Shown here: positions 1-64,000 of the stretch, in pieces
How the letters are laid out: every line of letters begins with the position of its first letter
Position numbering within the stretch: position 1 is the stretch's first letter
NCBI RefSeq assembly: GCF_030269305.1
Contig: NZ_BSTC01000002.1
Location: 372,001 to 436,000, forward strand
DNA: 64,000 bases
From: Kineosporia sp. NBRC 101731
Lineage (GTDB): Bacteria; Actinomycetota; Actinomycetes; Actinomycetales; Kineosporiaceae
Direction: 5' to 3'
Program-made: the position numbers and the translations under genes
The notes under the pieces: generated by a model
What the model was told of the DNA's origin: nothing
Databases searched by the model: none
What the model saw: the letters and a program-made list of their open reading frames with translations, nothing else

Positions 1-277
1 GCCGGCCACGCGCCCGCGACGGCGGCCACGCGCCGGTGCACCGCTCGTCGAGTCCGCCGTGGAGGTCCGGGACTGAGGAGTCATAGGAGGGGAGATCCTT
101 GCTTCGGACGACAGGGGAAGTGACCCACGGTGAGTTGTCACTCGAACGTGGGCTGCTGCGATGCTCCCTGTCATTCGGCGAGTCACACCGGCACCTTTAG
201 TCACCGGAGCGTCGCGGCATCCGGGCTCTACCAGAGCGATCCGGACAGAATTCCTACCACCTACGACCACCTACGAC

Positions 278-667
278 TCAGGTGAGGGGCTCGCCGAGGA
301 TCGGGTCGCGCAGGACGCGCAGGTGCCCACGACGGCCGACCTCGACGGTGGAGAGCTCGGCGTCCACATCCGGCGGGAGTTCCGCGGGAGCGGGGCGCGC
401 GGCCTCACGGACGGCATCAGCCAGCGCCAGGAGATCGTCGTGCGAGGGCGGCGGGGGCGCGAACTCACCCGGCGAGAGCCGCACGACCTCCCAGCCGCGG
501 GGAGCTGTCAGGCGCTCGGCGTGCACGGCGCAGAGGTCGTAGCAATGCGGCTCGGCATAGGTGGCCAGGGGCCCCAGCACCGCTGTCGAGTCGGAATAGA
601 CATAGGTGAGGGTGGCGACCGCTACCCGCTGGCAAGCGGTCCGGGAACAACGGCGCACTCCACTCAC
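278..667 (-). CDS. DUF3499 family protein
   Basis: A 129-residue protein of the actinobacterial DUF3499 family; its biochemical role is unknown. The N-terminal part carries two cysteine pairs (C7 and C12, C42 and C46) that look like a small zinc-binding knuckle. The C-terminal part is Pro/Ala-rich and acidic. The GTG start at 667 is supported by a TAACTT box 7 nt upstream and the absence of a Shine-Dalgarno sequence, so the mRNA is probably leaderless. It is divergent from the metallopeptidase gene, with which the family is regularly paired in actinobacteria near whiB and fbiA. The phosphomannomutase gene often found downstream is not in the window. Confidence 0.85.
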   Translation of the reverse strand: MSGVRRCSRTACQRVAVATLTYVYSDSTAVLGPLATYAEPHCYDLCAVHAERLTAPRGWEVVRLSPGEFAPPPPSHDDLLALADAVREAARPAPAELPPDVDAELSTVEVGRRGHLRVLRDPILGEPLT

Positions 668-674
668 GATTGAG

Positions 675-680
675 AAGTTA
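675..680 (-). promoter_or_regulatory. -10 box of a leaderless promoter for the DUF3499 gene
   Basis: On the minus strand the sequence reads TAACTT followed by 7 nt and the GTG start. This spacing places the transcription start at the start codon. No Shine-Dalgarno sequence is present. Confidence 0.45.
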
Positions 681-866
681 CTCCCTCATCAGGCGTACCG
701 GCTGCACCGGCACGCCAACCCAATGCGCGTCGTCACCGGTACCGGCCCGGAACTGTCGACCGGGGTGACGTCTCACATCTTGCCCGATCCGTCCCCGGAC
801 GTCACGGATGACGGGCATCCCGTCGCAGGCCGGGGCGAATTTCGCAGCCGTCCGGCCCGCCTCCAG

Positions 867-872
867 TAGGCT
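867..872 (+). promoter_or_regulatory. -10 box of a leaderless promoter for the metallopeptidase gene
   Basis: TAGGCT is followed by 7 nt and GTG at 880. It mirrors the divergent DUF3499 promoter about 190 bp away and helps choose the GTG start over the in-frame ATG at 808. Confidence 0.45.
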
Positions 873-879
873 CGGATCT

Positions 880-1350
880 GTGGCCCGACCTCGCGCGATC
901 CCGGATCCGGTGCCCCTTCCCGGCAGCGGCGGTCACCGCCCGAAACGCCGGGACCGGCGTGGGCGCGGCATGCGCGGGCAACTCCTTCCCCGCACTGTCC
1001 CGGCCTGGCGCAGCCGGGCCGACCGCTTCGACGACCTGGTGCTCGACGCCGTCGAGCGCCTGGAGGCCCGCTGGGCCCGCGAACTGGACGGCGTGGAGTT
1101 CGCCGTGGAAGACGTGCCCCCGAGCGATCCCTCCCCGTGGGAGCACGGCGAGGTGCCGTTGGGGCGGTTCTTCCCCGCCGACGGCGCCCTGCCGCCACGC
1201 ATCGTGGTCTACCGGCGCCCGGTCGAGACCCGGGCCGCCGACTCCCAGGACATCGGCGAGCTGGCCCAGAGCGTGGTGGTCGAGCAGGTGGCCCACCTGC
1301 TCAACCTGACCCCCGAAGAGGTCGACCCGCGTTACAACCGGGACAGCTGA
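880..1350 (+). CDS. Metallopeptidase-family (Zincin_1-like) protein with degenerate zinc motif
   Basis: A 156-residue protein resembling the small zincin-like metallopeptidase family (PF06262) found next to DUF3499 in actinobacteria. The N-terminus is basic (RDRRGRG), followed by the family core and a C-terminal helix. Where an active zincin has HExxH, this protein reads VEQVAH: the first His is Val and the Glu is shifted into a degenerate VEQVAH, so zinc binding and proteolysis are doubtful. The GTG start at 880 was chosen because of a TAGGCT box 7 nt upstream and because the basic N-terminus seen in relatives begins there. Family assignment is firm; catalytic activity is not supported. Confidence 0.8.
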   Translation: MARPRAIPDPVPLPGSGGHRPKRRDRRGRGMRGQLLPRTVPAWRSRADRFDDLVLDAVERLEARWARELDGVEFAVEDVPPSDPSPWEHGEVPLGRFFPADGALPPRIVVYRRPVETRAADSQDIGELAQSVVVEQVAHLLNLTPEEVDPRYNRDS

Positions 1351-1373
1351 CCCCGGCGACTGTCAGCCGACCG

Positions 1374-2945
1374 TCAATGCAGTCCCAGCCGGGCGTCGGC
1401 CACGGCCGTGGACGGCGCCCGGTCGGCCCGGGGTGGCTCGACCCCGAGCACCGTGATCACCGGGCCGTAGTCGTCGGCGGCGGTGGAGACCACCGAGGCC
1501 GCGACCGGCCCACCCCCGAACGCCGACACGTAGAACGCCGCAGCCTGCTCGTCCAGCGCGAACGCCGCGGCGGTACCGGCCCTCATCTCCACGTCGATCG
1601 GGTCGAGCCGCGACCCCCCGGCGTCGTACGGCGTGATCGTCAGCGAAGCGGCCTTGCCCGGGGCGGCCAGCGAGACCGTGGAGCGGGTGCCCGGCGGAAG
1701 CATCGTGTAACCGTTCCCCGTCAGGATCTTCGTGGCCGGCGCCGAGCCGAACTCGGTGGCGTGGTGTCCGGCCGCCGACGGACGACCGATCTGCGCACCC
1801 GCCACCACCGGCACGTCCGAGTCGATCACCGCCGTGTAGGTGCCGGAGGCGATGCCGTACACCGGAATGTCGGCCACTCCCCCTGCCGGCACGTTCACCA
1901 CACCGGCCGTGGGCATCTCGACCGCCCCGGTAGAGCCGAGCAGCCGCAGGCGCACCACGGCCTCCTCGCTGCCGGGCACGGCCACCCGGATCGACGTGGA
2001 ACCCGGTGCGGTGGTGTCGTCCGCGGTCTTGGAGTAGCCGTTGACCAGCGAGATGCCGGGCACGAGCTGACGCCGGGCGGCCTCGGCGGAGGGTGACACG
2101 ACATCCACCCCCCCGGCGACCAGGCCACGCAGCACCGAGTCGTGCATCCGGGCCAGCACCCGGCCGGTGCGGGCCACCACGTGCACGGCCACGCTCTGCT
2201 TTCCGGGGGCCAGCGCGTCGACGAACACCGGGCTCTGACCGCCCGCGGGCACCACCACCCCGGTACCGGAGGGCGCCTCGGCCCGGCCGTCCTCACTGAG
2301 CACCGACACGTCGACCACCGAGGCGGTGGACGTCGGGTTCGACAGCACCAGCCGCAACCGCTCGCCGGAGACCGTTCCTCCGCCGACCAGCCAGGCCTCG
2401 GCCGCGGGCTGGTCGCAGCGACTCGCCGAGAGTCCCCGCAGATCACCCCGGGCCGTGACCGTCGACTGCACCGCGGACAGTTCCGGCGGGCTCTGCGGAG
2501 TGTCGTCGACCGCGGACATCACGACCGGTCCCAGGCTCCAGGTGGACAGCCCGCCCAGTGACCTCTCCCCCGCCTTCACCGGCAGCTCGAGCTCGGTGCC
2601 GGTGTGTACCGGAACATCGCTCACCGGAACGTTCTGACTGAGCCCTCGAACGGTTCCGGACAGATCGCCCCCGGCCTTCACCGTCGCCTCTCCGTCGCTG
2701 CCCGAGGCCAGCAGGGCACTGACCAGCACCCCGGCACCGGGACTGACCGCCGTGCCACCGTCCGGCACCACCAGGGTCTCCGGACCGGTGCAGGCCAGTG
2801 TCGGCGCCGAGATCACCGCGGGCAGGGTGCTCGAGACAGTACGGACCCCGATCTGCTCGGGCAGCATCGCGGCCCCGACCGCGATCCCCCCGGCGACCGT
2901 CAGCACTCCCGTTACCGAAAGAACTTCACGTGCGCGCTGATTCAC
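1374..2945 (-). CDS. DUF5719 family secreted/anchored protein
   Basis: A 523-residue protein of the DUF5719 family. An N-terminal hydrophobic segment (about residues 9-29) is a signal peptide or anchor. The rest is rich in Val, Ser, Thr and Gly and looks like repeated beta-sandwich domains facing the cell exterior. There are no catalytic motifs I recognise. The GTG start overlaps the stop of the upstream giant glycosyltransferase by 4 bp (GTGA), so the two are translationally coupled. This gene is the last of the whiB-glycosyltransferase-DUF5719 operon. A role in the cell envelope is inferred from the secretion signal and partners only. Confidence 0.8.
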   Translation of the reverse strand: MNQRAREVLSVTGVLTVAGGIAVGAAMLPEQIGVRTVSSTLPAVISAPTLACTGPETLVVPDGGTAVSPGAGVLVSALLASGSDGEATVKAGGDLSGTVRGLSQNVPVSDVPVHTGTELELPVKAGERSLGGLSTWSLGPVVMSAVDDTPQSPPELSAVQSTVTARGDLRGLSASRCDQPAAEAWLVGGGTVSGERLRLVLSNPTSTASVVDVSVLSEDGRAEAPSGTGVVVPAGGQSPVFVDALAPGKQSVAVHVVARTGRVLARMHDSVLRGLVAGGVDVVSPSAEAARRQLVPGISLVNGYSKTADDTTAPGSTSIRVAVPGSEEAVVRLRLLGSTGAVEMPTAGVVNVPAGGVADIPVYGIASGTYTAVIDSDVPVVAGAQIGRPSAAGHHATEFGSAPATKILTGNGYTMLPPGTRSTVSLAAPGKAASLTITPYDAGGSRLDPIDVEMRAGTAAAFALDEQAAAFYVSAFGGGPVAASVVSTAADDYGPVITVLGVEPPRADRAPSTAVADARLGLH

Positions 2946-5900
2946 GAACTCTCTTCCTCCCCGGAGCCGGCGGGAGCGTCAGTTCCCGCTTCCTGGCCGC
3001 GCTCACGGTTGGTTCCCCGATCCGATTCACCTCCAGTCTCCCGTGCCTCGAGGGGCCTTGCCGTGTCCCCATTTAGGGGCTCAGGGACTGCGGAATCAGT
3101 GAGACCCGCCGTTTTCGGAGAGTTTTCAGACGGTCGTGAATCGCCCGGTTCAGCAGGGGTTTCGTCGGCGGCGATTTTTTCGTTCTCCCGGGAGACCCTC
3201 GGGCCCGGCGGCAGAGAACGCACCGAGCCACCCCGCAGCGGCCGGAGGACCGGGGCCGCTGCTTCGGGGGCGGGGTTTCCGGTCGGCGGGGTTCCGGCCA
3301 GTGGATCCCCGGTCGGCGGGGTTCCCATCGGCCGGACTTCGGCCGAATGGTCCTCCGCGCAGGAGGCTTCGGTCCCCGGAACTCCCGACTGCGGGACATC
3401 GGTCGGCGCGACGTCGATCTGCCGGGATTCGTTCCTGGTCGCCTCGTCCCCGGCCCTGTCCACCCCCGGAGCTGCGGCCGCAGATGCCTCGGTTCCGGAG
3501 CTCCTGGCTTCCGATCCTTCGGCCGGCGACGCCTCCGGCGCCTGCGCTTCCCGGGTCCCGGGTCCTGCGGCCACGGATTCCGGGCCCGCCCCGGCCCCGT
3601 CCTTCACGCTTCTCCCGCCCGGCGTCTCCCCCGCCGAATCATGTTTCACAACGGGCCACTTCCGGTCGGGAACAGGCATGACCCGGCCCTCCCGGACTCC
3701 GGTGGCGGCTTCATCGGCAACCCCGGCTCCAGGTGCGGAACCGACCCCGGAGCCAGTCCCGGTTCCGGCTGCGGTCCCGATGATGGAGGACGCGTCCACC
3801 GACGGTTCGGGGTCGGTTCCGGCAGCCGCCACGGCCGCCGCCGGATCCGAAGTCCCAGCTTCAGCGGCGGTCCCGACACCACTCACGCCCCCGACCGAGG
3901 TCACGGGCCCGATGATGGAGGACGCGTCTGCCGACGGTTCGGCTGGTGGTCGCCGGCCGGTGGGCTTCACGGAGCGGGTGAGCCGCTGCCGTTTCTCGTC
4001 AGCAACCGTTCCCCTGGCGGCCGACCCCTGGTCGGCCCTTCCTCCGGACACCGTTGCCCCGGACACCGTTGCCCCGGACACCGTTGCCCCGGACACCGTT
4101 GCCCCGGACACCCTGCCCTCGGCCGCCAATGCCTCCGCGGCTTGGCGGGCTGCCCGGCGGCGGCGACGGGAGGGCCGGTCGGCCATCGCATCGTCCGCAT
4201 CGGCCGCCTCGAGGGCCAGGCTGCGGGCCAGGTCGGCCATCCGGGCCTGGTGCTGGGCGTAGGACTGACCCGATCCGTCCGGACGAACCACACCCGAACG
4301 AGTTTCGGTTCCACGCGGGTGGTCCAGAGCGTCGCCGGGCCGGCGGACACGGCGGCCGGTACTGCCCGCCGGCATCGGCACGGGCTGTTGCGAGCGCCAC
4401 GACTTGGGCGGGGGCAGCAGTCTCGGACGGCGACGGGGCAGTGGCACCGCGGCGAGCAGGGCCAGGCCCAGCACACCGAGCCGGGTCAGGTCGAGCGCTT
4501 GGCCGCCGGTGCCGTCGGTGCCGTCGTGCCGCACGACCAGCGTGCCGCCGTTCCGGGGCAGCTCGAACGCCTGCGCCCAGCCGGCGTGGTGGGTCGGCAC
4601 CAGTGGGGTGCCGTCGAGCGTGGCGGTCCAGCCGGCATCGGCCCGCTCGCTGAGCACCAGCTGCCGGGCGGCCTCACCCTCACCGAGCCGAGCGGTGAAG
4701 TCGACCCCCGGGGCGGGGACGGTCGCGAGCAGATCGCCGCTCCCCGACAGGACCCGGACCCGGGCCGGGCGATTCGGCGGCGGGACCGCACCCGATGCGT
4801 CCTCGGCAACGGCGTCCCCGGAGACCGGCTCGCCCCCGGACTCCGGCTCGCCCCCGGACTCCGGCTCGCCCCCGGACTCCGGCTCGTCCCCGGGCTCCGA
4901 CGCTGCCAGTTCGACCCGCCACAGCACCTTGCCGCCGGAGTTGCTGACCCGCACCAGACCGGGCGCGACGTCGAGCGCGTCGACGGCGGCGTCAGCCGCG
5001 GCCGGGTCGGCGGGCCGGCCCGTGAGCAGGAGCACCGAACCGATGTCGAGATCGGCGAAGCGCGAACGCTGGTCGGCCCCGGAACCGGACAGCAGGCCAC
5101 CGATCGCCTTCAGCACCGGTTCGTCGGCGGCCGCCCGGGCGGCCGAGGCGGAGGGGGTCAAAGAGGCAGCGGACTCCTGCCCGGTCTCGGGACCGCCCGT
5201 CCGGTAGAGGGCCCAGCGCACGCCGTCGCGGGTGGGCTGGACGGTGAGGGTGCGGGTCGCGGCCGGGCCGTTCGCCTCGGCGGCGGCCACGGCGGGCAGC
5301 ACCACCGGGTCGGCCCGGTGCACCCAGCGGTTCGTGCTGCCGGTCCAGCCGTCGGCGGCCCACGAGGTCAGCACCAGCAACGGCGTGATCACGGCCAGCG
5401 TGCCCACGGCGACGGCGCTCCAGTGCCGCACCCCGATGCTGCGCCGGCGCAGTCGCCCGGCCGCACCGTCCAGATGCGACAGCGCGGCGACCAGCAGCGC
5501 CAGTAGGAGCAGCGAGACGGCGGGACCGGACCAGCCGTGCAGCAGCCCTTCGGAACTGCGCCGGGTGTCGGCGACCGGGATCACCACGGCGGTGCCGAGC
5601 GCGGCCAGGGCCACCAGCCAGGACCGGACGGCGGTCCGGCGACGCCGCCGGCCGAGGAGGGCCATGAGGCCGAGCAGGAGCGGCGGCACGACCACGACCA
5701 CCGCGAGACCCCGCAGCCACAGGCCGGCGTCACCGGCACCGGTGAGATCGGCGACGAGGACGGCCAGCCGGTGCACCGGGCCGTGATTGATGACGGCCGG
5801 GTCGGCGGGCCACAGCAGGGCGGCCCAGCCGGGCGAGCCGGGTAACACCGCGCTCGCACCCCCGGGCTCGGCGAGCAGCAGCCGCGCGTCGTTCGCCACG

Positions 5901-8008
5901 GCCATCCACCAGGGCATGAGCAGCGTGACCGGAACAGCAACTGTCCACACCAGCAGACGACGCCCGTGCCGGGCCGTCAGCGCCAGCAGGAGCACCGCGA
6001 ACAAGGCCGGTGGCGCCAGGGCCGGCGAGGCGGCGATCAGGACGGTGAGAGTGAGCCCAGCACCCGACGCCGCCGCCAGTGAGGCTCGTCGGCGTACCGG
6101 TGCCCCGGGGAGGGGGTCGGCCGGCCGCAGCCCGACGGCCCGGGACAGTGCCAGGGCGGTCAGCGGCAGCATCAGGTGCGCGACGATCGCGGCCAGGCGC
6201 CCGGCGGTGACCGCGAGGACGAGCGACGGCGCGGCGGCCCAGACCAGCGCGGCCCAGGCCCGCAACGCGCGGGACCGGGTCACCGCGGCAGCCGCCCACC
6301 AGGCTGCCAGCGAAGCCAGGGGCAGGGCCGCGAGCAGCAGGAACTCGGTGGCGACCCGGGTGGAGCCGGCGAACGGCCAGGAGAGCAGCGCCAGCACCAG
6401 GTCGAACGGGTCGGCGACCGCGGACAGCCCGAGCCCGGTGGGACGCCAGTCCGACAGCCCCCGTGACCAGAGTTCGGCCGCCGTGGCGGGGGCGGGGATC
6501 AGCGCGTCGGCGACCGGGGTGCCCGTGCCGCGCAGCAGCACCCGCAACGCCACCAGCCCGGCGGCACCGGTCAGGGCCGCGACGCTCAGGCCGATACGCA
6601 GACCGGCCGGGCGCCGGGGCCGATCCCGTTCGTCGTCGAACCGGACCTCGTCGGCGACGTCGGCGGGAACGGCCGGAACCAGGTGTTCGCGCACGTCGAC
6701 GACCAGGTCGTCCGGCCCTCCGCCGGACGTGCCCGATCGGGCAGCGGAACCTGTTCGCCCGGCGCGGGCGGCGACCGAACCCGGCGCGGGCCGGGCCCAG
6801 GCCTCCTCCTGCGCCAGCAGGTACGACGACAACCGGTCGCGCCGCTGACGCAGCGCCGGGCGGGTGCCGGCGAGCAGGCTGCGGTACTCCCGGCGAGACA
6901 TCCGGCGGCCCTTACGGGCCCGTCGGCGGGCCCGTACCCAGGCGATCGGGCGGCCGGCCGCCAGCACGTACGCGGCGAGCTCGGCCATCGCCCGGTCGGG
7001 CTGGCGGAGGGCGAGCCGGGCCAGGGCCCGCATCACCGCGGCCGCGCCGAGCCAGACCAGCAGGAAGGGCAGCAGGAGCAGCGGGGCCGAGGCCAGCCGC
7101 AGGTGCACGGCGGCCCTCCGGTCCCGCCGGGCCCAGGCCGCAGCACCGGCGCCATCCGCGCGCAGGCCCGACGCCGTCGCCTCGGCGTGCGCCATCACGG
7201 CCTGCGGCACCACCACCACGCGCTCGCCGGCCAGGTGCGCCCGGCGGCACAGATCGAGGTCGATCCGGGCGTCGGCCAGCGCCGGGTCAGGACCTCCGAG
7301 CCGGTCCCAGAGATCGCGCCGGACAAGCATTCCCGGGGTCGCGACGGCCAGCACGTCACTACGGTGGTCGAGCTGCCCCTGGTCGTAGTCGTCGACGTCC
7401 ACCCCGGTGACCCGGGTGCCGAGCACCGACGTGGTGAAGCCGACGTCGAGCAGGCGACGACCGTCGGTCCAGCTGACCTGCTTGCAGCCGGCGATGCCGA
7501 TCGAGGGGCCGGAGTCGATCGTCTCCACGAGGCGCCGCAGGGCGTCCGGGGCCGGGGCGCTGTCGTCGTGCAGCAGCCAGACCCATTCCGTCGGCGTCCC
7601 GGAAATACCCGCCGGTTGCCGATTTTCCCCGGCCGCCGTCAAGGCAGCCGCAACCGCGTCGCCGAAGCCGGTCCGGGCATCGACCCGCACCACGTCGGGG
7701 GTGGCGATGGCCAGCATGTCGGCGGAGTTGTCGCAGGAGCCCGCATCGACCGCGACGAGACGGTCAGGACGCCGGGTCTGCGCCTCGAGGGCATCCAGGG
7801 TGCGGGGCAGGAAGGCCGCCCCGTCGTGAGCGACCAGCACAGCCGTCACGGCGAGGGCCGGACCGGGTTCGGCGGGTGGCTGCCAGTTCGACCAGTCGAC
7901 CTCGTCGCCCGGCTGCTCCAGCTCTGGTTCGACGAAAAGCAGTTCCGGACGCCGGATTTCGACGCCGGACCCGGCCTTGGTTAACGGTGCCTGGCCATCA
8001 AGGCTCAC
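2942..8008 (-). CDS. Giant membrane glycosyltransferase (GT2 domain, polytopic core, long disordered tail)
   Basis: A 1688-residue protein. Residues about 50-290 form a family 2 glycosyltransferase domain, with an AVDAGS nucleotide-binding segment, HDDSAP as the DxD-like motif, and a DLDLCRRA acceptor-side motif. Many hydrophobic segments follow between about 300 and 1190. An Asp/Glu-rich linker with an 18-bp DNA repeat lies near residues 1038-1061. The last 500 residues are low-complexity Pro/Ala/Thr/Glu with a 15-bp DNA repeat at about 1297-1321. The GTG start lies 36 bp after the whiB stop and lacks a clear Shine-Dalgarno sequence. Relatives next to whiB and fbiA in other actinomycetes are usually shorter. 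The sugar donor and acceptor cannot be deduced; a cell-wall polymer substrate is inferred. Confidence 0.8.
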   Translation of the reverse strand: MSLDGQAPLTKAGSGVEIRRPELLFVEPELEQPGDEVDWSNWQPPAEPGPALAVTAVLVAHDGAAFLPRTLDALEAQTRRPDRLVAVDAGSCDNSADMLAIATPDVVRVDARTGFGDAVAAALTAAGENRQPAGISGTPTEWVWLLHDDSAPAPDALRRLVETIDSGPSIGIAGCKQVSWTDGRRLLDVGFTTSVLGTRVTGVDVDDYDQGQLDHRSDVLAVATPGMLVRRDLWDRLGGPDPALADARIDLDLCRRAHLAGERVVVVPQAVMAHAEATASGLRADGAGAAAWARRDRRAAVHLRLASAPLLLLPFLLVWLGAAAVMRALARLALRQPDRAMAELAAYVLAAGRPIAWVRARRRARKGRRMSRREYRSLLAGTRPALRQRRDRLSSYLLAQEEAWARPAPGSVAARAGRTGSAARSGTSGGGPDDLVVDVREHLVPAVPADVADEVRFDDERDRPRRPAGLRIGLSVAALTGAAGLVALRVLLRGTGTPVADALIPAPATAAELWSRGLSDWRPTGLGLSAVADPFDLVLALLSWPFAGSTRVATEFLLLAALPLASLAAWWAAAAVTRSRALRAWAALVWAAAPSLVLAVTAGRLAAIVAHLMLPLTALALSRAVGLRPADPLPGAPVRRRASLAAASGAGLTLTVLIAASPALAPPALFAVLLLALTARHGRRLLVWTVAVPVTLLMPWWMAVANDARLLLAEPGGASAVLPGSPGWAALLWPADPAVINHGPVHRLAVLVADLTGAGDAGLWLRGLAVVVVVPPLLLGLMALLGRRRRRTAVRSWLVALAALGTAVVIPVADTRRSSEGLLHGWSGPAVSLLLLALLVAALSHLDGAAGRLRRRSIGVRHWSAVAVGTLAVITPLLVLTSWAADGWTGSTNRWVHRADPVVLPAVAAAEANGPAATRTLTVQPTRDGVRWALYRTGGPETGQESAASLTPSASAARAAADEPVLKAIGGLLSGSGADQRSRFADLDIGSVLLLTGRPADPAAADAAVDALDVAPGLVRVSNSGGKVLWRVELAASEPGDEPESGGEPESGGEPESGGEPVSGDAVAEDASGAVPPPNRPARVRVLSGSGDLLATVPAPGVDFTARLGEGEAARQLVLSERADAGWTATLDGTPLVPTHHAGWAQAFELPRNGGTLVVRHDGTDGTGGQALDLTRLGVLGLALLAAVPLPRRRPRLLPPPKSWRSQQPVPMPAGSTGRRVRRPGDALDHPRGTETRSGVVRPDGSGQSYAQHQARMADLARSLALEAADADDAMADRPSRRRRRAARQAAEALAAEGRVSGATVSGATVSGATVSGATVSGGRADQGSAARGTVADEKRQRLTRSVKPTGRRPPAEPSADASSIIGPVTSVGGVSGVGTAAEAGTSDPAAAVAAAGTDPEPSVDASSIIGTAAGTGTGSGVGSAPGAGVADEAATGVREGRVMPVPDRKWPVVKHDSAGETPGGRSVKDGAGAGPESVAAGPGTREAQAPEASPAEGSEARSSGTEASAAAAPGVDRAGDEATRNESRQIDVAPTDVPQSGVPGTEASCAEDHSAEVRPMGTPPTGDPLAGTPPTGNPAPEAAAPVLRPLRGGSVRSLPPGPRVSRENEKIAADETPAEPGDSRPSENSPKTAGLTDSAVPEPLNGDTARPLEARETGGESDRGTNRERGQEAGTDAPAGSGEEESS
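4044..4118. repeat. 15-bp tandem repeat in coding sequence (4 exact units plus a variant)
   Basis: The unit CCGGACACCGTTGCC is repeated head to tail four times without mismatch, and a fifth degenerate unit follows. The unit length is a multiple of three, so copy-number change keeps the frame. On the minus strand it encodes repeated VSGAT in the disordered tail of the giant glycosyltransferase. Confidence 0.95.
4825..4896. repeat. 18-bp tandem repeat in coding sequence (3 exact units plus a variant)
   Basis: The unit CCGGCTCGCCCCCGGACT occurs three times exactly, and a fourth copy has two changes. On the minus strand it encodes repeated GEPESG in an acidic linker of the giant glycosyltransferase. 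It is frame-preserving. Confidence 0.95.
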
Positions 8009-8044
8009 AGCGAACGTCTCATGAGAAAACTCTTGAGGGGGTCT

Positions 8045-8392
8045 TCAGACCGCCTGCTTCTTCACCCGGCGGCGCTCACGCTCGGAGAGCCCGCCCCAGA
8101 TGCCGAACCTCTCGTCCTTGGCGAGTGCATACTCCAGGCACTCCGCCCGCACCTCGCACGACATACAGACCCGCTTGGCCTCACGGGTGGAGCCGCCCTT
8201 CTCCGGGAAGAACGCCTCCGGATCGGTCTGCGCACAGAGTGCCCGCTCCTGCCATGCCAGTTCTGGCGGCAGGCCGTCGGAACTCGTGGCAACCAGGGTG
8301 AGAACATCCAGCTCGGCCGAATTATCGCTCTGCTCTGCGTCGTTCGCGCTGTCGCTGATGATGATGTCACCTGCCGCCATGAGCTCGTGCAC
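8045..8392 (-). CDS. whiB: WhiB-family iron-sulfur transcriptional regulator (WhiB2/WhmD-like)
   Basis: A 115-residue Wbl protein. The four cluster-binding cysteines are C53, C76, C79 and C85, in the C-x(n)-CxxC-x5-C pattern of the family. The GIWGG turn (97-101) and a basic C-terminal tail (RERRRVKK) for DNA binding follow. The position beside fbiA matches the WhiB2/WhmD orthologue, which is linked to septation and sporulation in relatives. The start is GTG at 8392: GGGAGG lies 6 nt upstream on the minus strand, whereas the in-frame ATG at 8380 and upstream codons have no comparable site. It is the first gene of an operon with the giant glycosyltransferase. Confidence 0.93.
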   Translation of the reverse strand: MHELMAAGDIIISDSANDAEQSDNSAELDVLTLVATSSDGLPPELAWQERALCAQTDPEAFFPEKGGSTREAKRVCMSCEVRAECLEYALAKDERFGIWGGLSERERRRVKKQAV

Positions 8393-8961
8393 TTGGCGCC
8401 TCCCTCGAACCAGGCCCCTTTGACAGGGCGTTCCCCCCACTAAGCGTGATGGCGCGCATACGTTAGGTGATTTCATGCTGTCGACACCAATGAAATTACA
8501 CGCGTGTCGTGCCACGTGCGTCAAGCTGGAATCTGGTAGATGCTTCCGTTTGACACGTGCATCATCCCGTGTAATACGCGGATTTTCACCCGTACCGATC
8601 GGGTGAAGACAGGACATACCGAGCCGTGACGTCTGGGGCCGATGCGCCCCTTGCGATCATCGTCACGGCATGCGTTCCACAGCGGCCGGAAATGGGCCGA
8701 GAAAATGTCATCCTGCCGCCCTACACACCCCTCCCCCGTTCGTCGGGGCGAAATCCTCCGTTGCAGGTGCCAACTCCCGGTTGCGTGCCTTCGGTTCCCT
8801 GTGATGAGCACCGATGGGTCCCGAATGATGCTCCTCCCGCCGATCCGCGACCAGTGCACTGCCGTATGTATAGGTAGGTGCACCCCCGCACCCCTACGGC
8901 GGGCATCGTGCTCGCGATGTCCGGAGCCAAGCCCCGTTCGGGCGTCTGAAAGGATCACGGC
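8393..8961. promoter_or_regulatory. 569-bp divergent regulatory region between whiB and fbiA with inverted repeats
   Basis: No coding sequence is supported here. The region is less G+C-rich near whiB. It holds ATTTCAT/ATGAAAT separated by 13 nt (8470-8496), the palindrome ACACGCGTGT just after it, two CACGTG hexamers between about 8511 and 8558, and the perfect inverted repeat TTCACCCG/CGGGTGAA separated by 7 nt (8585-8607). These look like operators for whiB. The fbiA side ends in a Shine-Dalgarno GAAAGGA before the ATG at 8962. Which protein binds is unknown. Confidence 0.5.
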
Positions 8962-9972
8962 ATGCGCATCACGGCTTTGGCCGGCGGGGTCGGCGGCGCA
9001 CGCTTCCTCCGCGGTCTTCTGCACCATCTCGACTCCCGTCCGGACTCGGGCGACGGACCCCACGAGGTCACCGTCATCGGGAACACTGCCGACGACGTCA
9101 CCCTGCACGGGCTCCGGATCTGCCCCGACCTCGACACCGTCATGTACACCCTCGGTGGCGGCATCCATCCCGAGCAGGGCTGGGGCCGGGCCGGGGAGAC
9201 CTTCGGCGTGGCGGCCGAGCTCGAGGCCTACGGCGCCGAGCCGCAGTGGTTCACCCTCGGCGACCGCGACATCGCCACGCACCTGGTGCGCACCCGCATG
9301 CTCGGCCTGGGCTACCCGCTCTCCGCCGTGACCGAGGCGCTGTGCGCCCGGTGGCAACCGGGCGTCCGTCTGCTGCCCATGAGCGACGACCCGATCGAGA
9401 CCCACGTGGTGATCGACGACCCGGACGCCGATCCGGCGCCCGACGGCTCCCCCGCGGTGAAGGCGGTGCACTTCCAGGAGTGGTGGGTGCGCCTGCACGC
9501 CGCCGCCCCGGCCCGGCAGATCCTCGCGGTCGGCATCGACCAGGCCAAGCCCGCCCCCGGTGTGCTCGACGCGATCGCCGACGCCGACGTGGTGGTGCTG
9601 CCCCCGAGCAACCCGGTGGTCTCCATCGGCACGATCCTGGCCGTGCCCGGCATCCGCGACGCGATCCGCGCGACCAAGGCCCCCGTGGTCGGAGTCTCCC
9701 CGATCATCGGTGGCGCCCCGGTGCGCGGCATGGCCGATGCCTGTCTCACCGCGATCGGGGTCGAGACCTCGGCCGCGGCGGTGGCCGACCTGTACGCCGA
9801 CTTCCTCGGCGGGTGGCTGGTTGCTCCCGGTGACCACGGCAGCGTGATGCCCGACGAGGTCACCCTGCGGGCGGTGCCGTTGCTGATGACCGACCTGGAG
9901 GCCACCGCGGCCATCGCCGGTGCGGCCCTCGATCTGGCGCAAGAGCTGGCCGGAGAGTCGGCAGGCCGATGA
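8962..9972 (+). CDS. fbiA: 2-phospho-L-lactate transferase (F420 biosynthesis)
   Basis: A 336-residue CofD/FbiA. It transfers the phospholactate or phosphoenolpyruvate moiety from the guanylylated donor to the deazaflavin Fo, giving F420-0 or dehydro-F420-0. The N-terminal GGVGGARFLRGL loop (residues 8-19), the NTADD motif (41-45), and internal PSNPVVSIG and SPIIGG segments are characteristic of the family. The Shine-Dalgarno sequence GAAAGGA precedes the ATG. The stop overlaps the start of the next gene by 4 bp (ATGA), so fbiA and fbiB are coupled. An LLM oxidoreductase that probably uses F420 lies at 43.7 kb in the same window. Confidence 0.95.
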   Translation: MRITALAGGVGGARFLRGLLHHLDSRPDSGDGPHEVTVIGNTADDVTLHGLRICPDLDTVMYTLGGGIHPEQGWGRAGETFGVAAELEAYGAEPQWFTLGDRDIATHLVRTRMLGLGYPLSAVTEALCARWQPGVRLLPMSDDPIETHVVIDDPDADPAPDGSPAVKAVHFQEWWVRLHAAAPARQILAVGIDQAKPAPGVLDAIADADVVVLPPSNPVVSIGTILAVPGIRDAIRATKAPVVGVSPIIGGAPVRGMADACLTAIGVETSAAAVADLYADFLGGWLVAPGDHGSVMPDEVTLRAVPLLMTDLEATAAIAGAALDLAQELAGESAGR

Positions 9973-11015
9973 CCGGCGAGCTCCTGGTGGTCCCGGTCCG
10001 GGGCATCGGTGAGGTCGGGATGGAGGACGACGTGGCCGCCCTGGTCGTGTCGGCTCTCGACACGAACGGGCAGAAGCTGACAGACGGTGACGTTCTCGTC
10101 GTCTCCAGCAAGATTGTCTCGAAGGCCGAGGGACGCACCGTTCCCGCGACCGACCGGGACGAGCAGATCACCGCCGAGTCCCGGCGTCTGGTCGCGGCCC
10201 GGCGAACTCCCGGGGGCCTGGCCCGCATCGTCGAGGCGGCAGCCGGGCCGGTCATGGCGGCGGCCGGGGTGGACAACTCCAACGTCGCCCCGGGCACCGT
10301 CCTGCTGCTGCCCGTCGACCCGGACGCCTCCGCCCGCGTCCTTCGTTCCGCCCTGCACACCCTGACCGGTGCGAACGTGGCCGTGATCGTCACCGACACG
10401 GCCGGGCGGGCCTGGCGGGACGGGCAGACCGACTTCGCCCTGGGCTGCGCCGGGCTGGCACCCACCGAAGACCTGCGCGGTACCGCCGACACGCACGGTC
10501 AGCGGATGGAGGTCACGGTCCGCGCCGTCGCCGACGAGCTGGCCGCGGCGGCCGACCTGGTCAAGGGCAAGCTGCAGGGCGTCCCGGCAGCACTGGTGCG
10601 AGGTTTCGGCTCCCACGTCCTGGCGGTGGACGCGCACGGTCCCGGGGCCGCGATCATGTTGCGGCCCGCGGCGACCGACTGGTTCCGGTACGGCCAGGTG
10701 GAGGCCGTGCGCTGGTCACTGGGGGTGGATCCGGCCGCGGTGGAACCCCCGGCCGTGCCCCCGAGCCCGGTGCTGGACCGGCTGCTGCGCGCGGTCGAGG
10801 TGGCCCTGGCCGCACCCTCACCACTGACCGGGGTGCCCGCCCCGGTCTGCGTCACCACCGTCGACGACGAAGGCCTGCTCGTCGTTCCTGAGCTGCCCGC
10901 CGACCCGATCGCCCTCGGTGCGCTCGCCCAGCGGCTGTCGGCGGCGGCCTGGTCGGAAGACCTGACCGTGACGATCACTCTGGAGCCGCGCGGGCTGCGC
11001 GTGCTGGCGCGGTAG
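9969..11015 (+). CDS. cofE: F420-0:gamma-glutamyl ligase, without a recognisable nitroreductase domain
   Basis: A 348-residue protein whose first 240 or so residues are a CofE domain: VPVRGIGEV near the start, VSSKIVSKAEGR, and TDTAGRAWRDGQTDFALG. This enzyme adds the glutamate tail to F420-0. Actinobacterial FbiB is normally about 450 residues and ends in an FMN-binding nitroreductase-like domain that reduces dehydro-F420-0. Here only about 100 residues follow the ligase. They begin like that domain (LLRAVEVALAAPSPL), then diverge and stop. There is no frameshift visible just downstream. Ligase function is secure; the reductase step would need another protein. Confidence 0.9.
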   Translation: MTGELLVVPVRGIGEVGMEDDVAALVVSALDTNGQKLTDGDVLVVSSKIVSKAEGRTVPATDRDEQITAESRRLVAARRTPGGLARIVEAAAGPVMAAAGVDNSNVAPGTVLLLPVDPDASARVLRSALHTLTGANVAVIVTDTAGRAWRDGQTDFALGCAGLAPTEDLRGTADTHGQRMEVTVRAVADELAAAADLVKGKLQGVPAALVRGFGSHVLAVDAHGPGAAIMLRPAATDWFRYGQVEAVRWSLGVDPAAVEPPAVPPSPVLDRLLRAVEVALAAPSPLTGVPAPVCVTTVDDEGLLVVPELPADPIALGALAQRLSAAAWSEDLTVTITLEPRGLRVLAR

Positions 11016-11031
11016 GTGGGAGCCGGCGTGC

Positions 11032-12156
11032 TCAGCGCGGTAGGTGGGTCGGGAGCGTCATCCGCGGTGCCCGGCGGGGACGGGTGACGGCGTCGAGCTC
11101 CAGCAGTTTCTGCACCCGGTAGCGGTGCCCGCGGTAACACTCGATCACCTCGGCGCAGCCCGCGTCGTCCATCACCGTGCCGGTCAGGGCCCAGGAGACG
11201 TTGCGGGACACGTGGTAATCGGCCCAGGAGAACGCGTCGGGGTCACCGTGCGCCCGCTGCCGGACCTCCGCCGCCGTCCAGATACCGATGCCCGGCACGG
11301 TACGCAGCATTCTCGCCGCCTCGTCGTGCGGCAGGTCCACCGTCGCCTCCAGGCGGCCGGCCACCTGCGCGGCCGCCAGCACGGCACGGCGCCGGGCCTC
11401 GTCCACCCCGGCCTTGAGCCAGACCCACGACGGGATCTGGCGCCAGGTCGCGGCGTCGGGCGGCACGTACAGGCCGGTCGCCTCCGGTGCCGGTCCCGGA
11501 GCCGGCTCGCCGAACTTGACCACCAGGATGCGCCAGGCCCGCCGCGCCTCCAGCCCCGTGACCCGCTGTTCCAGGGCCGCCGGCACCAGTGCCTCGAACA
11601 CGGCCCGGCTGCGTGGTACCCGGTAGCCGGGCCGCGAACGCCAGGCCTGCACCAGCTTGGCGTGCTCGGGCCGGGGCACGAACCCCGAGGCGTCATCACC
11701 CTCCCCGAGCAGCTCCGGCACCCCGTCGAGCACCCACTGCGCGCCCGCCCCCCAGGCCGTGGCCTCCACCTCACCGCCGGTGATGCGCACGACCAGACGC
11801 ACGAGCGCCGGACCGTCGGGGGTGCGGGTGGCACGCCAGATCGGGTCGCCCGGCTGCGTGCGGAAACACGGGTCGGATCCGCCCCGCCGAAGACCGGACA
11901 GAATGTGGTGCACCGAGATCGGGGCCGCAGGACGGTAGGTGCGGCTCGCCGAACGCACCGGGGTGACGGTGCGGGCCGCCGTGAGCCGGGCCGGCTCCTT
12001 CCGGGACCGGGGCGCACGGGCCGCGGTCGCCGGTTCCGCGCAGTGCCCGCCCAGCCCCGAGACTCCCGAGAACTGGCCGCGGGTAACGATCCCGCCCGTC
12101 CGGGCGGGGTTGCGCCGGGTGGGTCCGTCGCTGATGGTCACCTGCACATCCTGCAC
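11032..12156 (-). CDS. DNA-3-methyladenine glycosylase (AlkA/HhH-GPD family)
   Basis: A base-excision repair enzyme of the helix-hairpin-helix superfamily that removes alkylated purines. The C-terminal half has the hairpin LRTVPGIGIWTAAEVRQRA followed by GDPDAFSWADYHVS, where the Asp of WADY aligns with the catalytic Asp of AlkA. The final YRGHRYRVQKLLEL is typical of the actinobacterial subgroup. The first 60-70 residues are low-complexity and unlike the family, so the true start may lie well inside; the GTG at 12156 is the longest option and lacks a Shine-Dalgarno sequence. It converges with cofE. Confidence 0.85.
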   Translation of the reverse strand: MQDVQVTISDGPTRRNPARTGGIVTRGQFSGVSGLGGHCAEPATAARAPRSRKEPARLTAARTVTPVRSASRTYRPAAPISVHHILSGLRRGGSDPCFRTQPGDPIWRATRTPDGPALVRLVVRITGGEVEATAWGAGAQWVLDGVPELLGEGDDASGFVPRPEHAKLVQAWRSRPGYRVPRSRAVFEALVPAALEQRVTGLEARRAWRILVVKFGEPAPGPAPEATGLYVPPDAATWRQIPSWVWLKAGVDEARRRAVLAAAQVAGRLEATVDLPHDEAARMLRTVPGIGIWTAAEVRQRAHGDPDAFSWADYHVSRNVSWALTGTVMDDAGCAEVIECYRGHRYRVQKLLELDAVTRPRRAPRMTLPTHLPR

Positions 12157-12240
12157 CGGGCAAGGGATCGGCGCGCGGAACCCACGCGGATTCAGGTCCT
12201 GTCGGGCGACACTCCTTGGTGACAGAACCGGGCGCTTCGG

Positions 12241-13395
12241 TCAGATGATGGGATGTTCGGGTGACTCGGCGGCCGGCTGGGTCCGACGGGCGGCCAGGAT
12301 GCCGGCGCCCGCCGCGAGCAGGTCGACGGCGGTGAAGAGGACCCGGGAGATCAGCACCACCACGACCACCTTGCCGTGGTCGTCGAGCACCGTCGACAGC
12401 ACGGCGGCGAGGGCGACCTCGCGGGCCCCCGCGCCCGCCGGGGCGATGATGATGACGAAGCCGACCGCCCAGGCCAGGGCGTAGCCACCGATCAGCAGGA
12501 GGGCGGTGGAGGCATTGGCGTCGGCGCCCAGCGGCACGCTGAGGGCCCAGACCTGCAGGCCCGCACCGACCCAGGAGCCGATGGCCCACAGCGTGGAGAC
12601 GACGGTGCCACGGCCGGAGGTGCGCTCGGGCAGCCCTTCCTTGCTGACGATGCGCAGGGCCCGGTCGACGAGGCGCCCCATCACGGCGGGGTGCAGCACG
12701 ACGGCCAGGGGAACCACCAGCAGCACGGCCCAGCCGAAACCGTCGGGCAGGGCGTCGGGGGCGAACGGCACGGCGATCAGCACCACCAGCAGGGCGCTGA
12801 GCACCGACAACAGCATGCTGACGACCGTGGCGGTAGCCGTGCGGCGGCGGGGCACGTGGTGATCGCGGCCCAGCTCGGTCTGCATGACCACCGGCCAGAC
12901 GCTGCCGGGCAGGTACTTGCCGAGCTGGCCGACGAAGAAGATGCGGGCCGCGACCGGCAGTCTCAGCCGGGAGCCGAGGTCGGCCAGGAGGGTGCGCCAG
13001 ACCATGCCGGCGAGCGCCACGTTGAGCACCGTGGCCAGGGCCGCGAAGGCCAGCCAGCCCGGGCTGAGCTGGGTGACGGCGTCGGCCACCTCCTCGCGGC
13101 GGCTGAACACGGCCCAGACCGCGAGCGCCACGAGCAGCAGGCCGAAGGCGACCCGGAACGAGCGGCGGCGGCTGAGCTCACTGGCCCGGCCCGCGAGCGC
13201 GCCGATCCGCCCGATCAGGGCCTGACCGGAACCGTTGCCGGTAGCGGGAGGCGACGTCGCCTCGTCCTTCGTTCTGGTTGGCTCGTCGGCGCCACCCACC
13301 GACTCGATGTCAGCCTCTGACTTCCCACCGGTGTCGTCCTCAACAGCCGGGAACTCGTTCGCTCCGCCGGTGTCCGGACCCGAGGGCGCGCTCAC
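12241..13395 (-). CDS. Flippase-like membrane protein (lysylphosphatidylglycerol synthase TM family)
   Basis: A 384-residue integral membrane protein. Residues 1-70 are a hydrophilic, acidic and disordered N-terminus; about eight hydrophobic segments follow. The FFVGQLGKYLPGSVWPV motif and a C-terminal PAGAGAREVAL loop are hallmarks of the UPF0104/YbhN-AglD family (PF03706), which is associated with glycolipid or lipid-carrier handling. The GTG start overlaps the stop of the upstream glycosyltransferase by 4 bp. That pairing suggests a role in flipping or presenting a glycolipid made by the neighbouring enzymes, which is inference. Confidence 0.85.
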   Translation of the reverse strand: MSAPSGPDTGGANEFPAVEDDTGGKSEADIESVGGADEPTRTKDEATSPPATGNGSGQALIGRIGALAGRASELSRRRSFRVAFGLLLVALAVWAVFSRREEVADAVTQLSPGWLAFAALATVLNVALAGMVWRTLLADLGSRLRLPVAARIFFVGQLGKYLPGSVWPVVMQTELGRDHHVPRRRTATATVVSMLLSVLSALLVVLIAVPFAPDALPDGFGWAVLLVVPLAVVLHPAVMGRLVDRALRIVSKEGLPERTSGRGTVVSTLWAIGSWVGAGLQVWALSVPLGADANASTALLLIGGYALAWAVGFVIIIAPAGAGAREVALAAVLSTVLDDHGKVVVVVLISRVLFTAVDLLAAGAGILAARRTQPAAESPEHPII

Positions 13396-14651
13396 GGCTG
13401 CCGCGACTCGACCGGGACAACCCCGGTCAGTGCCTCGACATAGCGGTCCCAGGGGCCGGCCAGGTCGATGTCGGGAAGGCCGGCGCGCAGGCGGTCGAGC
13501 TCACCGGGGGCCGTGAGCTGCTTGAGCGCGGTGACCAGGGCGGGCACGTCGGCGGATGGCACCAGCAGGCCGTCGACGCCGTCGTGCACGTCGTCGGGGA
13601 AGGTGCCGACGCTCGTGGCGAGCACCGGCAGGCCGTGGGCGTGGCCGAGCAGCACGTTCTGCGAGGCGGTGGCGTGCCGGTAGGGCAGGGCCAGCACGTC
13701 GTGCGAGGCCATCAGGGCGGGGATGTCGACGCCGGCGACGTAGCCGGGCATCACGTGCACCCTCGCGGCGAGCGCCGGGTCGGCGGCCAGTTCGCGCACC
13801 CGCTCACCGGCCGCGCCCCACTGCTCACCGGCGACGGTGACGGTCACCTCGGGCACACCCTTCGCGGCCTCGAGCAGCAGGTCGTAGCCCTTGTACTCAC
13901 GCACCATGCCGAGGGTGAGAACACGCAGCGGGTCACCGGCGGACCGCGGGGCGCGCCCGGCGGCGAGCTGACGGCCGGCCGGCTCGGGCAGGCCCCCGGG
14001 CAGGTGCGGGGCCAGCGGCACAGTCACCACGGGACGCCGGTCGAGGCCGAGTTCGTGGGCCAGCCGGGCCTGTTCGGCGGAGTGCACGACGATGCCGTCG
14101 ACCGAGCGCAGCATCTGGCGGATCAGGAACTCGCCGCCCGGGTGGGTCTCGTGCGGCACCACGTTGTGGGCGATGGCGATGATGCGGGGCTTGGCCGCCC
14201 CGACCCGGCGACCGCGGGAGGCCATCCGGATCGAGCGCACGAGCGCCAGCAGCGACGGCACCTGCACCGGCACGACCACGACGATGACGACCAGGTCGAC
14301 GTCGCGCAGGGCCTTGCCGGTGCTCCACCAGGAGTTCGGGCGGTCCCAGCGCAGCGGGCGGGTGGTGTTCGGGAACGGCGGAAGATCCGGGCCACCGTCG
14401 GGCACGGCCTGCTCACCCGGGTAGAGCGCGTGCGGGTAGAGCCGGGACCAGGAGACCAGTTCCACGTCGTGACCGGCGGCGGCCAGGGCGTGCGCGGTCT
14501 GCGTGGTGTGCGCCGCCACGCCGCCCTTGAACGGGTGCGACGGACCGACGACCGCGACCCGCAGGGGCCCGGGGGGCTCGATCGGGTCGGGCCGGTCAGG
14601 CGGGTCAGGTAGATCAGGCACCACGAACAACTCCGCCATCAGTAGATCCAT
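13392..14651 (-). CDS. Glycosyltransferase family 4 protein
   Basis: A 419-residue GT-B enzyme. The N-terminal Rossmann half contains GPSHPFKGGVAAHT, the glycine-rich acceptor-side loop. The C-terminal half has LGMVREYKGYDLLLEA and ALPYRHATASQNVLLGHAHG, with the donor-binding region typical of retaining GT4 enzymes. The Pro/Asp-rich first 30 residues look disordered. It is coupled to the flippase-like gene downstream and preceded by a 119-bp gap after the GT2 gene. The specificity is unknown. Confidence 0.87.
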   Translation of the reverse strand: MDLLMAELFVVPDLPDPPDRPDPIEPPGPLRVAVVGPSHPFKGGVAAHTTQTAHALAAAGHDVELVSWSRLYPHALYPGEQAVPDGGPDLPPFPNTTRPLRWDRPNSWWSTGKALRDVDLVVIVVVVPVQVPSLLALVRSIRMASRGRRVGAAKPRIIAIAHNVVPHETHPGGEFLIRQMLRSVDGIVVHSAEQARLAHELGLDRRPVVTVPLAPHLPGGLPEPAGRQLAAGRAPRSAGDPLRVLTLGMVREYKGYDLLLEAAKGVPEVTVTVAGEQWGAAGERVRELAADPALAARVHVMPGYVAGVDIPALMASHDVLALPYRHATASQNVLLGHAHGLPVLATSVGTFPDDVHDGVDGLLVPSADVPALVTALKQLTAPGELDRLRAGLPDIDLAGPWDRYVEALTGVVPVESRQP

Positions 14652-14770
14652 CCCCGGCAGCCTCGACGGACCGACCGGTACACCAGGTAACGGCAGGTGC
14701 GCGAGTGCCTCGTGGAGCGAGGACTGATGAGTCGCGGCGCGGTACAGCGTGCTGAACGAGGCGCCATGCC

Positions 14771-15763
14771 TCAGCCCTCGTGGACGCCGGGGTCGAGCGC
14801 GCTGTCACCGCGCGACCGGACGATGAGGTCGGCCAGCAGACCCATGCTCGCGATCAGCAGACCGGCGATGAGCAGCAGCATGGTGTTGGCCGGGATGTAG
14901 AACGGCTGCCGCACGTTGTCGACGATCGCCTTCACCGCGCCGATGCCGAGCAACCACAGCGCCAGCGGCATGAGCACCTTCAGCGGGTCGAAGTACATGA
15001 TCATCCGCAGCACCTGGAGGATGTACCGGTAGGCGTCACGGACGAAGTGGAACTTCGACGTGCCGGCCCGCTTGGCGTAGTCGATCTCCATGTAGTGGAT
15101 GTCGTGCTGGTTCTGCAGGAACGACAGCGTGATGGTGGTGACGCAGGAGAACCCGGGCGGCAGCAGACGCAGGTAGGGCAGCGACACCGAGCGCCGGAAC
15201 GCGCGCAGACCGGAGTTCAGGTCCGGGATCTTCTGGTTGCTCAGCCGCTCGGCGATCTTACGGATCAGCCACTTCGCCGGCACGCGCAGCCACTTGTGCG
15301 TGCCCTCCTCGGTGAGGCGGGCGCCGACGACCTGGTCGTAGCTCGGGTCGGTGAGCAGCACCTGGATCAGCTCGGGGATACGCTCGTTCGGGTAGGTCAT
15401 GTCGGCGTCGGTCCACACCACGATCTCGCCGCGGGCCCGCAGGGTGCCGATGCGCCGGGCCGTGCCCGAGCCACCGTTGCGGCGGAATGCCAGCACCTGA
15501 AGGTGCGGCATGCGCAGGGAAGCCTCGCGCAGCACGGCGAGCGTGCCGTCGGTGCTCGCGTCGTCGATCGCCAGGATCTCGTAGCTGTGGCCCGACGCGT
15601 CCATCGACGCGGTGATGCGCTCCAGCTCGGCGAGCACGTGGTCCTGCTCGTTGTAGCAGGGCAGCACGATCGTCGCGGTCACCCCACCGCGTTCGGGCAC
15701 GACCGGTTGCCCGGTCGGCTGGGGTGACGTCGGGGTCTGCGGGGCCAGCGGTGATGCACTCAT
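14771..15763 (-). CDS. Glycosyltransferase family 2, polyprenyl-phosphate type
   Basis: A 330-residue protein with an N-terminal GT2 domain: VLPCYNEQDHV, DDASTDGT and DADMTYPNE (metal-binding DxD). The domain resembles dolichol/polyprenyl-phosphate sugar synthases. Two C-terminal hydrophobic segments (about 245-265 and 275-300) match the membrane-anchored subgroup. It probably charges a polyprenyl phosphate with one sugar for use by a GT-C enzyme such as the adjacent polytopic protein. The first 25 residues are Pro/Ser/Thr-rich. Confidence 0.88.
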   Translation of the reverse strand: MSASPLAPQTPTSPQPTGQPVVPERGGVTATIVLPCYNEQDHVLAELERITASMDASGHSYEILAIDDASTDGTLAVLREASLRMPHLQVLAFRRNGGSGTARRIGTLRARGEIVVWTDADMTYPNERIPELIQVLLTDPSYDQVVGARLTEEGTHKWLRVPAKWLIRKIAERLSNQKIPDLNSGLRAFRRSVSLPYLRLLPPGFSCVTTITLSFLQNQHDIHYMEIDYAKRAGTSKFHFVRDAYRYILQVLRMIMYFDPLKVLMPLALWLLGIGAVKAIVDNVRQPFYIPANTMLLLIAGLLIASMGLLADLIVRSRGDSALDPGVHEG

Positions 15764-15834
15764 CGAGGGTGAGGTTACCGGCTGCCGAAGGACGTTTCGG
15801 ACGCCGGACTCCAGCTGTGGATAACAGTTGGGGT

Positions 15835-18084
15835 TCAGGACACCCCGGCGGCCCGGGCGAGCCAGACCTGCACCGGCAGGGGTGCTTCCCCGTCCGGCAC
15901 CTTCGTCAGGTACCGCTGGTCCTCGTTCGACGTCAGGTTCACCACCGGTTCGGACGTCAGACCCAGGGCCTGGATCACGGCCTCACCCTCGGGCGTCGCG
16001 GCGAGCAGCACCGGGGTGTTCCCCGCCGCTGTGATTCTCGCGACGATCGGTTTCACCACGGCGGCCACCGCGGCGGTGTCGGTGATGTCGGTGATCCGCA
16101 CGGACGCCGCCGGACGGTCGCACGATCCGCGCACGACCTGGGGCCACTCGTTCGCGGCCCGGTTGTCCAGGGCCAGCACCACGTCGTTCGCCCCGAGCGC
16201 GGCACAGACCGCCTCGACCGCGGCCACCTCCCCGGTCTCGGTGCGCTGCCCGGCGACCGGCCGGGTCGCCAGCCCCGGCGGCAGCACCATCACCACCACG
16301 GCGACGGCCACCACCCCGGTCAGCGCGGTGGCCGGCCAGCGGTGCAGGGCCCGGCGGCTGACCCAGGCGGCAGCCGCGGTGGCAGCGATCACGAAGGCCG
16401 GGATGACCACCGGCACCATGCGCCGGTCGGCCCAGGGGTGGTCGGGCGTGATGCCCGGGCGGTACAGCGTGAGCAGGATGCTGCCGAAGGCGATCACCGC
16501 CGGTCCGAGCCAGAACGGCACGCCGGTGGTACGGCCCTCGGTCCCGCCCGCACCACAGGTGCCGCGGGCGGTCGAGTTCAGCCACCACCGTCCGGTCGCC
16601 GCCGCGAGCACCATGAACACCAGCCAGGCCGCGACCAGCATCGCCGGACCGGTGTACCAGCTGATCCAGTTCAGGCTGTGCTCGGCGTAGGTGCGGCCGC
16701 CGTCGACGGTCAGGCCCTGCTCCAGCTGCAGCCCGGCGACCACCCGCGACCCCGGGTCGTTCGGGTCCTGCCGGGTGGTCATCCACAGTGGCCGGGTCGC
16801 CAGCCCGACGCCGATCAGGCCCACCGCCCCGGCGAGCAGCCACGGCCAGCGGTTCTGCCAGACGTCCGTGGTCAGTCTCCGGTACAGCGCACCGGTCCGA
16901 CCCTCCCGGCGCCGGGCGATCGCCACCGCCGCCCAGCTGCCCAGACCGAGCACCACGCCACCCGCGATCAGCGGCACCAGGCTGGCCGAGATCGTGCCGA
17001 GATAGGGCCGCGACAGCCAGACCGCGGGGATCACCGCGATCGCGGTACCGCCCAGGGCCCCGGTCACCAGCGGCCGGGCCGCCGGGTGCCGGCGCAGCGC
17101 CAGCACCGCTACGACCGGCAGCAGCAGCGAGACCTCACGCAGACCGTCCACCCGGAACAACCCGGCCAGGCCGAAGGCCAGACCGGCGGCGAGGCCAAGC
17201 CACCTCCCCGCCCTCGGGTCGTCCGTCCCGTGTACTCCCGGGATCGCGAAACCGTTCGCCCGCAGCGGGTTCCCGGCGACCACGGCATCGACGAGCAGCG
17301 CGGCCGCGACCGCGACGAAGAGCAGGGCGATGGGCTCGGAGTAGGTCGAGCGGGCCGCGTGCAGCACCGGCTGAATCATGGCCAGCGACAGCGTGGCCAA
17401 GACCGCCCAGCGGGGCCCGAGCAGCCGTGTCACCAGCCCGGCGAAACCCAGCAGGGCCAGCGCCGAGCAGATCGCGGGCACGATCAGCAGGCCGTTCCAG
17501 CCCGCCGCCCACCAGCCCAGCGAGTACACCGCCGGGGCACCGAGCAGGAACTGCGGCACGATGTCGACGGTCGTCCCCGCCGCCCCCGCGCTGCCGTGCA
17601 CCACCTGGTAGTAGGCCGGGCTGGACAGCCGGAAGGCCGGGTCGGTCAGAGCCTGGCTCCCGCCGAAGGCCTCCAGCCAGGACGGGATCGGCAGGCCGTG
17701 CCGGGTCGCGATCCACTGGCTGTAGAGAGCGTAAGAACCGGCGTCGCGGCGCAGCACCACGTGCTCGGCGTGGGTCAGCGCAGCCCAGACGCCGTGACCG
17801 GCCGCGATCGCGATCACCGCCGGGGCGCTCCAGCGCGGCGCCGTCCGGGCCGGGACGAAGCGCACCACCCAGACCGAGAACACCAGCCCGGCCACCAGCA
17901 ACGGCACGACCAGCCCCGGCAGCCAGCCCCCGAAGGGCACCAGCAGGGCCGCGAGCAGGCCGGCGATCGCCAGGAAGCAGGCGGCCAGCGGGCCGGACCG
18001 GGCCAACACGACGCCGGAGAGCCGCTCCCCCCGCATACCGGGAAGTGAATCGGCAGGAGGTTCCGTGCTCGTCCGCTGGCTCAC
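15835..18084 (-). CDS. Polytopic membrane protein, GT-C/PMT-like
   Basis: A protein of 749 residues from the GTG at 18084; a TTG at 18126 would add 14. About 12 hydrophobic segments fill residues 20-560, and a C-terminal soluble domain follows. An acidic loop RRDAGSYALYSQW after the first membrane segments resembles the catalytic first loop of GT-C glycosyltransferases that use polyprenyl-linked sugars. The C-terminal domain ends with a conserved-looking sugar-enzyme-like beta region. It lies 71 bp downstream of the polyprenyl-type GT2, a plausible donor-making partner. No family name is certain. Confidence 0.7.
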   Translation of the reverse strand: MSQRTSTEPPADSLPGMRGERLSGVVLARSGPLAACFLAIAGLLAALLVPFGGWLPGLVVPLLVAGLVFSVWVVRFVPARTAPRWSAPAVIAIAAGHGVWAALTHAEHVVLRRDAGSYALYSQWIATRHGLPIPSWLEAFGGSQALTDPAFRLSSPAYYQVVHGSAGAAGTTVDIVPQFLLGAPAVYSLGWWAAGWNGLLIVPAICSALALLGFAGLVTRLLGPRWAVLATLSLAMIQPVLHAARSTYSEPIALLFVAVAAALLVDAVVAGNPLRANGFAIPGVHGTDDPRAGRWLGLAAGLAFGLAGLFRVDGLREVSLLLPVVAVLALRRHPAARPLVTGALGGTAIAVIPAVWLSRPYLGTISASLVPLIAGGVVLGLGSWAAVAIARRREGRTGALYRRLTTDVWQNRWPWLLAGAVGLIGVGLATRPLWMTTRQDPNDPGSRVVAGLQLEQGLTVDGGRTYAEHSLNWISWYTGPAMLVAAWLVFMVLAAATGRWWLNSTARGTCGAGGTEGRTTGVPFWLGPAVIAFGSILLTLYRPGITPDHPWADRRMVPVVIPAFVIAATAAAAWVSRRALHRWPATALTGVVAVAVVVMVLPPGLATRPVAGQRTETGEVAAVEAVCAALGANDVVLALDNRAANEWPQVVRGSCDRPAASVRITDITDTAAVAAVVKPIVARITAAGNTPVLLAATPEGEAVIQALGLTSEPVVNLTSNEDQRYLTKVPDGEAPLPVQVWLARAAGVS

Positions 18085-18210
18085 GGCTCTCAACTTTCGG
18101 TGGGTGCGGGTCACCACCGGCAGCAATGAGCCGGCAGGGGTGCCAGCGGCTCTACCGGCTCGGGCGCAAACCTACGAGACGCCCGCAGCAGGCTCCAATC
18201 CGCCGCCCCA

Positions 18211-18262
18211 CCCCCAAGAGTTCTAGAACTCCGGGGAGGTTTTGCATGATCACGAACAAAGG
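18211..18262 (+). repeat. Interspersed hairpin element, copy A
   Basis: The order is a C-run, the 14-bp palindrome GAGTTCTAGAACTC (18218-18231), a G-run, then GGAGGTTTTGCATGATCACG and AACAAAGG. The same order is found at 24.5 kb (two copies, inverted) and 54.9 kb. Here it sits between divergent genes. A GGGGAGG site precedes the ATG inside TGCATGATCA by 6 nt, opening a 33-codon frame (18246-18347) that ends by overlapping the start of the next gene. Confidence 0.7.
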
Positions 18263-18331
18263 GGGGGGTGGTGAGGCGCCCACGCCCACGCGCCCGCACC
18301 GGGTGGGCAGGCAACCGCCGACCGGCCCCTC

Positions 18332-18337
18332 TACGCT
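18332..18337 (+). promoter_or_regulatory. -10 box of a possible leaderless promoter for the TIGR03089 gene
   Basis: TACGCT is followed by 6 nt and the GTG start at 18344. No Shine-Dalgarno sequence is present immediately upstream of the GTG. Confidence 0.4.
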
Positions 18338-18343
18338 GGCGCC

Positions 18344-19111
18344 GTGACCACCCAAGCCCCGGCTGACGTCGCCGCGCTGTTGTCGTCCCTGATGTCCACC
18401 GATCCGGGCCGGCCCCGGGTGACCTGGTACGGGCCGAACTCCGAGCGGGTCGAGTTCTCCGCCAAGACGCTGGGCAACTGGGTGGCCAAGACCGCGAACC
18501 TGCTGGTCGAGGAGCTCGACTGCGAGCCCGGGTCGACGGTCGCGATCGCCCTGCCCGTGCACTGGCGCAGTGTGTCCTGGCTGCTGGCGGCCTGGGCGGT
18601 GGGCGTGCATGTGGTGGTGTTCGACGAGAACCTCGGGCCGGCCCGCACCGACCTGAGCTTCGACGTGCTGGTCACTGACCGGCCGAGTTCACCACCGGTG
18701 GGAAGCACCCAGGCCGCGCTGGTCGTGGTGGCTCTGCCGTCGCTGGCCACCCGCTGGACCGGCGACGTACCCCCCGGCGCGATCGACGCCGCCTCCGAGA
18801 TCCGGCTGCAGCCCGACGCGTTCAACCCCTACGCGGCGCCCACCCCGGACAGCCCGGCCCTCACCATCGGCGAACTCACCGTCTCCTACGGCGATCTCTT
18901 CACCCAGGCCCGGACCGCGGCCGGCGAGGTGAGCACCCGTCTGCTGACCGGAGCCGGGCCGTCCCGCGCCGTCGAGGCCTATCTGGCCCCGCTCGTCACC
19001 GGTGGTTCGGTGGTTCTGCACCACGACCTGACCGGCCTGGGCACCGAAGAGCGGGAGCATCTCGAACAGCAGGAGCAGGTCACGGCCACCGACCTGGGGC
19101 CCGCCCTCTAG
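18344..19111 (+). CDS. TIGR03089 family protein (AMP-binding-like remnant)
   Basis: A 255-residue protein of the actinobacterial family TIGR03089. It resembles only the N-terminal part of acyl-AMP-forming ligases (VTWYGPNSERVEFSAKTLGNWV, then SVSWLLAAWAVGVHVVVFD). The catalytic C-terminal half and the ATP-binding P-loop of those enzymes are absent, so ligase activity is unlikely. The function is unknown. The GTG start at 18344 overlaps a preceding 33-codon frame by 4 bp and has its own TACGCT box. A shared hairpin terminator separates it from the convergent SpoIID-like gene. Confidence 0.85.
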   Translation: MTTQAPADVAALLSSLMSTDPGRPRVTWYGPNSERVEFSAKTLGNWVAKTANLLVEELDCEPGSTVAIALPVHWRSVSWLLAAWAVGVHVVVFDENLGPARTDLSFDVLVTDRPSSPPVGSTQAALVVVALPSLATRWTGDVPPGAIDAASEIRLQPDAFNPYAAPTPDSPALTIGELTVSYGDLFTQARTAAGEVSTRLLTGAGPSRAVEAYLAPLVTGGSVVLHHDLTGLGTEEREHLEQQEQVTATDLGPAL

Positions 19112-19152
19112 AGCCGACAGACCGAAGCCGGACACCCGCGTCCACCATAAAA

Positions 19153-19190
19153 AGGTGCGCCGCCCCCACGACTGTGGGGACGACGCACCT
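19153..19190. terminator. Bidirectional hairpin terminator
   Basis: Seventeen-base arms from AGGTGCG to CGCACCT pair with two mismatches around the loop GACT. The hairpin lies between the convergent TIGR03089 and SpoIID-like genes. A-rich flanks on the left favour use by minus-strand transcripts; use in both directions is likely. Confidence 0.75.
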
Positions 19191-19201
19191 CGAAAGAACT
19201 G

Positions 19202-20491
19202 TCAGCCGAAGGTGAACCCCGGCGACTTGAGCCCGAGACGGTAACGGGCCTGCGCACCGGTGAAGGTCTTGGTGACCTTCCTGCCGTCGATCTTGCCGGT
19301 GATCTTCACCCCGTTCACCCGGGCGGCGCTGCCGCGGGCGGCGACCGAGTAGGAGCTCACCGAGTCGAAGCCGAACTTCTTGGCGAAAGCGGCCCTCGTC
19401 ATCCCGACGCTCCAGGAGCGATAGGGATTGTCGGAGGCCTCGTCCCAGCGGCTGTCGTTCACCGGCTTGAGGTAGCTGATCTCGTAATTGCCCCAGACAT
19501 ATTCGCGGTTCTCGGTGTAGCCGCCCATCGAGGACGAGTAGAGCGCCTCGATGGTGCGCCCGGAACCGTCGACGATCACCTGGTTCGCGGTGGCGATGAC
19601 GGCTTTTCGCCAGTTGCCGCCGTAGGCGGCGTCCACCGACTCGACCGCGTAGCCCCGGTAGACCTGGTCGGCGGTGCCCGCGCTGAGCACGTACGCCTTC
19701 AGGTCCGCGTTGTACTTGGTACTGAGATACGTGCGGGCGGCCACGGTCTGGGCCTTCAGGGCCTCGATCGGCCAGGACACCGGCACCTCACCCAGACCCA
19801 TCAGATACTTCTGCACGGCGGTGTAACCGCCCGAAGCGGTGATGGTCTCGGTGACCTTGATACCCGCGCCGGAGCCGATGTAAGCGGCCCGGTCGTAGCG
19901 CGTCGAGAGGGCCGAACTACCGCCGTACGGATAGACGTTCACCACCTTGCCGGTGTGCGCGGCCGACATCACCGAGGCGTTCTGCACGAACATGCGGCGC
20001 TTGCCGGCCTGGTCGAACAACGCGATGCCCTGACGTCCACCGATGGTCTTGCGGGCGACGGTCCAGGTCGAGCCGGTGGGCTGGACGACGTGGCGGGTGG
20101 GACTGGCCCATCGCACCGTGCCGGTCACCGCCTGCAGCTTCGACGACGAGGCACCCGAGGCCAGGTTCAGCACGACCGGGGCGTCGAGACTCTTCCTGGA
20201 GAGCGAGGCGTCGTAGTAGTACGTCTTCAGAATGGTCTTGTACCCACAACCGAGGCGGGCGGCGCCCTGGGCCCCGTACTGACTCATACCCATACCGTGG
20301 CCCCAGCCGCCACCGTAGATCTTGACGGCGCCCTTCGGGACGCCGGCCTGGGAGATCCGGCTGCCGCCCGGTGAGGGGCAGCCCTTGGCGGCGGAAACAG
20401 GTGCTACTGCGGCATTAGCGACGGTCGGGCCCGCCAGTACGGCGAGTGCAGTTCCCAGGACGGTCGCAGCGATCGAGCGGGGACGGCGCAT
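19202..20491 (-). CDS. SpoIID/LytB domain protein, secreted
   Basis: A 429-residue protein related to SpoIID, the lytic transglycosylase that processes peptidoglycan during sporulation, and to LytB of pneumococcus. A signal peptide covers about residues 1-27 (basic RRPR, hydrophobic core, VANAA). The family motifs are GGWGHGMGMSQYGAQG near the mature N-terminus, VAARTYLSTKY in the middle, and a C-terminal YSSSMGGYT segment. The ATG at 20491 is chosen because GAGGGAG lies 9 nt upstream and the signal peptide starts there; longer in-frame starts would bury it. A 237-nt leader with competing hairpins precedes it. Confidence 0.88.
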   Translation of the reverse strand: MRRPRSIAATVLGTALAVLAGPTVANAAVAPVSAAKGCPSPGGSRISQAGVPKGAVKIYGGGWGHGMGMSQYGAQGAARLGCGYKTILKTYYYDASLSRKSLDAPVVLNLASGASSSKLQAVTGTVRWASPTRHVVQPTGSTWTVARKTIGGRQGIALFDQAGKRRMFVQNASVMSAAHTGKVVNVYPYGGSSALSTRYDRAAYIGSGAGIKVTETITASGGYTAVQKYLMGLGEVPVSWPIEALKAQTVAARTYLSTKYNADLKAYVLSAGTADQVYRGYAVESVDAAYGGNWRKAVIATANQVIVDGSGRTIEALYSSSMGGYTENREYVWGNYEISYLKPVNDSRWDEASDNPYRSWSVGMTRAAFAKKFGFDSVSSYSVAARGSAARVNGVKITGKIDGRKVTKTFTGAQARYRLGLKSPGFTFG

Positions 20492-20728
20492 CGGGTAGGG
20501 CTCCCTCGAGTTACGGACACAAGGGTGGCCGGCTCGATCTGCCTCCGCCGGCCACGCAAAATCCATCGGCCGCATCCCTGCCCTGGTGAGGTACCGCCCG
20601 GGGGCTCCCCTGAAGGGAGCAGTCCGTCGCTCCCCCACACTTCTCAGAACTCCTCGGAGCTACTGAAGGGGAACTTGATCTTTTCCCGGAGAAGACCTGA
20701 CCGGGTGACCCAGAACGGTGCGTGACCG
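20492..20728 (-). promoter_or_regulatory. Structured leader upstream of the SpoIID-like gene
   Basis: On the minus strand a central GCTCCC (20615-20620) can pair with GGGAGC at 20629-20634 or with GGGAGC at 20604-20609. The two hairpins are mutually exclusive. A second inverted pair, GGCCGGC with GCCGGCC, lies about 60 nt nearer the gene. This is the layout of a switchable leader, but it matches no riboswitch consensus I can recognise. Confidence 0.4.
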
Positions 20729-23275
20729 TCACCGCACGTACCCCACGACGTCGACCCGCACCCGGGCGCTTCCCACACTGCTGACCAGGCTGATCGCCCC
20801 GGCGTCACCGATCGGGACGAGCACCTGGTTGGAACGGGTGTCGCCCTTCGCCACCCGCAGCGCCACCGCGTTGGAGGCCGGGGCACCCCAGGCGTACGCG
20901 CCCAGAGCGGTCGTGGAACCGGGGTCGATCGCGGCCAGGGTGAGGATCACGCCGGTCGCATCGCCCGGAACGGCGCTCTTCGCCCCGGTCACCGTGATCT
21001 TCTTCGGCGTCCGCGGCGCGAGCGTGGCGTCGGTGAGGAGAACCGGCTTGACCGCTGTCACCGTTCCCGGTGCCTGAGCGGTGACGATCCCCCGCACGTC
21101 GATGGTCGCGCTGGTCGCTGCGCCGGTGTTCCTCAACGTGAACTGCCCGCCGGTGACCGGCACGATCGCCAGGTTGTCGATGGTCTCGTCGCGGCGGTAG
21201 GTCAGGACCGGCAGGGTGTTCACGGTCAGGGTCCCGGCCCCGTACGGGCCCATCGCCGAGACGTCGACGATCACAGCACTGATCTGCGTCGAGGCGATCC
21301 CGGCGACGGTGCCGGGCAGGATCACCGAGCGCGGCTGACCGTCCTTGAGCTGCCCTCCCTGATCGCGGCTGTCGAAGATCCGCAGGCCGTCGACCGGCTG
21401 CACCGGCGACCCGGTGGCGCTGTAGTACCCGACCACGTCGACGGTCAGTTCGGTCACGCCCTGGGCGTTCCCCACCGTGATCGAGCCGTCGGCGCCGACC
21501 CTCGTGGTCACCAGGGTGGAACGGGTGACGCCCCGCGGCACGGTGCTCACGGGACGCGCGGACACGCGGCCGGTCGGGTAGGCGGTGAGGGAGGTGTCTG
21601 CCGTGGAGCAGGAGGCCGTCAGGTTGAGTACGACCGAGGTGACGCCGGTGGCCGGGATCCCGGCCTGTCCGAGCACGGGCACCCGGGCGTAACCGGCCGG
21701 CCCGAGACCGATGTTCGTTCCGCTGCGGGTGTTGTAGAGGCGGGTCGGGGCTACGGGTACATAGCCGCCCGCACCGCCCGACGGGGTGGCCGCCGGCTGC
21801 GCCGGTTGCCGGGGCGGGGTCACCAGAACGGTCCGGGCCACGGGTTTCGCCGCCCCGGTGGCCGAGGACGAGGTCAGGGTCAGGATGTAGGTGCCCGGGC
21901 GGGCCAGGGCGCCGTCGGCCCGACGACCGTTCCAGGTCGCCTGGATCTCCCGGCCCGCTGCGGCGTTTCCGCTGACGCGGGCGACGGCACCGCCGTTGCA
22001 GGGAGCGGTCACGTCGAGCCGCCAGTTCTGCCGGCGCAGGGACCGGGCCGTGATCGTCAGCGAGGCGCCCTGCTGCGCGGTGCTCTTCGGCACACTGGGG
22101 TTGATCAGCGCGGCCTGCATCAGGGCGGTGACCTTCGACCGGATCGCCGGTAGGTACGGGTAGAGATACCTACCCGGACAGGCGGTGTAACCGGTGTTGC
22201 GGTGTCCCATGATCACCGGCAGGGTCACGGTGCGGCCGGCCGGGTAGCGCGCGGTGCCCCCACCGGCCGAGGTCAGCCGGGTGGAACCGTTCGGATCACG
22301 ATGGTACTGGTTCAGTTTCCAGGCGAACAGGCGGGCCACGGCATTGACGGACGAGGCGGTCGGCCGGGTCACGTCGTAGTTGCCGATCACCGAGACACCG
22401 AAGGTGTTGGTGTTGAAACCGCCCGCGTGGGCGCCGGTCACGGCCCGGTCCAGACCACCGGCGCGCCCTTCCCAGATCCGGCCGTACTTGTCGACGAGGG
22501 CGTTGTAACCGATGTCGCACCAGCCGCGGGACAGGTGGTAGGCGTAGTCGCCGCGCAGGATCGAGGGCACCTGGGCCGCGGCGTAACGGTTGTTCCCGGC
22601 GGTGTGGTGCATCACCACGGCTTTCACCGTGGTGGTGACGGTGGGCGAGCACTTCACCCGGGACTCGTCGGCTCCCCACTGCGCGCGGGTCATGATCGTC
22701 GGCCGGCCGGCCTGGGCCGGGCCGTAACCGGCCGGCTGCACCGCCGCGGCGACCTGGTCGTAGTCCGAGCTCCCGGCGTCGACGAGCTCGAGTCTCATCT
22801 CCGACGGCAGCTTTCCCGACTGCGCCGTGACTTTCGCCTGCACGCCGTCACTGGGCCCGACGTAGAGCGGGTCGGTGCCGCCCCGCACGTCTTTCGTCGC
22901 CATCACGTCGTCACCGGCGTCGTCGTCCAGACCCTGCCAGGCTCCCCACGCGCCCTGCTGCCGCGTTCGCACCTGAATCGTCACATCCGGTGCGGTTTTA
23001 CGGCCCTTCCAGGTGACCCCTACGGTCTGGAAAGCGCTGGTTCCGCGCTTCGGGGTGAGAACGCGCGCCTTGCGTTCCGATGCCGAGATTGCCGGGTTCA
23101 GAGCAATCTTGGCGATCGATGGACGTACGACGACCGGATCGGTGATGCTGCTCGCCGAGACCGAAGGGTCTTGCGCCCAGGCATTTGCGACCGGCACGAG
23201 CGGCACAACCGGCGAGACCGGCAGAACAGGCAGGACGGCGAGACAGGACAGGAAAAGGGCTGGTGCATTACGCAT
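20729..23275 (-). CDS. Secreted N-acetylmuramoyl-L-alanine amidase (PGRP type) with beta-rich C-terminal region
   Basis: An 848-residue exported protein. A signal peptide occupies about residues 1-35. The amidase_2/PGRP domain spans about 195-375: MTRAQWGADES at its start, VVMHHTAGN with a zinc His, YNALVDKYGRIWEGRAGG, and GHRNTGYTACPGR with the second His and Cys ligands. It cleaves the amide bond between muramic acid and the stem peptide. Residues 380-480 resemble a FlgD-type Ig fold (GRRADGALARPGTYILTL). The last 350 residues are repeated beta-rich modules (YNTRSG, VVGYYS, VDVVGYVR) common in actinomycete wall hydrolases. Confidence 0.9.
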   Translation of the reverse strand: MRNAPALFLSCLAVLPVLPVSPVVPLVPVANAWAQDPSVSASSITDPVVVRPSIAKIALNPAISASERKARVLTPKRGTSAFQTVGVTWKGRKTAPDVTIQVRTRQQGAWGAWQGLDDDAGDDVMATKDVRGGTDPLYVGPSDGVQAKVTAQSGKLPSEMRLELVDAGSSDYDQVAAAVQPAGYGPAQAGRPTIMTRAQWGADESRVKCSPTVTTTVKAVVMHHTAGNNRYAAAQVPSILRGDYAYHLSRGWCDIGYNALVDKYGRIWEGRAGGLDRAVTGAHAGGFNTNTFGVSVIGNYDVTRPTASSVNAVARLFAWKLNQYHRDPNGSTRLTSAGGGTARYPAGRTVTLPVIMGHRNTGYTACPGRYLYPYLPAIRSKVTALMQAALINPSVPKSTAQQGASLTITARSLRRQNWRLDVTAPCNGGAVARVSGNAAAGREIQATWNGRRADGALARPGTYILTLTSSSATGAAKPVARTVLVTPPRQPAQPAATPSGGAGGYVPVAPTRLYNTRSGTNIGLGPAGYARVPVLGQAGIPATGVTSVVLNLTASCSTADTSLTAYPTGRVSARPVSTVPRGVTRSTLVTTRVGADGSITVGNAQGVTELTVDVVGYYSATGSPVQPVDGLRIFDSRDQGGQLKDGQPRSVILPGTVAGIASTQISAVIVDVSAMGPYGAGTLTVNTLPVLTYRRDETIDNLAIVPVTGGQFTLRNTGAATSATIDVRGIVTAQAPGTVTAVKPVLLTDATLAPRTPKKITVTGAKSAVPGDATGVILTLAAIDPGSTTALGAYAWGAPASNAVALRVAKGDTRSNQVLVPIGDAGAISLVSSVGSARVRVDVVGYVR

Positions 23276-23405
23276 TGGCGGGGGACCCCAGACAGCAGAA
23301 AATACGTTCAGTTTCAGACTAGATACTCAACGTAATTTGCCGGGGAACTCGCCATCCCCTGTCCACCTGATGGCACCGGGCGACGCCGCCGACGGCATCG
23401 GGCGA

Positions 23406-24536
23406 TCAGCCCAGAGGTTTGCGCAGCACCAGCAGGAAATAGTCGCGCTGCAGATCAGCGCGGGGATAACGGCCCAGAATATCTTCGAAACGGGAGTAGA
23501 ACTCCTCGTCGATCGGGCTCTGGGTGAACGCCCGGTGCGCCACCTCAAAACCCAGCAGATCGGCGTAATACTCGTAATGCAGCCAGCTGAGCCGGTTCAC
23601 CCAGGCATGCCCGATCGGCTCGCGCCCGTGCTTCACGTCCCAGGCCCGCACCACCTCGTCGGTGAACAGCAGGTGAGGCCAGGGGAAGAAGATGTCGCGG
23701 TAGCGGTGCGAGGCCTGGGGGCCGGCGTGCAGATTGGCCCGGATCCAGGCCAGACCACCCGGCTTCAGCAGGTCGTAGGTGGCCTTGAGCATGGCGTACG
23801 GATGCGTGACGTGCTCCCACACGGTGAAACTGAGCACCCGGTCGAACGAGTCGGGCTGGTACGGGCTCTTCACCGAGAGGTCGGCGCACTCGAAGTGCAC
23901 ACGCTCACCGGCGAGCTGGTCCCACGGCCGGTAGTGCGAGACGTCGACACCGTGCGCGTCGCAGCCGAGGTTGTGGGCCAGCGACCAGACCTCGAACCCG
24001 TTGCCGCAGCCGATCTCCAGCGTGCGCTTCCCGGCCAGGCCGACCATGTCGTTGACCCAGCCCACGCGCCGCCGGGCCGCCTCGGCCAGGGCCGTGTCAC
24101 TGTACGAGGGCGGGCTCGGCACGATCCGCCGGTCCTGGTACTCGGCGTTGAGTTGTTCCAGCAGGTCGATGCCGTAGACCTGCCCGCCTCCGTCACCGGT
24201 CTCGTAGAGGCTGCTCACCCGGTGCCCGGAGCCGGTGATGCCCTGTGGCAGCTGCCACTGCAGATCGGCCGGCAGGGGCGGCACCTCGGGCAGGCCGGTC
24301 GGCGGACGCACGCTACTGGTGCCTGGTTTCGGTTTCGGCACCGGTTTCGGCGGTTTCGCGAAGGGCGCCGGCTGCCTTCCGAGCACCAGGTCGCGCAGGG
24401 CGATGGCGGTGCGGATCGCGGCCTCGTCGCGCGGTGCGGGAAGCCGGCGAAGAGCACGGAGAACCACGTCCCGGGGGACGCGGAATCCTCCTCCCCCGGA
24501 GGTGGTGGGGAGCCCTCCGTTCCTGTTCGTGATCAT
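23406..24536 (-). CDS. Class I SAM-dependent methyltransferase
   Basis: A 376-residue protein. Residues 1-110 are low-complexity (Gly/Pro/Lys-rich) or helical. The methyltransferase core begins near 160 with TLEIGCGNGFEVWSLA (motif I, SAM-binding) and continues through FDRVLSFTVWEHV (motif II/III) and LLKPGGLAWI. Such enzymes in surface-polysaccharide loci methylate sugars. The ATG overlaps the epimerase stop by 4 bp. Both codons lie inside the TGCATGATCACG core of an interspersed element, so the first residues MITN come from that element. The start is therefore probable but unusual. It is the last gene of a four-gene operon. Confidence 0.85.
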   Translation of the reverse strand: MITNRNGGLPTTSGGGGFRVPRDVVLRALRRLPAPRDEAAIRTAIALRDLVLGRQPAPFAKPPKPVPKPKPGTSSVRPPTGLPEVPPLPADLQWQLPQGITGSGHRVSSLYETGDGGGQVYGIDLLEQLNAEYQDRRIVPSPPSYSDTALAEAARRRVGWVNDMVGLAGKRTLEIGCGNGFEVWSLAHNLGCDAHGVDVSHYRPWDQLAGERVHFECADLSVKSPYQPDSFDRVLSFTVWEHVTHPYAMLKATYDLLKPGGLAWIRANLHAGPQASHRYRDIFFPWPHLLFTDEVVRAWDVKHGREPIGHAWVNRLSWLHYEYYADLLGFEVAHRAFTQSPIDEEFYSRFEDILGRYPRADLQRDYFLLVLRKPLG

Positions 24537-24612
24537 GCAATCCCCCAGCCCGTAGGGGGCCGGGAGGAGCCCCCACTTCCCCGGGGAAAGTTTGCATGAT
24601 CACGCAGGGTTG
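24520..24612. repeat. Interspersed hairpin element, copies B1 (minus) and B2 (plus)
   Basis: Two inverted copies lie about 60 bp apart. B1 on the minus strand has a C-run, an 8-nt loop, a G-run, then ATTGCATGATCACGAAC (ending about 24525). B2 on the plus strand has the 12-bp palindrome TTCCCCGGGGAA, then AGTTTGCATGATCACG. Both fall inside the 3' end of the epimerase reading frame. Confidence 0.75.
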
Positions 24613-25702
24613 GTTGGTCGTCGACATAGCTGAGGATTGCCTCGGCGATGCGGGGGCCGGCGGCGCCGTCCCAGAGTGGGGGGCGCTGCTCCGGTGGGGC
24701 CGGGCGCGTCGCCCCCGGCCGCGCGAGCACCTCGTCGAGAGCGGCCGGCACCTCCTGAGGCGTCACCAGACGGTTGGTGCCGTGCGTGATCGTCACCGGC
24801 CGCTCGGTGTTGGGCCGCATGGTGAGGCAGGGCACCCCGAGCACGGTCGCCTCCTCCTGTACCCCTCCGGAGTCGGTGAGAACGGCGGACGCGCCCCTCA
24901 CCAGCCCGAGAAAACTCGTGTAGGGCAGGGGTTCGAGGATCTTCACAGCACCGGATGCGTGCAGGCCCGCCTTCTCGAGGCGGTCGCGGCCGCGCGGGTG
25001 CAGCGGCACCACCAGCGGCATGCGTTCCGCGACCTGGTGCAGCACCGCGACCAGCCGCTCGACCGCGGCCGGGTCGTCCACGTTCGAGGGCCGGTGCAGC
25101 GTGGCGACCAGGTAATCGCCCTCCAGGCCGTGGGTGGCCCGGGCGGCCGCCTCGTCGAAGCGGTCCAGGTGCTTCAGCAGGGTATCGATCATCGGGTTGC
25201 CGACGAAGTGGATGCGGTCGGCCGGCACCCCCTCGCGCGCCAGGTGCCCCACCGCGTCGGCGCTGGTGACCAGCAGCAGGTCGGAGAGCTGGTCGGTGAC
25301 CCGGCGGTTCACCTCTTCCGGCATGGTCATGTCGAAACTCCGCAGCCCGGCCTCGACGTGCGCCACCGGGATCACCAGCTTGGCCGCGACCAGGGCGGCG
25401 GCCAGGGTGGAGTTGATGTCGCCGTAGACCACCACCAAGTCGGGCTGGTGCTCGAGGAAGACCTTCTCCAGGCCGGTCATCACCGCGGCGGTCTGCCCCG
25501 CGTGACTGCCCGAGCCCACCCCCAGGTCGAGATCCGGCTCGGGCAGGCCGAGCTCGTCGAAGAAGACCCGGCTGAGGCGGTCGTCGTAGTGCTGACCGGT
25601 GTGCACCAACACCTGTTCCACCCGGCCGTGCAGTGCCTCCAGCACCGGCGCGGCCTTGGGGAAGTTGGGCCGGGCGCCGGTGACGTGAACGAGCTTCCTC
25701 AT
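24533..25702 (-). CDS. wecB: UDP-N-acetylglucosamine 2-epimerase (non-hydrolysing)
   Basis: A 389-residue enzyme that interconverts UDP-GlcNAc and UDP-ManNAc. Family landmarks are TGARPNFPKAAPVLEAL at the N-terminus, HTGQHYD, VVYGDINST, HVEAGLRSFD, TLHRPSNVD and TDSGGVQEEA. The ATG overlaps the stop of the preceding glycosyltransferase by 4 bp. The last 30 or so residues (from about TLRDHANFPRG) are encoded by an inverted pair of interspersed elements and are unlike the usual C-terminus. With the UDP-sugar dehydrogenase at 30.5 kb it could supply UDP-ManNAc and UDP-ManNAcA. Confidence 0.92.
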   Translation of the reverse strand: MRKLVHVTGARPNFPKAAPVLEALHGRVEQVLVHTGQHYDDRLSRVFFDELGLPEPDLDLGVGSGSHAGQTAAVMTGLEKVFLEHQPDLVVVYGDINSTLAAALVAAKLVIPVAHVEAGLRSFDMTMPEEVNRRVTDQLSDLLLVTSADAVGHLAREGVPADRIHFVGNPMIDTLLKHLDRFDEAAARATHGLEGDYLVATLHRPSNVDDPAAVERLVAVLHQVAERMPLVVPLHPRGRDRLEKAGLHASGAVKILEPLPYTSFLGLVRGASAVLTDSGGVQEEATVLGVPCLTMRPNTERPVTITHGTNRLVTPQEVPAALDEVLARPGATRPAPPEQRPPLWDGAAGPRIAEAILSYVDDQPTLRDHANFPRGSGGSSRPPTGWGIA

Positions 25703-26961
25703 CCCGGGGCCCCCGGAGGGCTACCGGCCGCCGCCCCGGCGACCACGCCGTCCTGTGCTGGAAGGCTCATGGCCACCGGCGCCTGCGGCACCACCCCGGT
25801 GTCGGCCCACGACCGCATGTCGGCGGCGAACCGCTCGGCCACCACCGCCCGGTCGATACGCCGCCCGGCCGCGGCCGCGGCCCGGTCGAGAGCCCCGAGA
25901 TCGGCTTCCAGACAGGAGAAGACGGCCTCGGTCAGGGCCTCCACGCCGTCGGGTGGGTAGACCAGCGCGGCGCCCCCGTCCACCACCGGCAGCGATCCGG
26001 AGTTCGACGGCATCAGCACCGGCCGGCCGAAGCTCAGGGCCAGGGCCAGCACCCCCGAGTTCAGCGAGCGCCGGTAGGGCAGGGCCACCAGGTCGGCGGC
26101 GCGCATCAGCACCTGGATGTCGACGTCGGGCACCTGGACGGGCATCAGCCGCACCGCCGGGTGCGCGGCCGCCGCGATCAGGAACTCCCGGGTCTGCGGC
26201 GCGTCGTCGGGCTTGCCCGCCACGATCAGCACGATCTCGCCGGGCCGCACCCGGGAGACCCGGTCCACCGCCTCGAGCAGGTCGACGATGCCCTTGTACG
26301 GCTTCACCGCGCCGGTGAGCAGCAGCGCCACCGCACCGTCGGGAATGCGCAGCCGGCGCCGGGCGTCGGTGCGGCCGATCCAGTCCGGATACACCCCCTG
26401 ATAGCCGGGATGGTCGCACTGGTAGACCTTCTCGGGCGGCAACAGGAACCAGTCCCCGACCGCCGCCACGGTGCGGGAGCTCATCACGTGCACCAGGTCG
26501 GCCCGCTCCACCACCTGCTCGCGCAGCCGCACCTCCTGCGCCTCGAACTGGGTGTCGTGCGGCAGCACGTTGTGCACCGTCCAGACCAGGCGGGCACCAC
26601 GGTCTTTCAGCGTGTCGAGCAGGTCGGCGTGCCGGCCCACCGCCTCGTCGGCGCCGCGGTCGTCGGTGCATTTGGCCAGCACCTGGTTCAGCCAGTGCAG
26701 ATGCACCACGAGCGGCACGTCACCGGGCCAGTTGCGGGTGGTGGCGAGCAGGTCGGTGGCGCGGAACGTCGGCGCGGCCACCAGCCCCCGCCCGGCGAAC
26801 CGGCTGTAGAGCACGCTCTGGAAGGGATTTCCGGTGTAGTACGGAGTGAACGGCCAGACCACGGGCTCCGGCCCCTCGACCGGCACCCGGGCCAGGGCCG
26901 CGAAGGTCTCACCGATCCAGCCCTCGGCGCTCTGGTCGCGCCCGGGCATCGAGATCAGCAT
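25699..26961 (-). CDS. Glycosyltransferase (GT-B fold, GT4-like)
   Basis: A 420-residue protein. The N-terminal half has VHLHWLNQVLAK and TVHNVLPHDT, common in sugar transferases that act in exopolysaccharide assembly. The C-terminal half has LLLTGAVKPYKGIVDLLEAV and ALPYRRSLNSGVLALALSFGRPVLMP, the donor-binding half of GT4 enzymes. The ATG overlaps the upstream gene stop by 7 bp, and its own stop overlaps the epimerase start by 4 bp, so it sits tightly inside the operon. The last 35 residues are Ala/Pro/Gly-rich. Confidence 0.85.
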   Translation of the reverse strand: MLISMPGRDQSAEGWIGETFAALARVPVEGPEPVVWPFTPYYTGNPFQSVLYSRFAGRGLVAAPTFRATDLLATTRNWPGDVPLVVHLHWLNQVLAKCTDDRGADEAVGRHADLLDTLKDRGARLVWTVHNVLPHDTQFEAQEVRLREQVVERADLVHVMSSRTVAAVGDWFLLPPEKVYQCDHPGYQGVYPDWIGRTDARRRLRIPDGAVALLLTGAVKPYKGIVDLLEAVDRVSRVRPGEIVLIVAGKPDDAPQTREFLIAAAAHPAVRLMPVQVPDVDIQVLMRAADLVALPYRRSLNSGVLALALSFGRPVLMPSNSGSLPVVDGGAALVYPPDGVEALTEAVFSCLEADLGALDRAAAAAGRRIDRAVVAERFAADMRSWADTGVVPQAPVAMSLPAQDGVVAGAAAGSPPGAPG

Positions 26962-28628
26962 CCGGGGTCCCTTTCCGCATAGCGCTGCTGCGCGAAGGTG
27001 TAGACCGCGTCGAAGGCCCGGCCGTTCCCGGCCCAGGTGCGCTCCCGGCGCACCCAGTCGGCCGCCTCCGCAGCACGTTTCGCCATCTCCTCGGGATGGT
27101 CGGTCAGCCAGGCCACCGCCCCGGCCAGCGAGCCCGCGTCACCGGCCGCGAAAATGCTGGCGCGCTCCAGGTTCTCCCCGGCGATCTCGACCAGCGCGGG
27201 CAGGTCGCTCACCAGCAGCGGCACCTCCATCGCCATCGCCTCGAAGGGCTTCATCGGCGAGACCATCCGGCCCGCGCGCTCCGGCACCCGGGGCACCACG
27301 AACAGGTCGACCTGGGCATACCAGTCGGGCACCTCGTCGAAGGGCACCGGCCCGGCGAACACCGCGGCCTCGCCGAGACCGAGCTCGGCGGCCCGGGCCT
27401 CCAGCTCGGCCCGGCGGCGCCCCTCCCCCACGAGCAGCACACTGATCGGCAGCCCCTGCCTGCGCAGGAGGGCGGCAGCGGCCAGCAGCACCTCCTGCCC
27501 CTCGCGGAAGTGGTCGAGGTTGCTGATGTAGCCGAGCACGAAGGTGCCGTCCAGGCCGAGTTCCGTACGCCGGGCGGCAGAACGGGTGCGCGGCTGGAAA
27601 CGGTCCAGGTCGACGGCGTTGGGGATGACGAAGACCTTGTCCTCGGGCACCCCGTGGCCGTGCACGATCTCCTCGCGCATCGGCCCGCTCAGGGTGACCA
27701 CGGCATCGGCCGCGCGCATGGCCCGGGTCTCGGCGGCGAACCGCCGCCGGTAGTACTCGGCGTGCTCGGCGTACCGCTCGTCGGCGGTCCAGGTGGTCTC
27801 GAAGAACGAGCGCACCTCGTAGATCCACGGCAGCCCGGCCCACGCCGACAGCGCCTCGCCGACCACGCCCAGGTCGTAGCCCCGGTGGCCCGAGCCGGCG
27901 TGCAGCACCTGCGGCCGCACCCGCGCCACCTGCCGGGCGAACGTGGTGGTGGTCAGCTGGACGTACTCCTCCCAGGTCACCGCCGAGAGCTGCCCGGCGC
28001 CGGGCATCACGTGGTGGTAGTCGATCGCGTCGACCGTGGAGATCGGGCCGACCCGGACCTCGCCGTCGGCGGCCGGGGGGAATCCGGGCAGGGTCACCGC
28101 CACCGGGTCGCGCCCGGCCCCCCGCACCGCCAGGAGCGTCTCGTGGGTGCGGGTGCAGTAACCGTTGTTGCGGTGCGGCATCGACTCCTTGGCCAGGTAC
28201 AGCACCCGGCCGGGAACCGGTTCGGCGAGCCGCCCCGGTCGATCGGCCGGGCGGGGCCCGGGCACGCTCGGCCGCCAGCCCGCGTCGGTCTCCACCAGCC
28301 GGCCCTGCACCGAACGCTGCAACCGCACGTTCTTCCCGCTGGGCGCGGCCATCGCCAGCCGGGAGGCCTCGGCCACCGCGTCGGACAACTGCCCGGTGCG
28401 GGCGAGCACCTGGGTGCGCAACCGGGCCACCCGCATGTCGGCGGGACTGCGCCGGGCCGCGTCGTGCAGCAGCCGCAGGGCATCGTCGTGACGCTTGTCC
28501 CGGTCCCGGCGCACGGCGGCGCCGATCTCGGCGTAGGTGATCGCGGTGCGCGCGGCCCGGCGGCCGCGGCGGGGTAGCGCTGTCACCTGGCGTCTGAGCT
28601 TCCGCCGCCAGCGGGCGAACGCTCCCAT
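26955..28628 (-). CDS. Glycosyltransferase family 4 protein with helical N-terminal extension
   Basis: A 557-residue protein. Residues 1-100 are basic and helical, resembling TPR-like helices (DDALRLLHDAARRSPADMRV). The GT4 domain runs from about 150. VIPNAVDLDRFQ is the classical mid-protein motif, and LGYISNLDHFREGQEVLLAAA plus VVPRVPERAGRMVSPMKPFEAMA contain the EX7E-like donor site. The ATG at 28628 is favoured by GAGGAGAGG just upstream on the minus strand. It is the first gene of an operon with the next glycosyltransferase, wecB and the methyltransferase. Confidence 0.87.
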   Translation of the reverse strand: MGAFARWRRKLRRQVTALPRRGRRAARTAITYAEIGAAVRRDRDKRHDDALRLLHDAARRSPADMRVARLRTQVLARTGQLSDAVAEASRLAMAAPSGKNVRLQRSVQGRLVETDAGWRPSVPGPRPADRPGRLAEPVPGRVLYLAKESMPHRNNGYCTRTHETLLAVRGAGRDPVAVTLPGFPPAADGEVRVGPISTVDAIDYHHVMPGAGQLSAVTWEEYVQLTTTTFARQVARVRPQVLHAGSGHRGYDLGVVGEALSAWAGLPWIYEVRSFFETTWTADERYAEHAEYYRRRFAAETRAMRAADAVVTLSGPMREEIVHGHGVPEDKVFVIPNAVDLDRFQPRTRSAARRTELGLDGTFVLGYISNLDHFREGQEVLLAAAALLRRQGLPISVLLVGEGRRRAELEARAAELGLGEAAVFAGPVPFDEVPDWYAQVDLFVVPRVPERAGRMVSPMKPFEAMAMEVPLLVSDLPALVEIAGENLERASIFAAGDAGSLAGAVAWLTDHPEEMAKRAAEAADWVRRERTWAGNGRAFDAVYTFAQQRYAERDPGC

Positions 28629-28809
28629 GCGGAACCTCTCCTCGAATCCGAACCGACAGCTGCACCAAGATCCCGGCGGGCGGGTCCGGCACGCATCGTC
28701 ACAGGATGTACCGGATCTGCGACGGCCAAGTCTGCCGTATGTTGGGCCCCACCACGGCGAACGAGGGCCTCCCCCTCCGAACAGCCGAGGTGGCAGCACA
28801 CTGATGTGT

Positions 28810-28847
28810 CAGATGAGACGCAGATGAAAATCTCCAGATGCAGATGA
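28810..28847 (+). repeat. Cluster of four CAGATG direct repeats
   Basis: CAGATGA occurs at 28810, 28821 and 28841, and CAGATG at 28835, all on the same strand. The cluster lies 18 bp before a glycosyltransferase start, in the divergent promoter region. It has the look of operator half-sites, with the first two one helical turn apart. Confidence 0.6.
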
Positions 28848-28865
28848 GGACGGCGACCTCACTCC

Positions 28866-30374
28866 ATGCGCACCGGACCGCCCACCGTGGTGCTGGCCAC
28901 CACCAACGGCAAGGGAATGGGACACCTCTCCCGCCAGCTCGCTCTGGCACTCGCCTCTCTGGGCGGGATGGACCCGGTGATCTTCTCGCTGTCGTCCGCC
29001 GTCACCGTGGTGAACCAGTACGGCATGCGCGCCGAATGGGCACCCGGCTCGCAGCGCAAACAGGTGCCGCGCCGCCACTGGGACGCCTACCTGGCCGAGC
29101 GCATCACCGCCCTGATCACCGAGACCAACGCCAGCGCCTTCGTCTTCGACGGGGTGTACCCCTACGACGGGGTGCTGCGGGCGCTGCGCCGGATGCCCGA
29201 CGTGCCGTTCATCTGGAGCCGCCGGGCGATGTGGCAGAAGGGCGTCGGGGCCCGTGCTCTGAGGTACCGCCGCCTGTTCGCCGCCGTGCTGGAACCGGGC
29301 GACCTGGCCTCCGCCGGTGACGTCGGCCGCACGGTCTACCTGGAGGACGCCCGCCGGGTCGGCCCGATCACGCTGGTCGGGCAGGTGCCGCAGCTGAGCC
29401 GCGAACAGGCGATCGAGCAGCTCGAGCTCGACCCCGACCGGCCCCGCCTGCTGCTCACCCTGGGCAGCAGCAAGCGCAGTGACCTGTACTCCGCCTACCA
29501 GCGCACGGTCGAGCAGTTCACCGCCGCCGGCTGGCAGGTCGTGGTGACCTCCTCCCCGTTGCGCGGCCGCGCCGCCTCCGCCGCCGGACCGAAGCAGATC
29601 TCGGTCTTCCCGCTGGTCAAATATCTGAAGGCGTTCGACGCCGCGGTCTCGGCGAGCGGTTACAACGCCGTGCACGAACTGCTCTACTCGGCCGTGCCCA
29701 CGCTGCTGGTGCCGAACGCCGACGCGGTGACCGACGACCAGCGCACCCGCGCACGCATCGTCGGCAACAGCGGGCTGGCCCTGGCCGCCGACCCCGACCG
29801 CCCGCGCGAGTTCGACGCCGTCCTGGCCCGTCTGCTCGACGCCCGGGTCCGCGACCGGCTCAGCGCGTCCTGTCGCGATCTCGACCCGCCCACCGGCGCC
29901 ACCGAGGCCGCGCGCACCGTCATCGGCCTGGCCGCCGTCGGTGTGCCCAGCGGCGAGCGGATCGAGGCCGCCTCACTGCACGCCCAGCGGTTCGCCCGGC
30001 GCACCATCGGCCGGGTACTGCCGCCCGCCATCGCCAACCAGCTGGGCCGCCCGCCCCGCCTGGCCCGGCCGGGCGACCTGCGCGGCCCGCTCTCGGTCCG
30101 CCCGGTGCTGGCGCCCGGCCTGCAGGGCGTCCCGCACATCACCCGCGACCAGCTGCTGGTCACCGACGCCCTGACACCCGGGCTGTTCGACGGGCGCTTC
30201 GTCGAGCATCTGATCCCGGGCGCCGGCGACGACTACGTGCGCGCCCGGGCGGAAATCGCCGGGCGCTACTACCGACTCGGGGCACCCTCGTCCGTGGAGA
30301 CTGAGTCCGGCGAGGCAATCCGGACAAAGAGTGACGAACGAGACTGGTCCACCCTCGGCTGGCCTGCTGGTTAG
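28866..30374 (+). CDS. Glycosyltransferase, GT28/MurG-like
   Basis: A 502-residue GT-B protein. The N-terminal TTNGKGMGHLSRQLALA loop is the glycine-rich acceptor-side motif of the MurG/GT28 superfamily. The C-terminal half has LLLTLGSSKRSD, then VSASGYNAVHELLYSAVPTLLVP, equivalent to the GGxxT/E donor-binding region of MurG. Residues 370-500 are a further domain of unknown role. It is divergent from the GT4 operon; a cluster of CAGATG repeats lies just upstream. The start has no strong Shine-Dalgarno sequence. Confidence 0.8.
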   Translation: MRTGPPTVVLATTNGKGMGHLSRQLALALASLGGMDPVIFSLSSAVTVVNQYGMRAEWAPGSQRKQVPRRHWDAYLAERITALITETNASAFVFDGVYPYDGVLRALRRMPDVPFIWSRRAMWQKGVGARALRYRRLFAAVLEPGDLASAGDVGRTVYLEDARRVGPITLVGQVPQLSREQAIEQLELDPDRPRLLLTLGSSKRSDLYSAYQRTVEQFTAAGWQVVVTSSPLRGRAASAAGPKQISVFPLVKYLKAFDAAVSASGYNAVHELLYSAVPTLLVPNADAVTDDQRTRARIVGNSGLALAADPDRPREFDAVLARLLDARVRDRLSASCRDLDPPTGATEAARTVIGLAAVGVPSGERIEAASLHAQRFARRTIGRVLPPAIANQLGRPPRLARPGDLRGPLSVRPVLAPGLQGVPHITRDQLLVTDALTPGLFDGRFVEHLIPGAGDDYVRARAEIAGRYYRLGAPSSVETESGEAIRTKSDERDWSTLGWPAG

Positions 30375-30379
30375 GCCGC

Positions 30380-30406
30380 CATTGATGACTCTGCGCCCCA
30401 TCAATG
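30380..30406. promoter_or_regulatory. Inverted repeat after the GT28-like gene
   Basis: CATTGATG and CATCAATG are perfect 8-bp arms around an 11-nt spacer, 5 bp after the stop of the upstream gene and 120 bp before the next start. No T-run follows, so an operator is as likely as a weak terminator. Confidence 0.35.
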
Positions 30407-30526
30407 CGCACAGCGTGTCACAATTCAACCCGGGCGCCATGGACTGAACGACGGTCGAGGTCTCACGTAGACCCCCTCCGGCGTCCTTCAACCACACCGA
30501 TCGGTGCGCGGAAGGATTCGCTGGAG

Positions 30527-31897
30527 ATGTCGCAGCATGTGCCGGTCCGATCCGCAGGGTTCGACCTCGTGGTCGTCGGACTGGGCTACGTCGGCCTGCC
30601 TCTGGCCCAGGAGGCCTGCCGCAGTGGCCTGCAGGTGGCCGGGCTCGACCTCGACATCACCGTGGTCGACGCCCTGAACGCCGGGCACTCCCACGTCGAC
30701 GATCTGTCCGCCGCCGACCTCGCCGCCATGCGGGAGGCCGGTTTCGCCGCCCACACCGACGCATCGATCGTGGCCGACGCGCGCACCGTGGTGATCTGCG
30801 TGCCGACCCCCCTGGCGCAGGACGGTGGGCCGGACCTGAGCATGGTGCTGGCCGCCGCCGCGTCCGTCGCCGCGTTCGCGCAGCCCGACACCCTCGTCGT
30901 GCTGGAGTCGACGACCTATCCGGGCACCACCGACGAACTGCTGCGCCCGATGCTGGAGGAGGGCGGGCTGCGGGTCGGCCGCGACATCTTCCTGGCCTTC
31001 TCCCCCGAGCGCATCGATCCGGGCAACGCCCGCTGGCACTTCCGCAACACCCCGAAGGTGGTCGGCGGCCTCACCCCGGCGTGCACCGAGCGGGCGGCTG
31101 CCTTCTACCGGAAAATTGTGGACGAGGTGGTCACGGCCCGCGGGGCCCGCGAGGCGGAGATGTCCAAACTGCTGGAGAACACCTATCGCCACGTCAACAT
31201 CGCCATGGTGAACGAGATGGCCCGGTTCTGTCACGAACTCGGCATCGACCTGTGGGACGTGATCCGCTGCGCGGCCACCAAGCCGTTCGGGTTCCATGCC
31301 TTCTACCCCGGGCCCGGCGTGGGCGGGCACTGCATCCCGATCGATCCCAACTACCTCTCCTACCGGGTGCAGGCCGCGCTCGGATACCCGTTCCGGTTCG
31401 TCGAGCTGGCGCAAGAGATCAACAACGCCATGCCGACTTACGTGGTTCAGCGGGTCCAGGACAGCCTCAACGACGTCGCCAAGCCGTTGCGGGGGTCGAA
31501 GGTGCTCCTGCTCGGGGTGACCTACAAGGCCGACATCTCGGACCAGCGTGAGTCGCCCGCCCTCCCGATTGCGATCCGGTTGCGATCGGCCGGTGCCGAG
31601 GTGGTCTTCCACGACCCGTTCGTCACGTCCTGGGAACTCGGAGGTCACCGGGACGCACCTTCGGGTGACGAGGTTGGTCACGATTTCGCACCAGATGGTG
31701 AAACTATAGGTAGCGGTGCCTCGGGCGGAGCCCTCCAGCGGGTGCCGGAGCTCGCCGGAGCGCTCGCCGGGGCCGACATCGCCGTTCTGCTGCAACGCCA
31801 CTCAAGCTACGATCTCGACGAGATCGCCCGGCTCGCACCTCTGGTGCTCGACACCCGTGGCGCCATCACCGACAGCGCAACCGTGGAGCGACTTTGA
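30527..31897 (+). CDS. Nucleotide-sugar dehydrogenase (UDP-ManNAc/UDP-GlcNAc type)
   Basis: A 456-residue NAD-dependent dehydrogenase that oxidises C6 of a UDP-sugar to the uronic acid. The N-terminal Rossmann motif is VVGLGYVGLPLAQ. The catalytic cysteine is C269 in PGVGGHCIPIDPNY. The motif around it and the KLLENTYRHVNIAMVNE helix fit the WecC/WbpA subgroup better than UDP-glucose dehydrogenase. The ATG at 30527 follows GGAAGGA and starts the Rossmann domain; upstream in-frame codons add unrelated sequence. With wecB at 25 kb it could make UDP-ManNAcA. The stop overlaps the TTG of the ABC permease gene. Confidence 0.9.
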   Translation: MSQHVPVRSAGFDLVVVGLGYVGLPLAQEACRSGLQVAGLDLDITVVDALNAGHSHVDDLSAADLAAMREAGFAAHTDASIVADARTVVICVPTPLAQDGGPDLSMVLAAAASVAAFAQPDTLVVLESTTYPGTTDELLRPMLEEGGLRVGRDIFLAFSPERIDPGNARWHFRNTPKVVGGLTPACTERAAAFYRKIVDEVVTARGAREAEMSKLLENTYRHVNIAMVNEMARFCHELGIDLWDVIRCAATKPFGFHAFYPGPGVGGHCIPIDPNYLSYRVQAALGYPFRFVELAQEINNAMPTYVVQRVQDSLNDVAKPLRGSKVLLLGVTYKADISDQRESPALPIAIRLRSAGAEVVFHDPFVTSWELGGHRDAPSGDEVGHDFAPDGETIGSGASGGALQRVPELAGALAGADIAVLLQRHSSYDLDEIARLAPLVLDTRGAITDSATVERL

Positions 31898-32808
31898 CCA
31901 GCATCCTGCCGATCCGGCCCGAGACGGGCGCGTCGCAGCGGGCAGCGGCGAGAGCCGCTGAGTACGGTCTGGTCCAGCTCGGGGGCCGGCCCCCGCTGGG
32001 CAGATATATCAAGGACCTGTGGGCGCGACGGCACTTCGCCTTGGAGTTCGCGAAGTCACGCTTCCGGGCGGCGAACGAGGCCAACCGGCTCGGCATGGCC
32101 TGGGTGGTGCTCAACCCCCTGATCCAGGCCGCCGTGTACGGCCTGATCTTCGGTGTGATCCTGCCCAGCAGTACCAAGCCGCACAACTACACGGCGTTCC
32201 TGGTCTGCGGTGTCTTCACCATCGGCCTGTTCTCCGGCTGCTTCACCGACGGCGCCAAGTCGCTCGTCACCAACCGGGGTCTGGTACGCACCCTGCACTT
32301 CCCCCGCGCGGTGCTGCCGATCGCGACGCTGCTCAACAAGCTGATGGAGCTCGTCGCGACCACGGTCGTGCTGTGCGTCATCGTCATGCTGACCGGTGAG
32401 ATGCCGCAGCTGGACTGGCTGCTGCTCATCCCGGCCTACTTCTTCCTGGCCCTGTTCAGCGGCGGGGTCGCCTTCATCGCGGCCCGGCTCACGGTGCACC
32501 TGCGGGACATCAGCCAGCTGATCCCGTTCATCAACCGGCTGATCTTCTACCTGTCGGGTGTCTTCTACGTCGTCGGCAACCGGTTCGCGGACAAGGGCAT
32601 CCTCGGCAAGGTGATCGAGGCGAACCCGCTCAACGTTTACCTGAGCCTGGTGCGGTACGCGATGCTGGAAGGTATCCGGGGCACCGGTCCCAACCAGATC
32701 AACATCGACGCCACCACCTGGATCATGGCGGCCGGCTACGGCGTAGTGATGTTCGTGGCCGGTTTCATCTTCTTCTGGCAAGCCGAGGGGCTGTACGGAC
32801 GTGACTGA
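31894..32808 (+). CDS. Polysaccharide ABC transporter permease (ABC-2 type, Wzm/TagG-like)
   Basis: A 304-residue membrane protein with six hydrophobic segments and an N-terminal amphipathic stretch (LWARRHFALEFAKSRFRAANE) typical of Wzm/TagG. These permeases export undecaprenyl-linked polysaccharide or teichoic acid. The start is TTG at 31894, overlapping the previous stop (TTGA). The end overlaps the ATPase start by 8 bp. The coupling of dehydrogenase, permease, ATPase and glycosyltransferase indicates one transcription unit for synthesis and export of an acidic glycan. Confidence 0.9.
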   Translation: MTSILPIRPETGASQRAAARAAEYGLVQLGGRPPLGRYIKDLWARRHFALEFAKSRFRAANEANRLGMAWVVLNPLIQAAVYGLIFGVILPSSTKPHNYTAFLVCGVFTIGLFSGCFTDGAKSLVTNRGLVRTLHFPRAVLPIATLLNKLMELVATTVVLCVIVMLTGEMPQLDWLLLIPAYFFLALFSGGVAFIAARLTVHLRDISQLIPFINRLIFYLSGVFYVVGNRFADKGILGKVIEANPLNVYLSLVRYAMLEGIRGTGPNQINIDATTWIMAAGYGVVMFVAGFIFFWQAEGLYGRD

Positions 32809-33754
32809 GCAGACCTCTTCCCAGAACGGTTCGGTGGCCACCGACCACAGCGGGGAAGACGTGGAGACCATCAGGCAGGATGCCCCTGCGGTCGAGGAGC
32901 AGGCCGCTCCGAAACCGCCGGCCAAGAAGGCCGCTGCGAAAAAGGGTCTGGGCCCCACCGGCCTGAAGAAGATCAAGACCCGGGTGCCGGTCGGCCCGCG
33001 CGAGCGGCCGACGGTGATCGTCGACAACCTGCACGTCACCTACAAGGTCTACGCAACCGGCAAGCGCGCCTCCGGCCGCAACGCGGAGAAGAAGGGCCTG
33101 CTGGCCCGCACTCCCGGCGTGCGCCGCGCCCACGAGGTGCACGCGGTGCGGGGCATCAGCTTCACGGCCTACGAGGGCGACGCGATCGGCCTGGTCGGCA
33201 CCAACGGCTCCGGCAAGTCCACGCTCTGCCAGGCCATCGCCGGCCTGGTGCCCGCCAAGCGGGGTGCCGTCTACTCCGAGGCCAACCCCACCATGCTGGG
33301 TGTCGGCGCGGCGCTGATGAACGACCTGTCGGGTGAGCGCAACGTGATCCTCGGTGGGCTGGCCCTGGGCATGAGCCTCGACGAGGTCAAGGCCAAGTAC
33401 GACGACATCGTCGACTTCTCCGGTCTGAAGCCGGAGTTCCTCGACTACCCGATGCGTACCTACTCGCAGGGCATGGGAGCCCGGCTGCGGTTCTCCATCG
33501 CCGCCTCGGTCTCCCACCAGGTGCTGCTGATCGACGAGGCGCTCTCGGTCGGTGACCGGCTCTTCGGTCAGCGCAGCGAGGCGCGCATCCGCGAACTGCG
33601 CGAGTCCGCCGGTACCGTCTTCGTGGTGAGCCACGCCCTGCCGACGATCACCAAGACCTGTAACCGGGTGCTGTGGATCGACCAGGGCCAGCTGATCATG
33701 GACGGCGGCGTCGACGAGGTCATCGAGGCGTACACCGAGGCCGAAGGCGCGTAA
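32801..33754 (+). CDS. Polysaccharide ABC transporter ATP-binding protein (Wzt/TagH-like)
   Basis: A 317-residue ATPase. A 60-residue disordered Ala/Pro/Lys-rich N-terminus precedes the domain. Walker A is GTNGSGKST (about 133-141), the ABC signature is YSQGMGARLRFS, and Walker B is VLLIDEAL; a His switch follows in VVSHAL. There is no C-terminal Wzt carbohydrate-binding domain, so the protein is of the TagH-like short type. The GTG start overlaps the permease gene. Confidence 0.92.
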   Translation: MTEQTSSQNGSVATDHSGEDVETIRQDAPAVEEQAAPKPPAKKAAAKKGLGPTGLKKIKTRVPVGPRERPTVIVDNLHVTYKVYATGKRASGRNAEKKGLLARTPGVRRAHEVHAVRGISFTAYEGDAIGLVGTNGSGKSTLCQAIAGLVPAKRGAVYSEANPTMLGVGAALMNDLSGERNVILGGLALGMSLDEVKAKYDDIVDFSGLKPEFLDYPMRTYSQGMGARLRFSIAASVSHQVLLIDEALSVGDRLFGQRSEARIRELRESAGTVFVVSHALPTITKTCNRVLWIDQGQLIMDGGVDEVIEAYTEAEGA

Positions 33755-33772
33755 ACCCCGGATGAGGCCGTC

Positions 33773-34939
33773 GTGACTCAGGAAAGCTCCACTCCCCTGA
33801 CCACGACGGCCTCTTCCACTTTCCCGCCAGTAACAAGAGCACCCCGCGTGCTCATCGTGACCGTGGTGCACGACCCGGACGACGCCCGCATCCGCTACCG
33901 CCAGCTCACCGCACTGCTGGCCGCCGGGATCGAGGTCACCTATGCCGCACCGTTCGAGGCCACGCACCGCCGGCCCCCCGACGGGGTGACGGCGCTCGAA
34001 CTCCCCCGGGCCGCGGGACGGCAGCGCTTCACCGCGATAGCCGCCGCCCGCCGGCTCCTGCACCGCATCGGCCCCGAGCACGACCTGGTGCTGCTGCACG
34101 ATCCCGAGCTCCTGCTCGCCGTTCCGGGCCTCGACCGGCACCGCCCACCGCTGGTGGTGTGGGACGTGCACGAAGACACCGCAGCAGCCCTGCGGATGAA
34201 GTCGTGGCTGCCCCGTCCGGCGCGCCCGGTGGCGGGTCTGGCCGTGCGGGCCGCTGAGCGCTGGGCCGAGAGCCGCTGTCGGCTGCTGCTGGCCGAGGAG
34301 GGCTACCGCGCCCGGTTCCGACGGGAACACCCGGTGGTGCCGAACAGTGTTCCGGTGCCGGACCGCCGGCCTCCGCCGCCGGGTGACGATCGTGTGGTCT
34401 ACCTGGGCCGGATCACCCGGGCCCGGGGAGCGCTGGAGATGATTGAGCTGGGCCGTCGTCTGGCCCCGCAGATGCGGCTGGAGCTGATCGGCCCGGCCGA
34501 CGGTGACGTGGCCGGACCGATCGCCCACGCCCACGCCGAGGGCTGGATCGTGCACCACGGTTTCGTGCCGAACCGACGGGCCCTCGGGTTGCTGCCCGGA
34601 GCGCTGGCCGGGCTGGCGCTGCTGCACGACGAGCCGAACTACGCGGTGTCGCGGCCGACCAAGGTGATGGAGTACATGGCCTGCGGCGTGCCGGTGGTGA
34701 CCACCCCGAACGCGGCCGCGGCCGAGCTGGTGGGCCGCTACCGCAGTGGCACGGTGGTGCCGTTCGGCGACATCGACGCGGCCGAGACGATGATCCGGAC
34801 CCTGCACGTCGACGGGGAGCGCCGTGAGCGCCTGGGCTCGGCCGGATGGAACGCGGCACGGGCCGATCTGGACTGGCGTGCCGACGGCCGGCAGTTCGCG
34901 GAGCTGATCCGGAGCTGGAGCCTCAAACCCCAGAAGTGA
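33773..34939 (+). CDS. Glycosyltransferase family 4-like protein
   Basis: A 388-residue GT-B protein. VLIVTVVHDPDDARIRYR opens the acceptor half; VYLGRITRARGALEMIELG and RPTKVMEYMACGVPVVTTP form the donor half with the E-x7-E-like region. The GTG start is 18 bp after the ABC ATPase and preceded by GAGG at 6 nt, so it belongs to the export operon. A strong hairpin terminator begins at its stop codon. Confidence 0.85.
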   Translation: MTQESSTPLTTTASSTFPPVTRAPRVLIVTVVHDPDDARIRYRQLTALLAAGIEVTYAAPFEATHRRPPDGVTALELPRAAGRQRFTAIAAARRLLHRIGPEHDLVLLHDPELLLAVPGLDRHRPPLVVWDVHEDTAAALRMKSWLPRPARPVAGLAVRAAERWAESRCRLLLAEEGYRARFRREHPVVPNSVPVPDRRPPPPGDDRVVYLGRITRARGALEMIELGRRLAPQMRLELIGPADGDVAGPIAHAHAEGWIVHHGFVPNRRALGLLPGALAGLALLHDEPNYAVSRPTKVMEYMACGVPVVTTPNAAAAELVGRYRSGTVVPFGDIDAAETMIRTLHVDGERRERLGSAGWNAARADLDWRADGRQFAELIRSWSLKPQK

Positions 34940-34979
34940 AGACGCCCGCCCGCACTTTGGCGTGCGAGCGGGCGTCTTC
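34938..34979. terminator. Bidirectional hairpin terminator
   Basis: GAAGACGCCCGC pairs with GCGGGCGTCTTC around a smaller inner stem. It lies between two convergent genes, with TTCC on one side and the glycosyltransferase stop on the other. Confidence 0.8.
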
Positions 34980-34992
34980 CATTAGAAGATGA

Positions 34993-36069
34993 TCAGGGTG
35001 CAGACGCGTCGGGCATCGTGAGCCCGCCGATCTGGCTGGGCAGCTCGGCCAATTTGCGCGGGCTGAGGATGAAGCCCGCACCCCAGCTGAGGTGCATGGC
35101 GGCGGTGACCACCGGCAGGCGCACCCAGGCCCCGGCCGGCAGACCCCGGCCCTCGAAGGCCGAGCCGGCGCAGATCGCGACCATGTAACCGGCGGGCAGG
35201 ATCGCGGCGGGCTTGATACCGGCGGCGGCCAGCCCGAGCCCACCCACCACACCGGCCAGCGCCAGCGGCGGGGCCAGGTAGCGGAAGTTGACGGTGCCCT
35301 CGTGGCGGCGCATGACCACGCGACGCCAGCGCCCGTAGAAGAAGTACTGTCGGCTGAGCGCCTTGACCGTGGGCCGGGGACGATAGGAGACACGGAGTTT
35401 CGGCTGGAACCAGACCCGGCCGCCGGTGCGGCGGATGCGCAGGTTCATCTCCCAGTCCTGCGCGCGCAGGAAGGTCTCGTCGTAACCGCCGACGCGCTCC
35501 AGGGCCGAGCGGCGGAACACCCCGAGGTAGACCGTGTCGGCCTCGCCGGCCGTGCCGCCGGTGTGGAACGAGGCGTTGCCGACACCCAGCTTGCTGGTCA
35601 TGGCCCGGGCCACGGCCTGCTCGAACGGGGTCTCCCCCTCGGCGGCCATCACCCCGCCCACGTTGTCAGCGCCGGTCTCGCGCATCGTCTCGACGGCGAT
35701 GCGGACGTAGTCGCGCGGAAGCATCGCGTGCCCGTCGATCCGGACCACGACCGGGTGCTTGGTCTCCGCGATCGCCGCGTTCAGCCCGGCCGGGGTGCTG
35801 CCGTGCGGATCGGGGTTACGCACCAGCGTGATCCGGGAGTCAGAGGCGGCCAGCTTGGCCGCGATCTGATCGGTGTGATCCTTCGAGGGCCCGAGCGCGA
35901 TCACCATCTGCAGCTGACCGAGGTGATCCTGGTCGAGCGCATGGTGCACGGCCTGCTCGAGATGCCGCTGCTCGTTGAGCACGCAGAGCACGATGCTGAC
36001 CGGGGCGTCAGCGGGCAGCTGATCGTTGGCTGAGTGGGCGCCGAGCGCCTCAGGCAGGTGGCCGTCCAT
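34993..36069 (-). CDS. Glycosyltransferase family 2 (ExoA-like)
   Basis: A 358-residue protein. The GT2 domain (about 23-260) has VSIVLCVLNEQRHLE, GPSKDHTDQ, VRIDGHAMLPRDY (DxD-like DGH) and RAQDWEMNLRIRRTGG. Two or three hydrophobic segments follow (about 275-340). The layout resembles ExoA of succinoglycan synthesis. A TAGGCT box 9 nt before the ATG suggests a very short 5' untranslated region. It converges with the export operon. Confidence 0.87.
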   Translation of the reverse strand: MDGHLPEALGAHSANDQLPADAPVSIVLCVLNEQRHLEQAVHHALDQDHLGQLQMVIALGPSKDHTDQIAAKLAASDSRITLVRNPDPHGSTPAGLNAAIAETKHPVVVRIDGHAMLPRDYVRIAVETMRETGADNVGGVMAAEGETPFEQAVARAMTSKLGVGNASFHTGGTAGEADTVYLGVFRRSALERVGGYDETFLRAQDWEMNLRIRRTGGRVWFQPKLRVSYRPRPTVKALSRQYFFYGRWRRVVMRRHEGTVNFRYLAPPLALAGVVGGLGLAAAGIKPAAILPAGYMVAICAGSAFEGRGLPAGAWVRLPVVTAAMHLSWGAGFILSPRKLAELPSQIGGLTMPDASAP

Positions 36070-36274
36070 GTCCGTGCCAGCCTATCTGGGGTGAAGGAGT
36101 GCTTCGCGCGGTGATTGCCGTGCCGTCTCGACCGAATTCGCCTCAGACGCCCCTGATCAGGCATGTCCGAAGCCGGGCGGCCAAGAATCTCACAGCAAAT
36201 TTATTCGCGTAAGGGTGAGTGCGACGGCGGTGTTCGTCGTCCATCATCAGATTTTCCTTTTCCCGGAACCGAAC

Positions 36275-37900
36275 TCAGGCCGAGGCACACACGGAACGCA
36301 CATTCACGGCCGCGCTGCGTGACGATTCCGATGACATGGCATCGGCTTCGGACGACCCCTGGCCCGTCGTGGATGTCGCCGCGGCAGACGGTGTCACGAC
36401 CGGGGTGCTCGCCCTCTTCTCCGGGTCGCCCTCCAGAATCCCGATCGTCGACGTCACCTGACGCCGGACCTCGGAGTAGTCAGGGTTTTTCGGCACGATC
36501 AGCGGGGGCACGAACTGCACGCTCTCGATCTCGTTGCCCTTCGCCTTCCGGGCCAGCTCCAGGAACATCGGCAGCCGCCGGGCCGGGATGTCCGTGGACA
36601 CCACCTGGGTGCTCGCCGAGGCAATGGTCCGGAAGTGCTCCAGCACGGTTGCCGGATCGAGCTGATTGACCATCGACGTCATCACACAGCGCTGGCGGGC
36701 CATCCGGTCGTAGTCGCTCGTGGTCTCGCGGGACCGGGCATACCAGAGGGAGTGGTAGCCGTCGAGGTGCTGCCGCCCGGCCTCGATCCAGCCGTGGATC
36801 TTCGAGGTACCACCGCCGATCGGGGTGCGGGCCACCACGTCGACATCGATGCCACCGACCGCGTCGACCAGGTCCTGAAAACCCTGCAGATCGATGATCA
36901 CGTAGTAGTTGACCTTGAGGCCGGTGATCCCCTGGACTGCCTGCATCATCGCCTCGGCGCCCGGGTCCTGCGTTCCCGGGAACAGAGCGGGATGGTCGTT
37001 GCCGTAGGTGTAGATCGCGTTGAGCAGACAGTCGTCGCCGCAGTCGTAACCTTCCGGCCACCGCTGGGCGGCCGGGGTGCCCGCCGGGAAGGGCACGTTC
37101 TGCAGGTTGCGCGGCATGCTGAACAGGGCCGTCCGGCCGGTCTTCTCGTCGATGCTCGCGAGGTTCACGCTGTCCGGCCGGGTGCCCACCCGGGTCGGCC
37201 CGGTGTCACCACCGAGGAGCAGCACGTTGTACCGGCCGTCCACCGCGGCCGAGTGCTTGCCCGAGCCGAAAACCCCGGACAACAGGTCGGCCGCCGCCCA
37301 CACCCGCTGTCCCAGGGCCAGCGGGACGACGAACGTCAGCATCATCAGCACGGCACTCAGCAGAGCGATCCACCGGCGCGACCGGCGGGTCAGCTCGGGC
37401 GCCTGCCCGATACGCCAGGCGTCCAGCAGCAACAGCGGCCAGATCACCGCACCGCCCAGGAGTGCGAGAGCCAGCGGCCGGATCACCCACGGGTGGGTCA
37501 ACAGGCCGAGCACGCGGTCGCGGTCGATGACGGCGACGCCGGCCAGCACCCCGGCCACGAGCAACGCGCAGGCCCACAGGCATAAGGACGCACGCGCGAC
37601 CGCCAGGCGCGCACGGCTCAGTTTCTCCGAATGTCGTGAGGACGAACCGGCAACCAGCTGAGCCGAACCTGGGGCCATCAGCGTGAGCGCGAGAAAGGAA
37701 AGACACCGACGCATCCGCAGAGCGCTGAGGGCCGGGTCGGGCGGGTTCGGCCGACGAGGCCCCCGCGGACCTCCGCCACCGCCCAGCGGCTCGACGACTT
37801 CCTCATCCAGGTGCGCCACCCGGAGTCTCGGGAGTGCATGACCCGTTCCCGTTTCCGGGCGCGCCGAACGCCTCGCGGCCGGCGATCGGGAAACGGACAT
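36275..37900 (-). CDS. LytR-CpsA-Psr (LCP) family protein
   Basis: A 541-residue membrane protein. LCP enzymes transfer undecaprenyl-linked glycopolymers onto peptidoglycan or arabinogalactan. After a 60-residue disordered N-terminus there are about four hydrophobic segments (70-215). The extracytoplasmic LCP domain (about 220-470) contains LLLGGDTG, RPDSVNLASIDEKTG, SMPRNLQNVP, and YYVIIDLQGFQDLVDAVGGI. The Arg and Asp residues expected to bind pyrophosphate lipid are present. The ATG at 37900 was chosen because GATACT lies 6 nt upstream, with a GTG one codon before it as the alternative. It is the likely anchoring enzyme for the polymer made by neighbouring genes. Confidence 0.9.
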   Translation of the reverse strand: MSVSRSPAARRSARPETGTGHALPRLRVAHLDEEVVEPLGGGGGPRGPRRPNPPDPALSALRMRRCLSFLALTLMAPGSAQLVAGSSSRHSEKLSRARLAVARASLCLWACALLVAGVLAGVAVIDRDRVLGLLTHPWVIRPLALALLGGAVIWPLLLLDAWRIGQAPELTRRSRRWIALLSAVLMMLTFVVPLALGQRVWAAADLLSGVFGSGKHSAAVDGRYNVLLLGGDTGPTRVGTRPDSVNLASIDEKTGRTALFSMPRNLQNVPFPAGTPAAQRWPEGYDCGDDCLLNAIYTYGNDHPALFPGTQDPGAEAMMQAVQGITGLKVNYYVIIDLQGFQDLVDAVGGIDVDVVARTPIGGGTSKIHGWIEAGRQHLDGYHSLWYARSRETTSDYDRMARQRCVMTSMVNQLDPATVLEHFRTIASASTQVVSTDIPARRLPMFLELARKAKGNEIESVQFVPPLIVPKNPDYSEVRRQVTSTIGILEGDPEKRASTPVVTPSAAATSTTGQGSSEADAMSSESSRSAAVNVRSVCASA

Positions 37901-37903
37901 CAC

Positions 37904-38248
37904 CTCAGTATCGCCCTGCCACCTGCCCAGACCCGTGGATTACGGCGCGCCGTGTCGCGGTTTCGCCGCCCGCCGCCACCCGCCCGTCGTCCGTTGTAGC
38001 GCTGAGCAACGGGATGACCACCGGCAGAGGCCAGATCTGGGCCCGCCCAACACGAATGGAGCGCAAAAGGTGTGTGCCCCCGACGGGGGGCGGGGGCACA
38101 CACGGGCAATCGTAGCCGTCACGGACGGACAGGGACAGGGCGGGCCAGAGGTAACCAGCCGCTCATCCCACCTTGCGGGAGGGGTTGTTCACCCTCCTTC
38201 AACACTGAACCTGATTCGCATCTTTACGGAGGCGGGAGTCGACCTTGG
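37904..38248. other. Intergenic region with terminator, no gene seen
   Basis: The stretch between the LCP gene and the UDP-glucose dehydrogenase gene contains the LCP promoter at its left edge and a strong terminator at 38070-38103. I see no supported coding sequence or RNA. Confidence 0.6.
38070..38103 (-). terminator. Terminator of the UDP-glucose dehydrogenase gene
   Basis: GTGTGTGCCCCC and GGGGGCACACAC form a 12-bp stem with a G/C-rich loop. On the minus strand it is followed by CTTTTGCG, giving an intrinsic terminator for transcripts coming from the dehydrogenase gene 146 bp upstream. Confidence 0.8.
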
Positions 38249-39583
38249 TCAGACTCGGGGGCGTCCCAGGGCGCGGTAGGTCCAGCCGGCGTTGCGCCAG
38301 GCCTGCGGGTCGAGGGCGTTGCGGCCGTCGAGCACGTTGCGCTGGCGCACGATGCCGGCGAGCTGGGCCGGGTCGATGGCCTTGTACTGCTCCCACTCGG
38401 TCAGGAGCAGCACCACGTCGGCGCCGTCGGCCGCCACCTCGACCTTGTCCTCGTAGTGCAGGTCGGGCCAGGCGCGGCGGGCGTTCTCCAGGGCGGCGGG
38501 GTCGGTCACCACGACCTCGGCACCCTGCAGTCGGATCTGGGCGGCCACGTTGAGCGCGGGCGAGTCGCGGATGTCGTCGCTCTCGGGCTTGAACGCGGCC
38601 CCGAGCACGACCACCTTGCGGCCGAGGAAGGACCCCTGCAGCACCTCGCGGGCCAGATCGACCATCCGGGTCCGGCGGCGCATGTTGATCGCGTCGACCT
38701 CCCGCAGGAAGGTCAGGGCCTGGTCGGCACCGAGCTCACCGGCGCGGGCCATGAACGCGCGGATGTCCTTGGGCAGGCAGCCGCCGCCGAAGCCGAGACC
38801 GGCGCCGAGGAACTTCGGGCCGATGCGCTCGTCGTGCCCGATGGCCGCGGCCAGGACCGACACGTCTGCACCGGCCGCCTCACAGACCTCGGACATCGCG
38901 TTGATGAACGAGATCTTGGTGGCCAGGAAGGCATTGGCCGCGGCCTTGACCAGTTCGGCGGTGGCGTAGTCGGACGTCAGCAGCGGGATGTTCTCGGCGA
39001 TCGGGCTGGCGTAGACCTCGTCGAGCAGGGCCTTGGCCCGCGCCGCGTCATCCGGGTCGGAGGGCAGGCCGTACACGATGCGGTCCGGGTGCTGCGTGTC
39101 GTTGACCGCGTGACCCTCGCGCAGGAACTCGGGGTTCCAGGCCAGCAGGGCGCCGGGCACCGCCTCGGATATCATCGCCGCGAGACGGGCCGCGGTGCCG
39201 ACGGGAACGGTGGACTTGCCCACGACCAGGTCGCCCGGCTGCAGGTGGGGCAGGAGCGCCCGCACCGCGGCGTCGACATAGGTGGTGTCGGCGGCGAACT
39301 CACCGGCCCGCTGCGGCGTACCCACACAGACGAAGTGGACCGTGGGTTCCTGGGGGTCGTGAGCCACCTGGGACACGTCGGTGGTGAACGAGAGACGGCC
39401 GGACTCGGTGGCCCGCTGCAGTAACTCGGGCAGCCCCGGCTCGAAGAACGGGGCCTTCGCCTGGGTCAGATTGGCGATCTTCCGCTCGTCGACATCGACA
39501 CCGACGACCTCGTGGCCAAAGTCCGCCATGCACGCCGCGTGCACAGCGCCCAGGTAACCGCACCCCATCACTGATAAGCGCAT
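38249..39583 (-). CDS. UDP-glucose 6-dehydrogenase
   Basis: A 444-residue NAD-dependent enzyme that makes UDP-glucuronic acid. It has the Rossmann motif VMGCGYLGAVHAACMA at the N-terminus, the FEPGLPELL substrate region, and catalytic C269 in GFGGGCLPKDI. LNVAAQIRLQGAEV is in the C-terminal NAD-like domain. The ATG at 39583 begins the Rossmann domain and has GATACT 8 nt upstream, so the leader is almost absent. It is divergent from the trp leader, with 63 bp between the two start codons. Glucuronate would be a component of the surface polysaccharide. Confidence 0.92.
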   Translation of the reverse strand: MRLSVMGCGYLGAVHAACMADFGHEVVGVDVDERKIANLTQAKAPFFEPGLPELLQRATESGRLSFTTDVSQVAHDPQEPTVHFVCVGTPQRAGEFAADTTYVDAAVRALLPHLQPGDLVVGKSTVPVGTAARLAAMISEAVPGALLAWNPEFLREGHAVNDTQHPDRIVYGLPSDPDDAARAKALLDEVYASPIAENIPLLTSDYATAELVKAAANAFLATKISFINAMSEVCEAAGADVSVLAAAIGHDERIGPKFLGAGLGFGGGCLPKDIRAFMARAGELGADQALTFLREVDAINMRRRTRMVDLAREVLQGSFLGRKVVVLGAAFKPESDDIRDSPALNVAAQIRLQGAEVVVTDPAALENARRAWPDLHYEDKVEVAADGADVVLLLTEWEQYKAIDPAQLAGIVRQRNVLDGRNALDPQAWRNAGWTYRALGRPRV

Positions 39584-39634
39584 GATCCGACAGTATCGGC
39601 ACCGCACGACCCTCACGCGTCCAACTGCATGCGA

Positions 39635-39640
39635 TACGGT
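39635..39640 (+). promoter_or_regulatory. -10 box of a leaderless trp leader transcript
   Basis: TACGGT is followed by 6 nt and the ATG of the leader peptide. The transcription start would fall on the A of the ATG. There is no Shine-Dalgarno sequence. The -35 region is weak. Confidence 0.5.
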
Positions 39641-39646
39641 GTACGT

Positions 39647-39682
39647 ATGAGATCTACGCACACCTTCTGGTGGCCCGCCTGA
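39647..39682 (+). CDS. trpL: trp operon leader peptide
   Basis: An 11-residue peptide, MRSTHTFWWPA, with two adjacent Trp codons (39668-39673) before the stop. It lies 117 bp upstream of the fused anthranilate synthase gene and is followed by an attenuator. Ribosome stalling at the Trp codons when charged tRNA-Trp is scarce would favour the antiterminator. Streptomyces venezuelae trpEG is known to be controlled by a comparable leader with tandem Trp codons. Confidence 0.85.
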   Translation: MRSTHTFWWPA

Positions 39683-39683
39683 C

Positions 39684-39749
39684 CGGCGGCCATCTCGCGT
39701 AGCTCCATTCCCATTCGCGGCCGCCTCGTCGAGGCGGCCGTCGGCTTTT
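39684..39749 (+). terminator. trp attenuator (antiterminator and terminator arms)
   Basis: The terminator stem is GGCCGCCTC, loop GTC, GAGGCGGCC (39719-39739), followed by GTCGGCTTTT. GGCGGCC at 39685-39691 can instead pair with GGCCGCC at the start of the terminator, forming an antiterminator. This is the layout of transcription attenuation coupled to leader translation. Confidence 0.8.
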
Positions 39750-39798
39750 GTGCCGGGGTCGGTCCCCGGCGGGCGCCCTGACCGAAGCAGGTCGTCCG

Positions 39799-41718
39799 AT
39801 GAGCCACCAGCAACAGCCGAATCTTCCGTCTGTCGAGTCCATCCAGTCCGTCCAGTCCGTTCTGGCCCGACTGGAAGCGGCCCCCGCCTTCGCGGTGATC
39901 CATCGCCCCGGCGAAAACCCCTCCCGAGCAGAGATCCTCATCGGTGAGGGGACCGAGGTCAGGCGCATCCGGGACCTTCCGCAGGCCCCCGACGACGCCC
40001 ACCCCGTGCTCGCCGCCATCGGCTTCCGACAGATCACCGAACGCGGTTTCGACGTGGTCGACGACGGCACACCGATCCTCGCGCTCCAGGTGTCCGAGCG
40101 GATCACCGTCGATCTGGGGCACCTGGTGGACGCCCTTCCGGACGGCCCGAACAGCTTTCGGGAAACCGGTTTCGACGTCGGCGACGGCGCCTACGAGCGG
40201 ATGGTGCGGGATGTTCTCTCCCAGGAGATCGCCGCCGGCGAGGGTTCCAACTTCGTCATTCACCGCAGCATCACCGGCCGCATCGAGACCGAACGCGAGC
40301 CGCGCGCGCGAGCCGCCCTCGGCGTCCTCAAACGACTGCTCGAAGGTGAGCGCAACGCCTACTGGACCTTCCTGCTGCACACCCCGGCGACCACCCTGGT
40401 CGGCGCCACCCCGGAACGCCACGTCAGCCTGAATGCCGGTGTGGTGACGATGAATCCGATCTCCGGGACGCTCCGGCACCCGGCCGGTGGCGGCCCCGAC
40501 GAGGCGGCCCTGGAGGCCTTCCTCAACGATGCGAAGGAACGCGACGAGCTGGCGATGGTGGTGGACGAGGAGCTCAAGATGATGGCGGCGATCACCGAGA
40601 ACGGTGGACGCGTTCGGGGCCCCTTCCTGAAGCCGATGTCCCACCTCACCCACACCGAGTACGTCATCGAGGGGCGGACGACCGCGGACGTGCGGGAGAT
40701 CCTCACCGCCACGATGTTCGCCCCCACGGTCAGCGGCAGCCCGATCCGCAACGCCTGCCGGGTGATCGCGCGTCACGAGAAGCGTGGAAGAGGTTATTAC
40801 GGTGGTGTACTCGCCCTGATCGACCGGGACGACGAGGCCCGTCAGCGGCTCGACGCGCCGATCCTGATCCGGACCGCCGAGATCACCCCGGACGGGAGCG
40901 TGCGGGTGGCCGCCGGGGCGACCCTGGTGCGAGGTTCCCGGCCGGAGGCCGAACTCGCCGAGACCCGGGCCAAATCGGCCGGGATCATGGCTGCCCTGAC
41001 CGGTGCCCCGCGTCCGTCGGTGACTCCCCGCCCCATGGAGAAGCTCCTCGCAGAACGCAACCAGACCCTCTCCAGCTTCTGGTTGCAGCCCTCCGCCGCG
41101 GCCACACCGGTGGCGCAGATCGGCCGGGTGCGCGTGGTGAACGCCGAGGACGACTTCACCGCGATGCTCGGTCACCTGTTGCGTTCCCAGGGTTTTGCCG
41201 TGACGGAGTACTCGTGGGAAGACCTCTCCGGCCCGATCGGCGACGACCTCACCACCACGGCCGACACGGTCGTGATCGGCCCGGGCCCGGGCGACCCGCG
41301 CGACATCATGAACCGCCGCATGCGGGCCCTGCGTTCCCTCGCCCAGGGCCGACTGGCCGTCAGCCTGCCCACCCTGGGCATCTGCCTGGGCCACCAGATC
41401 CTTTCCCTGTCACTGGGACTCGGCGTCTCCCGGCTCCCCTTCCCGGACCAGGGCCGGCAGCGGCAGATCGACCTGTTCGGCCGGCCGCACCACGTCGGCT
41501 TCTACAACAGCTTCGCCGTGCCGGCCCCGGACGGGCCGATCGACGGGCTGACCCTCGCGGTGGACGACACGGGCACCTTCGTCAACGCCCTGCGTGGGCG
41601 GAATCTGGCCGGTTTCCAGTTCCATCCGGAGTCGGTCCTCACCACGCAGGGCAACCTGATCCTCGCCGCCGAACTGGCCCGGTTGTCCGGAAGGGTGGAC
41701 TCCGGCGTACCCGCTTGA
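39799..41718 (+). CDS. trpEG: Anthranilate synthase, fused TrpE-TrpG
   Basis: A 639-residue bifunctional enzyme. Residues about 100-430 are the chorismate-binding synthase domain (NPISGTLRH, DELAMVVDEELKMMA, GSPIRNACR). Residues 440-639 are a glutamine amidotransferase with nucleophile C529 in GICLGHQ and partners H609 and E611 in FHPES. It converts chorismate and glutamine to anthranilate, the first step to tryptophan. Related fusions make phenazine or enediyne precursors (PhzE, SgcD type), but the Trp leader upstream argues for tryptophan. The ATG at 39799 has a weak AGG 8 nt upstream. Earlier in-frame codons lie in the attenuator. Confidence 0.93.
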   Translation: MSHQQQPNLPSVESIQSVQSVLARLEAAPAFAVIHRPGENPSRAEILIGEGTEVRRIRDLPQAPDDAHPVLAAIGFRQITERGFDVVDDGTPILALQVSERITVDLGHLVDALPDGPNSFRETGFDVGDGAYERMVRDVLSQEIAAGEGSNFVIHRSITGRIETEREPRARAALGVLKRLLEGERNAYWTFLLHTPATTLVGATPERHVSLNAGVVTMNPISGTLRHPAGGGPDEAALEAFLNDAKERDELAMVVDEELKMMAAITENGGRVRGPFLKPMSHLTHTEYVIEGRTTADVREILTATMFAPTVSGSPIRNACRVIARHEKRGRGYYGGVLALIDRDDEARQRLDAPILIRTAEITPDGSVRVAAGATLVRGSRPEAELAETRAKSAGIMAALTGAPRPSVTPRPMEKLLAERNQTLSSFWLQPSAAATPVAQIGRVRVVNAEDDFTAMLGHLLRSQGFAVTEYSWEDLSGPIGDDLTTTADTVVIGPGPGDPRDIMNRRMRALRSLAQGRLAVSLPTLGICLGHQILSLSLGLGVSRLPFPDQGRQRQIDLFGRPHHVGFYNSFAVPAPDGPIDGLTLAVDDTGTFVNALRGRNLAGFQFHPESVLTTQGNLILAAELARLSGRVDSGVPA

Positions 41719-41739
41719 AGACACACACTGAAGGGGAAC

Positions 41740-41790
41740 GCCCCAGTGTCGCCTCTGCTTCTCGCATGCGCCTGGGGCTCCTTTCTTCTT
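41740..41790 (+). terminator. Probable terminator of trpEG
   Basis: GCCCCAG (41740-41746) pairs with CTGGGGC (41772-41778), followed by TCCTTTCTTCTT. It lies 22 bp after the trpEG stop. Confidence 0.55.
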
Positions 41791-41813
41791 GCCCAGGTCC
41801 AGCACCGGAGCCA

Positions 41814-43587
41814 TCAGAGACCGGCCGCGACGAAGTGCGCCCGCCGCCCCTGCGTCGCCCCCCGTTGCACGATCCCCTCGCTTTCCATCCGGGTCAGCAT
41901 GTTCAACGCTCCCTGAGTGGTCAGGCCCGTGATCCCGGCCAGTTCGCCACTCGAGATCCGCCCGGCGGCAGCCACATATGCGCGAACGAGATTCTCTGCG
42001 GCCCGCTGGTTCGGCCGGTACCAACCCAGCAGACCTCGGCGCTGAGCCTGCTCCAACGACCGAGCGTCTCCCGTGGCCCGCCTGACGATGCCTCGAGCCG
42101 GTAGCCACGGATCTCCCGTGGTGGAGCGAATCAGGGGCTCGTCGTCCACGGTGCAGGTGGCGAGGACATCAAGCGCTTCCTCCGCCTCGTCCCTGGGCAC
42201 CTGCAGGAGCACAGCGAGCGTCGCGGCCGTCAGAAAGCCGTCGCGCAACATCGCGTACAGGCCCATGGCCACCCGAAGGTCTCGCTGGCACCCGATCGGC
42301 ATGACTGCCCCGACCGAGGAGATCACGGCCGGCAGCGGCTGACCGCCCACCAGACGAGTACGCACCTGCGGCCCCGGCTCTTGCCGGATCATCGGTGGCC
42401 GGTGACCGAGAGACACCATCTCCCGATACATCCGGTCCACCCCGATGCCTTGACGCTCGACCAGGCCCATGGCCCGAGCCAGATCGGCCAATGCGGGATT
42501 GCGCGAATAGCGTCCCGAGAGAACGGATTCGCTTGTCACGCCGCCTGCGAATCCCCCCGGGGAAATAACGTCGAGGCTGGCATCGGCAGCAACCCACGTC
42601 AGATGAACCGGTTCGCGAGGCAGCCAGTCGCGGTGGACGATCGCATTGAGCAAGGCCTCACGCACTGCAGGCCAGGGAATCCGGCGTACCGGGTCGAGCT
42701 GCAGGCCCGATTGAAGAACGACAGAGCTGTCCAGAACGTCGAGCCGAGCCTCGATCTCACCCAATTGTTCGACCAGACTCAGGCCCGACAGATCCGGCGG
42801 CCCGGAAATAACGTCTCCGCCAACAACATCAAGGACGGCCAGCTCGAGAACCGTCCGAGAGGCGGAGCAGAACATGTGGATCCCAAGCAGCAGTCAATCG
42901 GCCGCTGGGAAGAAGGACGCCGAGGCGGGTGAGGTACTCGCGATCGCTGTGATCTTGCAGATCGCTCTTGACCGCATCTCGGAGAAGACGCTTCGCGGCC
43001 GCCATGGCGCCCGGACTGATGTCGGCCATCGTTCTGGATGTCTCAGCGGCCAGAGGATCACTGCCCTGTCGCCTCAGACGATTCGCCCACCATTCGGATC
43101 GGTCAACCGGAGCGCAGCTGGTACCGACTCGCCACCGCAGTTGGTCCTAGGTGTTCTCAGCCGGTTCGCGCGACTCGGCGACCAGGATGACCAGCAGACG
43201 AGTGCCGTCCGGAAGCAAACGCTCTTCGACCGCCGGGGCGAGATCGACCCGTTCATGGATTCGGTGCCTGAGCCAGTCGCGTTCCGACACAGCCCCGATG
43301 GTTCTGCCATCGTCCGCGACTCCGACGACCAACGCTCCCCCGCCCGGCGTGTTGGCAAGGCAGGCCACCTCATCAGCCAGCTGCGAGGCCACCGCCTCAC
43401 TCCTGGGCTGGCCGGGCAGAACGATGCCTCCACGGGCACGGCGCCCAGCCTCTTCCTTGAAGTCGACGCCTTCGACTTCAGCGGCGTCGGCGGTGGAGCC
43501 CGCGACCAGAAGCTCCAGAGCTCGATCCACCGCAGCCATGAGCTTGGGTCGGTCCTCCCAGACCTCTCCGCCGGGCTGAACAGCCAA
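41814..43587 (-). pseudogene. Broken AlbA_2/Schlafen-type regulator with winged-helix C-terminus
   Basis: Read from the TTG at 43587, the frame starts as an AlbA_2 (Schlafen-like) domain: DFKEEAG, LANTPGGGALVVGVADDG. It hits TAG at 43147-43149 after EPAENT. The same frame continues with plausible family sequence (DQLRWRVGTS, AEWW-like, MADISPGAMAAAKRLLRD, LLPSGRLTAA). Near 42885 one extra T on the minus strand shifts the frame; the correct frame resumes as MFCSASRTVLELAVLDVVGGD and runs intact to 41814, ending in a winged-helix region (ITGLTTQGALNMLTRMESEGI). Removing one T and one stop restores a full protein of about 590 residues. Sequencing errors are possible but two are needed. Confidence 0.8.
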
Positions 43588-43713
43588 GTCATGTCCTCTG
43601 TAAGCCAGGTACTTGTGGTTTAGCAGACAGTAAACCCCAAGTGGTTACCGTATGACAGCAGAAACTCACGCTCAGGCGACACCACTGCACCCCGAAAGGC
43701 CTCAATCGGGCCG

Positions 43714-43719
43714 TAGTGT
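43714..43719 (+). promoter_or_regulatory. -10 box of a leaderless promoter for the LLM oxidoreductase gene
   Basis: TAGTGT is followed by 6 nt and the ATG at 43726. No Shine-Dalgarno sequence is present. Confidence 0.45.
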
Positions 43720-43725
43720 GGCCGT

Positions 43726-44712
43726 ATGCGCTTCGGATTGTTCATCCCGCAGGGCTGGCGACTCGACCTGGTGGGCGTCGACGTCAGCGATCATTGGCCG
43801 ACGATGCTCCGGGTGGCCCAGCTGGCCGAGGCCGGCCCCTGGGAGTCGATATGGGTCTACGACCACTTCCATACGACACCGATTCCCACGCCCGAGGCCA
43901 CCCACGAGGCCTGGACGCTGATGTCGGCCCTGGCCGCCACCACGAGCCGGGTACGGCTCGGGCAGATGTGCACGTGCATGGGCTATCGCAACCCGATGTA
44001 CCTGGCCAAGGTCGCGGCCACCGTCGACATCATCTCGGCCGGTCGCATCGAGATGGGCATCGGCGCGGGCTGGTACGAACACGAGTGGAACGCCTACGGT
44101 TACGGCTTCCCGAGTGCCGGTGACCGGCTCGGTCAGCTGGCCGACGGCGTCGAGATCATGCAGCAGGCCTGGCAGAACGGGATCGCCACCCACTCCGGCG
44201 AGCACTATCAGGTAGACGGCGCGCTGTGCTACCCCCAGCCGCTGCAGAGCGGCGGTATCCCGTTCTGGATCGCGGGCGGCGGGGAGAAGAAGACCCTGCG
44301 CATTGCCGCGAAGTACGCCTCTTACACCAACTTCGGCGGTGACACCGAGACCTTCACCCACAAGTCGGGGATCCTCGAGAACCACTGCCGCGATCTGGGC
44401 CGTGACTTCGGTGAGATCACCCGCAGCAGCAACTACAACGTCATCATCGGGCGCGACGAGTCCGAGGTGGCACAGCGGGTGGCGCAGCTGGAAGAGCGCT
44501 ACGCGAAGTTCCTGGCGCCGGACGGCGTCACGCGCACCGTCGAGAACGTGACGTCGGCCGGGCTGGTCGGCACGCCGGAGCAGATCATCGAGAAGCTGCA
44601 GGCGATGAAGCAGCTCGGCATGACCTACGCGATCACCTACTTCCCCGAGGCCGCCACCGATTTCAGCGGTGTCGAACTCTTCCAGAAGGAAGTCGTCCCG
44701 GCCCTGTCGTAG
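43726..44712 (+). CDS. LLM-class F420-dependent oxidoreductase (probable)
   Basis: A 328-residue luciferase-like monooxygenase-fold enzyme. MRFGLFIPQGW, YDHFHTTPIPTPEATHEAWTLMSALAATT and VRLGQMCTCMGYRNP are the N-terminal barrel motifs of the actinobacterial subgroup that binds F420. ISAGRIEMGIGAGWYEHEW and GTPEQIIEKL are also typical. FMN use cannot be excluded by sequence alone, but the window also encodes FbiA and CofE. The substrate is unknown. It converges with the DinB gene with no gap: the stop codons abut. Confidence 0.88.
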   Translation: MRFGLFIPQGWRLDLVGVDVSDHWPTMLRVAQLAEAGPWESIWVYDHFHTTPIPTPEATHEAWTLMSALAATTSRVRLGQMCTCMGYRNPMYLAKVAATVDIISAGRIEMGIGAGWYEHEWNAYGYGFPSAGDRLGQLADGVEIMQQAWQNGIATHSGEHYQVDGALCYPQPLQSGGIPFWIAGGGEKKTLRIAAKYASYTNFGGDTETFTHKSGILENHCRDLGRDFGEITRSSNYNVIIGRDESEVAQRVAQLEERYAKFLAPDGVTRTVENVTSAGLVGTPEQIIEKLQAMKQLGMTYAITYFPEAATDFSGVELFQKEVVPALS

Positions 44713-45219
44713 CTAACGACCGGTCACGCCGTCCAGCGATTCCCGGATCAGGTCGGCGTGACCGTTGTGCCGCTGGTACTCCCCGATCAGGTGCACGTAG
44801 ATCATGCGCAGCGACAGCACCTCGCCGCGCACCTCCACGGTGTGCTCGAACGACACGTCCCGGGCCGCCTCCGAGGCCAGCGCGCATTCCTGCACGTACG
44901 CCTCCAGCTCGGCCTGGGCGTTCTCCGCGCGGGCCTCGTCGAAGTCCTCGTCCACCACCGTGAACGGATTGGCCACGTCCTGGGCCGCGGCCCGCTGCCG
45001 GAGCCAGACCCGCTCCACCTTGGTCAGGTGGCGCACCAGCCCGAGCAGGGAGATCGAGGTCGGCAGCGGACGGGTGGCGAGCTGCTCGGCCGTGAGCCCG
45101 CCACAGATGTTCAGCAGGGTGCTGCGGCAGAAGTCCAGATAGCCCTCCAGCATCGGACGGTCCGGCCCCACCAGGGGGCCGTCCTTGATCTCGACCGGGG
45201 GAGCTGTCCAGGTAGTCAC
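44713..45219 (-). CDS. DinB family protein (DUF664)
   Basis: A 168-residue four-helix bundle of the DinB/YfiT superfamily. HLTKVERVW in helix 2 and HLIGEYQRHNGHADLIRE in helix 4 carry the three His residues that bind a metal. Many members are mycothiol- or bacillithiol-dependent S-transferases, others are uncharacterised. The GTG at 45219 is the first start in frame and lacks a strong Shine-Dalgarno sequence. Confidence 0.88.
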   Translation of the reverse strand: MTTWTAPPVEIKDGPLVGPDRPMLEGYLDFCRSTLLNICGGLTAEQLATRPLPTSISLLGLVRHLTKVERVWLRQRAAAQDVANPFTVVDEDFDEARAENAQAELEAYVQECALASEAARDVSFEHTVEVRGEVLSLRMIYVHLIGEYQRHNGHADLIRESLDGVTGR

Positions 45220-45282
45220 GGGGTGACTTTCCCAGCACCGTAGGGGCAGCGCGACTCAATATCCGTGACTACCCTCGAAGCC

Positions 45283-46446
45283 ATGAGCAACGTTGCTGAC
45301 TTCCCGTACTTCGCGTTGTCCGACGATCATCGTGAGCTCCAGGCCGCGGTACGAGAGCTCTGCACCGACAAGATCGCCCCGCACGCCGCCGAGGCCGACC
45401 AGAACAGTGAGTTCCCCCGGGCCTCGTACGAGGCCCTGAAGGCGGGTGACTTCCACGCCCCGCACATCCCCGAGGCCTACGAGGGGGTCGGCGCCGACGC
45501 CCTGGCCACCTGCCTGGTGATCGAGGAGATCGCCCGGGCCTGCGCCTCCACCTCGCTGATCCCGGCCGTCAACAAGCTCGGCACGCTGCCCCTGATGCTC
45601 GGGGCCAGTGAAGAGCTGAAGAAGAAGTACCTGACGCCGGTCGCCACCGGTGAGGCGATGTTCTCCTACGGCCTGTCCGAACGCGAGGCCGGCAGTGACA
45701 CCGCGAGCATGCGCACCCGGGCCGTGCGCGAGGGTGACGACTGGATCCTCAACGGCCAGAAGAGCTGGATCACCAACGCGGGTGAGAGCAAGTACTACAC
45801 GGTGCTCGCCGTGACCGACCCGGACGGGCGCCGGGGACGCAACATCGGTGCGTTCGTGGTCGAGACCGGCGACGAGGGTTTCGACTGGGGCAGTAAGGAA
45901 CGCAAGCTCGGTATCAAGGGCAGTCCCACCCGTGAACTGCACTTCGACAACGTCCGGCTGCCCGGCGACCGGCTGGTCGGGCAGCCCGACGAAGGTCTGC
46001 AACTGGCCCTGCGCACCCTCGACCACACCCGTGTCACCATCGGCGCGCAGGCCGTCGGCATCGCCCAGGGCGCCCTCGACTACGCCGTCGGATACATCAA
46101 GGAGCGCAAGCAGTTCGGTAAGCACCTGGCCGAGTTCCAGGGGCTCCAGTTCATGCTGGCCGACATGGCGATGGCGGTGGAGTCGGCCCGCCAGATGGTC
46201 TACGCGGCCGCGGCCAAGAGCGAGCGGAACGACCCTGATCTGGGGTTCTTCGGGGCCGCCGCGAAGTGCCACGCCTCCGACGTGGCCATGAAGGTCACGG
46301 TGGACGCCGTACAGCTGCTGGGTGGCGCGGGTTACGTCTCGGATCATCCGGTGGAGCGGATGATGCGCGACGCGAAGATCACCCAGATCTACGAGGGCAC
46401 CAACCAGATCCAGCGGCTGGTGATGGCGCGGGCGTTGTTGCGGTAA
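45283..46446 (+). CDS. Acyl-CoA dehydrogenase
   Basis: A 387-residue FAD enzyme of fatty-acid or branched-chain acyl-CoA oxidation. It has YGLSEREAGSDTASM (flavin and substrate contact), NGQKSWITNAG, RTLDHTRVTIGAQAVGIAQGA, and KITQIYEGTNQIQRLVMARALL, where the Glu of YEGT is the catalytic base of short-chain members. A CAATAT box at 45257-45262 would place transcription after the GTG at 45265, so the ATG at 45283 is preferred. Its ETF and acyl-CoA ligase partners are not in the window. Confidence 0.9.
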   Translation: MSNVADFPYFALSDDHRELQAAVRELCTDKIAPHAAEADQNSEFPRASYEALKAGDFHAPHIPEAYEGVGADALATCLVIEEIARACASTSLIPAVNKLGTLPLMLGASEELKKKYLTPVATGEAMFSYGLSEREAGSDTASMRTRAVREGDDWILNGQKSWITNAGESKYYTVLAVTDPDGRRGRNIGAFVVETGDEGFDWGSKERKLGIKGSPTRELHFDNVRLPGDRLVGQPDEGLQLALRTLDHTRVTIGAQAVGIAQGALDYAVGYIKERKQFGKHLAEFQGLQFMLADMAMAVESARQMVYAAAAKSERNDPDLGFFGAAAKCHASDVAMKVTVDAVQLLGGAGYVSDHPVERMMRDAKITQIYEGTNQIQRLVMARALLR

Positions 46447-46567
46447 AGGGGTCGATGGTGGACGAGGGTGCGCACCGGAAGTTTGCCGGTTCGCCTCCCG
46501 GATGTCGGTCGGGTTTGAGATGTTTGAGCGAATTGCGCACCATCTTCATCGCCCCCGGAGGCCTTGC

Positions 46568-47461
46568 ATGACCCTGCGCCGAAACCGCCGTCCGTTCACC
46601 ACACGGGTGGGAACGGTCTCGCTGCTGGCGGTGGGCCTGTCCCCGTTGCTGCTCGCAAGCCCTGCGAACGCCGCGGACGGGCGGGCCACCGCCGCCGTGG
46701 TCGGCAACGGCGGCCATCACTACGGCCTCCGGTACAGCGTGGGCGCCGGTGAGCAGAGCACGGTGAACGTGACGCTGCAAGAGGCCGCCGATCACTCAGT
46801 CTTCACGTACACGCTCGACGACGTGCTGGAGATCGACGCCGGGCCGTACTGCGCCTACCCCGACCCGGCCGACCTCACCAAGGTCACCTGCGAGCTCGAG
46901 AACTTCCTGGGCGATGACCGGGTGGCCAACGACCCGGAGGGCGTGCTGTCGCTCGATGACGGGAACGACTCGGTGACGTTCACCAACCTCACCACCTACG
47001 ACTTCTCCAGCATCAACCTCGGCAGCGGCGACAACACTTACACCGCAGCCCGTCCCGGCGCGCCCGACGCCTACGTCAGCAGTGAGGCCGGCCAGGACAC
47101 GATCACGCTCGGCACCGGTGGCTTCACCTCCTCGGGCGGAGGTAACGACGACATCCGGCTGATCGGTGGCGCCGCCACCGTGTACGCGAGTGCGGGCGCC
47201 GACGAGGTCCAGGGCGGCACCGGCAACGACGACCTGGACGGCGGCCCGGGAGACGACCTCATCTACGGGAACGACGGGAACGACCACATCACCGGAGCCC
47301 AGGACAACGACACCCTGTACGGCGGCCGGGGTGACGACGTCATCTACGGAAACAGCGGAGACGACGTGATCTACGGCAACAGCGGGAACGACGTCATCTC
47401 CGGAGGGCCGGGTACGGACACGATTGCGGGCGGCCCGGGCAACAACACGATCACGGACTGA
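46568..47461 (+). CDS. Secreted RTX-type calcium-binding repeat protein
   Basis: A 297-residue protein. The signal peptide covers about 1-36 (RRNRRPF, hydrophobic core, ASPANAA). The middle region is acidic and resembles a beta fold. Residues 215-297 are about nine nonapeptide repeats of the GGxGxDxxx kind (GGTGNDDLDG, GGPGDDLIYG, GGRGDDVIYG, GNSGDDVIYG). These form calcium-bound parallel beta-rolls in RTX proteins. Export here is by the Sec signal rather than the C-terminal type I signal of Gram-negative toxins. The ATG at 46568 has GGAGG 7 nt upstream. The 3' end overlaps that of adnB by 11 bp. Confidence 0.87.
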   Translation: MTLRRNRRPFTTRVGTVSLLAVGLSPLLLASPANAADGRATAAVVGNGGHHYGLRYSVGAGEQSTVNVTLQEAADHSVFTYTLDDVLEIDAGPYCAYPDPADLTKVTCELENFLGDDRVANDPEGVLSLDDGNDSVTFTNLTTYDFSSINLGSGDNTYTAARPGAPDAYVSSEAGQDTITLGTGGFTSSGGGNDDIRLIGGAATVYASAGADEVQGGTGNDDLDGGPGDDLIYGNDGNDHITGAQDNDTLYGGRGDDVIYGNSGDDVIYGNSGNDVISGGPGTDTIAGGPGNNTITD

Positions 47462-50400
47462 CCGCGATCGTCGTCAGCAGCTCTTCCAGGGCAGCCTCGT
47501 CCCACAGGTCCACGGGGCGCACGGTCCGGCCGGTCGAGGCGTAGAAGAACGCCGCGCTGACCTGGTCGAGGGGCACCCGGTGCAGCTTCGACCAGGCCAG
47601 CCGGTAGACCGCGAGCTGTACCGAGAGCGCCCGCATCTGCTCGTGACCGGGCGGGCGGCCGGTCTTCCAGTCGACCACGTCCCAGCCGCCGTCCGGCCGG
47701 CGGAAGACCGCGTCGATCCGGCCTCGCAGCACCACCCCCGCGACCGGTGTCTCGATGTTGACCTCGACCGCCTCGGCCGTGCGCTCGGCCCATTCCGAGG
47801 CCAGGAAGTTCGCCTGCAGCGTCTCCAGTTTCGCGTCTTCCAGATCGGCGTCACCGGCGCCGGGCAGGTCATCGATGTCGACCAGGGCCGCCGACCCGAA
47901 GCGTCGCTCCAGCCAGGCGTGGAAGGCGCTGCCCCGTCGGGCGTGCGGGCTGGGCTGCTGGGGCATCGGGCGCCGCAGACGCTCCGCCAGGGCCTGGCGG
48001 TCGGCGGCCAGGGCCACGGCCCGGGATGCGGACAGGTGCGTGGGCAGCCGCACGGTCAGCTCGCCACTCGCCTGGGCGTCCCGTTCGGCCAGCAGCACCT
48101 CGACCTCCCGCGCCCATTCGGCCTCTTCGGTGGTGCGGGGCTCGAGGACGGACGCGCGACGGGAGGCAGCCCGGGGGCCGGGGGCGACGGGCTCACCGGC
48201 GCTCAGCGCCCCGGGCTCGCCGTCAGACCGCGAGCTTCCATCGGCCCCCCTCTTCCCACCAGGCCGCTTCCCACCAGGCCGCTCCCCACCATCGACTCGT
48301 GCGTCGTCACCCACGCGGCTCCCGGCACCGGCCGCAGCATCCCGAGCATCGAACGGTACGAAATCGTCCGGCGGGGGTTCGAACTCGTCGTCCGGCGCCC
48401 AGCTGTCCAGCGGTAGCCACTCCTCCCCCGGGGCCCAGCCGACCTCGGCGCCCCCGAACTCGGTCACCTGGATCCCCGCCGTGCCCAACCCCGACGCATC
48501 CACATCGACCGCACCGCGATCGCCCTGATCCGCGTCTACCATTCGGCTCGTGCCGTAGGCCGCCCGGCGCTCGCCGGTCAGTTCCTCGATCGCCAGGCGC
48601 ACGAGTTCGGCTCCGTCCTCGACGGTTTCGCGCCGACCCTCGAGCGGATCGGGCCAGATCGCCATCCGGCCCTCGATCTCGCGCGGGTTCTCGGCACCCT
48701 CGTCGGGCTGGTCGCTCCACAGTCCGATCGCGATCGGCAGTTCACCATTCGGGTTCTGCTGCAGCAGTTCCCGGATCTCCACCAGGAACCGCGAGGGTTC
48801 GCGGGGCTTCTTCCCGTCGCCCCAGACCGCCCCGGTGAGCAACAGAGAGTCCTTGGCGCGGGTGGCGGCCACGTAGGCCAGGCGCCGTTCCTCGGCGACC
48901 TCGTGCTCACCGCAGTGGTCCATGAAGTGCTTGAGCTCGGTCTCCAGCTCGTCCTGGGTGGTGGCGGCCTGGTAGTTCCATTGCGGCAGCCCGGCGGCGT
49001 CGCCCCGCAGCGGGAACGGCACCGCACCGATGTCGGTCAGCCAGCCCTTCGACCGTTTCGGCGCGTTGCCCGACTGCCCGGCCGGAAAGGTGCCCTCGAC
49101 CATGCCGCAGACCGCGACCACATCCCACTCCAGGCCTTTGGAGCCGTGCACGGTGAGTAGCTGGATCGCGTCCTCATGCTGTTCGACCACCCCGGTGTCG
49201 AGGCCGCGCTCGCGGTCTTCGGCGGCGGTGAGCCAGCCCAGGAACGTGCCCAGGGTGGGCCGGTCACCCCCGTCCGCGAACTGCGCCGCGACATCGGCGA
49301 AGGCGTCGAGATGGGCGCGGGCGGCCGCCGGGGAGCGGTTCGGCTGGGCCGCCACCTCCACATCGAGCAGCAGGGCACGCTCGGCCTCCAGCACCAGGTC
49401 GGGCAGCGGCAGGGCGAGCCGCCCGCGCAGACCCCGCAGCAATCCGGCCAGGCGTTCCAGGCGGCGTCTGCCCTCAGCCGAGATCTGCTGTCCCTGAGGG
49501 CCTTCCCATCCGGGCTCGGGCAGCGCGTCGACCGCGTCGACGATGGACTGGTCATCAACGACGTCGACCTGCAAGGTCACCCCGGTCAGCCCGGCCGGAA
49601 CGTCGATGCGCCCGTTCTCACCCCGCCAGCTCGCGGCCAGCTCACGCGACCAGGCGCCCAGGCCGTCCAGGTCGCGAGGGCCGATGCGCCAGGCCGGGCC
49701 GGTGAGCAACCGCATCAGGGCGTCACCGCGGGTCGGGTCGTGCACCACCTCGAGCGCTGCTCGCAGGTCGGCAATCTCGGGCACGTGCAGGAGACCGCCC
49801 AGGCCGATCACCTCGACCGGCAGATCGCGGCCCCGCAGCGCGGCCTCGATCAGCGGGAACTGCGCCCGGGCCCGGCAGAGCACGGCCACGGACTGGCGGG
49901 AGCCGTCGTCCTTGGGGTGCAGCCAGGCGTACTGGGCGATGTCGGCGATCGCCTTGGCCTCTTCCTCCAGCGTGCCGTGCCATTCCAGGCGCACCCGACC
50001 GGGCCCGGCGCCGGGCCGGGCCGTCAGGGGCTGAACGTCGACGGTGAGGTCCGGGTCGCCCCAGATCGGTGTGCGACGCAGAGGATCGGCAAGCTGGTTG
50101 GCCACGGCGAGGATGGCCAGGTCGTTGCGCCAGCTGGTGGACAGGTGACGCGTAGCCGCCCGGCCCCCGTCGGCGGCGGGGAAGTCCAGGCCGAAACGCT
50201 GCAGGTTGCCGGCCGAGGCACCCCGCCAGGCGTAGATCGACTGGTGCGGGTCACCGACCGCGATCACCGGGTGCCCACCGCCGAACAGTTCCTGCAGGAG
50301 CACCACCTGAGCGTGGCTGGTGTCCTGGTACTCGTCGAGCAACACCACCCGGAACCGCTGCCGCTCCACCTCGCCGACCTCAGGCACCGTGCGCGCCAGC

Positions 50401-51395
50401 TGCGCCGCGAGCGCCACCTGGTCGCCGAAGTCGAGCACCTCCTGCTCGCGCTTGCGGCGCTGGTACGCGTCGACCAGCGGGATCAGGGCGCGGCGGGCCT
50501 GCATGCGCTGCCCGATCGCCTTGACGTCGGCCTTCGGCTTGCCCGGCAGCGGGTCGCCCGGGTTCTTCGGCAGCTCACCGATGCGTTCCACGATGCTCTC
50601 GGCCACCGCGTCGATCCGGCCGGGATCGAGCAGATGCTCGGCGATCTCCCCGGCCAGCGCCAGCACGGCGTCGACCACGGTGCTGCGCGTGAGCTCGACG
50701 CCGGTCATGTCGCCGTCCCAGCGCTCCACCAGTTCGTCGACCAGTTGCCAGCTGCCGGCCTCACCGAGAAGCCTTGCCCCCGGCTCAATCCCGAGCCGCA
50801 GAGCGTGGTCGCCGAGCACCGCGGCGGCGTAGGCGTGATAAGTGGAGACCGTGACCGGCCGGGACTCCGGGGTGAGGCCCTTGCGGTGCAGGGCCCGCAG
50901 CCGGGCCCGGATGCGCTCGGCCAGCTCTCCGGCGGCCTTGCGGGTGAACGTCAGACCCAGCACCTCGTCGGGCTCGACCATGCCGTTGGCCACCAGCCAC
51001 ACCACCCGCGCGGCCATGGTTTCGGTCTTGCCCGACCCGGCGCCGGCCACGACCAGCATCGGCTCGAGCGGCGCCTCGATGACGGCCACCTGCTCGGGGG
51101 TGGGTTCGGGACGCTCGAGAACGCGGGCGATCTCGGACGCCGAGATCAACCGTCGCGGAGCGGTTCTGGCACTCCCGACCGGACGCCGGCCCGAGGGCGG
51201 AGGGGACTCCAGAACCGGGATGTCGAAGTCGAACCCGAGTTGCTCATCGGACGGAGCCGGCGACGACGGACGGGAGGACGAGATTGACCGGGAGGACGAG
51301 GGCGGCCCGGTCGGCTCAGTCGACTCCGTCGGCCTCTCCTCTGCCCCGTCATCCGGCTCTCCGGAACCGAACAGACCCTCCTGTTCGTCGTTCAC
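47451..51395 (-). CDS. adnB: AdnB-like UvrD-family helicase-nuclease
   Basis: A 1314-residue subunit of the mycobacterial-type AdnAB double-strand-break resection motor. Walker A is AGAGSGKT (117-124), Walker B DEYQDTS (354-360). QLLTVHGSKGLEWDVV is motif V, and RRLAYVAATRAKDSLLL motif VI. The C-terminal RecB-like nuclease has LRGRIDAVFR, GWDVVDWKTGR and VQLAVYRLAW. Long Pro/Ser/Asp linkers make it longer than the roughly 1100-residue mycobacterial protein. The GTG at 51395 overlaps the adnA stop (GTGA); upstream in-frame sequence belongs to adnA. The helicase is ATP-dependent and acts on DNA ends. Confidence 0.9.
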   Translation of the reverse strand: MNDEQEGLFGSGEPDDGAEERPTESTEPTGPPSSSRSISSSRPSSPAPSDEQLGFDFDIPVLESPPPSGRRPVGSARTAPRRLISASEIARVLERPEPTPEQVAVIEAPLEPMLVVAGAGSGKTETMAARVVWLVANGMVEPDEVLGLTFTRKAAGELAERIRARLRALHRKGLTPESRPVTVSTYHAYAAAVLGDHALRLGIEPGARLLGEAGSWQLVDELVERWDGDMTGVELTRSTVVDAVLALAGEIAEHLLDPGRIDAVAESIVERIGELPKNPGDPLPGKPKADVKAIGQRMQARRALIPLVDAYQRRKREQEVLDFGDQVALAAQLARTVPEVGEVERQRFRVVLLDEYQDTSHAQVVLLQELFGGGHPVIAVGDPHQSIYAWRGASAGNLQRFGLDFPAADGGRAATRHLSTSWRNDLAILAVANQLADPLRRTPIWGDPDLTVDVQPLTARPGAGPGRVRLEWHGTLEEEAKAIADIAQYAWLHPKDDGSRQSVAVLCRARAQFPLIEAALRGRDLPVEVIGLGGLLHVPEIADLRAALEVVHDPTRGDALMRLLTGPAWRIGPRDLDGLGAWSRELAASWRGENGRIDVPAGLTGVTLQVDVVDDQSIVDAVDALPEPGWEGPQGQQISAEGRRRLERLAGLLRGLRGRLALPLPDLVLEAERALLLDVEVAAQPNRSPAAARAHLDAFADVAAQFADGGDRPTLGTFLGWLTAAEDRERGLDTGVVEQHEDAIQLLTVHGSKGLEWDVVAVCGMVEGTFPAGQSGNAPKRSKGWLTDIGAVPFPLRGDAAGLPQWNYQAATTQDELETELKHFMDHCGEHEVAEERRLAYVAATRAKDSLLLTGAVWGDGKKPREPSRFLVEIRELLQQNPNGELPIAIGLWSDQPDEGAENPREIEGRMAIWPDPLEGRRETVEDGAELVRLAIEELTGERRAAYGTSRMVDADQGDRGAVDVDASGLGTAGIQVTEFGGAEVGWAPGEEWLPLDSWAPDDEFEPPPDDFVPFDARDAAAGAGSRVGDDARVDGGERPGGKRPGGKRGADGSSRSDGEPGALSAGEPVAPGPRAASRRASVLEPRTTEEAEWAREVEVLLAERDAQASGELTVRLPTHLSASRAVALAADRQALAERLRRPMPQQPSPHARRGSAFHAWLERRFGSAALVDIDDLPGAGDADLEDAKLETLQANFLASEWAERTAEAVEVNIETPVAGVVLRGRIDAVFRRPDGGWDVVDWKTGRPPGHEQMRALSVQLAVYRLAWSKLHRVPLDQVSAAFFYASTGRTVRPVDLWDEAALEELLTTIAVSP

Positions 51396-54300
51396 CGCCC
51401 GACCTGCCGGCCCTCGTTCTGCACGGGGCAGGCCCGGCGCAGGGCGCACACCCGGCACATGCTGTTGCTCTTGGCCGGGAACTGCCCGGCCGACATACCC
51501 TCGGCCGCCCCCTGCACGAGGTTCGAGGCCCACTGCGGATCAGTGTCTTTCGACAGCGGAAGCTGCTGCTGCACGGGCACGCTCTTGTTACCCGACCCCA
51601 GCTGCACCAGGGCCGCACCCCCCGATGCCGTGCCCTCGGGCAGTTTCAGCCCGGCCCGGGCGGCGGCCCGCGCCAGGCCGCCCTCCTCGATGGCCACCTG
51701 ATAGACCCCGAGCTGCGCGTGCCGCTCCACCTCGGCCTTGGTCGGCGCCGACTTCCCCGTCTTCAGGTCGATGACGACGAGCCGGCCCTCCGCGTCCTGC
51801 TCGAGCCGGTCGACCTTGCCGCGGATCAGCGCGCGGCCCACCTCGACCTGCAGGGTCTGCTCGGTGGCCACCAGTGTGCGCCCGGCCGCGCGGGCCTGCG
51901 CGGCGTACTGAGCCATGTGCGCGACCATCTTCTCCGCGCGCCGGCGCTCGGTGTCGGCCACCCAGCCCTGCCCGAGGCCGAGCCGGTCGAAGCGCTCCGC
52001 CAGCAGGGTCTTCAGCTTGACCAGGTTGCCGTCGGGCACTTCCTCGGCCAGCTCGTGCACCAGTTCGCCGAGCCCCTGGGCGGTGGACGACGTGCGCCGA
52101 CCGCCGGAGGCGTCGAGCAGCCAGCGCAGCGAGCAGCGGTCGAACGAGTCAACCTGCGACGGCGAGACCTTCACCAGCGCATGGGATTCCCGCAGCGGGG
52201 CGGAGACCGAGACCGGGGCCAGGCCGTACCAGTCCGCCGGGTCGGCCCCGGGCACACCGGCGAGCGCGAGCCGGGCCAGCTGGCGGGCAGCACCCTCCCG
52301 CCGGGACGTCTTCGCGAGCGGGTCGACGACCACGGCCCGCAGCTGTGCGACCAGAGCGGGCAGCGTCATCATGCGCGGCACCTCGGCCAGGGGCCGCACC
52401 TCCTGGTCGCCGCTGACCCCGTCCGGGTCGACCAGGTCGAGGAACGTCGAGGGCATGACCTCGTCGGAGCGCACCGCCGTGACCAGGAGGTGAGTGCGCG
52501 CCCGGCTCACCGCGACGTGGAAGAGCCGCAGCTCGTCGTCGTGGATCGCCTTGCGCTGGGCCACGAATCCCTGGTCGCCGCGACCGTCCACCACCTCGGC
52601 CAGACGCTGGCCGCCGAGCAGCGAGTCACGCAGCCGCAGGTCGGGCCAGGCCCCTTCCTGCACCCCGGCGACGGCGACGACGTCCCACTCCAGCCCCGCC
52701 GCCGCCGTCGCCGTGACCAGCGCGACCGCCTCGTCGGAGGGGGCCCGCTCGGCCAGGGTGTCGGCGGGTACGTCCTGGGCCTCGAGATGGTCGAGGAAGG
52801 CCTGCGCGTCGGCCCCCGGAAAGCGGTCGGTGAAGCGTGCCGCCGCCTCGAAAAGAGCCATCACAGCGTCTAGGTCGCGGTCGGCGCGAATACCGGCCGC
52901 GCCACCGGAGAGAGCGGCCCGGCGCCAGGAGATGGCCAGGCCGGTACGGTCCCAGATCTCCCAGAGCACGGTCTCCGGGCTGGCGTTCGGATCCGCAGCG
53001 GCTTCCCGCCCGGCGTTGAGCACCGAGGCGACGCGCCGGGCCGGGGCGGAAACCCGCGGGTCCAGGGCGGCCAGGAGCGACGGCTCGGCGAGGGCCTCGA
53101 CCAGCAGGGCGTCGCTGGCCCGACCGCCTCCACCGGAGATCTCCTCGGTGCGCAGGGCCTGGCGCAGCCTCCGCACAGCAATCGCGTCGGCGCCCCCGAT
53201 GGCGCTGGTGAGCAGGTCGGAGGCAACCTCGGGGGTGAGCTCCCAGGCCCGCAGCACGCAGCGCAGGGCCAGACGCAGCGGCACCACGGCGATCTCGTCA
53301 CGCACCGGAACCTCGGCCGTCGGGATCGCTACCGGCACACCGGCCGCACCCAGTGAACGACGCAGAGGCGCCGTGGCCTTCGTGGACCGCACGATCACGG
53401 CCATACGCTGCCAGGGCACCTGCTGCTCCAGGTGCAGACGCCGCAGGTACTGGGCGATGTACGCGCCCTCGCGGGCGGGCGAGGCAAAGACCTGGACTGC
53501 GACAGAGGCCGGCTCCGGAGCTGCGCTCGTGGTCACCAGGCGATGAGAAGCCTTGCCCGCCGCCCCGATCCGCTCGGCGATCCGGCCCGCGACCGCCCTC
53601 AGCTCCGGGCCGTGCCGGTAAACCGTGCCGAACGTGATGACCGGGGCGGACAAACCGTCGACCCGCCGGAACTGCTCCACCGCGTCGGCCAGCGCGGTCG
53701 GCCGGGCCCCCCGGAAGGTCTGGGTGGCCGAGTCCGGGTCGCCGGCCAGGAGGATGTCGCGCCCACCCCCCGCGATCAGCCGCAGCAGGTGCTCGGCGGC
53801 CACGGTGAGCTCGTGCGCGTCGTCCACCACCACCAGGCGGTACCGGTCGCGCTCGGCCCCGAGCAGTTCCTCGTCGTCGAGCAGCAGTTCGGTGGCGGCG
53901 TCGACGATGCCCGCCGGGTCGTAGGCGCCCGGGGACGACAACGCCGTGACGTCGAGATACTCGGCCATCACCTCGGCGGCGGCGAGCCAGTCGGGCCGGT
54001 CGTTCAGCTCGCCCAGCCGCCGCAGGTCGCCCGGCGTCAGACCGCGCTCGACCGCTCGCATCAGCAGGTCACGCAGTTCATCGCGAAACCCGCGCAGCTG
54101 CCGGATCTCATCACCGGTGGAGGTGGGCCAGACCGGCGCCCGGCCCAGCCCCTCGGCGTGCCCGGCGAGCAGGTCGGCCAGCATGCGGTCCTGCTCGGGG
54201 CCGGAGATCAGCCGCGGTGAGGGCGAACCATCGAGCGCCATCACCCGGTGCAGCAGCCCGAACGCATAGGAGTGCGGGGTGCGCGACATCGGCTCTTGCA

Positions 54301-54610
54301 CCGTGCCGCCGATGCGCGCCGACAGCCGCTCCCGCAGCCGCGCCGAGGCCACCCGGGTCGGGGCGATCGCCAGCACCGAGCCCGGCGACAACCCGTCGCG
54401 TTCCACCCGGGCCGCGACCGCCTCGATCAGCATGGTGGTCTTGCCCGTGCCCGGCGCCCCGAACACCACGACGGGCCCGCTGCCCTGCCGCAGCCCGGTC
54501 AGCGGGGCCTGAGACCGGTCCGGCTCGACGCGATCCCGACCGTGCACCCCGGGACCGACCAGCCGGACGGAGGGCCCGGCCGGACGACGCTCACGGGTAG
54601 CGGTGCTCAT
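51392..54610 (-). CDS. adnA: AdnA-like helicase-nuclease subunit
   Basis: A 1072-residue partner of AdnB. Walker A is GAPGTGKT (51-58); Walker B reads VVVDDAHE in place of DExQ. The RecB-like nuclease near the end has LIRGKVDRLEQ, VIDLKTGKSAP and AQLGVYQVAI. A cysteine in SFDRCSLRWLLD together with CRVCALRRACP near the C-terminus gives the four-Cys iron-sulfur arrangement known from AddB and AdnA. Gene order adnA-adnB followed by an alkyltransferase-like gene matches mycobacteria. A 54-bp palindrome lies 164 bp upstream of the ATG. Confidence 0.9.
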   Translation of the reverse strand: MSTATRERRPAGPSVRLVGPGVHGRDRVEPDRSQAPLTGLRQGSGPVVVFGAPGTGKTTMLIEAVAARVERDGLSPGSVLAIAPTRVASARLRERLSARIGGTVQEPMSRTPHSYAFGLLHRVMALDGSPSPRLISGPEQDRMLADLLAGHAEGLGRAPVWPTSTGDEIRQLRGFRDELRDLLMRAVERGLTPGDLRRLGELNDRPDWLAAAEVMAEYLDVTALSSPGAYDPAGIVDAATELLLDDEELLGAERDRYRLVVVDDAHELTVAAEHLLRLIAGGGRDILLAGDPDSATQTFRGARPTALADAVEQFRRVDGLSAPVITFGTVYRHGPELRAVAGRIAERIGAAGKASHRLVTTSAAPEPASVAVQVFASPAREGAYIAQYLRRLHLEQQVPWQRMAVIVRSTKATAPLRRSLGAAGVPVAIPTAEVPVRDEIAVVPLRLALRCVLRAWELTPEVASDLLTSAIGGADAIAVRRLRQALRTEEISGGGGRASDALLVEALAEPSLLAALDPRVSAPARRVASVLNAGREAAADPNASPETVLWEIWDRTGLAISWRRAALSGGAAGIRADRDLDAVMALFEAAARFTDRFPGADAQAFLDHLEAQDVPADTLAERAPSDEAVALVTATAAAGLEWDVVAVAGVQEGAWPDLRLRDSLLGGQRLAEVVDGRGDQGFVAQRKAIHDDELRLFHVAVSRARTHLLVTAVRSDEVMPSTFLDLVDPDGVSGDQEVRPLAEVPRMMTLPALVAQLRAVVVDPLAKTSRREGAARQLARLALAGVPGADPADWYGLAPVSVSAPLRESHALVKVSPSQVDSFDRCSLRWLLDASGGRRTSSTAQGLGELVHELAEEVPDGNLVKLKTLLAERFDRLGLGQGWVADTERRRAEKMVAHMAQYAAQARAAGRTLVATEQTLQVEVGRALIRGKVDRLEQDAEGRLVVIDLKTGKSAPTKAEVERHAQLGVYQVAIEEGGLARAAARAGLKLPEGTASGGAALVQLGSGNKSVPVQQQLPLSKDTDPQWASNLVQGAAEGMSAGQFPAKSNSMCRVCALRRACPVQNEGRQVGR

Positions 54611-54773
54611 GGCCCCACATCAGACCACAAGCCACCGACAAGTAGGACCGCGGCCGAACCAGCCCCTCCGGTCGATGTGACCGCCGTCGCCATTCCCCGG
54701 CAGTCACATCCGCGCGCCCCTCCTCACCGACCACACCCGGCGCTCCACACCTGCTCCCCCCGGGGGACCGAGA

Positions 54774-54827
54774 GCGATGTGTACACCTGGTACACCCGGT
54801 ACCGGGTGTACCAGGTGTACACATCGC
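54774..54827. repeat. 54-bp perfect palindrome
   Basis: The axis lies between 54800 and 54801. The left arm is GCGATGTGTACACC then TGGTACACCCGGT; the right arm is its exact reverse complement. Each arm has two GTACACC/GGTGTAC heptamers 9 bp apart (54781, 54790; 54805, 54814). GTGTACAC octamers lie near both ends. Confidence 0.97.
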
Positions 54828-54880
54828 GCACCGTTCCGTGCCCAGGCCCGGGATTCTCCGAGAATCACCACAACCACAAC

Positions 54881-54930
54881 CCCGCAAAAGTGAGGACGAG
54901 TGCAGCGGGGAGGTTTTGCATGATCACGAA
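54881..54930 (+). repeat. Interspersed hairpin element, copy C
   Basis: CCCCGC and GCGGGG form the stem; then comes AGGTTTTGCATGATCACG and AACGAAG. As in copy A, GGGGAGG is 6 nt before ATG. A reading frame from this ATG runs into antisense of the alkyltransferase-like gene and is not supported as a protein. Confidence 0.7.
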
Positions 54931-55118
54931 CGAAGAAGGGGAAGGAAGGACGAGGGTGACAGGGACGGGAGCAGAGGCTGCGGCACGGGCAGCAACGGCA
55001 GAGGCCCAGGGGGCAGGCGCTCACAGCGGACATACACAGCGGTCACAGACAGCGGAGCGCGTCCTTGCCCGATACGACTCATCGGTGGACGTCTACGCGC
55101 AGGTGCGCAACCGCGTCC

Positions 55119-55493
55119 TCAATTCTCGTCGTCATCGTCGGGAGACCAGCGCGCCCGGCGCATGTCCACCCGGTCGCCGCCCGGTCGCATCGGCGTGCCC
55201 TCCGACCGGTACTGCGCCAGCGCCCGGGCCTCGTGCCCGGAGGGTGGCATCCCGCCCGCCCGCAACACCCGCCACCAGGGCGCCAGACTGCCCCACTGGG
55301 ACATCACCTTGCCGACCTGGCGGGGACCGCCCCGCCCGATCAGCGCGGCCACGTCCCCATAGGTCAGCACCTGCCCCGGCGGGATGGCGTTCACCACATC
55401 CAGCACGTCGGCGACGAAGGTCTCGGCGGTGGAGGCGCTTTCATCTTCCGAATCATCAGTATCACCAGTCACGGGGTCCTGCGGAAATGGCAT
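55119..55493 (-). CDS. Alkyltransferase-like protein (ATL, MGMT family)
   Basis: A 124-residue protein with the DNA-binding half of O6-alkylguanine-DNA alkyltransferase. PPGQVLTYGDVAALIG and RQVGKVMSQWG form the helix-turn-helix with the Arg finger. The active site PCHR is PWWR here, so the alkyl-acceptor Cys is missing. ATL proteins bind O6-alkylguanine and recruit nucleotide excision repair. The acidic N-terminus (GDTDDSEDES) is disordered. GAGAGG lies 7 nt before the ATG on the minus strand. Confidence 0.88.
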   Translation of the reverse strand: MPFPQDPVTGDTDDSEDESASTAETFVADVLDVVNAIPPGQVLTYGDVAALIGRGGPRQVGKVMSQWGSLAPWWRVLRAGGMPPSGHEARALAQYRSEGTPMRPGGDRVDMRRARWSPDDDDEN

Positions 55494-55655
55494 GTCCGAC
55501 CTCTCTCACGATCCCTGTGACCCGCTGTGCCGCAGACTCATCCGTTCGACCGATGCCCGATGAGTAGGACGCCGGAAGGCCCTAAGCTTCCCTGACCCGC
55601 CACCGCCTCTCCAAGCCGCCAACCCCTCGGACACTCCCGCCGACAGATCGCGGAC

Positions 55656-57119
55656 ATGGTCTTCTCCTCGCCGACGTTCCTGTTCCTCTTCCTGCCGCTG
55701 ACCCTTCTGGCCTACCTCCTGGTGCCGCGGTCGGGGCGGAACGCCTGCCTCCTGCTGGCCAGCATCGCGTTCTACGTCTGGGGCGCGGGCGGCCACGTGT
55801 TCGTGCTGCTCTACGTGGCCGTCGTCAGCTTCTACGGCGCCCGCGCGGCCGGGCGGGCGAGAACACGGGCCCTCGAACCCACAACAGTGGACGGGAAACC
55901 CCTTCCGGGCGCTCCCCGCCGCGAGATCGCCGCCCTGATCGCCCTCGTCCTGGTACCGATCGCGCTGTACAAATACCTGCCCCCGGTGACGCAGTTCGTC
56001 GCGTCCACGGCCTGGCCGGGCGCGCCCCAGGTCCACTGGGCGCTCCCCCTCGGCATCTCCTTCTTCACGTTCCACGCGATCTCCTACGTGGTCGACGCCG
56101 GACGCGGCGACCTGCCCCCGGAACAGTCCCCGCGCGACTACCTGCTCTACCTGTTCCTCTTCCCGCACCAGATCGCCGGGCCGATCGTGCGGTACTCCGA
56201 GATCGTCCACGAGCTGAAGGACAGCCGGGAGGTCACGCTGGGCAACGCCACCTACGGCCTGACCCGGTTCGCCTGGGGGCTGACGAAGAAGGCCTACATC
56301 GCCGACTCGGCCGGCATCGTGGCGGATGCGGCCTTCGGCACCCCGGGCGGCAGTTTCAGTTCCAGTACCGCCTGGATCGGGGCACTGGCCTACGCGATCC
56401 AGATCTATTTCGACTTCAGCGGCTATTCGGACATGGCCATCGGCCTGGCCGCAATCTTCGGATTCCGGTTTCCCGAGAACTTCCGTTCGCCCTATACCGC
56501 CGCCGGGCCGGCCGAATTCTGGCGACGCTGGCACATGACCCTGTCGCGCTGGTTCCGGGATTACGTCTATATTCCCCTGGGTGGCAACCGTCACGGAATA
56601 CGCCGTGAGTACGCCGCCCTGCTGATCACCTTCCTGCTCACCAGCCTCTGGCACGGAGCGACCTGGGGATTTCTGGTCTGGGGCGGGCTCCACAGCCTGG
56701 CCCTGCTCGCCGAGCGCGTCACGGGCCTGCACCGCAAGACCCCGGGCATGCTTCTCACGGCACTGCGACGTGCGGCGATGGCGACGTTCGTGGTGTTCAG
56801 CTGGGTACCGTTCCGGGCCCCGACGCTGACCGGGGCGGTCGACGTCTGGCAGGCGATGTTCACGTTCCAGGGAGGCGAACCATCACCAGACGTCTACATC
56901 ACCCTGACCCCCTGGAACGAGCTCGCTCTGATGCTGGGGTTACTGGTGTTTCTGTTGCCGCGAAATGCCACAGGTTTTCAACTGATTCACGGTGGACATT
57001 CCGGAGGATTGACTTTTCGCTATCCCCTGGCCGCGGTCACCGCACCGGCCCTGCTGGCAGTTGCGGTGATCTCGGTACTCTGGCTGGATTTCAGCCCGTT
57101 CCTGTACTTCCAGTTCTGA
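55656..57119 (+). CDS. MBOAT-family O-acyltransferase (AlgI-like)
   Basis: A 487-residue polytopic membrane protein of the AlgI group, which moves acetyl groups across the membrane for O-acetylation of exopolysaccharides. It has about ten hydrophobic segments. YFDFSGYSDMAIG and FWRRWHMTLSRWFRDYVYIPLGGNR are AlgI signatures. The catalytic His is H333 in SLWHGATWGF. The start lacks a good Shine-Dalgarno sequence. It is 10 bp from the next gene, its likely extracytoplasmic partner. Confidence 0.92.
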   Translation: MVFSSPTFLFLFLPLTLLAYLLVPRSGRNACLLLASIAFYVWGAGGHVFVLLYVAVVSFYGARAAGRARTRALEPTTVDGKPLPGAPRREIAALIALVLVPIALYKYLPPVTQFVASTAWPGAPQVHWALPLGISFFTFHAISYVVDAGRGDLPPEQSPRDYLLYLFLFPHQIAGPIVRYSEIVHELKDSREVTLGNATYGLTRFAWGLTKKAYIADSAGIVADAAFGTPGGSFSSSTAWIGALAYAIQIYFDFSGYSDMAIGLAAIFGFRFPENFRSPYTAAGPAEFWRRWHMTLSRWFRDYVYIPLGGNRHGIRREYAALLITFLLTSLWHGATWGFLVWGGLHSLALLAERVTGLHRKTPGMLLTALRRAAMATFVVFSWVPFRAPTLTGAVDVWQAMFTFQGGEPSPDVYITLTPWNELALMLGLLVFLLPRNATGFQLIHGGHSGGLTFRYPLAAVTAPALLAVAVISVLWLDFSPFLYFQF

Positions 57120-57129
57120 TTGTTCTGCC

Positions 57130-58617
57130 ATGCTGTTCTTCGTGGGCCGAACCATCATCCTTCCCGACGACGACGAGCCCGGGCATTCGTCAGGTCAGGG
57201 CGACCGGGCAGCCGGGCCGGCCGGTTCGTTCAGTGGGTTCGGCTCCCGCGACGGCGTGTCCCCCTCCCTCTTCGCCGTCGCTGTGCGTCACGCCGAGCAC
57301 CCCGACCGGCTGGAAGTCATCCATCACCCGGCACCGGAGGCCGGTGTGGATGACGAACCCGGTTCCTCCGCCGCGCAGGAGCTCGAAGAGCTGCTGGCCC
57401 GGTTCCGCGCCGAACGTCAGCGCAGGCGCAGCGTGAGGGCAGCCCGGGTCCTGGTGGCCCTGTTCGCCGTCACGCTGCTCGCCGTCTGGCTGCTCGACCC
57501 GCCGTTGCCATGGGGCGAGGAGAACCGCAGCCCGACGTCGTTCCCGCACGTCTCGCCCTCGGGCATCCTCAGCGGCGCCGACTCCCAGCAGACCGACGCC
57601 GCCCTGCGCGACCGCCTGGCCCTGCGTCAGTACGTCACCGAGGCGATCGGCGAGGCCTCGCGCGACCGGCTCGGCACCAGCCTGAACCCGGCCGTGGTGC
57701 TGGGCGAGAACCGCACGCCGTTCCTCTCCGAAGACTTCACGCTGCCCTGCCGGTACCCGTTCGACGCCGCCGCGACCCGGGCCGGGCTCGCCAAGCTCAC
57801 CCAGATCGCCTCCGGCACCGGTAAGTCCGTCATGGTGGCGATCGCTCCGGACAAGTCGGCGATCATGAGCGACATCCTCGGCCCGCGCGCCGACGCCCTG
57901 CTGGCCTGCGCCGACCAGGTGCGCAGCACGACCGAGCAGACCTGGCCGGTCACCGGCGGCCTGGCGACCGGGCCGGTCGTGACCAGCTGGGACCAGCTCC
58001 AGGCGGCGCAGGACGCGGCCCCGGGCTCGGTGTTCCAGAAGGGCGACAGCCACTGGACCAGCCAGGGCGCCCTGGTCTGGTCGAAGACCGTGATCGACGC
58101 CCTGATCGCCCGGGGCGAGGCGCCGGGTTCCCTGTCCGGGGCCCCCGACGCGGTGCAGGTACAGGACGAGCAGGCCGACAACGATCTGTACCGGCTGATG
58201 GGCATCTCGAAGAAGGCGATGGTGCCCGTCTACCAGGTGACCCGCAAAGACGTGACGATTCGCGCCCGCACCGTGAAATCGCCCTCCGGCCGGGGTATTG
58301 CCGTGTTCCGGGCCTGGTCGACCGACGCGCCGATGATCGACGGCCGCACGCTGGTGGTGAACGACTCGTTCATCTCCCGCGCCGAGGGCCTGCTCGCCCC
58401 GTACTTCACCGATCTCGAGGTGATGCACTGGTCCGACTTCCTCACCGCGGTGCAGGACGACGACCTACCGGAGTTCGACCGGATCATCATCGAGACGGTG
58501 CAGCGCGGCTGGCCCCAGCGCGCGGGCTGGCTGCAGGAGGGCCAGCCGATGTACGAGTCCCTGGCCGCCGAGCTGGGAACCCCCAGAGAAGACGAAACCA
58601 GCTCGTCGGACAAGTGA
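57130..58617 (+). CDS. AlgX/AlgJ-like SGNH acetyltransferase
   Basis: A 495-residue type II membrane protein. The first 95 residues are predicted cytoplasmic, one membrane segment lies at about 100-120 (VLVALFAVTLLAVWLL), and the rest faces outside. KGDSHWTSQG (D306, H308) and VVNDSFIS (S413) correspond to the catalytic triad pattern of AlgJ/AlgX-type acetyltransferases. The protein probably transfers acetyl delivered by the adjacent MBOAT protein to a surface polysaccharide. The start is ATG 57130 with no strong Shine-Dalgarno sequence; translational coupling is possible. Confidence 0.83.
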   Translation: MLFFVGRTIILPDDDEPGHSSGQGDRAAGPAGSFSGFGSRDGVSPSLFAVAVRHAEHPDRLEVIHHPAPEAGVDDEPGSSAAQELEELLARFRAERQRRRSVRAARVLVALFAVTLLAVWLLDPPLPWGEENRSPTSFPHVSPSGILSGADSQQTDAALRDRLALRQYVTEAIGEASRDRLGTSLNPAVVLGENRTPFLSEDFTLPCRYPFDAAATRAGLAKLTQIASGTGKSVMVAIAPDKSAIMSDILGPRADALLACADQVRSTTEQTWPVTGGLATGPVVTSWDQLQAAQDAAPGSVFQKGDSHWTSQGALVWSKTVIDALIARGEAPGSLSGAPDAVQVQDEQADNDLYRLMGISKKAMVPVYQVTRKDVTIRARTVKSPSGRGIAVFRAWSTDAPMIDGRTLVVNDSFISRAEGLLAPYFTDLEVMHWSDFLTAVQDDDLPEFDRIIIETVQRGWPQRAGWLQEGQPMYESLAAELGTPREDETSSSDK

Positions 58618-58618
58618 T

Positions 58619-59395
58619 TCAGGAGGCTCGGGAGCGCGGGGCGATCATCACGAGAGCGCACGCCAGCACCGCGAAGAGGCCCGCGCCACCACCGTACGTC
58701 GCCACCAGGTAGGGCAGGCTCTGCGTGCCGGGACGGGTCAGGGCCGCCCACAGCCCGATCGACGAACCGGCGCCCGTGCACAGCAGCACGATGGCCACGA
58801 CCCAGGCCGAAACCGCTCGGGACACAGGCCTGATCCGCGACGGCACCGACCGGGGCGGGGTCTGCGACCACCAGCGCCACAGCGCCCAGCCGATGAGCAA
58901 CAGCCCGACGACGCTGCTGGCGAACTGCGCCCAGCGGGCCCCCAGCATGCTGCCGTGCTGCTGCGCGAGCCAGGACATGTGCGCGGTACCCCAGCGGTCC
59001 GGATGCGTGAACTCGTCCCAGAAGACATGTGTCACCGCGCCGACGAGCAGGGAGAGCACCACGAGCGCGGCCGCCCGGAGGGTGCCCAGGTTCTGCCGCA
59101 GCGGTACCGGCAGCCCCCCCACCCGGTCGCGCACCGGCCGCGGCGAGACCGCCACGGCCAGCGGCGCGATCAGGGCCTGCCAGACCACGAACGCGAAAAG
59201 GCCCATCAGCAGGTCCAGTCCGACGATTCCGGTGACCGTGTGACTGGCGTGCGAGACGGGCCAGCGGGCTTCCTGCGGCAGCGGCACGTAGTAGACCAGG
59301 TCGGGGGTCATGCTGCCGATCACCAGCGCCGACGGCACCAGGCCGGTGCGCAGGAACGGCAGCACGGCGGCCGGGTGACTCCCGGTGAAGGGCAT
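58619..59395 (-). CDS. DUF4184 family membrane protein
   Basis: A 258-residue membrane protein beginning with MPFTGSHPAAVLPFLR and GSMTPDLVYY, the DUF4184 signature. SHASHTV and FWDEFTHPDRWG contain conserved His and Asp, suggesting a metal-dependent hydrolase related to LexA-like/YdjM phospholipase families. About five hydrophobic segments are present. GGAG is 6 nt before the ATG. Its 3' end nearly touches that of the acetyltransferase gene. The function is unknown. Confidence 0.85.
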   Translation of the reverse strand: MPFTGSHPAAVLPFLRTGLVPSALVIGSMTPDLVYYVPLPQEARWPVSHASHTVTGIVGLDLLMGLFAFVVWQALIAPLAVAVSPRPVRDRVGGLPVPLRQNLGTLRAAALVVLSLLVGAVTHVFWDEFTHPDRWGTAHMSWLAQQHGSMLGARWAQFASSVVGLLLIGWALWRWWSQTPPRSVPSRIRPVSRAVSAWVVAIVLLCTGAGSSIGLWAALTRPGTQSLPYLVATYGGGAGLFAVLACALVMIAPRSRAS

Positions 59396-59536
59396 GTAGT
59401 ACTCCGAATCGTTACATCGCAGACGGTTCCCTCGAAATGCGCGCTTCCGGCGCTGCCCTCAAGATCGTCTCATCGCCCGGTGATCATCGGGCAGTAACCG
59501 TCCCTTCCCCCTCGGGGACCTACCCAGGAGGTAACC

Positions 59537-59704
59537 GTGCTCGCGATTGCTGCCGCCGTGGCCTTTGGCCTTGCCCTGCTTCTTGACTTCGCGAACGCCG
59601 ATCTGGGCGACGCGTTCACCAACACCACGCTGATGACGCTGGGTCTGTTCCTGCTGGCTCTGCACTTCGCCGGCGTCGGTACCCGTGGCCGGAGCCACCG
59701 CTGA
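59537..59704 (+). CDS. 55-residue small membrane protein
   Basis: A GTG at 59537 follows AGGAGG by 6 nt, the best ribosome-binding site in this part of the window. The peptide starts MLAIAAAVAFGLALLLDF, has an acidic turn (NADLGD) and a second hydrophobic stretch (LMTLGLFLLALHFAGVG), and ends with the basic RGRSHR. Two transmembrane segments in hairpin form are likely. It is below the size cut-off of most gene callers. The function is unknown. Confidence 0.75.
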   Translation: MLAIAAAVAFGLALLLDFANADLGDAFTNTTLMTLGLFLLALHFAGVGTRGRSHR

Positions 59705-59758
59705 CCTCTCGGCTCCGGTAGTTCAGCCGACAGTCGTTCCAGCAGTGGACGACGTGGC

Positions 59759-60970
59759 TCAGTAGCGCGGTTGCGTGGGATCGATCTCGTCGATCCATCT
59801 CAAGACGCCTCCGGGTACGTGGGCCACGTCGTCCAGCCCTGCGTCACGGGCCATTTCGAGAACCTGAGCAGACCGTCCACCGCTCTTGCAGTGCAGCACC
59901 ACCGGACGCCCCTGGGCGATCTGCGCGAGCAGAGCACCCGCGTCCCCCGTTCGCAGCACCGACATCGGCAGCCCGACCGCACCGGGGATCGACGCGATCA
60001 GCCGTTCTTCGGGTTCCCGCACGTCGACCAGCACGAAATCGTCGTCGCCGCGCCCACGCCGCTCCAGGCGCCGGGCCAGTTCGCCGACGCTGACGTCACT
60101 GGCATCACTGGCCTGGTCACCCGACCCGTCGGGCGCCGGGATGCCGCAGAAGGCCTCGTAATCCGCGGCCAGTTCACTGATCGGCACAGCGTCGGGGGCA
60201 GGCCGCACCCGAATCGTCTGCCAGGTCATCCCGGCCGCGTCGAACAGCATGATCCGGCCCAGAAGTGGCTCTCCGACACCGGTGATCAGCTTGATCGCCT
60301 CGGTCGCCATGACTGAACCGATGGCCGCGCACGTCACCCCCAGCACGCCCCCCTCGGCGCACGACGGCACCGACCCGGGCGGCGGGGGCGTGGGATGAAG
60401 GTCGCGATAGGTCACCGGCGCATGCCCCTGCGGCGGCCGCGACCAGAACACCGAGACCTGCCCGTCGAACCGGAACACCGAGCCCCAGACCAGCGGCACC
60501 CCGGCTATCGAACAGGCATCGCCGACCAGGTACCGCGTGGCGAAATTGTCGGTACCGTCGAGCACCACGTCGTGCCCCTCGATGATCTCCAGGGCGTTGT
60601 CACGGGTGATCCGGTTCTGCCGCGACTCCACCTTCACGAGGGGGTTCAGCTCGGCCAGGGCCCGCACCGCGCTGTCGACCTTGGGCGTTCCCAGCGCCGA
60701 CCCGGCGTGCAGCACCTGGCGGTGAAGGTTCGACACCTCCACCACGTCGTCGTCGATCACGCTGATCGTGCCGACCCCGGCCGCCGCCAGATAGGTCAGC
60801 ACCGGGCTGCCCAGTCCTCCGGCGCCGATCACCAGCACCCGGGCGTTCTTCAGCCGTCGCTGCCCCACACTCCCCAGGCCGGGCAGGAGCACCTGCCGCG
60901 AGTACCGGGTGAACTCGTCCGCGGTGAGCTCCTCACCGGGCTCGACCAAGGGTTGCATCGGCGGCCTCAC
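59759..60970 (-). CDS. moeZ: MoeZ: molybdopterin-synthase adenylyltransferase with rhodanese domain
   Basis: A 403-residue two-domain protein. The ThiF/MoeB E1-like domain (about 20-270) has IGAGGLGSPVLTYLAAAGVG (ATP-binding), DDDVVEVSNLHRQ and DGTDNFATRY. The rhodanese domain (about 290-403) carries the sulfur-accepting C361 in HCKSGGRS. MoeZ activates the C-terminal glycine of sulfur-carrier proteins for molybdopterin, thiamine or cysteine pathways. The GTG at 60970 overlaps the DUF3152 stop (GTGA). An ATG at 60958 with GTGAGG upstream is an equally good start. Confidence 0.93.
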   Translation of the reverse strand: MRPPMQPLVEPGEELTADEFTRYSRQVLLPGLGSVGQRRLKNARVLVIGAGGLGSPVLTYLAAAGVGTISVIDDDVVEVSNLHRQVLHAGSALGTPKVDSAVRALAELNPLVKVESRQNRITRDNALEIIEGHDVVLDGTDNFATRYLVGDACSIAGVPLVWGSVFRFDGQVSVFWSRPPQGHAPVTYRDLHPTPPPPGSVPSCAEGGVLGVTCAAIGSVMATEAIKLITGVGEPLLGRIMLFDAAGMTWQTIRVRPAPDAVPISELAADYEAFCGIPAPDGSGDQASDASDVSVGELARRLERRGRGDDDFVLVDVREPEERLIASIPGAVGLPMSVLRTGDAGALLAQIAQGRPVVLHCKSGGRSAQVLEMARDAGLDDVAHVPGGVLRWIDEIDPTQPRY

Positions 60971-61902
60971 GGGTGCGGCCAGGGATTGGGCCTGCAGCCG
61001 AGCAGGCCCTTCGTCTGCTGCATCATGAGCGGCGCCCGCTTTCCCCGACCGGCGCAGTACTCGTGACCGTGACCGAGGGCGTGACCCACCTCGTGGTTGA
61101 CGACATAGTGGCGGTAACCCGTGCGGTCCTTCTTATATTCGGGGATCGCCTTGGTCCACCGGTACGTGGTCAGCACCACCCGCCCGCCGTTGCGGCAGGA
61201 CAGCTTGCCGAAGGTCTTCAGCGGCAGGCACATCGACGCCGAGGTCTCCGGGCTGGCCAGCGTCACCGTGGTGAAGGCCTCCGAGGCCTTGTCGGTGCGC
61301 GCGAAGCGCCGGGTGCCGTCCTCGGTCCAGCTGCGGTCGTCGTTCAGCGTGGCCAGCACGAAGTCGGCGAACTTCTCCCCGTCGATCGCCACGCCCTTCT
61401 CGACCTGCACGCGCACCTTGTAGACCTTGCCCTGACCCGGCGCCTTGGCCGTGCCCTTCACCGTCCTCAGCGTGCCCGAGGCCTTCCACTTCACCTTCGC
61501 CGAGGTCAGACCGGCCTCCACATCTGCCTCGGTGAGGCCCTTGGGCAGGTCGGCGGTGTCGTCGGCGGTGGACGTCGTGTCGGACTCGCCCGCAGCAGTG
61601 CCGGTGGTCGTCGGGGTGGCCGGGGTCGGCGGGGTCGCCGTCGTCGCGCTGTTGGAGGACGATGTGGAGGACGAGGTGGTGGACGCGGTCGCGGAGGTTC
61701 CCTCCGACGACCCCGAGCAGCCGGCCAGGGCCAGGGCCATCACGACGAGCACGACCGGCAGAACCGCCGACCGGCCCCGGACCGCCAGATCATGGGCCTG
61801 CGCTGCGCACCGGGCGCCCGGAAGTCGCCCGCTCCCGCCGGCTCCGGGCACCGAATCCGGCGCATCCGGCGCATCCGGCGAATCCGGCCTGGTCGAGCTC
61901 AT
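60967..61902 (-). CDS. DUF3152 lipoprotein with zincin-type HExxH motif
   Basis: A 311-residue exported protein. Residues 10-45 are hydrophilic with PDAPDAPDS repeats encoded by 9-bp DNA repeats (61860-61885). Then follows a signal segment ending in the lipobox ALAGC. A Ser/Thr-rich spacer leads to the DUF3152 domain. NHEVGHALGHGHEYC near the C-terminus is an HExxHxxGHxH zinc-protease motif. The ATG at 61902 is preferred because AGGAGGG precedes it; a GTG at 61929 would put that site inside the gene. The long N-terminus before the lipobox is unusual. The substrate is unknown. Confidence 0.87.
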   Translation of the reverse strand: MSSTRPDSPDAPDAPDSVPGAGGSGRLPGARCAAQAHDLAVRGRSAVLPVVLVVMALALAGCSGSSEGTSATASTTSSSTSSSNSATTATPPTPATPTTTGTAAGESDTTSTADDTADLPKGLTEADVEAGLTSAKVKWKASGTLRTVKGTAKAPGQGKVYKVRVQVEKGVAIDGEKFADFVLATLNDDRSWTEDGTRRFARTDKASEAFTTVTLASPETSASMCLPLKTFGKLSCRNGGRVVLTTYRWTKAIPEYKKDRTGYRHYVVNHEVGHALGHGHEYCAGRGKRAPLMMQQTKGLLGCRPNPWPHP

Positions 61903-61929
61903 TGCGGCTGATCCCTCCTGTACGGCCAC

Positions 61930-62284
61930 TTCCCGTCCGGCACGCTACCGGCCCCGGCGGGTCCTGAGAGCCGGGAGTACAGCCAGGTGACTGACGTGAC
62001 TTCCGTGGGCGAAGACGGGCAGGCTGGACGCCGGTGTCCTCGACGGAGAGGGTGCAGCAAGAGGATGGTTAAGAACTCGCAGGTATCGGCTATACCCCTT
62101 TGAGTGGCGTTGAAACGTGGGAACGATCACCCGAATGGATGTACCTGGTACCGCAGAGTGTCTAGGCGCACCGCGATTTGGTAACGCCTCGTAGCCTTAC
62201 AATCACTTAAAGCATCGGAATCGCGGGGGCGCAGCCGAAGCGTCTTAGCATCCGCTGACGGGCACTGATGCGGGGAGGCAAGCA
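61930..62284. promoter_or_regulatory. Divergent promoter region between DUF3152 and TetR genes
   Basis: No gene is supported in these 355 bp. The part near 62190-62230 is AT-richer (AATCACTTAAAGCATCGG) and probably holds the TetR-gene promoter. A GGGAAC at 62119 recalls an ECF-type -35 box but no clear -10 partner follows. Confidence 0.35.
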
Positions 62285-63004
62285 ATGTCGACACCAGAGG
62301 TGCGCTCGCGCGGAACCCGGCTGCCGAGGACGGCACGACGCAGCCAATTGCTCGGAGCAGCGCGAGAGGTATTCGTGGCTCAGGGCTATCACGCGGCTGC
62401 GATGGACGAGATCGCCGAGCGGGCCGGGGTCAGCAAGCCGGTCCTCTACCAGCATTTCCCGGGTAAACGGGATCTGTACCTGGCGCTGATCGAACAGCAT
62501 TCCGCCGAGGTGGTGGAATGCCTGCGCGGGGCGATCGAGGGCACGACCGACAACAAGATGCGGGTCGCCGGGGCGATGGGGGCGTTCTTCGATTTCATCG
62601 ACCGGGAGAACGAGTCGTTCCGGCTCATCTTCGAGTCCGACCTGACCAACGACCCGGACGTCCGGGCTCGGGTGGAGTCGGTGAACGAGCAGTGCGGGCG
62701 AATGGTCGCCGAGCTGATCCACGAGGAGTCCGGGCTGCCCTGGCCGGAGTGTGAGCTCATCGGGATGGGCCTCTCCGGCATGGCCCATGTCGCTGCGCGC
62801 TACTGGCTGCAGAAGGGGCGTCAGATGCCCCGGGAGGAAGCGGTGCGCCTGCTCGCCGGGATCACCTGGCGGGGTATCGCGGCCATTCCCCTGCAGGAGA
62901 ACGAGGACATGCTGCCTGGTCAGCCGGCCACTCCCCGTCCTGTGACCGACCTGACCGACCTGACCGAGCTGGGCGAGAACCAGCCCGCGGCCCACCGGTC
63001 CTGA
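62285..63004 (+). CDS. TetR/AcrR family transcriptional regulator
   Basis: A 239-residue repressor. The N-terminal HTH is at about 20-65 (RRSQLLGAAREVFVAQGY, AMDEIAERAGVSKPVLYQHF). The C-terminal ligand domain is helical. A DLTDLTEL repeat follows near the end. GGGAGG lies 6 nt before the ATG. The order TetR-DUF3107-ferritin-like matches the Rv3208-Rv3208A-Rv3210c neighbourhood of mycobacteria. Its targets are unknown; self-regulation from the adjacent intergenic region is possible. Confidence 0.9.
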   Translation: MSTPEVRSRGTRLPRTARRSQLLGAAREVFVAQGYHAAAMDEIAERAGVSKPVLYQHFPGKRDLYLALIEQHSAEVVECLRGAIEGTTDNKMRVAGAMGAFFDFIDRENESFRLIFESDLTNDPDVRARVESVNEQCGRMVAELIHEESGLPWPECELIGMGLSGMAHVAARYWLQKGRQMPREEAVRLLAGITWRGIAAIPLQENEDMLPGQPATPRPVTDLTDLTELGENQPAAHRS

Positions 63005-63171
63005 GCCTCGGCGAAGGGTCCGCCGACGGCACGGGCGAGGCGCGACGATTCCGCTGTCGGCTAATCATGCGTGCCGCCCGGTTCAGCGCGCCTTCTGGCG
63101 GTTAGGCTTTCGTCGACCAACGACAACGCCACCCCGCGAGGGGGCCGGCAAGGACGGAAGGGGCCACTCGC

Positions 63172-63396
63172 GTGGAGGTCAAGATCGGCGTCCGGGACAT
63201 CCCGCGCGACATCGTGCTGGAGTCCGACGACTCGGCCGAGGCGGTCGCGAACGCGGTCGAGGCCGCGATCAGCGGCGGCTCGCTGCTGCGTCTCAAGGAC
63301 GACAAGGGCCGCACGATCGTCGTTCCGGGCAACCTGATCGGCTACGTCGAGATCGGCGCGGAAGAGACCCGTCGCGTAGGTTTCGGCACGATCTGA
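63172..63396 (+). CDS. DUF3107 family protein (TB9.4-like)
   Basis: A 74-residue protein: VKIGVRDIPRDIVLESDDSAEAV, then RTIVVPGNLIGYVEIGAEE and a C-terminal RRVGFGTI. The family is small, conserved in actinobacteria and of unknown function; the mycobacterial homologue is a T-cell antigen. The GTG at 63172 has AAGGGG about 9 nt upstream. A hairpin terminator follows immediately. Confidence 0.9.
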   Translation: MEVKIGVRDIPRDIVLESDDSAEAVANAVEAAISGGSLLRLKDDKGRTIVVPGNLIGYVEIGAEETRRVGFGTI

Positions 63397-63406
63397 GTTC
63401 GTGAGT

Positions 63407-63450
63407 GAAGAAGGCGCCGCTCCCGGTCATCCCGGGACGGCGCCTTCTTC
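63407..63450. terminator. Bidirectional hairpin terminator
   Basis: GAAGAAGGCGCCG pairs with CGGCGCCTTCTTC around an inner CCCGG/CCGGG stem. It lies between the convergent DUF3107 and ferritin-like genes, with T- and A-containing flanks on both sides. Confidence 0.85.
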
Positions 63451-63480
63451 ACGTCTGGGTCCTAGAGCGTCCTGGACGGC

Positions 63481-64000
63481 CTAGGCGGACAGCCCCATCT
63501 CGGCCATCCGCTTGGTGTGCTGCTCGGTGATCCGGCTGAACATCGACACGATCCCCACCAGGCCCATGCCCGGGTGCTCGTCCGTGCCGGTCAGCAGCGT
63601 GGAGAAGGTGTCCCGGTCAGCCGCGACCCGCTGCCCCTGGCTGAGTGCCTCCCCGACCAGGCGGCGGCCCCACAGCGCCAGCCGGCTGCCCTTGATCGGG
63701 TCTTCGCTGATCGCCTGGCGCACCTCCTGCAACACGAATGACATCCGTTGGCCGGCTTCCAGAGTGCCCAGCACCAGATCGCGGGTCTCGTCGTCGACGT
63801 AGGTGCTGATCTCCCGGTAGAAGTCGGAGGCGATGCCGTCCCCGACGTAGAACTTGACCAGTCCCTCCAGCCAGTCCGAGGGCCGGGTGCGCTCGTGGAA
63901 CCCGTCCAGCGCCTCCACGAACGGGGCCATGGCCTGCTCCGGGTCGGCGCCGATCTCCACGAGCCGGGCCCGCAGCCGGTCGTAGTGTGCGAACTCGGTG
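63481..64000 (-). CDS. Ferritin-like fold protein (partial, runs off the window)
   Basis: The C-terminal 173 residues or so of a helical protein; the 5' end is beyond the window edge, and the frame is open through 64000 (EFAHYDRLRARLVE at the edge). The segments FHERTRPSDWLEGLVKFYVGDGIASDFYREI and EQHTKRMAEMGL resemble the ferritin-like MiaE-related family found beside DUF3107 in actinobacteria. The metal-ligand Glu/His residues of the first helices cannot be checked. The function is unknown. Confidence 0.75.
   Translation of the reverse strand, partial: TEFAHYDRLRARLVEIGADPEQAMAPFVEALDGFHERTRPSDWLEGLVKFYVGDGIASDFYREISTYVDDETRDLVLGTLEAGQRMSFVLQEVRQAISEDPIKGSRLALWGRRLVGEALSQGQRVAADRDTFSTLLTGTDEHPGMGLVGIVSMFSRITEQHTKRMAEMGLSA

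Follow-up and report, generated by a model that had tools for sequence, protein, structure and literature searches.

The 54-bp perfect palindrome at positions 54774–54827 of the window (the whole 64,000-nt stretch of Kineosporia DNA analysed here) is one of 41 near-identical copies dispersed between unrelated genes, not the private switch of adnA. It consists of two exact 27-bp arms with no spacer (GCGATGTGTACACCTGGTACACCCGGT and ACCGGGTGTACCAGGTGTACACATCGC), as the initial annotation had stated, and sits within a wider inverted repeat with 37-nt arms (89%). We put the chance of a 27-pair palindrome in 64 kb at order 1e-10 (from about 0.29 match per pair at the local base composition), which bears out its description as far beyond chance. 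The heptamers GTACACC and GGTGTAC, 9 bp apart, and the sequence GTGTACAC near each end are both present as first described. The annotation's four half-sites in dyad order captured the repeated dyad but were incomplete, as the array has five GTAC boxes, each exactly 9 bp from the next, starting at 54781, 54790, 54799, 54808, and 54817 (Table 1). The gap that holds the palindrome is 508 bp long and separates an alkyltransferase-like gene from adnA, whose start codon (54610) is 163 bp away from the palindrome. An assembly artefact, which had been named as the result that would remove the feature, is very unlikely because a near-identical array (L202, matching at 52/54) occupies the orthologous place in Kineosporia mesophila and the other 40 copies are spread over many contigs.

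Table 1. Features around the palindrome, in window coordinates
Feature	Coordinates	Strand	Details and basis
adnA, UvrD-type helicase and PD-(D/E)XK nuclease domains (neighbour only)	51392..54610	-	Domain matches
P1/PafBC-type promoter motif of adnA, outside the palindrome	54619..54641	-	TTGTCGGTG, 8 nt, TCTGAT
Border with weak asymmetric shared sequence in the family	54760..54773	.	Family-level signal, 33 own copies
Perfect palindrome, five-box array	54774..54827	.	GTAC-ACCTG-GTAC-ACCCG-GTAC-CGGGT-GTAC-CAGGT-GTAC, ends GCGATGT / ACATCGC; sequence; member of the 41-copy family
Left run, boxes 54781 and 54790, units directed centreward	54781..54793	+	Sequence; unit grammar over 80 loci
Central shared GTAC box (GGTACC)	54799..54802	.	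Sequence
Right run, boxes 54808 and 54817, mirror-image units	54808..54820	-	Sequence; unit grammar over 80 loci
Other border with weak asymmetric shared sequence in the family	54828..54841	.	Family-level signal, 33 own copies
Alkyltransferase-like gene (PF01035; neighbour only)	55119..55493	-	Pfam match

The copies share a simple grammar. GTAC recurs every 9 bp, usually in five boxes, forming two runs of 9-bp units that point at the centre; forward units carry spacers such as ACCTG or ATCCG, and the reverse run is made of their mirror images. The family consensus over 68 five-box copies of two species is GCGTTGTGTACACCTGGTACATCCGGTACCGGATGTACCAGGTGTACACAACGC. A forward-forward-reverse-reverse parse describes 32/41 loci of the window genome and 29/39 loci of K. 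mesophila JCM 16902 (G002); the remaining loci depart from the usual number of units in either direction, have an additional degenerate box on the outside, or are disturbed at the centre. Inspected by eye, L211 and L215 have their two runs shifted relative to each other at the centre, and the four-box arrays L046, L048, and L210 still fold into a hairpin whose loop is 5 nt long. The number of boxes differs within three orthologous pairs (L045/L210, L035/L214, and L047/L201). Beyond the palindrome, an asymmetric border signal extends for about 14 bp on each side (11.1 bits over 28 columns in 33 copies of the window genome, against a shuffled maximum of 3.4); over the same copies, the next 14 bp carry a marginal signal (4.0 vs. 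3.6 bits), and none was found further out. The orientation of these borders showed no bias relative to transcription (10 same, 6 opposite, P = 0.45), and the border column counts of the family contained no GTAG tag.

The window genome (G000; 8.26 Mb in 88 contigs) is from a Kineosporia close to K. mesophila. A 60-nt query gave 74 matches at 37 places, and further searches added four more (C13:18653, C13:118768, C6:69462, and C14:43519); two one-sided matches (L224 and L225) were excluded from the site count, and L046, L047, L048, L050, and L051 were omitted from part of the family copy analyses. By crude gene calls, 39 of the 41 sites are intergenic, and the other two (L032 and L220) overlap ORFs that we judged doubtful. 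The same crude caller placed 13 of the 40 sites with both neighbours called between convergent genes, 21 between tandem genes, and 6 between divergent genes. Among the 38 site gaps that this caller defined, convergent gaps were over-represented (Fisher P = 0.013) and divergent gaps under-represented (P = 0.015) relative to other gaps of 150 bp or more. At L016, L022, and L036, both divergent neighbours match Pfam families; K. mesophila retains two of these sites, L022 and L036. Median lengths of site-holding gaps were 424–508 bp by orientation, whereas the remaining gaps of those loci had medians of 74–144 bp. Array-holding gaps are 4–6 times longer than others, and their extra DNA is unconserved between species. 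At L024, a second long inverted repeat (CGTTCCTTGCTCCCGGAGC ... GCTCCGGGAGCAAGGAACG) was noticed by eye directly to the right of the array.

The genes beside the arrays have little in common. Among the top 25 of 131 Pfam families in 81 neighbour proteins, none occurred in more than three (GGDEF), and a one-by-one scan of 30 neighbour proteins gave 25 with a family match, of very diverse kinds. We rejected a functional regulon because the neighbour proteins fall in unrelated families. A search for long shared flanks among copies of the window genome found only weak, scattered matches. A site-free 960-kb stretch of contig C1, the contig that carries dnaA (C1:251577), had raised the suspicion of an origin or terminus domain. 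We mapped the loci on the single-contig genome G004, a stand-in for the order of the window genome that relies on shared gene order, and placed 28 of the 37 queried loci at 101 bits or more (hits below 101 bits were dropped). Their positions were uniform by a KS test (P = 0.71), in distance from dnaA (P = 0.95), and by the size of the largest gap (P = 0.67), and the domain was rejected.

In K. mesophila, an array stands at the same place for 26 of the 41 sites, or 26 of the 37 assessable ones (L020, L025, L026, and L046 were not assessable, and L047/L201 corresponds on one flank only); the orthologous stretches of the other 11 sites hold no array. We compared 22 orthologous pairs, omitting L035, L045, L047, and L050 for their differing box numbers or four-box arrays. 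The 54 bp were identical at 1152/1188 positions (97.0%), against 577/880 (65.6%) in the 20 bp flanking either end and 91.6% in long aligned blocks consisting mostly of genes. The next 20 bp outward agreed at 387/880 positions without gaps. In a gapped alignment of the flanks, 81.6% of the paired letters were identical, but gap letters outnumbered paired letters (1.12 to 1), and we preferred the ungapped counts. The right flank of L027/L192 is identical at 20/20 and 17/20 positions, unlike the other pairs. The contrast between arrays and adjacent 20 bp shows that the 54-bp array is under selection, and the locus-specific variants common to orthologs (for example, L222/L209 and L036/L200) are evidence against homogenisation between copies.

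The arms were compared in two ways. Across the 68 five-box copies, 64 double changes were compensated, 78 changes were one-sided, and 7 were uncompensated; shuffling gave a mean of 11.4 and a maximum of 20 compensated changes, a contrast that is a description and not a probability because the copies are related. Within the 22 orthologous pairs, 28 base pairs had changed on one side only and 4 on both sides, 3 of these being compensated (L018/L190, L220/L188, and L221/L182), which suggests that exact pairing is not strictly enforced.

At six sites present only in the window genome, we compared the junctions with the corresponding K. mesophila stretches (K. mesophila/window genome: 5/398 bp at L044, 4/212 bp at L048, 74/427 bp at L051, 24/272 bp at L034, 57/170 bp at L019, and about 317/447 bp at L029). 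No target duplication was seen at these six junctions, which may reflect either gain in one species or loss in the other. By eye, terminator-like GC-rich hairpins stand at or beside two of the array-free K. mesophila places (L019 3963-4134/L260 and L034 3910-4183/L263). The K. mesophila assembly breaks (at the end of C60 and the start of C15, which hold the orthologs of the L020 flanks) near a perfect array of the window genome, and short-read assemblies may undercount such arrays.

A 62-nt query against 13 genomes of the family Kineosporiaceae gave 80 matches in the window genome, 74 in K. mesophila, 18 in K. babensis JCM 31032 (G005), and 2 in K. rhizophila JCM 9960 (G001), at roughly two per site, and no match in the other nine. 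Among 394 genomes of the class, a sample with no other Kineosporia, the window genome gave 38 hits and three other genomes one hit each with three mismatches, apparently by eye in one coding sequence. The exact pattern had no match in IMG/VR, and, at an E-value cutoff of 0.1, the 54-mer had none in collections of plasmids and phages, on which grounds a plasmid, phage, or viral origin was rejected. Rfam returned three microRNA-family matches far below gathering scores, which we attributed to chance resemblance to a perfect hairpin. Searches of the open-library literature found no such repeat described for Kineosporia and, for dispersed palindromic repeats in actinobacteria, nothing relevant among the matches listed; two stretches of the palindrome sequence occur in unrelated literature.

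A looser pattern of four GTAC boxes spaced by 9 bp, with at most two mismatches, exceeded its reversed control in K. babensis (56 vs. 12 matches) and K. rhizophila (34 vs. 13) and stayed below it in two further Kineosporia genomes (G003, 13 vs. 18; G004, 8 vs. 15). In G003, we noted a single clear palindromic array (C6:179268-179316) with GTAC boxes in 9-bp register, centred on GTGTACAC and not on GGTACC. In K. babensis, 21/25 loci can be aligned as a four-box array that begins and ends with GTAC (consensus TYGT-GTACAC(M)TG-GYACC...GTAC-TCGAT-GTAC-RCATT). Among 24 loci scored there for pairing (L245 was not centred), one is a perfect palindrome (L216, 22/22 pairs), four reach 17–18/22, and the rest reach 10–16 at the best centre. 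Mean RNA folding energy was −18.3 kcal/mol for the K. babensis arrays, against −12.9 for shuffled letters, whereas 36 copies of the window genome fold at about −46 kcal/mol, and at about −47 when taken at the length of the K. babensis arrays. Because the boxes are kept with weak pairing, the GTAC boxes, and not full pairing, are the feature common to K. babensis and the window genome. A blastn search with the 24 K. babensis loci found no gap shared with window-genome sites; two arrays (L231 and L239) lie a few kilobases from L222 and L050 in different gaps, and one (L280) was placed in the L022 gap.

The usual explanation for palindromes dispersed through a bacterial genome is that they are mobile repeats or terminators. 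The explanation we tentatively prefer, at somewhat short of an even chance, is that the arrays are binding sites for a putative DNA-binding protein that oligomerises and acts at the level of the chromosome. Selection on the arrays, indifference to neighbours and orientation, the 9-bp grammar, and survival in K. babensis without full pairing together favour a protein-DNA site. Sequence comparison shows the grammar, the dispersion, the conservation far above the flanks, the independence of neighbour function and orientation, and the gain or loss of whole sites. The two opposed runs of 9-bp units (GTAC plus 5 bp) would form a Kineosporia-specific dispersed DNA site, and a putative small protein would load on both runs at about one protomer per 9 bp. 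Such loading would build a symmetric nucleoprotein complex acting on the scale of the chromosome, through architecture, marking, or insulation in long intergenic gaps, and not as a single-gene operator. We infer the protein, its stoichiometry, and its cellular role.

Several observations agree with binding by such a protein: array identity above that of both flanks and gene-dominated alignments; a fixed GTAC register with variable box number; a grammar above control in K. babensis and K. rhizophila, where most arrays are non-palindromic; the predominance of one-sided over compensated ortholog changes; and the occurrence of sites in all orientations, beside unrelated families, and evenly along G004. 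A precedent is BldC of Streptomyces, which is reported to bind (PMC5859096) as one protomer per 9 bp to a varying number of repeats; the 9-bp step, the variable repeat number, and the actinobacterial setting are all alike. However, the BldC consensus given there, AATTXXXX(C), forms direct AT-rich repeats, unlike two opposed runs of GTAC boxes. Arm covariation also fits a hairpin, the asymmetric shared borders also fit a copied mobile unit, and the long unconserved gaps around the arrays are not accounted for by protein binding. Two other systems invite comparison. SlmA-binding sites are likewise dispersed palindromes for a chromosome-acting protein, which is putative for the arrays; yet those sites are described as denser near the origin (PMC4117426), whereas the arrays are much longer and showed no SlmA- or MatP-type origin or terminus bias on G004. 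Cyanobacterial HIP1 (PMC4390886) is also a lineage-wide repeated palindrome but is 8 bp long and very frequent, unlike an intergenic 54-bp array in 41 copies.

A REP-like miniature repeat, with a unit of about 82–110 bp (the palindrome and its asymmetric borders) spread by copying through a putative mobiliser, is possible but doubtful. Paralogs that are nearly identical and have borders in common imply some route of copying, and copying itself is likely. The near-identical, almost wholly intergenic copies, their common borders, the 11 array-free orthologous places, and the bias towards convergent and against divergent gaps all suit such a repeat. REP elements are likewise short, dispersed intergenic palindromes, tagged with GTAG/CGTC and associated with TnpA_REP/RAYT (PMC8266576 and PMC3733652). 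They are 20–50 nt long and often number in the hundreds, unlike this 54-bp family, and carry one terminal GTAG (PMC8266576) where the arrays repeat GTAC boxes. Moreover, a RAYT or Y1_Tnp gene (PF01797) was found in only one of six Kineosporia genomes, that of K. babensis; we rejected a RAYT/REP system because the two array-rich genomes have no Y1 transposase. Conservation at orthologous places while the adjacent DNA diverges is unlike decaying inserts, the six junctions inspected hold no target duplication, and a REP-like repeat as the whole explanation leaves the conservation unexplained.

An RNA hairpin, serving as a two-way transcription terminator, insulator, or RNA-stability element, is improbable. 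The strong folds of the window-genome copies, the covariation of their arms, the excess of convergent gaps, and the hairpins retained by some four-box arrays all speak for it. Against it, K. babensis keeps the boxes with a weak fold and one-sided ortholog changes far outnumber compensated ones. An intrinsic terminator would lie downstream of a gene every time, whereas 6/40 sites by the crude caller lie between divergent genes, three of them with Pfam-supported neighbours.

For the copy in the window, the initial annotation had suggested, as one possibility, a high-affinity operator upstream of adnAB, of which a protein-binding site is plausible but a specific tie to adnAB is not, given 41 copies beside unrelated genes. 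A genome-wide search, which it had suggested for the heptamer pair, returned those copies, against an adnA-specific function; absence from relatives, which it thought would weaken a functional role, was found for the site at adnA and not for the family, most of which is kept in K. mesophila. The order of adnA and the alkyltransferase-like gene is kept in G001, G003, G004, and G005, and in all four no array lies between them. By contrast, TTGTCGGTG stands 30–31 nt upstream of the adnA start in 6/6 Kineosporia genomes. PMC5656591 gives the LexA/RecA-independent P1 consensus as tTGTCRgtg - 8 nt - TannnT and links it to PafBC in Mycobacterium smegmatis; the first half of the adnA motif fits this consensus, and the −10 half (TCTGAT or TCTCAT) does so only partly. 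By itself, TTGTC[AG]GTG has four matches in the window; with the spaced T's it has one. The presence of the motif in all six genomes shows that adnA has a conserved promoter signal of its own, to which the palindrome is not tied in spacing (132 bp in the window genome vs. 443 bp in K. mesophila, by subtraction). Although dyad half-sites lie upstream of adnA and both flanking genes look like DNA-repair genes, we rejected the adnA operator, and consider an operator of adnAB or of a local regulon very improbable, given the missing array in four of four relatives, the fixed motif at shifting distance, the 13/40 convergent family sites, and the functionally diverse neighbours. Given the arm covariation in the two palindrome-rich species, the palindrome may still have a hairpin or cruciform role.

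Returning to the chromosome-level binding sites, a bolder form, which we regard as rather unlikely as a whole, is a new class of chromosome-wide nucleoprotein site, in which converging head-to-tail 9-bp GTAC runs would be loaded from both ends by a filament-forming protein, selected at arbitrary intergenic places, and copied within one genus. The perfect palindrome would then be a by-product, because two identical runs face each other. A family that, between two species, outdoes long alignments of the surrounding genes in identity, whose grammar persists in a relative that mostly lacks the palindrome, and whose copies adjoin unrelated genes in all orientations would, if this is true, represent an undescribed chromosome-acting system in these actinobacteria.
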